DNA of 33,375 bases from Anaerolinea thermophila (lineage in GTDB: Bacteria > Chloroflexota > Anaerolineae > Anaerolineales > Villigracilaceae): positions 1-33,375 of the forward strand of contig DYKX01000009.1 in assembly GCA_020722375.1 (NCBI GenBank), given 5' to 3'. This document shows, in pieces, positions 1 to 33,375 of this stretch. Every line of letters begins with the position of its first letter. Positions within the stretch are counted from its first letter, which is position 1. The notes under the pieces are model-generated. The model saw only the letters and a program-made list of their open reading frames with translations. It was not told the origin of the DNA and searched no databases. The position numbers and the translations under genes were made by a program.

Positions 1-32
1 TTTATCTTGCCCCCCGAGGCGCAAAATGAATT

Positions 33-218
33 TTGCGGTACAACCGCGCTATGGAAATTGGAGATGTTGAGAACGAAAATCTCTACACAGCGCTTGGTAG
101 AACCGATTCTGGTCGTTACCTGATCGTGTTTTATATTCACAAGTCAACTGGTGAAGCGCTGGTAATCAGCGCACGAAATATGACGCAGAAAGAAAAGAAA
201 TCTTATGGTAAAAAATAA
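33..218 (+). pseudogene. BrnT-family toxin, N-terminally truncated
   Basis: C-terminal BrnT-like motif (ALGRTDSGRYLIVFY...VISARNMTQKEKKSYGKK); in-frame stop TGA at 27-29 removes the usual N-terminal half; overlaps the downstream antitoxin-like ORF. Confidence 0.6.
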
Positions 219-471
219 ACGCGATCCCATCCCAAAGCATTTTGGCAGTATTGAAGAGGCGGCTGATTTTTGGGACAACCACGACTTGACTGACTACCTG
301 GATTTAACCAAGGAAGTCCAAGTTGAGGCGGATATAAAACGCCGTGTCTTTCTAACAGCCTTGGAACCGTCCTTAGCCCAAAAACTGACTGAGATCGCAC
401 ACAAGCAGGGCATTTCCACCGAAACGCTCATCAATGTCTGGCTCAAAGAAAAAGTAGAAGAAACCGTCTAA
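205..471 (+). CDS. BrnA/CopG-like antitoxin
   Basis: KHFGSIEEAADFWDNHDLTDYLD motif and C-terminal ribbon-helix-helix-like region; overlaps the BrnT-like ORF. Confidence 0.65.
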   Translation: MVKNKRDPIPKHFGSIEEAADFWDNHDLTDYLDLTKEVQVEADIKRRVFLTALEPSLAQKLTEIAHKQGISTETLINVWLKEKVEETV

Positions 472-474
472 CCG

Positions 475-483
475 TGCTATAAT
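475..483 (+). promoter_or_regulatory. Extended -10 promoter (TGC-TATAAT) for the aspS leader transcript
   Basis: TGCTATAAT; predicted start about 490-491; no good -35. Confidence 0.6.
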
Positions 484-490
484 GCCGCCC

Positions 491-568
491 ATGCAACCCA
501 ACTGCTTCGCCAACAACAATAATGACAATGACGCCCTCCCGGGCGTTGGGCGAAGCATGGCTGGTTGA
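491..568 (+). CDS. Putative attenuator leader peptide MQPNCFANNNNDNDALPGVGRSMAG
   Basis: 25-codon ORF with Asn/Asp run (AAC AAC AAT AAT GAC AAT GAC) between promoter and terminator, upstream of aspS. Confidence 0.75.
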   Translation: MQPNCFANNNNDNDALPGVGRSMAG

Positions 569-625
569 CAGAGAGATCACCTCACCCCAATCGCCCGACG
601 CAGCCGCGAAGGGCGATTTATTTTG
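531..625 (+). promoter_or_regulatory. Transcription attenuator of aspS (segments 1:2, 2:3 and 3:4)
   Basis: 1:2 ACGCCC(531-536)/GGGCGT(541-546); 2:3 GCGTTGGGCGA(543-553)/TCGCCCGACGC(591-601); 3:4 AATCGCCC(589-596)/GGGCGATT(611-618) followed by TATTTT. Confidence 0.75.
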
Positions 626-638
626 TAAATTGCTAGCG

Positions 639-668
639 CGTAGAACAAGTCTATAGACTTGTTCTACG
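639..668. repeat. Perfect 30-bp palindrome
   Basis: CGTAGAACAAGTCTATAGACTTGTTCTACG. Confidence 0.8.
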
Positions 669-693
669 AGGCAACAAATCTCGGAGGCATACC

Positions 694-2463
694 ATGTACA
701 GAACACACACTTGCGGAGAACTTCGCTCCAGTCACGCCGGTCAAAACGTGACCATTTCGGGCTGGGTCAATCGCCGCCGCGACCACGGCGGGGTGGTCTT
801 CTTCGATCTGCGCGACCGTTCTGGCATCGTCCAGGTCACCATCAACCCCGACCTGCCCAAGGATGTGCTCAACGTGGCAGCCAACGTACGCTTCGAATGG
901 GTGCTCCAGATCGAAGGCACCGTTCACAAGCGCCCCGCGGGGATGGAAAATCCCAAAATGGAGACAGGCGAGATCGAGATCGTCGCCAGGAACATCACCG
1001 TCCTCAACCCGGCCAAAACCCTGCCCTTCATGATCAGCAACGAAAATGACCTGCCCGATGAAAATACACGTCTCAAATATCGCTATCTCGACTTGCGCCG
1101 CGAACGCATGACCCGCAACCTGGTTTTGCGCCACAAAATCATCAAATTCATGCGCGACTATCTCGACAAGCAAGGCTTTATTGAGATCGAAACACCGATC
1201 ATGTTCAAGGCCACGCCCGAAGGCGCGCGCGACTACCTCGTCCCTTCGCGCATCTACCCAGGTCAGTTCTACGCCCTGCCGCAATCACCACAGCAGTTGA
1301 AGCAACTGCTCATGGTCGCGGGCATGGATAAGTATTTCCAGATCGCGCGCTGTTTCCGCGACGAAGACCTGCGCGGCGACCGTCAACCTGAGTTCACACA
1401 ACTCGACCTCGAGATGTCCTTCGTACATCGTGACGATGTGCTGGCCCTCGTCGAAGGTCTCTACACCGCCATGCTGCCCGCGGTCGCGCCGCATAAGAAA
1501 CTGCTGTCCTCGCCATGGCCGAAACTTTCCTATCGTGAAGCCGTGGAAAGATTCGGAACGGACAAGCCCGACTTGCGCTTTGGCATGGAACTCGTGGATA
1601 TCAGCGAGATCTTTGCAAAGAGCGAGTTCAAAGTCTTCCAGTCCGCGCTGGCGGCGGGCGGCGTGGTCAAGTGCATCGTCGCGCCGAAGAGCGCCGACAT
1701 GTCGCGCAAGGAAGTGGACGCGCTGACCGAGTCCGCGAAGGCGCTGGGGGCGAAGGGACTCGCCACGTTGGCTGTGACCGCCGAAGGTCCGAAGGGAACC
1801 GCCGCGAAGTTCGTCACCGCAGAAGAAGTCGAAGCGGTCAAATCCAGAACGGGCGCGGGGGCCGGCGATCTGATTCTCTTCGCCGCGGACGCGCGTGCCG
1901 TCGTCAACAAGGTGCTCGGCGGATTGCGTCTCATCTTCCGCGATAAACTGAATCTCGCGGACAAGGATGTGATGGCCTTCGCCTGGGTGGTGGACTTTCC
2001 GATGTTCGCATGGAACGAAGAGGAACAGCGCTGGGACGCGGAGCATCATCCGTTCACCATGCCGCAACTGGCAGACCTCGACAAGTTCGACACGGACCCC
2101 GCCTCGATCCTTTCGGACGCGTACGACATGGTCTGCAATGGCTACGAGACCGCTTCGGGCTCGATCCGCATCCACCGCCGCGACATCCAAAATAAAATTT
2201 TCCAGATGCTCGGCCACAAGGACGAGGACATCCAGGCCAAGTTTGGTCACATGCTCGAAGCGTTCGAATACGGCGCGCCTCCGCACGGCGGCATGGCGCC
2301 CGGCATAGACCGTCTCGTCATGCTGCTGGCGGACGAACCCAACATCCGCGAGGTGATCGCCTTCCCGAAGAACCAGAACGGACGCGACGTGATGGCCGAT
2401 GCGCCGTCGGAAGTCGAACCGAAGCAGTTGAAGGAATTGCATATAGAGATCGTAGACAAGTAG
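694..2463 (+). CDS. aspS: Aspartyl-tRNA synthetase (bacterial type)
   Basis: Full-length class II AspRS motifs ([36 protein letters not shown]); SD GGAGG. Confidence 0.97.
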
Positions 2464-2483
2464 ACAGGTACACAAGTAAATCA

Positions 2484-2604
2484 TCATTGCGAGGGCGGTG
2501 TTCTTCCGCCCGAAGCAACTTCCTCGCCAAACGGGGAGATTGCTCACCTGCACTGCACCGAACGCAGTGCGGTGCAAGTGTCGTCGCTACGTTCCTCGCA
2601 ATGA
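2484..2604. repeat. MITE-like palindromic intergenic element
   Basis: 11-bp perfect terminal inverted repeats TCATTGCGAGG/CCTCGCAATGA with an internal hairpin TGCACCG...CGGTGCA. Confidence 0.7.
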
Positions 2605-2625
2605 CGAATGAAATAGGAGTAAACC

Positions 2626-3966
2626 ATGCCAATCATCCGCGTTGACCAAATTTCGCAATACGAAGGCCGGGAAGTGACCGTGCAGGGCTGGGTCTACAAC
2701 CGCACCGACAAGGGCAAACTCGTCTTCCTTCTCGTCCGCGACGGGACGGGGTTCGTCCAGTGCGTGGCATTCAAAGGCGACCTTGACGAGGCTGTGTTCG
2801 ATCAACTCGTCCGATTGCCACAGGAGTCATCTGTCATCATCACGGGACCCGTCCGCGCGGACAAGCGCGCGCCTGGCATCCCTGGCGGATACGAGGTCGG
2901 CGTGAAGCAGATCGAGATCGTGCAAACTGCGGACATTGATTACCCGATGTCGCTCAAAGATCATGGCGTGGACTTCGCGCTCGACAACCGCCACCTGTGG
3001 ATTCGGATGCAAAGCCAATGGGCGATTCTGCGCGTCCGCGCCACGGTCATGGCCGCGACGCGTGAATGGCTCGACACCAACGGCTTCATCGAAATGAGCA
3101 CGCCAATCCTCACCCCCGCCGCGGCAGAAGGCACGACGACTCTCTTCGAGACGGAATACTTTGACGAGGGCAAAGCCTACCTCGCGCAGACGGGACAACT
3201 ATACAGCGAGGCCACCATCATGGCCTTTGGAAAGGTCTATTGCTTCGGACCCACCTTCCGCGCGGAAAAATCCAAGACGCGGCGTCACCTGACCGAATTC
3301 TGGATGCTCGAACCCGAGATGGCCTTCTGCGACCTCGACCAGATGATGGAAATCGAAGAGCAGATGATCCAGCACATCGCGCAACGCGTCCTGCGTGACC
3401 GCGCCGCCGAGTTGAAGTTTCTCGGACGCGACCTCTCCAAACTGGAAAACATCCAAACCCCCTTCCCGCGCATGTCTTACGATGATGCGGCGAAATACCT
3501 GATCGAACTGTACGAAAAAGAGACCAACCCCGAAAAGAAGGAACTGCTCAAGTTCGAATGGGGCATGGACTTCGGCGCGCCGCACGAGACCGAGATCACC
3601 AAACTTTACGACAAGCCTGTCTTTGTTTACGGCTATCCGTCCGCGGTCAAAGCCTTTTACATGGAACCGTGGCCAGGCCGCCCCGAGGTCTGCAAGTCGG
3701 TGGATTTGCTCGCGCCCGAAGGTTACGGCGAGATCTGCGGCGGCTCGGAGCGCATGTCCAATCATGATATGCTGCTGGAACGAATCCACAAGGAGGGACT
3801 GCCTGAATCTGCATTCAAGTGGTATCTCGAATTGCGTAAGTACGGATCGGTCCCCCACTCTGGATTCGGGATGGGAATCGAGCGCGTCACCGCCTGGATG
3901 TGCGGCATCGAACACATCCGCGAGGCAATTCCTTTCCCGCGGACGATCAAGCGGGTATATCCGTAA
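2626..3966 (+). CDS. asnS: Asparaginyl-tRNA synthetase
   Basis: Full-length AsnRS ([39 protein letters not shown]). Confidence 0.95.
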
Positions 3967-4009
3967 CCAGCAGACCTCCGAAGTCTTAAAGATTTGAGTG
4001 GACTAAGAA

Positions 4010-4091
4010 CCTATCCGAAAAAACTCGGAGCGCGGACTTGAGTCCGCCCAGCCAGGCAGACTGGAAGTCTGCAATCCAATATTCGGATAGG
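4010..4091. repeat. Cruciform element: outer stem with two hairpin arms
   Basis: Outer CCTATCCGAA/TTCGGATAGG; arms GCGGACT-TG-AGTCCGC and GCAGACT-GGA-AGTCTGC. Confidence 0.75.
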
Positions 4092-4134
4092 CTCTAAATT
4101 GAGTCGGTAAATCTTTCAGCCGCTTTGGCGGGGT

Positions 4135-4638
4135 CTATCCCGTCTCGCGTCGCGTGGGGCAACATACGACCAGCGGATACAGCGGTAACCAGTTGATCCG
4201 ATAGTTTGGCCCCGCGTACTCGCGTATCAACGCGCGGGCACGGATGAGGTCCGCGCGGGAATCGAGGGAGAGCGTCATCAATTGCTCGATGATGGCATTG
4301 AGACGCGGTGAAGCGGCGTACTGTCCCGTTTGCGATTTCAGAAAGGCGAATTGCTCCTGCCAGGCTTCCAACTCCCCGCGCACAGAGAGCGCGCCGAAGA
4401 ATCCCTGCTTCAGGTGACGCACCTCATGGACGATGAGACTGAGCGCGTAGGCTTCGTTATCCACCTGGTTGGGATGCAACTCAATGTGGCCGAAGAGCGT
4501 CCAGCGCGCGCCAGTGGGCTGGGGGCGGAGTCCCACCTTCACTCGGCGCGCCCGCAAAAAGTCACGCGCGGCGCGGCCCTCGGGACCAGTCCCTTCGAGG
4601 CGGTCGAGCAGACCTGTCAGTTTAGAATCGTCATCCAT
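4135..4638 (-). CDS. Hypothetical protein with HExxH motif (possible minimal metallopeptidase)
   Basis: LIVHEVRHLKQG; -10 TATACT 6 nt before ATG. Confidence 0.6.
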   Translation of the reverse strand: MDDDSKLTGLLDRLEGTGPEGRAARDFLRARRVKVGLRPQPTGARWTLFGHIELHPNQVDNEAYALSLIVHEVRHLKQGFFGALSVRGELEAWQEQFAFLKSQTGQYAASPRLNAIIEQLMTLSLDSRADLIRARALIREYAGPNYRINWLPLYPLVVCCPTRRETG

Positions 4639-4665
4639 GCCGCAAGTATAATCGGCAAGATTACC

Positions 4666-4698
4666 ATGTGACAGTCACTTTGGAAGTGACTGTCACAT
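4666..4698. repeat. 15-bp stem hairpin in a divergent intergenic region
   Basis: ATGTGACAGTCACTT-TGG-AAGTGACTGTCACAT. Confidence 0.75.
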
Positions 4699-4764
4699 TT
4701 TCTGCAATCGGCAATCCGAGAGTCTCTGAGAGGCGCATCGGTTAGAATACGGCAAGAGGAATTT

Positions 4765-5913
4765 ATGAGACCTGTAGCAATCCTTGGCATCGGCCAGACA
4801 AAAATTGACGAGCACTGGGACAAATCGCTGAAAGAACTGGCAGGCGAGGCGGCCTTCGCGGCGCTGAACGACGCGGGCATCGAACGCGCCGATTCGCTTT
4901 TCGTGGGCAACATGCTTTCGCCCATTATCAACCATCAGAATCAACTGGGGACTCACATCGCGGACTGGGTCGGCATGTGGGGCGCGGAGGCGACGAAGAT
5001 CGAGGCGGCCTGCGGATCGGGCGCGGCGGCGTTTCGCGCGGGACTGATGGCGGTCGCGTCGGGCGAGATGGAATCCGCGCTGGTGGTCGGCGTCGAGAAG
5101 ATGACGGACATGGCGGGACACGACGTCACATCCGCCTTAGCCACCGCCGCCGATGCAGATTACGAAGTGGAACAAGGCGTGTCGTTCGTGGGACTCAACG
5201 CGCTGGTAATGCGACGTTACATGCACGAGTTTGGCTGGAAGCACGCCGATTTCGCGCCGTTCTCCATCAATGCCCACGCCAACGCCATGCACAATCCGAA
5301 TGCGCGGCTGCACCAGACCATCACGCTGGAGCAATTCGAAAAATCGAGCATGGTGGCCACGCCCATCAACCTGCTGGACGCGTCTCCCATTGGCGACGGC
5401 GCGGCGGCGGCGATCCTCGTCCCTGCGGAGAAGTTGAAGGGACGCAAAATTATGGTGGCTGGCTCAGCATCCGCGACAGACACCATCGCGGTCCACTCGC
5501 GACGCGACCCGCTGTTTTTAGCGGCGGCGTACGCGTCGTCGAAACGGGCATACGGGATGGCGGGAGTCACTTCCGCAGAGATTGACGTGTTCGAACTGCA
5601 CGACGCGTTCTCCATCATGTCCGCGCTTTCGCTGGAGGCTTGCGGATTCGCCGAGCGCGGCCAGGGGCCAAGACTCGGCCTGGATGGCGAGATCACGCCC
5701 AAAGGTCGCGTGCCCGTCTGCACGCGGGGCGGACTCAAAGCGCGCGGGCACCCCGTCGGCGCGACGGGGTTGTATCAGATCGTGGAAGTCGTCCAGCAAC
5801 TGCGCGGCGAGTGCGGCGAGACCCAGGTCGCGGACGCGAGGATTGGCATGGCACAAAACATCGGCGGCTCGGGTGCGACGATTCTGACGCACATTCTGCG
5901 CGTGACGGACTAA
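4765..5913 (+). CDS. Thiolase domain-containing protein (acetyl-CoA acetyltransferase-like)
   Basis: ACGSGAAAFRAG, ELHDAFSIM, GGLKARGHPVGATG motifs. Confidence 0.85.
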   Translation: MRPVAILGIGQTKIDEHWDKSLKELAGEAAFAALNDAGIERADSLFVGNMLSPIINHQNQLGTHIADWVGMWGAEATKIEAACGSGAAAFRAGLMAVASGEMESALVVGVEKMTDMAGHDVTSALATAADADYEVEQGVSFVGLNALVMRRYMHEFGWKHADFAPFSINAHANAMHNPNARLHQTITLEQFEKSSMVATPINLLDASPIGDGAAAAILVPAEKLKGRKIMVAGSASATDTIAVHSRRDPLFLAAAYASSKRAYGMAGVTSAEIDVFELHDAFSIMSALSLEACGFAERGQGPRLGLDGEITPKGRVPVCTRGGLKARGHPVGATGLYQIVEVVQQLRGECGETQVADARIGMAQNIGGSGATILTHILRVTD

Positions 5914-6011
5914 TTTTTTCCCAAGTTTGACCACCTTACAATCTTGCAAGGTATTTATTCCTGTTATATACTTTTGGTAACAACGCCCTTCTTCAAACAA
6001 AAGGAGGTCTT

Positions 6012-6401
6012 ATGCCAGCCGAAAAACGCAAGCTTGCACGACGCACTTTTTCTTATTACATGCGCGTCATGGATGAGGTCAACGGGCAATTGGTCGGCCA
6101 CCTGGCCGATATCAGCACGGGTGGATTTAAACTGGACAGTTCCGTAGCCATTCCGCCCAACAAGGATTTCCGCCTGCGCATCGAACTAACCAATGAGGTT
6201 GCCAACAAGAGTTTCATGGTCTTCATGGCGCGCAGTAAGTGGTGCTACGCGGACCCTCTGGATCCCACAGCCTTCAACGTGGGATTCCAGATCACAAACA
6301 TGGCGCCCAGCGATTTCGAAATTTTCTCGCGCATGTTCGAAAAGTACGGTTCCGAAGGAGTCAACTCGCAAAAGCGCAGCGACGATTACCTGTGGAGATA
6401 A
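6012..6401 (+). CDS. PilZ domain protein
   Basis: RKLARRTFSYYMRVMDE...LADISTGGFKLDS; SD AAAGGAGG. Confidence 0.75.
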   Translation: MPAEKRKLARRTFSYYMRVMDEVNGQLVGHLADISTGGFKLDSSVAIPPNKDFRLRIELTNEVANKSFMVFMARSKWCYADPLDPTAFNVGFQITNMAPSDFEIFSRMFEKYGSEGVNSQKRSDDYLWR

Positions 6402-6405
6402 ACAG

Positions 6406-6442
6406 GCACAAACCAGGCTTTTTGAAAAAACCTGGTTTGTGC
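6406..6442. terminator. Hairpin, likely bidirectional terminator
   Basis: GCACAAACCAGG/CCTGGTTTGTGC with internal T/A tract. Confidence 0.6.
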
Positions 6443-6457
6443 ATTAAAATCGGGGAC

Positions 6458-7135
6458 ATGAAATACACCACACTCCGAACCATTGTCCGTTTCATCATGA
6501 ACCTCATCGCCGACGTGGAAGTGGTCGGGTTGGATCGACTGCCCGATGGAAATTTCATCCTCGCGGCGAATCACCTCGGACGGCTGGACACGGCCGTCCT
6601 TCTTTACGCGGTGGATCGCGAAGACATCATCCTGCCCGTGGCCGAAAAATACAAGAACCATCCCTTCTTCGGCGCCATCGGGCGCGCGGTGGATGCCATC
6701 TGGCTGAACCGCTTCGACGCGGACTACGCGGCGTTTCGCACCATTCTGACGCGCATGGAAAAGGGCGGATTGATGGTCATCGCGCCCGAGGGGACGCGCT
6801 CCAAGACCGAAGCGTTGCAGGAGGCGAAGATGGGCGTTGCGTTCCTCGCCTCGAAGAGCGGATATCCCGTCCTGCCGGTGGCGCTGACGGGGACGGAAGA
6901 CCGCCTCATCGTCCAGAACCTGAAGCGGCTTCGCCGTTCGAAGATCACCGCGCGTACGGGAGAGTTGCTCCGCGTCGACGTTCCGCCGCGCGGACGCGGG
7001 CGCGAAGAGTCCCTGCGCACCGCCACCGACGAGATCATGTGCCGCATCGCGGCCGAACTGCCCGAAAAATATCGCGGTTTCTACGCCGATCATCCCCGCC
7101 TGAAAGAATTGCTCAAAGAGAAACAACATGCGTAA
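6458..7135 (+). CDS. 1-acylglycerol-3-phosphate acyltransferase family (PlsC)
   Basis: NHLGRLD (HX4D) and EGTRS motifs; ATG 6458 preferred over the longer ORF. Confidence 0.85.
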   Translation: MKYTTLRTIVRFIMNLIADVEVVGLDRLPDGNFILAANHLGRLDTAVLLYAVDREDIILPVAEKYKNHPFFGAIGRAVDAIWLNRFDADYAAFRTILTRMEKGGLMVIAPEGTRSKTEALQEAKMGVAFLASKSGYPVLPVALTGTEDRLIVQNLKRLRRSKITARTGELLRVDVPPRGRGREESLRTATDEIMCRIAAELPEKYRGFYADHPRLKELLKEKQHA

Positions 7136-7790
7136 CTTCCTGCGCTGGCTCATCCGCGGCCTGCTCCGTCTCATCGCCCGCGTGGAAGTGCGCGGCTACG
7201 AAAACCTCCCTGCCGAAAAAAGTTACGTGCTGGCCACCAACCACATCGGCATCCTCGACGCCATCCTGGCTTTCTACGCGCTCGACCGCTGGGACATTTA
7301 CATCCCCGTCGCGGAGAAATGGGAAAAGAACGGGCTCTTGAATTTTCTGGGGAAATATTTCAACTTTGTTTTCATAGACCGCTACAATCCCGATATCAAG
7401 GCCATGCGAAGAATCATCCGCTTGATGGAGGCAGGCAACGTCATTGCCATCTCCCCCGAGGGGACGCGCAGCCGCGTCGGGTCGCTGATCGAAGCCAAGC
7501 CTGGGGTGACATATCTCGCCACCAGGTTGAACCGCCCCATCGTTCCTGTGGCGATCACAGGCACAGAAGACAAAACCATCCTCGGCAATCTCAAACGCTT
7601 GCGGAAGAGTCCCATCACCGTGACGGCTGGCCCGTATTTCAGGCTCCCGCCCATCCCGCGCGAACACCGCGACGAGGCGCTAAAAAATTACACGGACGAG
7701 ATCATGTGCCGCATCGCGGTATTGCTCCCCGAAAAGTATCGCGGGGTTTATGCAGACCATCCGCGATTAGCCGAACTGCTCGCGCTATAG
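7128..7790 (+). CDS. 1-acylglycerol-3-phosphate acyltransferase family (PlsC), second tandem copy
   Basis: NHIGILD and EGTRS motifs; overlaps the previous gene by 8 nt. Confidence 0.85.
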   Translation: MRNFLRWLIRGLLRLIARVEVRGYENLPAEKSYVLATNHIGILDAILAFYALDRWDIYIPVAEKWEKNGLLNFLGKYFNFVFIDRYNPDIKAMRRIIRLMEAGNVIAISPEGTRSRVGSLIEAKPGVTYLATRLNRPIVPVAITGTEDKTILGNLKRLRKSPITVTAGPYFRLPPIPREHRDEALKNYTDEIMCRIAVLLPEKYRGVYADHPRLAELLAL

Positions 7791-9194
7791 AACTTCCCCC
7801 ACCCCCCGCTTCAAAAACTGACCCTGGCCGGGCGCGCCCAACCAGGCCTCACCATCCACGATGAGTTTTCCGCGCAGGAAAACCTTCTCGGGCATCCCAA
7901 CCACTTCCCAACCCTCGAACAGGTTGTAGTCCGTCCTATGGCGGCTATGCGCTACGCCGTATTTGACCTTTTTGTCGGGGTCCCAGATGACGATGTCCGC
8001 GTCCGCGCCGGGGACAAGCGCACCCTTGCGCGGGTACAGGCCGAAGATTTTGGCGGGGTTGGTTGAAGTCAGCGCGACGAACTGGTTGGCAGTGATCCGT
8101 CCCGCGCGGACGCCATACGTCCAGAGAATCGGCAATCGGTCGCCAACGGCGGGAAGTCCATTCGGGATTTTGGTGAAATCGTCCTTGCCCAATTCCTTGC
8201 CTGGGATGGCGATCTCTTTTCCCTCGTATACGATCGGTTTCGTCCCATCGAAAAAGAACGGACAATGATCTGTGCCGATGGTCTGGAGGATGCCGTCATG
8301 GACTCCCTCCCACATGCGGGCGTTGTCCTTCTCCGTCCGCATCGGCGGAGAGCAGATCCACTTGGCGCCATCGGGACGGCGGAGATGGTCAATGGTGAAG
8401 AAGAGGTATTGCGGACAGGTCTCGCCCATCACTTTGACGCCGCGTTCGCGCGCATACTTGAGCATATCCACTTCGCCGCCCGCGTTCATGTGGACGATGT
8501 AGACGGGCGAGTCGGCCTGCGCGGCCATGGCGGCCACGTGCATGGTCGCTTCCACCGCGCCCCACGCGGGACGCGTCCGCGCGTGCCATTCGGGGGAAGT
8601 GTGTCCCGCGGCCAACGCTTCGGGAATGAGCGTCTCGATCACATCGCCGTTTTCGCAGTGCGCCATCACCAACATGCCGTTTTCTTTTGCTATTCTCAAC
8701 GCGCGGAAGATGCTGCCATCGTCAATGCGGAGACGTCCGTTGTACGCGGTGAAAACTTTCAGCGTGGTGATGCCCATTTCAACGAGCGAGGGAATCTCTT
8801 TCACAATCTGATCATCGAAATGGGTCAGGTTCATGTGGAAGGAATAATCAATGGCGGCTTTTTGCGCTTTTTCCATCCACAGGTCAACGGAACGCCTGAA
8901 CCCCTGTGGCTCCTGAACAACAAAATCCATGACAGTGGTCGTCCCGCCGAAGGCCGCGGCTTTGTGTCCCGTGTAGTGGTCGTCGGAGGAGACGGTGCCG
9001 AACATGGGCAGGTCGAAGTGCGTGTGCGGGTCCACGCCGCCTGGCAGGACCAACTTCCCCGACGCGTCGATCACTTGGGCAGAGTCCGCTTCGAGGTCCA
9101 GACCGATGCGGACAATCTTTTCGCCGTCAATCAAAATGTCGGCCTGGAACGTCTCGCTGGCGGTGACCAGCGTGCCGCGTTTAATCAGGATCAT
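7785..9194 (-). CDS. Dihydropyrimidinase / D-hydantoinase
   Basis: GGVDPHTHFDLP, TTTVMDFV, GTDHCPF; SD GGAGG upstream of ATG at 9194. Confidence 0.9.
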   Translation of the reverse strand: MILIKRGTLVTASETFQADILIDGEKIVRIGLDLEADSAQVIDASGKLVLPGGVDPHTHFDLPMFGTVSSDDHYTGHKAAAFGGTTTVMDFVVQEPQGFRRSVDLWMEKAQKAAIDYSFHMNLTHFDDQIVKEIPSLVEMGITTLKVFTAYNGRLRIDDGSIFRALRIAKENGMLVMAHCENGDVIETLIPEALAAGHTSPEWHARTRPAWGAVEATMHVAAMAAQADSPVYIVHMNAGGEVDMLKYARERGVKVMGETCPQYLFFTIDHLRRPDGAKWICSPPMRTEKDNARMWEGVHDGILQTIGTDHCPFFFDGTKPIVYEGKEIAIPGKELGKDDFTKIPNGLPAVGDRLPILWTYGVRAGRITANQFVALTSTNPAKIFGLYPRKGALVPGADADIVIWDPDKKVKYGVAHSRHRTDYNLFEGWEVVGMPEKVFLRGKLIVDGEAWLGAPGQGQFLKRGVGEVL

Positions 9195-9204
9195 CGTATG
9201 CCTC

Positions 9205-11064
9205 CTAAATTTTCCAAAACAGGGCCATGCCAATCAGCAGCATCACAAAACAAATGATGGTGAGCAGCCAGCCGCTGCGGAAGAAATCACCAAAGGTGTA
9301 ATTGCCCGGGGCAATCATCAGGATATTGACGGGGTGCGCCAACGGAGTGAAGAAAGTCGCGGAGCAACCGATGGCTGTGGCCACCGCGATGGCCTGCGGA
9401 TTGACGCCCATTTGGATGGCCGCGCTGATGGTGATCGGCCCCGTGACCAGCGCGGTGACCTGTCCGCCCATGAACTGCGTGAGCAGGGCGGTCAAAATGT
9501 ACGCGCCAGCCGCCAACCCCAAACCGCCCAACGGCCTGACGACCACGAGAATAAAGTTGCCGAGCAAATCTGCCAGATGGGTGACCACCATGGCGTCACT
9601 GACCACGTACATCCCCGCGATCAGAAAGACGGCCTGCCATTCCACGGAGCGGTAGGCCTCTTCCATGGATAATTTTCCCAGCAGGAGCGCCAGCACAGCC
9701 GCAAACAGCATGGCCAGATAAATGGGGACGCCCGCAATGGCGGCGGCGATCCCTCCAAAAACAAGGGCGAGGGCAAGCGCTACTTCTTTTTTGCTGAGAG
9801 GCTGATCGCTCCAGTTTGGCTCGATCACGATGAAATCCGAATTGTTCCGCAGACGTCGCATCTGGGCGGGCGTCCCGACCACCAGGAGGGCGTCACCCAG
9901 GTCGAGGGGCAGATCGCCAACGTCAGTCCGATAACTGCGTTGCAGGCGGTGAAGAGCGACCACGCTCAAACCGTAACGACGACGGAAGTCCAACTCTTTG
10001 AGGGTCTGTCCAATCGCTTTGGAATGCGGGGCAAGGACGACCTCTGCAAATGTAACGCCCCTGGCGCTGAGATGACCGTCGCCTTCCTCGGAGCGGACAT
10101 CCAGTCCCCATTCTTTGAGTTTGCTTACCTTGTCTTCGCGGCCGACCAGAACCAGAATGTCGTTTCCGCGGATTACCTGCTGGGGTTGGGGAAGCAAAAT
10201 ATCCTCACGGGCGCGGTAGATGGCGGCCACGGTCACTCCCCACTGATGCCCGATCTCCGACTGGGCGAGAGTCTTCCCGACCAGGACGGCGGAGGGAAGG
10301 ACGCGCGCTTCCCACAGGCGTTCCGATAAGGAAAAGAATTCTTCCAATTCACCGCCTGTGAGACGCGCAAATCCCTGCTCCTCTGTGGGTTGACGGTCAG
10401 GGAGCAGGCGGTTTCCAAAGAGAGCGAGGAAAATGATGCCCACAATAGCGATCAGTCCGCCCGTGGGGGTGAAATCCAAAAAGTCAAGGGGTGGCTGTGG
10501 AGGATTGGCGTTTGGAAGCAGTGTGCTGACGATGATATTGGCGGTGGTCAGATATGTGGCTGAGCCGCCCAGCAATGTGCCGTATGCGACGGGAATCAGC
10601 AACTTGCTCGGCCTGATTCGGGTGCGACGCGATACTTCCATGGCAATCGGCAGGACCAAGGCCCCCGCAGCGAGATTGTTCATGAAAAGCGCCAGAAACG
10701 CCGCCGTGGCCGCGAAGAGACCGATCAAACGGCCCGGGCTGGCCCCGCCGAACTTCAACAGTTGCCAGGCAATCCAGCGGGTGACTCCGCTCTTTTCGAG
10801 GAGCCGCGTCAGGATGAACAACGAAATCAGAATCAGGATGATCGGTTGGCTAAATCCTGTCAAAATGTTGCTGACCGCCCCGGGCGTGTCGGCGGGACCG
10901 AGAACCCCCAGACCAAGAAATTGCATGATCCCCAGCACAGCCGCCATGAACAGGGCGGCCAGGTCCATGCGCAAACGATTCGTCACCACCAGCGCGAGGG
11001 GAATACTTACCACAGCAATCAATGCCCATTGCGTAGCCGTCATCTGTTTACCAATCTTCTCCAT
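9205..11064 (-). CDS. SLC13-type permease with TrkA-C (RCK_C) domains
   Basis: Multiple TM segments flanking two RCK_C-like regions; 11 nt from the hydantoinase start. Confidence 0.85.
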   Translation of the reverse strand: MEKIGKQMTATQWALIAVVSIPLALVVTNRLRMDLAALFMAAVLGIMQFLGLGVLGPADTPGAVSNILTGFSQPIILILISLFILTRLLEKSGVTRWIAWQLLKFGGASPGRLIGLFAATAAFLALFMNNLAAGALVLPIAMEVSRRTRIRPSKLLIPVAYGTLLGGSATYLTTANIIVSTLLPNANPPQPPLDFLDFTPTGGLIAIVGIIFLALFGNRLLPDRQPTEEQGFARLTGGELEEFFSLSERLWEARVLPSAVLVGKTLAQSEIGHQWGVTVAAIYRAREDILLPQPQQVIRGNDILVLVGREDKVSKLKEWGLDVRSEEGDGHLSARGVTFAEVVLAPHSKAIGQTLKELDFRRRYGLSVVALHRLQRSYRTDVGDLPLDLGDALLVVGTPAQMRRLRNNSDFIVIEPNWSDQPLSKKEVALALALVFGGIAAAIAGVPIYLAMLFAAVLALLLGKLSMEEAYRSVEWQAVFLIAGMYVVSDAMVVTHLADLLGNFILVVVRPLGGLGLAAGAYILTALLTQFMGGQVTALVTGPITISAAIQMGVNPQAIAVATAIGCSATFFTPLAHPVNILMIAPGNYTFGDFFRSGWLLTIICFVMLLIGMALFWKI

Positions 11065-11623
11065 TGGATTTGTAATGTGCGGGCTGTTCCTTAATTCCCA
11101 GCAAGGCCATCAACACTTCGGAGGGAATATCGGTTTCGGGCAGGTCAACTTTGTAGAGTTGGTCGTTCTCGGCACGTTCGCGCAGGGAGCGCCACAACAA
11201 TTGCCGTTCGTCGCTCTGAACAACAAGGTCGTTTACGGATTTGGCGTTGAGCAAATATTCCCCTGTTGTGTAAAGGAACGTGATGCGCTTCCATTTGTCC
11301 GTCACGATCGGCGAGGACAATTTTTCCAAAGCGTCGAGTTGGATCTTGTAATACTCTTCGCGCGCGCGCGGATGATCCGCTTCCTCGCGCAGAAGTTCGG
11401 CGCGCGTCGTCAACTCGTGGCCGCGTACCTTGCTGACAAATTCGATCCGTCCGCCGCGCTCGCCAAAACTCGCGGGCTGGTAAAAAGCCAGGTAGTCCAC
11501 CGCGACCACTTTGGGGGCGGAGCGAAGCGGGATGCGATACCAACCCAACAGCCGCGCGATCTCCAAGTCACGCGGCGTCGGCAGAAATGCGACGAGAATC
11601 AAGGAAGTTGGCATAACAGGCAT
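11048..11623 (-). CDS. Conserved hypothetical protein
   Basis: Overlaps the permease start; -10 TACAAT (minus strand 11635-11630) 6 nt before ATG. Confidence 0.55.
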   Translation of the reverse strand: MPVMPTSLILVAFLPTPRDLEIARLLGWYRIPLRSAPKVVAVDYLAFYQPASFGERGGRIEFVSKVRGHELTTRAELLREEADHPRAREEYYKIQLDALEKLSSPIVTDKWKRITFLYTTGEYLLNAKSVNDLVVQSDERQLLWRSLRERAENDQLYKVDLPETDIPSEVLMALLGIKEQPAHYKSNGEDW

Positions 11624-11701
11624 GGACAAATTGTACTATACACTTTTGGATGCCTCTAATTTTTCTCTCCCACACTCTTTGAGTTTATGGTATAAGAATC
11701 C

Positions 11702-11881
11702 TGCCCTGCTGTGTTCGTGATGCGACTACAACGTTTTGGGCCAACATCCACACAACGGGCTCTTATCTTCGTGTGAAATAACGCGATAGGCCTGAGCCAA
11801 GGCGGCGTTTCCCGATTGGAGCCCACCTGCGAAAGCAGGTCCAAAACCCGGTTGCACACGGCATGTGCGGGGTAACTTTTT
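11702..11881 (+). ncRNA. ssrS: Probable 6S RNA
   Basis: 5' CCCTGCTGTGTTCGTG pairs with 3' CACACGGCATGTGCGGGG; central CTGAGCC; extended -10 TGGTATAAG at 11688-11696; 3' T run. Confidence 0.65.
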
Positions 11882-11892
11882 AGACTTGCGAC

Positions 11893-11921
11893 TTGACTCG
11901 CTTCTCTGGCGCGAGTACAAT
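11893..11921 (+). promoter_or_regulatory. Sigma70-type promoter TTGACT-17-TACAAT
   Basis: TTGACT 11893-11898, 17-nt spacer, TACAAT 11916-11921; no ORF directly downstream. Confidence 0.6.
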
Positions 11922-11927
11922 GCCGCC

Positions 11928-12272
11928 AGGTTGACAACCAAATATGCGGAGAATTAGCGGCTGGGTCTCGTTCGCAACATGAATGTTGCGGTACAAGATC
12001 ACGAGGTGGAGGTTCCCCCGTGCGAACGGGGCGCTAACGCCACCCCCTCCCAGCCCCCCCATTTTTTCAAAATGGGGGGGGTGTCCCGATAGGGACGGTG
12101 GGGTAGCGGAACATCGGATCGATCAGCGGATGCCTCTGGAGCCACATCACTGGCTCCCTTCTCCCTTCCAAAGCAAGCGCAAGCCGAAAACCACGCGGCG
12201 ACGTGTGGCACAAGGCAGCGTAGTGATACAGGCGTATTGTGCCTGTCTGCTTTTGGAAGGGCTGTCTTTTTT
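11928..12272 (+). ncRNA. Candidate structured non-coding RNA or palindrome cluster, unidentified
   Basis: GGCTGGG/CCCAGCC; CCCCGT-GCGA-ACGGGG; GGAGCCA-CATCAC-TGGCTCC; CCACGCG-GCGA-CGTGTGG; closing CCCTTCCAAAGCA/TGCTTTTGGAAGGG then T6. Confidence 0.4.
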
Positions 12273-12288
12273 AATACCCATGTGGTTT

Positions 12289-12317
12289 AAACAGGCATGC
12301 CTGCGCGTGCCTGTTTT
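12289..12317 (+). terminator. Hairpin terminator
   Basis: AAACAGGCA/TGCCTGTTT. Confidence 0.55.
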
Positions 12318-12406
12318 AGTTTAAGTACACAGGTAGACACGTCACAGGCGACACGGGCTTGCCCTTGGATCGCGAATTGCCAAACTATTCAACTACCAAG
12401 GAGAAA

Positions 12407-13333
12407 ATGAGCAAGAATCGGGTGGCTTTCGCAACGGACAAGCAATACAATCTCCAACATCAAAAGGAGATCGTTATGGAATCCATCTCACAAGATTACC
12501 AACTCGTCGAAAAAGCCATCCGCTTCATCGAGGCCAACGCAACGCGCCAGCCCGAACTAAAAGAAGTTGCCGCGGCGGTTGGACTGAGCGAATTTCATTT
12601 CCAGCGGACATTCACACGCTGGGCAGGAATCAGCCCGAAGCGTTTTCTGCAATTCCTGACGAAGGAACACGCCAGGGAACTCCTCGCCCAATCGGAGAAT
12701 CTGCTCGATACCACGCATCGCGTCGGACTTTCGAGCCTGGGACGCCTGCACGATCTTTTCGTCACCACCGAGGCGGTCACGCCAGGCGAATACAAGACGC
12801 GCGGCGCGGGCGTGACCATCCGCTACGGGATTCATCCCACACCTTTCGGCAAGTGTCTGATCGCGACGACCGAGCGCGGCATCTGTCATCTTGGCTTCGT
12901 GGAGACCAGCGAAGGCGAGGCGGTGGACAACCTGGTGGCGGATTGGAAAGAGGCGAAGATGATCGAGGATTACAAATCCATTGCGCCACTCGTCGCACCG
13001 ATCTTCGACCTGAACTGGCGCGGCAGTGAAGCGATCCGCCTGCATCTGTGCGGGACGAATTTCCAGATCAAGGTCTGGGAGGCGCTGTTGCAGATTCCCG
13101 CAGGGACGGTAACCACCTACGGGCAGATCGCGACGCGCATTGGCCAGCCGTCCGCCCTCCGCGCGGTGGGAACGGCGGTGGGACACAATCCCATCGCGGT
13201 GCTGATTCCTTGTCATCGCGTTCTGCGAAAGGATGGCGACTTTGGAAATTATCGGTACGGAAGCGCGAGGAAGAAGGCGCTGTTGGCAAGCGAGTTAATG
13301 AGACCTGACATGTCTCCGCAAGGACTCGATTAA
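12407..13333 (+). CDS. AraC-type HTH fused to O6-methylguanine-DNA methyltransferase (Ada-like, no N-terminal zinc domain)
   Basis: AraC-like HTH, then PCHRV active site and GNYRYG; SDs before both ATG 12407 and ATG 12476. Confidence 0.85.
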   Translation: MSKNRVAFATDKQYNLQHQKEIVMESISQDYQLVEKAIRFIEANATRQPELKEVAAAVGLSEFHFQRTFTRWAGISPKRFLQFLTKEHARELLAQSENLLDTTHRVGLSSLGRLHDLFVTTEAVTPGEYKTRGAGVTIRYGIHPTPFGKCLIATTERGICHLGFVETSEGEAVDNLVADWKEAKMIEDYKSIAPLVAPIFDLNWRGSEAIRLHLCGTNFQIKVWEALLQIPAGTVTTYGQIATRIGQPSALRAVGTAVGHNPIAVLIPCHRVLRKDGDFGNYRYGSARKKALLASELMRPDMSPQGLD

Positions 13334-13396
13334 ACATGACCCATGTCCACGCGCTGGCTTTGGTCGGTCACGGTGCGAATGAGACATGTCAGGTCT
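13301..13396. repeat. MITE-like element, copy A
   Basis: 16-bp perfect TIRs AGACCTGACATGTCTC/GAGACATGTCAGGTCT; related to 21476-21594. Confidence 0.75.
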
Positions 13397-13409
13397 GACT
13401 AAGGAAAAA

Positions 13410-14342
13410 ATGAAAACAAGAATCTGGATTGCTTTACTGGCGCTGTACATCGTCTGGGGTTCCACATATCTCGCCATCCGGTTCGCGGTGGAGAGCATCC
13501 CGCCATTCTTCCACGCGGGGATTCGTTTCCTCGTGTCAGGGCTTATTCTCGTCGTCTGGCAACGTGCGGCAGGAGCATTCCTGCCCACGCGCAAACAGTG
13601 GATCTCACTGGCGATCATCGGCAACCTGCTCCTGCTTGGCGGCAACGGCCTCGTCGCCTGGGCCGAGCAGACCATCCCCTCAGGGGTTGCGGCGTTGATG
13701 ATCGGTTCGATCCCGATGTTTTTGGTCATCATGGAAGCGTTTCGGCCTGGTGGAGTCAAGCCAAATCGTTGGACGTTCCTCGGCCTGCTGATTGGCTTCA
13801 TCGGCATCTTCATTTTGATTGGCCCGGCCGAATTGACCGGTAGTACAAATCTGGATTCGCTGGGTATCGTCGCGTTGTTGTTTGCGTGTTTGTTCTGGAG
13901 CATCGGCTCGGTGTACAGCAAACATGCAGACCTGCCGAGGTCCTCGCTCATGTCCACAGGCGGACAGATGTTGATGGGCAGCCTCGGGTTGTTCATTGTG
14001 TCGCTCGTCTCGGGCGAGTTGACGCATTGGGACCCGTCGGGAGTGACGACCAAATCCCTGATGGGACTGGTGTATCTCATCTTGATCGGTTCGCTGGTGG
14101 GATTCGTCTCATACGGCTGGCTGTTGCAGAACGCGCCGATCTCGCTGGTCGCGACCTATGCGTACGTGAATCCCATCGTGGCGGTCTTGCTCGGAAACTG
14201 GCTGGCCGAAGAACCGCTGGAGCCGCGCATCTGGCTGGCGGCGGCGATCATCGTCGGGTCGGTGATGTTCATCAACAGGAGCCGCTCGGGGGTCCAGAAA
14301 GAGGCGAAGGCGCGAGAGGAGGTAATCGTAAGTGGAGAGTAA
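13410..14342 (+). CDS. EamA/DMT-family transporter
   Basis: About 10 TM segments, WGSTYLAIRFAVESIPP and VNPIVAVLLGNWLAEEP motifs. Confidence 0.88.
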   Translation: MKTRIWIALLALYIVWGSTYLAIRFAVESIPPFFHAGIRFLVSGLILVVWQRAAGAFLPTRKQWISLAIIGNLLLLGGNGLVAWAEQTIPSGVAALMIGSIPMFLVIMEAFRPGGVKPNRWTFLGLLIGFIGIFILIGPAELTGSTNLDSLGIVALLFACLFWSIGSVYSKHADLPRSSLMSTGGQMLMGSLGLFIVSLVSGELTHWDPSGVTTKSLMGLVYLILIGSLVGFVSYGWLLQNAPISLVATYAYVNPIVAVLLGNWLAEEPLEPRIWLAAAIIVGSVMFINRSRSGVQKEAKAREEVIVSGE

Positions 14343-14392
14343 TCAGTGTTCAGTCATCAGTCATCAGTAATTAGTCATCAGAAAAAGGAGAA
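14338..14392 (+). repeat. Heptanucleotide short tandem repeat (AGTNATC type)
   Basis: AGTAATC AGTGTTC AGTCATC AGTCATC AGTAATT AGTCATC AGA; contains the EamA stop codon. Confidence 0.85.
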
Positions 14393-14397
14393 GAAAA

Positions 14398-15735
14398 ATG
14401 GACGCGAAGGATTTGATCAAACGAATTAAAGAAGATAATGTCAATTTTGTTTCCCTGCAATTCACCGACGTGCTTGGTTCGGTGAAAAGCGTGGACATGC
14501 CCCTGCGCAACCTGGCGGGCGCGCTGGAAGACGGCGTGTGGTTCGACGGATCGTCGGTGGAGGGATTTGCCCGCATTCAGGAAAGCGACATGCGCCTCAT
14601 CCTGGACCCCGACACATACGCCGTGCTCCCGTGGTCGCCCGAGGAAAGCAAGCGGGCGCGCATCTTCTGCGACATCTACACGCCCGACGGCAAACCCTTC
14701 GAGGGCGATCCGCGCGGGACGTTGAAGCGGGCGATGAAACGAGTGACCGATCGCGGCTGGACGTTTAACATCGGTCCCGAACCTGAGTTCTTCCTCTTCA
14801 AGGGGACGAACGGACACGGCGTTCATCCCGTACCCCACGACGTTGGCGGCTACTTCGATTTTTCCTCGTTCGACGAGGCCGTGGTCGTTCGCACGAAATT
14901 GATGGAAGCATTGATGAGCATGGGCATCGAAGTGGAAGTGGGCCATCACGAAGTGGCGCTCGGCCAGCACGAGATCGACTTCCGCTTCACCGACGCGCTC
15001 AAAGCCGCCGATAATGTGTTGACCCTGAAGTACACCGTGAAGGCTATTGCCGCCCAACATGGGTTGACGGCTTCGTTCATGCCCAAGCCCGTATTTGGAA
15101 TCAACGGTTCGGGCATGCACTGTCACCAGTCCCTGTTCGACAAGAATGGGAACAACGTGTTCTTCGACGCCAACGATGAGATGAAACTCTCGGCGACGGC
15201 GCGTTCGTTCATCGCGGGACAATTGAAACATGCATGCGCCCTGGCCGCGCTGGTCGCGCCGACGGTTAATTCGTACAAGCGTCTCGTACCCGGTTACGAA
15301 GCGCCCGTTTACATCGGTTGGGCGCAGATCAACCGCTCCGCACTCATCCGCATCCCGCGCTACACCGAGGGCCGCGACAAATCCATGCGCGCCGAATTGC
15401 GCTTCCCCGACCCGTCCTCCAATCCATACCTGGCATTCGCGGGAATGCTGGCGGCCGCGCTGGACGGTATCGACAACAACCTGACTCCGCCCAAACCGCT
15501 CAACAACGTGAACCTGTACCACCTTGATAAGAAAGAGCGCAAGAAAATGGGCGTGGGCGAGTTGCCCGGGTCGCTGGCCGAGGCCCTCGTCGAGTTGGAG
15601 AGGGACGCGGTATTGAAGGAAGCGCTTGGCACGGCCGCTTACGAAGCCTTCGTCCGCGCCAAGTGGGAAGAGTGGGATGACTTCCGCCTGCGCGTGACAG
15701 ACTACGAAATTGAGCGCTATCTCGAAGTGACGTAA
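14398..15735 (+). CDS. glnA: Glutamine synthetase type I
   Basis: WFDGSSVEGFARIQESDM, GPEPEFFLF, GSGMHCHQSLF, RIPRY. Confidence 0.95.
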   Translation: MDAKDLIKRIKEDNVNFVSLQFTDVLGSVKSVDMPLRNLAGALEDGVWFDGSSVEGFARIQESDMRLILDPDTYAVLPWSPEESKRARIFCDIYTPDGKPFEGDPRGTLKRAMKRVTDRGWTFNIGPEPEFFLFKGTNGHGVHPVPHDVGGYFDFSSFDEAVVVRTKLMEALMSMGIEVEVGHHEVALGQHEIDFRFTDALKAADNVLTLKYTVKAIAAQHGLTASFMPKPVFGINGSGMHCHQSLFDKNGNNVFFDANDEMKLSATARSFIAGQLKHACALAALVAPTVNSYKRLVPGYEAPVYIGWAQINRSALIRIPRYTEGRDKSMRAELRFPDPSSNPYLAFAGMLAAALDGIDNNLTPPKPLNNVNLYHLDKKERKKMGVGELPGSLAEALVELERDAVLKEALGTAAYEAFVRAKWEEWDDFRLRVTDYEIERYLEVT

Positions 15736-15751
15736 CAGTACTTGCATAAAA

Positions 15752-15785
15752 AACAAGACCTCCGACCAAAATCGGGGGTCTTGTT
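15752..15785. terminator. Bidirectional terminator downstream of glnA
   Basis: AACAAGACC TCCGA/TCGGG GGTCTTGTT. Confidence 0.75.
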
Positions 15786-15803
15786 CGTTCAAACGGTCAT
15801 CGC

Positions 15804-15900
15804 CTAGTACCGCAACCAGGTGAACTTGTAGCGCAATTTGCTAAATTGCGCTCGGCAAATTGGCAATTTGCCCTACAACTTTAACTTGTGGAGGTACTAG
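15804..15900. repeat. Nested cruciform element overlapping the nirS-like stop codon
   Basis: CTAGTACC/GGTACTAG outer; TTGTAG/CTACAA inner; arms GCGCAATTT-GCT-AAATTGCGC and GGCAAATT-GGC-AATTTGCC. Confidence 0.75.
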
Positions 15901-18293
15901 TAGATATCGTTCGCGGTGTTGTGGACATTGAACTTGCCGGTCGGGGTGATCAGATTGGGAATGCGGGCGACCTCTTCCAGCGTGGCATCGTCATAGATGA
16001 CGATCTCGCCAGTCTCGCCGGGCCTGGCAGCGTCGCCCCACAGGCTGACCCATACCTGCGTTCCATCCTTGTTGTACTCAAAGTGGACCGCGCGCCCGTA
16101 AGCGCCAACCTCCCAACACTTGTAAACCTTGGTCGGGTCCGATTTGGCAATGACGCAGATGGTGCGTGCCAGCGCCGGGTCCGAATTGAGCGTCATATCC
16201 ACCCAGATCCACTGGCTGTTGGGATGAGTCTTGATGAACAGACTGCCAGAACCCGGCAGAGGCGTCGTGCGGACCGCCTTCCAGGCGTTGTCCGCGTGCC
16301 CTTCGGGGTCGGTCCCGACCGACATGACAGAGGGCTCGCCAAGATGCGGCGTGCTCCACACCGGACCGAATTCGGGGTCCAGCCAGTTCGCGCCGCGCCC
16401 AGGATGCGGAACCGCGCCCACGTCGGCGATTCCCGCCAGGCCGCCGGTCTTCAAGTCCACGACCGCGATCTTGTTGGACTGGTTGGCCGCCACGAGGAAG
16501 TAGCGATGCGTCGAGTCCAGTCCGCCGTCGTGCAGGAAGAGGGCGGCGCTGATCATCTTGATGGATGGATTGAGCGGGTCGGTATAATTCACGATCCAGA
16601 TCTGCCCGGTCTCTTTGACGTTGACGATCCACTCCGGCTTGTAATGCGAGGCAAGGATGCTTGCCACGCGCGGTTCGGGATGGAATTCGCCCGTATCGAA
16701 CGTGTAACTGCGGCTCGAAACAACCTTCATCGGCTCGAGCGTCTGGCCATCGAGGATGGCGAAATGCGGCGGCCAGTAGCAGCCCGTGATGGCGTATTTG
16801 TCGCGGAAATCGCCCTCAGGCCCCTCGTACTTGCTCACTTCCACCGAACGGGCGTCGTAACAGGTCTGCACGCGCGCCACCACTTCGGGCTTCTCCATCC
16901 AGAGGTCAATCAAAGCGAGGCGTCCATCGCGTCCGATCACGTAGGCGTAACGTCCCGAAGCCGACATGCGCGTGATGTGAACCGCATAACCGCTATCCAC
17001 GGTGCTGACGATCTCGAAGGTATCACCGTCAATGATGGCAACCTGTCCCGCATCGCGCAGGGTGACAATGAAGTAGTTGTCAATGTTGCGTGTGGTCTGC
17101 GGTGAGGTGGGGCGCTGATCCACAGGCGTGATCAACTGCCACGAATCTTTCATCTGCTGGAGAGAGAGTTCAGGCGGAGCGGGCGGTTCGTTTTGCAGGA
17201 ACTTCGCCATAATCTCGGTCTGCTCCTGGGTTAGAACGCCCTGCTTGCCCCAATCGGGCATGCCGCGCGTTGTCCCGTTGAAGATGATCGCCGAGAGACC
17301 CACCGTCCCTTTGGGGAGGGTCTTGTCGGGTGTCAGAGCGGGACCCGTCGCGCCTTTGCGCAGCGTCCCGTGACAACCCGCGCACCGCTCGAAGAACGTC
17401 TGCTTCGCCCAGGCAAATTCCTCTTCCGTCAGCGTGGGGGCCTCGGACGTTGTCGCCGCGGCCTGTTCCCCAGAATCAGTAGTCGTTTCGGTCGTTGCGG
17501 TCAGTTGCGCCGCGCTCTCTGGCAACCCCGCAAGATAGGTCACCACCTGTTGGAAATCCTCCTCGCTGAATAACCCAGACATGGAAGGCATCAGCCCATC
17601 CTGGCACGGACCGGTCGGGCAGTCTGGCGCAATGAAAGCGCTGGGAGTCTCCATGGACTCACGGATGTACTCCTCGGCAGTCTTTGCCTTGCCCGTGTAG
17701 TCTGACGATGTGACGCGCTCTCCCGCAGTCTTGCCGAGATTTGTGAGGTCTGGCCCAATACTACCCACTGCGTTGGGCACACCAGGAATGACGTGGCAGG
17801 CGGCACAGCCACCCTTCTGGAACAACTGGGCCAGGTTTGTGTCCACGGCCGCGGCTGGTTGCGCGGCAACGACGGGAACGTCTTTCGCGGTCACCTGCAA
17901 GACACCGAGCATCCCAAGTTCAGCATGATGCTCCACACTGTCGTGATATTCCAATTCGCCTTCCTGCTGCGGGACCTGGAAGGTCACCGAGGCGGTTTCG
18001 CCTTTTTCGGAAACCGTCTTCGTGCCGACCTTCAAGTCGGGGAAGTAGATGTCGTGCTTGCCCCATCCGCCATTGACCAGGGTCACGGTGATGGTCTGTC
18101 CCGCCTCGGCGGTCAACGTCGGGTTCAGAATGCCGTTGATATCCCCGCCAACCCCCATAAACGACATATTGCCGTTGTTGAATTCAGTGGTGAGAACGTA
18201 CTCTTTGGCGCTCAAGTCCGGCTGCCTCCCACCGCAAGCGACCAGAACAACAGCAACGATCACGAGAAAGAAGAGAAAGCGAACTGTCTTCAT
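15897..18293 (-). CDS. nirS: Lipoprotein NirS-like cytochrome cd1 with N-terminal cupredoxin-like domain and two c-type hemes
   Basis: Lipobox VVLVAC; cupredoxin-like fold motifs; CAACH and CAGCH; d1 propeller motifs GYAVHITRMSASGRY, HPEPRVASILASH, LFLHDGGLDSTHRYF, HPGRGANW, LITPTGKFNVHNT. Confidence 0.88.
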   Translation of the reverse strand: MKTVRFLFFLVIVAVVLVACGGRQPDLSAKEYVLTTEFNNGNMSFMGVGGDINGILNPTLTAEAGQTITVTLVNGGWGKHDIYFPDLKVGTKTVSEKGETASVTFQVPQQEGELEYHDSVEHHAELGMLGVLQVTAKDVPVVAAQPAAAVDTNLAQLFQKGGCAACHVIPGVPNAVGSIGPDLTNLGKTAGERVTSSDYTGKAKTAEEYIRESMETPSAFIAPDCPTGPCQDGLMPSMSGLFSEEDFQQVVTYLAGLPESAAQLTATTETTTDSGEQAAATTSEAPTLTEEEFAWAKQTFFERCAGCHGTLRKGATGPALTPDKTLPKGTVGLSAIIFNGTTRGMPDWGKQGVLTQEQTEIMAKFLQNEPPAPPELSLQQMKDSWQLITPVDQRPTSPQTTRNIDNYFIVTLRDAGQVAIIDGDTFEIVSTVDSGYAVHITRMSASGRYAYVIGRDGRLALIDLWMEKPEVVARVQTCYDARSVEVSKYEGPEGDFRDKYAITGCYWPPHFAILDGQTLEPMKVVSSRSYTFDTGEFHPEPRVASILASHYKPEWIVNVKETGQIWIVNYTDPLNPSIKMISAALFLHDGGLDSTHRYFLVAANQSNKIAVVDLKTGGLAGIADVGAVPHPGRGANWLDPEFGPVWSTPHLGEPSVMSVGTDPEGHADNAWKAVRTTPLPGSGSLFIKTHPNSQWIWVDMTLNSDPALARTICVIAKSDPTKVYKCWEVGAYGRAVHFEYNKDGTQVWVSLWGDAARPGETGEIVIYDDATLEEVARIPNLITPTGKFNVHNTANDIY

Positions 18294-18365
18294 TTCGACT
18301 CCTTATTAAAATATTGGATATTTCTTGTGCCATTTGTAATTATTCCGCAAACCCTTCCAAAAAAA

Positions 18366-18381
18366 CAGGACTTAAGTCACA
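18366..18381 (-). promoter_or_regulatory. Candidate CRP/FNR-type site upstream of the nirS-like gene
   Basis: Minus strand TGTGAC-TTAA-GTCCTG; resembles 33174-33189. Confidence 0.35.
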
Positions 18382-18473
18382 GAACGAAAACAAAAACGCC
18401 CGTCGTCAAAGCACAGGAGGCGTTAATCCTGCACCAATTTGCATTGCGGGAGACGAAATTATAACAGAACGGG

Positions 18474-19554
18474 TTACGCACCACTTTCCAAGGACGGCAC
18501 AGGCAGGAGCGAACGCCGATACTTGAATTGATGTCCCCAGTTCATGATGGGCTTTTCGATGAGACGATAAGAGAGTTCTGCCACCAAACAAAGCAAAACA
18601 CAGACGAGCAACATGGCAACGACTGGATTAAGCGTGATGGAAGCGCCAGCCAGGAAAGTTGCGAAAACGAGGCGGATCGGTTTATGAAGCAAGTAAATGC
18701 CGTAGGAACGCAGTCCCAGCCACACGAGCGCTTTATTGCCAAAGAAAAGGCCTGGTTTTTCGGGCGAACTGACCAGCCCTAAAATCAACAGGTCGGCGTA
18801 GAAAAAGGCGAGGAAGAAATGCGGAATCGGCTGGCCGATCCCTGCCTCGGTTTTGAACAGGTAAGCGATCCCAACGAAAAAGACAGGCAGCGCCCACAGG
18901 AAGTATTTCTTCCTGGCGTGGATGAAATCCTGCGCCGATTGCGATTGCCAAAGAATCGCGATCAGAACGCCAAGCATGAGCGAGTCCGCGCGATGGAGTG
19001 GCAATTGATAGGACGCCAGCGGACTGTCAGTGAAGAAACGCAGGACGGGGGCGAGCAAGATGAGAAAGATGGACAGGCCCGCGAGATATTTCCGATTCAG
19101 ATTGCGCACAGAGAGGGAGAGGACAATGTAAAACTGTTCCTCCAGCGCGAGGGACCAGGTCACATCCAGCCAGGGATCGCGCCAGAAATTTCTGGCCGCA
19201 TACAGGAAGCTTTGGGTAAACGTAAAATACGACCAGAACGGCAAATGCCTGGCAAAAGAAGACCCCAGCATTTCTGGTTCAAAGGTCATCACCAGAAAAA
19301 AAAACCAGGAGCAGGACCCAATACAGAGGCAGGATGCGCGCGCCACGCCGCAGGTAGAACGTCTGGTAGTAGTTCGAAGCGTCCCTGTTTCTCAGGAGGA
19401 TGTCGGTGATCAGAAAGCCCGAAAGGACGAAGAACAAATCCACACCGCTCCAGAAGAGCGGCGGTTTGAACTGTTCGGGAACGTAATGATGGACCAGAAC
19501 AATCAGGATGGCAATTCCCCGCAGGGCATCCAGCGCGGGCAGGCGTTTCATCAA
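18474..19554 (-). pseudogene. Acyltransferase family 3 (OafA-like), split by a frameshift
   Basis: N-terminal LPALDALRGIAILIVLVHHY...FFVLSGFLITDILL in one frame; C-terminal TM part in another; frames meet at a 9-nt homopolymer 19296-19304. Confidence 0.8.
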
Positions 19555-19658
19555 AGAGAGTCTCGATTCCTTGTGGGGTTTAGAGCGGCGGAATTATATC
19601 AGAGGCAGGATTCTCCTCGTCAGGTATAATCGCAAAAAACTTAGTCGGAGAAGAAAAA

Positions 19659-20642
19659 ATGGAAATGCAGTATCGTCGTTTGGGACGCGCGGGAATCAAA
19701 GTCAGCGTGTTGTCGCTCGGATCGTGGGTCACGTTCCACAATCAGGTCCAAGTCGACGCGGCCGTGGAAATGATGTCGGCGGCGCGCGAGGCGGGGGTCA
19801 ACTTTTTCGACAACGCGGAAGTCTACGCGGGCGGGAAGTCGGAAGAGGTGATGGGCGCGGCGCTAAAAAAACTCGGCTGGCGGCGCGGCAGTTATCTCGT
19901 CTCGACAAAATTCTACTGGGGACTGAACGACGGCCCCAACGAACGGAACACGCTGAACCGAAAACGCCTGCTCGAAGGAATCGACGGTTCTCTCCGCCGA
20001 CTTGGGCTGGACTACGTGGACCTGGTCTTTTGTCACCGCCCCGACCGCGAGACGCCCATCGAGGAGACCGCGCGGGCAATGCAGGACATCGTCGCTTCGG
20101 GACGCGCCATGTACTGGGGCGTCTCCGAGTGGAGCGCGGACGAGATCCGCGCTGCGTGGACCGTCTGCGATAAATACGGCTGGCACAAACCCACGATGGA
20201 ACAACCCGAATACAACCTGTTCCGCCGCGAGCGCGTGGAGGTGGAGTACGCGCGTCTCTACGAAGACATCGGCCTTGGGACGACAACCTGGAGTCCGCTG
20301 GCCTCAGGTCTGCTGACGGGTAAATACCAAAACGGGATTCCCAAAGACAGCCGCGGCGCGTTGCGCGGCTATGACTGGCTGAAGGACAAATTGACTGACA
20401 AGGATAGTCTCGCCAAAGTGCAAAAACTCGGCAAGATCGCGAAGGAATTGGATTGCACGCTGGCTCAATTCGCCCTCGCCTGGTGCGCGAAGAATCCCCA
20501 CGTCAGCACCGTCATCACGGGCGCGAGCCGCGTGGAACAGGTGCGCGAGAACATGAAGGCGCTCGAAGTTCTGCCGAAGTTGACAGAGGATGTGATGAAG
20601 CGGGTGGATGAGGTGGTGGGGAAGCCGGAGGTGGAGGAGTAA
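19659..20642 (+). CDS. Aldo/keto reductase (potassium channel beta-subunit-like)
   Basis: [54 protein letters not shown]. Confidence 0.9.
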
Positions 20643-20662
20643 AAAACCCGAGAAAGCGGTAA

Positions 20663-20701
20663 AATATGACACAAGATACATGTTATCTTGTGTCATATTT
20701 G
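20663..20701. promoter_or_regulatory. Putative toxin-antitoxin operator
   Basis: Perfect 17-bp inverted repeat AAATATGACACAAGATA-CATGT-TATCTTGTGTCATATTT directly upstream of the antitoxin SD. Confidence 0.6.
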
Positions 20702-20710
20702 GAGGTAGAT

Positions 20711-20995
20711 ATGTCTCTCACTATTCAAACCACCGATTTGCGCCGCCGTGTGCGGGATGTGCTGGAACGCGTCAAAGTCAAAGGCGAAACCTTTATCATA
20801 AAATGCTACAACATGCCACAGGCCGTCATCCTGCCGTATGAAGAATATGAAGCCTACCAAAACTGGCAAGCCGCACAACAGAAGCGCACCGCCTGGATGG
20901 GAGAATTGCGGCGCATCGCCGAACAGGTCAGTGAGGTTGCCGCGCTTTCCGACCAGGAAGCCCAGAAATTAATTGATGAAGCAAGCACGCGGTAG
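20711..20995 (+). CDS. Phd/YefM-type antitoxin
   Basis: SLTIQTTDLRRRVRDVLERVKVKGETFII...AVILPYEEYEAYQ; SD GGAGG. Confidence 0.75.
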   Translation: MSLTIQTTDLRRRVRDVLERVKVKGETFIIKCYNMPQAVILPYEEYEAYQNWQAAQQKRTAWMGELRRIAEQVSEVAALSDQEAQKLIDEASTR

Positions 20996-21000
20996 CCTTT

Positions 21001-21483
21001 ATGCGCGTCGTCATTGACCCAAATCTGCTGGTCAGTTATCTGCTCACCCACCGCGGCCCGATCGCACAGATACTAGACGTTCATCTTGCCCGCGAGGATT
21101 TTACCCTCCTGGTTTGCCCGCAACTGCTCGAAGAACTCGACCGCGTTCTCCAATATGCCAAGTTCCAGCGTTACTTCAATGACGAGACCCGCTTGCGATT
21201 CGTCGCTCTGATAGCCGCGTTGGGTGAACTGGCAGGTGTCCCCGATGAATTACCGCGCGTTGTTCGAGATCCAAAAGATGATTACCTGATTGCCTGCGCG
21301 TTGACTGGAGAAGCCGATTTCATCATCAGCGGGGACAAGGATGTTTTGGATCTACAAACGGTTGGAAGAATCCAGATTGTCTCCGCCAGATATTTCGTGG
21401 ATGAGACTGTGGGGAAACCAGATGAGGAGGGGATTTTGAAAGAGGTGAGGGACGCGGCGGAGGGTAGCGATGTGCAAACCTGA
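21001..21483 (+). CDS. PIN-domain toxin (COG1569-like)
   Basis: VVIDPNLLVSYLL...PQLLEELDRVL...DPKDDYLIACALTGEADFIISGDKDVL. Confidence 0.85.
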   Translation: MRVVIDPNLLVSYLLTHRGPIAQILDVHLAREDFTLLVCPQLLEELDRVLQYAKFQRYFNDETRLRFVALIAALGELAGVPDELPRVVRDPKDDYLIACALTGEADFIISGDKDVLDLQTVGRIQIVSARYFVDETVGKPDEEGILKEVRDAAEGSDVQT

Positions 21484-21594
21484 CATGCGTTGCACTGAGC
21501 TTGTCGAAGTGTCTCCGCGAAACCTTGATTGTCAAGACCCTTGTCCACGCAGAGATTGAGGAATGCAATGGCGCGGATGAGACATGTCAGGTTT
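21476..21594. repeat. MITE-like element, copy B
   Basis: 12-bp perfect TIRs AAACCTGACATG/CATGTCAGGTTT; shares blocks with 13301-13396. Confidence 0.75.
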
Positions 21595-21607
21595 TTCGTA
21601 CAAAACC

Positions 21608-21644
21608 AAGACCCTAAAGGTCTCCGAGACCTTTAGGGTCTTTT
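21608..21644. terminator. Bidirectional terminator
   Basis: AAGACCCTAAAGGTCT-CCG-AGACCTTTAGGGTCTT + TT. Confidence 0.8.
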
Positions 21645-21681
21645 ACTGAACACTGAAAACTGATCACTGATAACTGATTAC
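21645..21681 (-). repeat. Heptanucleotide short tandem repeat (AGTNATC type)
   Basis: Minus strand AGTAATC AGTTATC AGTGATC AGTTTTC AGTGTTC AGT; contains the uvrB stop codon. Confidence 0.85.
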
Positions 21682-23711
21682 TCCCCCGCCAGCAACTTCA
21701 AGCGTTCCCACGGCTTGAGATTCTCCTCATCCGCGAAGATGGCTTTCAACTCATAGAGTTCGTCGCGCAGGGCGGCGGCGCGTTCGAATTCGAGATTCTT
21801 CGCAGCCTCTTTCATTTGCTTTTCCAGATCGGACAGGAGTTTCCGCATCTCGTCGCGCGGGATGCCGCTCTTGGCCTTCGTGACGTACTCGCCCTTCATC
21901 TCCGCCACAGCCTTCGGCGACATCTGCTCGGTCAGGTCGTGGATGGCCTTATGGATGCTGACGGGGACGATGTCGTGTTCCTGGTTATATTTCACCTGTT
22001 TGGCGCGGCGGCGGGAGGTTTCGTCGAGGGCGCGCTTCATCGAGTCGGTGACGCGGTCGGCGTACATGATGACGCGTCCGTTGACGTGACGCGCGGCCCG
22101 CCCAATCGTCTGGATGAGAGCCGTGTCTGAGCGCAGGAAACCTTCCTTGTCCGCGTCGAGAATCGCCACGAGGGAGACTTCGGGCAGGTCGAGTCCCTCG
22201 CGCAGGAGGTTGATGCCGACCACGACATCGAAGACGCCCAGCCGCAGGTCACGCAGGATGCCGATGCGTTCGAGCGTCTCGACTTCAGAGTGGAGGTAGT
22301 GAACCTTGATGCCGAGTTCCATCAGATACGTGGATAGATCTTCGGCCATCCGCTTCGTAAGCGTGGTGACAAGGACGCGCTCGCCCACTTCCACGCGGGT
22401 GCGAATCTCTTTGACCAGATCGTCCACCTGCCCCTTGGTCGGGCGGATTTCCACCTCGGGGTCCACCAGGCCCGTCGGGCGGATGATCTGCTCGGTCACC
22501 TGCTCGGCCTTTCCCAACTCGTACGGTCCCGGCGTGGCGGATGTGTAAATGGTGTAGCCCATCACCTGCTCGAACTCGTGAAACTTGAGCGGGCGGTTAT
22601 CGAGCACGCTCGGCAGGCGGAAACCGTATTCGACGAGAGTCTCTTTGCGTGAGCGGTCGCCGTTATACATGCCGCGGATCTGCGGTACAGTCATGTGTGA
22701 CTCGTCAATGACCAGCAGGTAATCGCTGGGCAGGAAGTCAATCATCGTCCACGGATGCGTGCCCGCCTCGCGCCCATCGAGATGGCGCGAGTAGTTTTCG
22801 ATGCCCGAGCAATAGCCTACCTCTTTCAACATCTCCAAATCGTAGCGTGTGCGCTGCTCCAACCGTTGTGCTTCGAGTAGTTTGCCCTGTTCTTTAAAGA
22901 GCGCCAACCGTTCTTCCAACTCTTTTTCGATGTTGGCAATGGCTTCTTTCATGCGGTCGGCGTCGGTCAGATATTGCTTGGCGGGATAGATCGAAATTTC
23001 CTGTGGCTCGTCGAAGACCTCGCCCGTCAGCGGGCTGAATTGGATGATGCGTTCCACCTCGTCGCCGAAGAAAGTGATGCGGAAGCCGCGCTTGTCTTCG
23101 TAGGCGGGGACGATCTCCAGCGTATCCCCCCTGACCCTGAACGTGCCGCTGCGTAACTCGACATCGTTGCGCTGATACTGACTCTCCACCAACTGACGGA
23201 TGAGCGCGTTGCGGCGATAGATTTGCCCCACCTGAAGAGTCACCGTCCCTTTGCCGAACTCCTCTGGCGAGCCGAGGCCGTAGATGCACGACACCGAGGC
23301 GACGATGATCACGTCCTTGCGCGAGACCAAACTGGTCGTTGCCGCCAATCGCAGGCGTTCGATCTCTTCGTTGATCTGGGTCTCCTTCTCGATGTAGAGA
23401 TCGTGGCGAGGGACGTACGCCTCAGGTTGGTAATAATCATAGTAGGAAACGAAGTATTCCACCGCGTTCTCAGGGAAGAATTCCTTGAACTCCGCGTAAA
23501 GTTGCGCGGCAAGTGTCTTGTTGTGCGCCATGATGAGCGCGGGCTTCTGCAACTGCTGAATCACGGATGCAATGGTGAATGTCTTGCCTGTGCCTGTCGC
23601 GCCGAGCAAAACCTGGTGCTTCATGCCCTTCTGCACGCCATCCACAAGTTTTTGAATCGCTTCGGGCTGGTCGCCCATCGGGATAAAGGGAGCGGTGAGT
23701 TTGAAGTCCAT
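21678..23711 (-). CDS. uvrB: Excinuclease ABC subunit B
   Basis: [31 protein letters not shown]-terminal UVR motif; ATG at 23711. Confidence 0.96.
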
Positions 23712-23731
23712 GCTTGTCTCTTTTGAAAAGG

Positions 23732-23743
23732 GAACGTACGTTC
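23732..23743 (-). promoter_or_regulatory. Putative LexA (SOS) box at uvrB
   Basis: GAAC-GTAC-GTTC just downstream of minus-strand -10 TATAAT (23750-23745). Confidence 0.6.
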
Positions 23744-23750
23744 TATTATA

Positions 23751-23880
23751 CCCCACCCCCTCCCCGACCCTCCCCCAAATCGAAGAACAGATTTGGGGGA
23801 GGGAGAAAAATTCCTGCCAAATGAGAATACTGTTCTCCTCCCCCATTCATGTTCTCTCGAATGGGGGAGGACGGGTGGGG
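23751..23880. repeat. Two-arm cruciform element
   Basis: Outer CCCCACCC/GGGTGGGG; arms CCCTCCCCCAAATC/GATTTGGGGGAGGG and CCTCCCCCATTC/GAATGGGGGAGG. Confidence 0.75.
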
Positions 23881-23883
23881 GTT

Positions 23884-24459
23884 CTACGGCATGGGCGGAA
23901 AAGTAGACATATCGCTGTACCAATCGCCAGGGTTTATGTTCGGCGTGTCCTTCCCCGCCTCCACTGTCACATCAATCAGCGAATGGTCAGTGCAACTCGC
24001 CGAGAGTCCGCATGGAACCATTTGAGTGTAGCCGCCCGCGTTCGTTCCATCCATGATATACGCGACCACGTGATACTTGCCGGGCGCGAGACCTGTAATT
24101 TGGTAGGTATTCTGATTCTGTATCGTATCCACCCAGCGATAATTGAATCCGTTCACCTGAAATGCAACCACGCGCAAGGGCGGGATGAACTCCGATGGGT
24201 AGGATAATGTCCCGCTAATGGAACCAGGCTCGGGAGTCGGCGTGGCCGTCTCCGTCAGCGGAGAAGACGGCGTCAGCGTGGATGGGCCCGCCCCAATGGT
24301 CGGGTTGAGAGCCGCCTGCGCTGTCAACGCGGCGAAGGTCTCCGCGACGATCGTCTCGACGTTGGGCGTATCAGTCACGGGGGCGGACGTCGCCTGCTGT
24401 GAAGGCATGCAGGCCGACAACAGTAAAATGCTCAAGGTCAGAAAAAGAATTTTTTTCAT
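23884..24459 (-). CDS. Predicted lipoprotein
   Basis: MKKILFLTLSILLLSAC lipobox; Ser/Thr/Pro-rich linker; SD GAGGAG. Confidence 0.7.
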   Translation of the reverse strand: MKKILFLTLSILLLSACMPSQQATSAPVTDTPNVETIVAETFAALTAQAALNPTIGAGPSTLTPSSPLTETATPTPEPGSISGTLSYPSEFIPPLRVVAFQVNGFNYRWVDTIQNQNTYQITGLAPGKYHVVAYIMDGTNAGGYTQMVPCGLSASCTDHSLIDVTVEAGKDTPNINPGDWYSDMSTFPPMP

Positions 24460-24508
24460 CGCAACTCCTCGTGTGGGCCAATTATAGCCGCATAGTATAA
24501 TGATTCTC

Positions 24509-25467
24509 ATGCTCAAAAAAATCGGCGAACAACCATTCCTCGCGCTCATCGTCGGGGGCATTCTCGCTTTTGGCCTGCTCCTTCCCTCGCTCGGATTTTT
24601 TCAAGACGACTGGCATTTCATCCACTACGGAAGCGCGGCAGGAGCGCGCGGCATGTTGGAATTTTTGACGATGGACGGTCGCCCGACCGCGGCCTGGGTC
24701 TACGCGACTCTCTACCCGCTGTTGGGATTCTCTCCCCTCCCCTGGCACGTTCTTTCCAGGAAATCCTGAGTTACATGGGCGATTACCCGACCAGTTTCGC
24801 GCTGAACACCATCTACGACACCAAGCCCCTGCGCCCCAGTCCGTATTGGTTTTTCGCCATGTCCGAAAATCTCGGCACGGACGCGGCCTCGCTCGCGGAA
24901 GGCGGCGAACTGACCGCAAAAAAATACGCGTCCACGTTTGTGGGAAACAGCCGCGACAGCCTGATCATCGTCTTCGAGCCAGAGAAGAATCAATGCCTGT
25001 GGATTCTCCGTCCCGAAGACGCGGCTTACCGCGGCCTGCCCGAAGCGATCAAGCAAGCCGCGCAGGTGTCGAATTTGAGTCGCATCAAAGATCAGCACGA
25101 AACCTATCCCGCGCTTTACCGCGCCATCGTCCCTGAAAACCCAGCCTCGTGGTGCTTCCACTATCAGCGCGCGGACTTGGCGCGTCAGATGGGCGATTGG
25201 GAACAGGTTGTTTTCTTTTGGAATTTGGCGCAACAGGGAGGCTACGCGCCTGGTCACGGATTCGAATACATCCCCTTCATTCAAGGCTATGCTCATCTGG
25301 GCAATTGGAAACAGGCGCTCGCTCTGACGAAACAATCCAACCGCGTCAGCGCGAATATGAAGACGATTTTGTGTCCAGTGTGGGAGGAATTGAATACAAT
25401 CATCTCCCAATCGGCGGAATGGGATTCGGCTTTCGATGAAGCGAATAAAATTTTGGGGTGTCAATAA
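24509..25467 (+). pseudogene. Large membrane protein remnant with internal deletion
   Basis: N-terminal TM segment (24509-24769) stops after LPWHVLSRKS; soluble C-terminal part resumes in another frame (FQEILSYMGDYPTSFAL...). Confidence 0.55.
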
Positions 25468-25640
25468 TCTGCAACACGAATACTCAAACCAATTTCTCAA
25501 CGCGAATTGCGCGAATAGGCGAATTCCGCGAATAAAAAGAATATTTGCGCCATTCGCTCATTCGCGGCATTTGCATTAGAGTCTTTAAAACAAAAAAACC
25601 GTGTTCATCCGTCAAATCCGCGTAATCCGTGTACAAAGTT

Positions 25641-28600
25641 TTATCCCCTCACCATCTCCAGCGCTTCCAACAGCCTCGGCATCCAATTTTCCGTCTTCGT
25701 AAAGTTCACCCAATAGATGTTCCTGCCGCCGCGCACATCGGGAGCGACATCGGGCAAGCGCTTCGCCTCCGCCCCTTCGACGGGCGCGGGGAAGCGCAGG
25801 GCGACCTGTCCCGCCTCCCAACTCACGGACGCGAGTCCCGCCTTCTCGGCTTTCAATTTGACGCGCATCTGGTAGAGCAGGTTCTCCACCATTTCGGGCA
25901 GCGCGCCAAATCGGTCGCGGAATTCGGACGCGAGCGCGTCCACTTCGGATTCGTCGCGCAGGTCCGCGATGCGGCGGTAGAGTCGCAGGCGCAGATTCTG
26001 GTCGGGGATGTAGTCCGCAGGGATGCCGATGGCGAGGGGCAGGTCAACGTTGACGGGCATGGCGAGGGGCAAACCAAAAGATGAAGGATGAGAGATGAAA
26101 GATGAAGAGTCTTCAGGTTGCGGCTTGCCCTTGGCAAAAACACGAATATGACGAACTGCGTCCGCGAGAAGCCGCGTGTAAAGGTGAAAGCCCACGTCCT
26201 GGATAAATCCATGCTGGCGCATGCCGAGCAGTTCGCCCGCGCCGCGGATTTCGAGATCGCGCATCGCAATGGAATAGCCCGCGCCGAGTTGCGTATTTTC
26301 CGCGATCACGTCCAGGCGTGCCTGGCCATCCACTGTCGGATTAATTTTGTTGTGACGGAAGAAGTACGCGTAGGCGCGCATCGCTCCGCGCCCCACGCGG
26401 CCGCGCAGTTGATAGAGTTGCGCCAGGCCGAAGGTGTCGGCGCGGTCTACGATGAGGGTGTTGGCGTTGGGAATGTCGAGTCCCGATTCGATGATGGAGG
26501 TCGAAAGCAGGATGTCAATCTCCCCTGAATTAAAACGGTGCATCACCGCCGATAGTTCGCCCTCGGGCATCTGGCCATGACCGATGTCCACGCGCGCTTC
26601 GGGGACGAGTTTCTGCAAATGCGCCTTCATCGCGTCGATGGTGTGGACGCGGTTGTGGACGAAAAAAACTTGTCCGCCGCGCTCGAGTTCGCGCAAGACC
26701 GCCTGCCGCACGAGACGCGGCGAATACGGACCAACGTGCGTGCTGATGGGCAGGCGTTCTTCGGGCGGCGTGTTCAGATTCGAGATGTCGCGCACGCCCG
26801 TCAGCGCCATGTACAGCGTGCGGGGAATCGGCGTGGCGGTCAGCGTCAACACGTCCACTTCGGTGCGCAACTTTTTCAGATGCTCCTTGTGCGCCACGCC
26901 GAAGCGCTGTTCTTCGTCAATCACCACCAGACCCAAATCTTTGAATTGCACATCGGGAGAAATGAGGCGGTGCGTGCCGATGACAATGTCCACTTCGCCC
27001 AGCGCGAGGCGCAGCAACACGTCGTCCTGTTCCTTCGCGGTGCGGAAGCGCGAGAGCATTTCAACACGGACAGGAAATGCCGCCAGCCTCTGCAAAAACG
27101 TCTCGTAATGTTGTTGCGCCAGCACAGTGGTCGGCACCAAAATCGCGACCTGCTTGCCGTCCATCACGGCCTTGAACGCGGCGCGCAACGCGACCTCAGT
27201 TTTTCCATAGCCCACGTCACCGCACAGGAGCCGATCCATCGGGCGCGGGTTTTCCATGTCGCGCTTGATCTCGGCCAGCGCGCGCGCCTGGTCGTCGGTC
27301 TCCACGTAGGGGAACGAATCCTCTAATTCCTTTTGCCACGCGCTATCGGACGAAAACGCATGACCAACCGAGACATGACGACGCGCGTACAGATCGAGCA
27401 TCTCCTCGGCGACTTTCTTGACCGCCTCTTTGACGCGTCCCCGCTTCTCGCTCCATGCCTGACCTCCGAGTCGGTCCAGCGGCGGGAGGCCGCCATCCGC
27501 TCCGACGTAGCGCGTCAGCCGATCGGCCTGATGCACGGGGACGTAAAGCGTGTCGCCGTTTTCGTATTCGACCGCGAGGAACTCGCGTTCGTGTCCCTCG
27601 AGTTGACGCTGGACGAGTCCCGCGAAGCGCCCAACGCCATGATCAATGTGGACGACGTGGTCGCCCGCCTGGAGGTCCGCGTAGAGCGTTTCGGGCGCCT
27701 CGACAACGGGGCGAGCGCGCGCGCGCGGAATCGGTCGCTCCCAGCCGAAGATCTCCGAGTCGGTGATGAGGTAGAGGTCGCCGAGTTGCCAGCCCTCGGT
27801 CAGGGATGCTTCGAGGAAGACGGGGGTTACGAGATAGGAGTTAGGAGATAGGAGTTGCGACTCCGATGTTGCACTGTCGTGTGTCTGTTGCCAGAGTTCT
27901 TGGAGGCGAGCGCGTTGACGCGAGACGACAACGACTTGCTTGCCGTCGTCCACGAGTTGCGCGAGATAATCTTCAAAGGGTTTGAGTCTTCCAGCAAACC
28001 TTTCGATATGTCCAAATTGCGCGGCGAGACTGGTCACTGATGACTGATCACTGATGACTGACCCTTCGACTTCGCTCAGGACAAGTAACTGATCACTATC
28101 ACCCACGCGCCCCAATTCAACAAGCCGCTTATCGCCAATCGAATCCGCCAACTCTGACCAGGTTAAATATGGGATCGGAAAATCGGGGGGAAGAATCCCT
28201 TCTTCTATTGACTCGTTTCTGGTGCGGACGGCTTGCTCCTCCACTTCCTGCATCATGCCCTCGACGAGGCTGAGGTCGTCCACAGCGATGAGGGCTTTTG
28301 AGGGGAGGTAATCGAAGAGAGACGCGGGGAAGGTATGGATGAGGGGAAGGTGGAATTCGGAGAGGGTTTCAGGTTCCATGTTCCACGTTTCAGGCTTCGT
28401 GTCTACGTGTATACCTGTGTACTTGTCTACTTGTGTACTTCCCACAAATTCCCGCGCAGGCGTGACGAGGATGGATTCAAGTTTTGCGATGGTTCTTTGT
28501 GTCGCTGGGTCGAACTTGCGGATGGTCTCGATCTCGTCGCCGAAAAAATCCAGGCGGACGGGTTGACTCTCGGTCATCGGCCAGATGTCGAGCAGGCCGC

Positions 28601-29150
28601 CGCGATGGGAGAATTGCCCCGCCTCGAGGACGGTGTCGACGCGCGCGTAGCCGATCTCCGCCCAGACACGGACGAGCGATTCGAGTTGGATGGACTGTCC
28701 CGCCGAAAGTTTCCTGCACGCCTTGAGGTAATCGCGGCGCGGCAGGGTGCGCGTCATCAAGGCGCGGGCAGAGGCCACGATGACAGGTGGAACAGCAGGG
28801 CGATTAGTAAATGGTAAATGGTAATTGGCTAAAGCCGTGAGAGTTTGGAGACGCTCGCGTCGCGTGGACACGCCCCACGGAGACTGTTCATAGAAAAGCG
28901 GATTGGGTTCCGCGAAGAGATAGCGCGGCGCTTCGGGGAGCCAGAAACCGAGTTCATCGAACAGAGCGAGGGCATGGTCGGCGCGGTCGGTGAGGAGCAG
29001 GATCGGCTGGTTCAAGTCCGCGTGGAGAGAGGCGAGGACGGGCAGGTGCGCGGAACGAGGCAGGCCGAGGGGATGCGCGGTGAGATTTCCCAGCAGGGTT
29101 TTGTAGGCTGGGAGGGTGCGGATGTGCTGGAGGAGGAGGGAGGAGGACAC
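25641..29150 (-). CDS. mfd: Transcription-repair coupling factor
   Basis: LLCGDVGYGKTEVALRAAF, VPTTVLAQQHYETF, DEEQRFGV, TATPIPRTL, GRVGRG; GTG start. Confidence 0.95.
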   Translation of the reverse strand: MSSSLLLQHIRTLPAYKTLLGNLTAHPLGLPRSAHLPVLASLHADLNQPILLLTDRADHALALFDELGFWLPEAPRYLFAEPNPLFYEQSPWGVSTRRERLQTLTALANYHLPFTNRPAVPPVIVASARALMTRTLPRRDYLKACRKLSAGQSIQLESLVRVWAEIGYARVDTVLEAGQFSHRGGLLDIWPMTESQPVRLDFFGDEIETIRKFDPATQRTIAKLESILVTPAREFVGSTQVDKYTGIHVDTKPETWNMEPETLSEFHLPLIHTFPASLFDYLPSKALIAVDDLSLVEGMMQEVEEQAVRTRNESIEEGILPPDFPIPYLTWSELADSIGDKRLVELGRVGDSDQLLVLSEVEGSVISDQSSVTSLAAQFGHIERFAGRLKPFEDYLAQLVDDGKQVVVVSRQRARLQELWQQTHDSATSESQLLSPNSYLVTPVFLEASLTEGWQLGDLYLITDSEIFGWERPIPRARARPVVEAPETLYADLQAGDHVVHIDHGVGRFAGLVQRQLEGHEREFLAVEYENGDTLYVPVHQADRLTRYVGADGGLPPLDRLGGQAWSEKRGRVKEAVKKVAEEMLDLYARRHVSVGHAFSSDSAWQKELEDSFPYVETDDQARALAEIKRDMENPRPMDRLLCGDVGYGKTEVALRAAFKAVMDGKQVAILVPTTVLAQQHYETFLQRLAAFPVRVEMLSRFRTAKEQDDVLLRLALGEVDIVIGTHRLISPDVQFKDLGLVVIDEEQRFGVAHKEHLKKLRTEVDVLTLTATPIPRTLYMALTGVRDISNLNTPPEERLPISTHVGPYSPRLVRQAVLRELERGGQVFFVHNRVHTIDAMKAHLQKLVPEARVDIGHGQMPEGELSAVMHRFNSGEIDILLSTSIIESGLDIPNANTLIVDRADTFGLAQLYQLRGRVGRGAMRAYAYFFRHNKINPTVDGQARLDVIAENTQLGAGYSIAMRDLEIRGAGELLGMRQHGFIQDVGFHLYTRLLADAVRHIRVFAKGKPQPEDSSSFISHPSSFGLPLAMPVNVDLPLAIGIPADYIPDQNLRLRLYRRIADLRDESEVDALASEFRDRFGALPEMVENLLYQMRVKLKAEKAGLASVSWEAGQVALRFPAPVEGAEAKRLPDVAPDVRGGRNIYWVNFTKTENWMPRLLEALEMVRG
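26079..26106 (-). repeat. Heptad repeat within mfd (insert e)
   Basis: AGATGAA GGATGAG AGATGAA AGATGAA on the plus strand. Confidence 0.8.
27827..27861 (-). repeat. Heptad repeat within mfd (insert d)
   Basis: TTACGAG ATAGGAG TTAGGAG ATAGGAG TTGCGAC on the plus strand. Confidence 0.8.
28033..28106 (-). repeat. AGTNATC heptads plus TCCTGAGCGAAGTCGAAGG repeat within mfd (insert c)
   Basis: Encodes SDQLLVLSEVEGSVISDQSSVTS. Confidence 0.85.
28365..28441 (-). repeat. Heptad/octad repeat tract within mfd (insert b)
   Basis: GGTTTCA GGTTCCA TGTTCCA CGTTTCA ... GTGTCTAC GTGTATAC CTGTGTAC TTGTCTAC TTGTGTAC. Confidence 0.85.
28806..28833 (-). repeat. Heptad repeat within mfd (insert a)
   Basis: AGTAAAT GGTAAAT GGTAATT GGCTAAA. 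Confidence 0.75.
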
Positions 29151-29160
29151 GGGGGGAGAG

Positions 29161-29321
29161 ATACGAGTTACGAGTTACGAGTTACAGGTTACAAGTTACG
29201 AGGAGCGAGATAGGAAAGTACTGCGTACTGCGTACTGCGTATTGCGTACTGCGTATTGCGTATTGCGTATTACGTGGTGTGCTGGTTACGAAATACGCAC
29301 TACGCAGTATTTTGCAGGTTA
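29161..29321. repeat. Long heptad tandem repeat between mfd and pth
   Basis: ATACGAG TTACGAG x2 TTACAGG TTACAAG TTACGAG ... CGTACTG/CGTATTG x7; at least 17 heptads in phase. Confidence 0.9.
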
Positions 29322-29909
29322 CTTCGGAGTTTCAGCCGCCCCATTGAACTTATTCATCGCCGCATTCAATCCTTCCGTCACGAATGTCAATACCGCATCC
29401 GCGGCGCGGTCGAGAGTTTCGGAGACGATGAGCATGTCGGCGCGGGAGAAATCCTGCAGGACGTAGGCGGCGGCGTCCATGCGGCCGGGCGGACGTCCAA
29501 TGCCGAGGCGCAGGCGCGGGAAATCCTTGGTGCCAAGGCGTTCGATGGTGGAGGCCATGCCTTTTTGTCCACCCGCGCCACCGCTGGCACGGATGCGAAT
29601 CGTGCCGAGTGGCAGGTCAAGGTCATCGTGCGCGACCATCAGGTTTTCGGGGGGAATCTTGTAGAAGTTGAGCAATCCCTGCACGGACTGTCCCGACAGG
29701 TTCATGTAGGTCTGCGGCTTGGCGAGGATGAGTTTGCGCTCCTCGTACAGTCCGCTCGTGACGATGGCCTTCGATTGCAATTTGAGTCCACGCGCGTCGA
29801 TGCGGACGGCGAGACGGTCTATCAGCATGAAGCCGATGTTGTGGCGGTTGTCCCTGTATTCGCGGCCAGGGTTTCCGAGGCCGATGAGTAAATAGGTGTC
29901 AAGTGTCAC
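29319..29909 (-). CDS. pth: Peptidyl-tRNA hydrolase
   Basis: LIGLGNPGREYRDNRHNIGF, KPQTYMNLSGQSV, HDDLDLPLG, GGAGGQKGM; GTG start inside repeat. Confidence 0.95.
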   Translation of the reverse strand: MTLDTYLLIGLGNPGREYRDNRHNIGFMLIDRLAVRIDARGLKLQSKAIVTSGLYEERKLILAKPQTYMNLSGQSVQGLLNFYKIPPENLMVAHDDLDLPLGTIRIRASGGAGGQKGMASTIERLGTKDFPRLRLGIGRPPGRMDAAAYVLQDFSRADMLIVSETLDRAADAVLTFVTEGLNAAMNKFNGAAETPK

Positions 29910-29961
29910 GTTTCAAGTTCCAGGTTCCACGTTTCAAGTTCCAGGTTCCACGTTTCAAGTT
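29895..29961. repeat. Heptad repeat (CGTTTCA AGTTCCA GGTTCCA)
   Basis: 21-bp unit repeated twice plus partial; GGTGTCA AGTGTCA extends into pth. Confidence 0.9.
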
Positions 29962-30611
29962 TAGGAGCGGCGGAGGCGGAGGATAATGGCAATAATGATG
30001 AAGACAAGGAAAGTAGCAAGGATGGCTCGAATTAGAAAGGCGTAGATCTGCGAGTCGGTCAGCGAGGCGGGGTTGGGTGGAAGAGGCGTGGGCGTGGGTA
30101 AACGCGTCGAGGTCGGGGCAGGCTGGGGTGTCGGAGGGAGAGGCGAGGCGATGGAAAGAGGAGCAAATTCGGAGGTGGCTGTCTGCTCGGGGGTAGAAGT
30201 CAGCGCGGGAGTCTCGGTCGGCAATTGGTTGCGGATGCGGAGTCCCGTCACGAGGGCTTCCAGGATGGAGCCATCTTCCAGGGTCACGCGCAGGCGCAGG
30301 TGGTAGTCGCCGTCGGTGACGAGGGTGGTGTCCCAGGCGGCAAGCAGGCCGTCGGTCACGGGGGAATCGGTCTGGTAGATGAGGAACCAGGTCGAGGTCG
30401 AACCCGCTTCGGAGGCGATGTCCGAGGCGTAGGCGAAGGCCAGTTCGGACGAGAGGAATCCGTCCGCGGCGCTGGTCCCCATGATATTGACGAGGCCCTG
30501 CAACACGTCTCCCGAAGCGGGCGCAGTGATGCGGATGGACGTCTGCACCTGAACGGGACGTTGCGGAAGGAACAGCGCGAGGGCGAGAAATCCCGCCAAC
30601 AGCCAGCGCAT
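29961..30611 (-). CDS. Secreted protein with C-terminal TM anchor
   Basis: Signal peptide, PT-rich linker, C-terminal TM plus RLRRS; TAATG overlap with the upstream gene. Confidence 0.65.
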   Translation of the reverse strand: MRWLLAGFLALALFLPQRPVQVQTSIRITAPASGDVLQGLVNIMGTSAADGFLSSELAFAYASDIASEAGSTSTWFLIYQTDSPVTDGLLAAWDTTLVTDGDYHLRLRVTLEDGSILEALVTGLRIRNQLPTETPALTSTPEQTATSEFAPLSIASPLPPTPQPAPTSTRLPTPTPLPPNPASLTDSQIYAFLIRAILATFLVFIIIAIILRLRRS

Positions 30612-30808
30612 TAGAAGAGGCTCAACCAGTCGGTGTTGGTGATGATGCCGCAGGCGATCAAGATGAAGAGAATGAGCAGGACAAATCCACACCCAAACCC
30701 GAAACACCCACCCCTGCCAAAACCGATGTTCTTTTGGAGCCAGTTGAACAGTTTATCGAGCAAAAAGAGTTGGAGCAAACCAGCCAGACAGCCTCGTCGG
30801 TCGTTCAT
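30611..30808 (-). CDS. Small membrane protein
   Basis: MNDRRGCLAGLLQLFLLDKLFNWLQ...; SD AAAGGAG. Confidence 0.6.
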   Translation of the reverse strand: MNDRRGCLAGLLQLFLLDKLFNWLQKNIGFGRGGCFGFGCGFVLLILFILIACGIITNTDWLSLF

Positions 30809-30956
30809 GGGAGTCTCCTTTCGCGATTGCAACTGGTAAGTTTAACATGAAGGAAGGGCTGGGTCAAATTGAAGAAAAATGACATGTTCTGGCAATTCTC
30901 AGGCGCAATTCTTTTATGGTAAACTCTGGCGTGAAACCTGAATGGAGTAACCCCAT

Positions 30957-31331
30957 ATGAGCAAATCACGAAGCGACCAGATGGTGGAACGCCTGCGCGC
31001 GATGCAGGCCGCCGCCCCCGATGTTGAAGCCTCTGCCATCGTCTCGGTGGACGGCCTGATCATGGCCTCCGCGCTCCCGCAGGATGTGGAGGAAGACCGC
31101 GTCTCGGCCATGTCGGCGGCCATGCTCAGCCTCGGCGAGCGCATCTCTGGCGAACTGGGACGCGGCGGTCTCGAACAAGTCTACATTAAGGGCGACGACG
31201 GCGCCATTGTGCTGACCTCGGTGGGGACGGAAGCGGTTCTGACCGCCCTCGCGCGGCCGGAGGCCAAATTGGGCTTGATCTTCCTCGAAATGCGCCGCGC
31301 CGCCGAAGACCTGACAAAGTTGGTCGGATGA
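30957..31331 (+). CDS. Roadblock/LC7 domain protein
   Basis: MlgB-like pattern ASAIVSVDGLIMASALP...RDG-like loop and LLFLEMRRAAEDL-type C-terminus. Confidence 0.75.
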   Translation: MSKSRSDQMVERLRAMQAAAPDVEASAIVSVDGLIMASALPQDVEEDRVSAMSAAMLSLGERISGELGRGGLEQVYIKGDDGAIVLTSVGTEAVLTALARPEAKLGLIFLEMRRAAEDLTKLVG

Positions 31332-31358
31332 ACCGAAAGAAATTGACATCGCTCATGA

Positions 31359-33117
<1,759 letters not shown>

Positions 33118-33120
33118 GTG

Positions 33121-33151
33121 AGCCTCGCGGAAGATGGACGCGAGGCTTTTT
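33121..33151 (+). terminator. pyrG terminator
   Basis: AGCCTCGCG/CGCGAGGCT + TTTT. Confidence 0.8.
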
Positions 33152-33173
33152 GATTCCTTGCAAACACCTTGCA

Positions 33174-33205
33174 TGTGACCAAAGTCATGGTACGGAATGT
33201 ACCAT
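33174..33205 (+). promoter_or_regulatory. Two adjacent palindromic operator candidates
   Basis: TGTGAC-CAAA-GTCATG overlapping ATGGTAC-GGAAT-GTACCAT. Confidence 0.4.
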
Positions 33206-33241
33206 TTATGTTATGTTGCTTCAAATTTTCACGGGCTTATC

Positions 33242-33375
33242 ATGAAAGAAGCAGAAATGAAACCAAAAATTCGCCTCATTGCCTATGTTATTTTCATCCT
33301 CATCTTCCTCACTGCTGCCAGCGTTCCACGTAACCCCGCCCTGAACAGCCTGCCTCCCGAAACCGCGCGCTTCGG
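33242..33375 (+). CDS. Predicted secreted/membrane protein, truncated by window end
   Basis: Signal peptide-like MKPKIRLIAYVIFILIFLTAASVP; open to window end. Confidence 0.5.
   Translation, partial: MKEAEMKPKIRLIAYVIFILIFLTAASVPRNPALNSLPPETARF

Follow-up and report, generated by a model that had tools for sequence, protein, structure and literature searches.

Canonical cytochrome cd1 nitrite reductases (NirS), represented by the enzymes of Pseudomonas aeruginosa and Paracoccus (1nir, 1gq1), are soluble, periplasmic proteins with one c heme, encoded in genomes that also carry the genes for heme d1 biosynthesis. Their gene, nirS, serves as a standard denitrification marker, its presence being read as a sign that the organism can make NO from nitrite unaided. 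The route to heme d1 starts from siroheme and involves NirDLGH, NirJ, NirF with NirC, and NirN (PMC13168839); in P. aeruginosa NirS the cofactor is bound non-covalently after insertion in the periplasm (PMC3694632, PMC13168839). In this enzyme R156, R198 and R372 bind d1 side chains, H182 ligates the iron, H327 and H369 bind nitrite and W498 acts as a lid (PMC7278500). The heme d1 maturation proteins NirN and NirF (6rtd, 6tv2) share the d1-propeller fold. Extended forms of the reductase are also on record: Schwartz et al. 2022 describe C1-C2-NirS and cupredoxin-C1-C2-NirS proteins in Chloroflexi (PMC8756737; the cupredoxin form in Figure A6c), Anaerolinea thermolimosa being reported there as a carrier of C1-C2-NirS, and the C1-C2-NirS fusion has been assigned to NirS clade 1g (PMC10999283).

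The stretch of DNA analysed here, 33,375 nucleotides from an Anaerolineae genome (hereafter the window), encodes on its minus strand a 798-aa lipoprotein in which a cupredoxin fold, two cytochrome c domains (C1 and C2) and a NirS-type d1 propeller follow one another. The features are as follows, with the evidence for each in brackets.

15897..18293, minus strand: cupredoxin-C1-C2-NirS cytochrome cd1 nitrite reductase lipoprotein, 798 aa (Pfam, phmmer, AF2 model, Foldseek).
18234..18293, minus strand: lipoprotein signal peptide, aa 1-20, with lipobox LVAC and C20 (sequence; C20 kept in 12/12 full-length cupredoxin-type sequences).
17880..18212, minus strand: cupredoxin-fold domain without the type-1 copper Cys, aa 28-138 (weak Pfam matches; homology to the N-terminal domain of 2dv6/6tfd).
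17940-17942, minus strand: D118, at the position of the copper Cys (Asp in 12/12 sequences).
17514..17861, minus strand: C1 cytochrome c domain, aa 145-260, with CAACH at 163-167, the probable axial ligand M235 and C225/C230 (Pfam, alignment).
17184..17438, minus strand: C2 cytochrome c domain, aa 286-370, with CAGCH at 304-308 and axial M345 (Pfam, phmmer, alignment).
15900..17111, minus strand: d1-heme propeller, aa 395-798, with R413, H439, R455, H588, H630, R633 and W752 (Pfam, phmmer, alignment, AF2 model).

A sequence-only reading of the window had proposed a four-domain NirS lipoprotein at this position, with a lipobox (VVLVAC), a cupredoxin-like N-terminus, the two heme-binding motifs and a complete propeller, and all of these were borne out. 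Domain searches placed Cytochrom_D1 at aa 403-793 (425.6 bits), identified cytochrome c domains spanning aa 155-257 and aa 297-366, and returned weak cupredoxin matches over aa 28-137. NirS structures are the best solved relatives by phmmer (E about 1e-177 over aa 284-798), NirN (4e-40) and NirF (1e-7) scoring far more weakly, and an AF2 model of the protein (mean pLDDT 84, pTM 0.68) retrieved NirS first in Foldseek (6tpo, E 1.6e-64, target TM 0.84). The C2 domain is the counterpart of the heme c domain in canonical NirS and possesses the heme-binding motif and axial Met expected of it (H308 and M345); over C2 and the d1 domain the identity to the P. aeruginosa and Paracoccus enzymes is about 51%. 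By its sequence, therefore, the window protein can be classified as a membrane-anchored NirS-type cytochrome cd1 nitrite reductase. Relative to the canonical enzyme it adds a lipid anchor, a cupredoxin domain, an extra c heme and four propeller cysteines, and it resides in a host without a d1 pathway.

The fusion itself is not new. The window protein shares with the published Chloroflexi variant the phylum of the host and the order of domains, with the cupredoxin, C1 and C2 all N-terminal to NirS, and on sequence grounds it is to be regarded as a further member of that variant, so that novelty of the architecture was rejected. Contig DIDP01000039.1, listed in Table A3 of PMC8756737, corresponds to our locus L017, whose product shares 86% identity with the window protein across aa 301-798. 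In this locus (L017:10001-12366) nirS is split by a frame change between the C1 and C2 parts, and in another (L018:2051-3968) by frame changes within C1 and before C2, possibly as a result of sequencing errors. An extra N-terminal cytochrome c is also found in a gammaproteobacterial NirS (L038:3947-6301, from the Lysobacteraceae MAG contig JANJTY010000311.1). It has no clear homology to C1 (blastp E 0.02) and is joined to a proteobacterial d1 domain; to judge from these comparisons this fusion apparently arose independently of the Chloroflexi one. What was known beforehand is thus the domain architecture, and what is surprising is the lack of the d1 pathway in the genome; neither heme d1 supply nor the missing copper Cys is discussed in the passages of PMC8756737 that were searched.

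A tree built from 87 d1 domains was used to assess the identity of the propeller. In it the window protein belongs to a group of Chloroflexota sequences nested, along with proteobacterial NirS, within the NirS clade (support 99). Three further groups branch outside that clade: NirN (97), NirF (100) and a divergent set of Anaerolineae proteins (99). Grouping with NirN- or NirF-like non-reductases, which the sequence-only reading had said would refute its proposal, is thus not seen in the tree, nor do the residues of the active site point to it. Seven d1-pocket and catalytic residues of P. aeruginosa NirS have identical equivalents in the window protein (R413=R156, H439=H182, R455=R198, H588=H327, H630=H369, R633=R372 and W752=W498), and all seven are unchanged in 42/42 Chloroflexota NirS, except where one partial sequence has gaps. 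The positions of H327 and R372 are occupied by D/E and S in NirN and by Y and G in NirF, none of which occurs there in the window protein; with 20-25% identity only, unlike catalytic residues and separate clades, a NirN- or NirF-like identity was rejected. One detail of the earlier annotation has to be amended: of the two segments it had named as catalytic His contexts, FLHDGG does contain the equivalent of His327 (H588), but HPEPRVASILASH is not such a context, and the second histidine, H630, lies in VPHPGRG. The d1 domain, 92% identical to that of the related locus L008 with a dN/dS of about 0.05, is evidently under purifying selection by this measure.

Two further observations concern the same family of folds. 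Four propeller cysteines (aa 478, 505, 713 and 726) are present in 42/42 Chloroflexota NirS and in 0/25 proteobacterial NirS; cysteines 713 and 726 are opposite each other on a predicted hairpin, and disulfides among these residues are therefore possible in the model. The divergent Anaerolineae group (L129-L136) consists of cd1-like proteins with one c heme that keep both catalytic His and have Ser or Pro in place of Arg372; their genomes likewise yielded no NirDLGH match over the cut-off.

At the other end of the protein, the sequence-only reading had interpreted the fused N-terminal domains as electron-donor modules, which does not hold for the cupredoxin. The homologous N-terminal cupredoxin domain of Hyphomicrobium denitrificans NirK (2dv6, 6tfd; phmmer E about 1e-13, and E about 1e-15) ligates copper through Cys, His and Met (YYCSIAGHRQAGM; YYCSI..GHRQAGM in 2dv6), whereas the window protein has Asp for Cys and a catalytic part of the cd1 instead of the copper type. 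The Asp is found in 12/12 cupredoxin-type sequences and no Cys occurs anywhere in the aligned cupredoxin domains of these 12; the first His is kept in 10/12, the second in 7/12 (lost in 5/12) and the Met in 12/12. The His-Cys-His-Met set of type-1 copper electron carriers is thus incomplete and, since the ligand Cys is missing, we rejected a role of this domain as blue-copper electron donor; a structural, docking or spacer domain is more likely. C1, on the other hand, retains its heme motif, the conserved Met (M235) and an invariant cysteine pair (C225/C230). Taken with the loss of the copper Cys, the retained heme motif and Met make C1 to C2 to d1 the likely path of electrons.

The genomic surroundings of nirS offer some indication of its function. 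In the window the gene lies between those for a glutamine synthetase and an acyltransferase, the latter apparently broken up into two ORFs that overlap in different frames (18474-19554), which suggests a frameshift or an assembly error, and no denitrification genes were seen nearby. Among the loci compared, only a Crp/Fnr-type regulator recurs widely beside nirS, a cluster of this type lying near the gene in about a dozen. Two close relatives, L003 and L006, have narH- and narI-type genes beside nirS (called by Pfam in L003 and by resemblance to the L003 genes in L006), and in L006 a NarK-family transporter is also encoded in the region; in this they differ from the two main examples of PMC8756737, near whose nirS no denitrification genes are reported in the passages searched. 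This nar-nir clustering supports a putative role of the NirS in nitrate and nitrite respiration. It also bears on the idea that the NirS has no d1 and is retained solely for scaffolding or as a plain c-type carrier of electrons. There is a precedent in P. aeruginosa, whose NirS can serve as a scaffold in d1-free form (PMC7278500); with the catalytic histidines, the d1 arginines and the tryptophan strictly conserved and nar genes adjoining nirS in relatives, we regard such a role as very improbable here. Other neighbours include a multicopper protein resembling NirK, whose gene is near nirS in one locus (L043:5020-5820), and short membrane proteins that recur next to nirS in L003 (6568-8855), L006, L009, L010 and L013. 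The latter gave no family match, one having weak similarity to COX1, and are perhaps NO-related.

The earlier remark that no heme d1 biosynthesis genes lie in the window was confirmed, and the search was extended to the host MAG (2.95 Mb, 88.9% complete), to 48 distinct Anaerolineae genomes with this NirS (duplicates removed; NirJ and HemC tested in 30) and to 10 proteobacterial NirS genomes searched identically as controls. We used PF17805 for NirDLGH, TIGR04051 for NirJ, TIGR01469 for SUMT (NirE-type) and PF01379 for HemC, and scored NirF/NirN as a second full-length PF02239 copy. These profiles found no match to NirDLGH, a second d1 propeller, SUMT or HemC in the host genome and no NirJ over the cut-off. 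Among the relatives the outcome was the same for NirDLGH (0/48), NirF/NirN (0/48) and NirJ (0/30 over the cut-off), while SUMT, the first siroheme enzyme, is present in 11/48 and HemC in 8/30. SUMT, four NirDLGH domains and NirF/NirN-type copies were recovered in 10/10 controls, nine of which also had NirJ over the cut-off and the tenth a match of 495 bits. We found no paper that discusses such an absence in this clade, the supplement of PMC10999283 (nirBEFJNT by NirS clade) lying outside our search.

An incomplete host MAG naturally raises the question of whether the pathway is missing only from draft assemblies, or whether divergent homologues were overlooked. Three single-contig genomes (G014, G279 and G294, 97-99% complete) contain NirS and lack NirDLGH, NirF and SUMT, which shows that the absence does not stem from draft assembly. 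The same models detect the genes in the 10 controls, that for NirDLGH matching in archaea as well, and the two weak NirDLGH matches we examined proved to be ordinary Lrp/AsnC regulators. In a survey of 396 genomes of the class, 8 had a strong siroheme decarboxylase and 27 had NirS, with zero overlap; since less than one shared genome is expected by chance, this shows that the pathway is lacking, not that the two avoid each other. Together with the single-contig genomes the survey led us to reject assembly gaps, and we consider this explanation close to refuted. Absence of all d1 biosynthesis genes had been counted in advance as evidence against a NirS. Such absence is indeed what the host MAG and its clade display, but with an intact d1 pocket we do not take it to refute the assignment: host d1 synthesis (NirE, NirDLGH, NirJ, NirF) is the usual genome context of NirS and not a feature of the protein family. 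The real question becomes the source of the cofactor.

One answer would be an undescribed route to heme d1 or dihydro-heme d1 that dispenses with recognisable NirDLGH, NirJ and NirF and starts perhaps from imported heme or siroheme. The fully conserved pocket agrees with it, as do the SUMT genes of some members, HemC and SUMT occurring together in G042, G059 and G060, and the presence of radical SAM/SPASM enzymes. However, SUMT is missing in most members and HemC in 22 of the 30 tested, which therefore cannot make siroheme de novo; given this lack of HemC, most of the members tested appear to import the heme for their c-type cytochromes. The weak NirJ matches were rejected as NirJ, none being near its cut-off: the best, encoded next to hemB and hemE, is over the cut-off for TIGR04053 and fits AhbD heme b synthase next best, and those of the host score best as PqqE-like, ScmE/ScmF-like or AhbD-like. 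Nor does anything beyond the Crp/Fnr-type regulator recur widely beside nirS as a candidate for such a route, which we judge unlikely.

Alternatively, the propeller may bind another tetrapyrrole, such as heme b, siroheme or a partial d1 precursor, and carry out related chemistry, for example slow conversion of nitrite or NO. The missing pathway in 48/48 genomes and the existence of clade-specific changes, the four cysteines among them, speak for it, and the three pocket arginines, which bind side-chain carboxylates, cannot by themselves separate d1 from related tetrapyrroles. Against it, these changes fall outside the seven residues that contact d1 or nitrite in P. aeruginosa NirS, all of which are unchanged in the clade. 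We see this as rather unlikely.

Since the known d1 pathway is absent in the host and in every relative checked, supply of a d1-type heme by neighbouring denitrifiers is the source we favour. Chloroflexota are monoderm, and the lipid of the protein would hold it on the outside of the cytoplasmic membrane, where electrons of the respiratory chain would enter at the C1 heme and pass by way of the C2 heme c to the propeller, whose d1-type heme would reduce nitrite to NO. The cofactor would be made and released by neighbouring denitrifiers and then loaded onto NirS, whose exposure outside the membrane would make loading possible without d1 import. Because d1 is held non-covalently and inserted outside the cytoplasm in P. 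aeruginosa, a lipid-tethered NirS could indeed take up released d1. The absence of NirN and NirF, the d1-loading helpers in Pseudomonas, counts against such an outside supply. On this reading free heme d1 would be available to and taken up by the clade, and its members would reduce nitrite. That the window protein is a respiratory NirS obtaining its d1-type heme from other organisms, with electrons running from C1 through C2 to d1, seems to us about an even chance or slightly less; that catalytically intact Anaerolineae NirS across the class rely on community-made heme d1, loaded outside the membrane, is a more tentative proposal.

An intact nirS group in genomes without the known d1 route would imply a new d1 pathway, interspecies sharing of the cofactor or a NirS working with another heme, and with any of these outcomes environmental surveys would have to count nirS differently. 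Supply by the community, if true, would amount to a shared, cross-fed use of heme d1.
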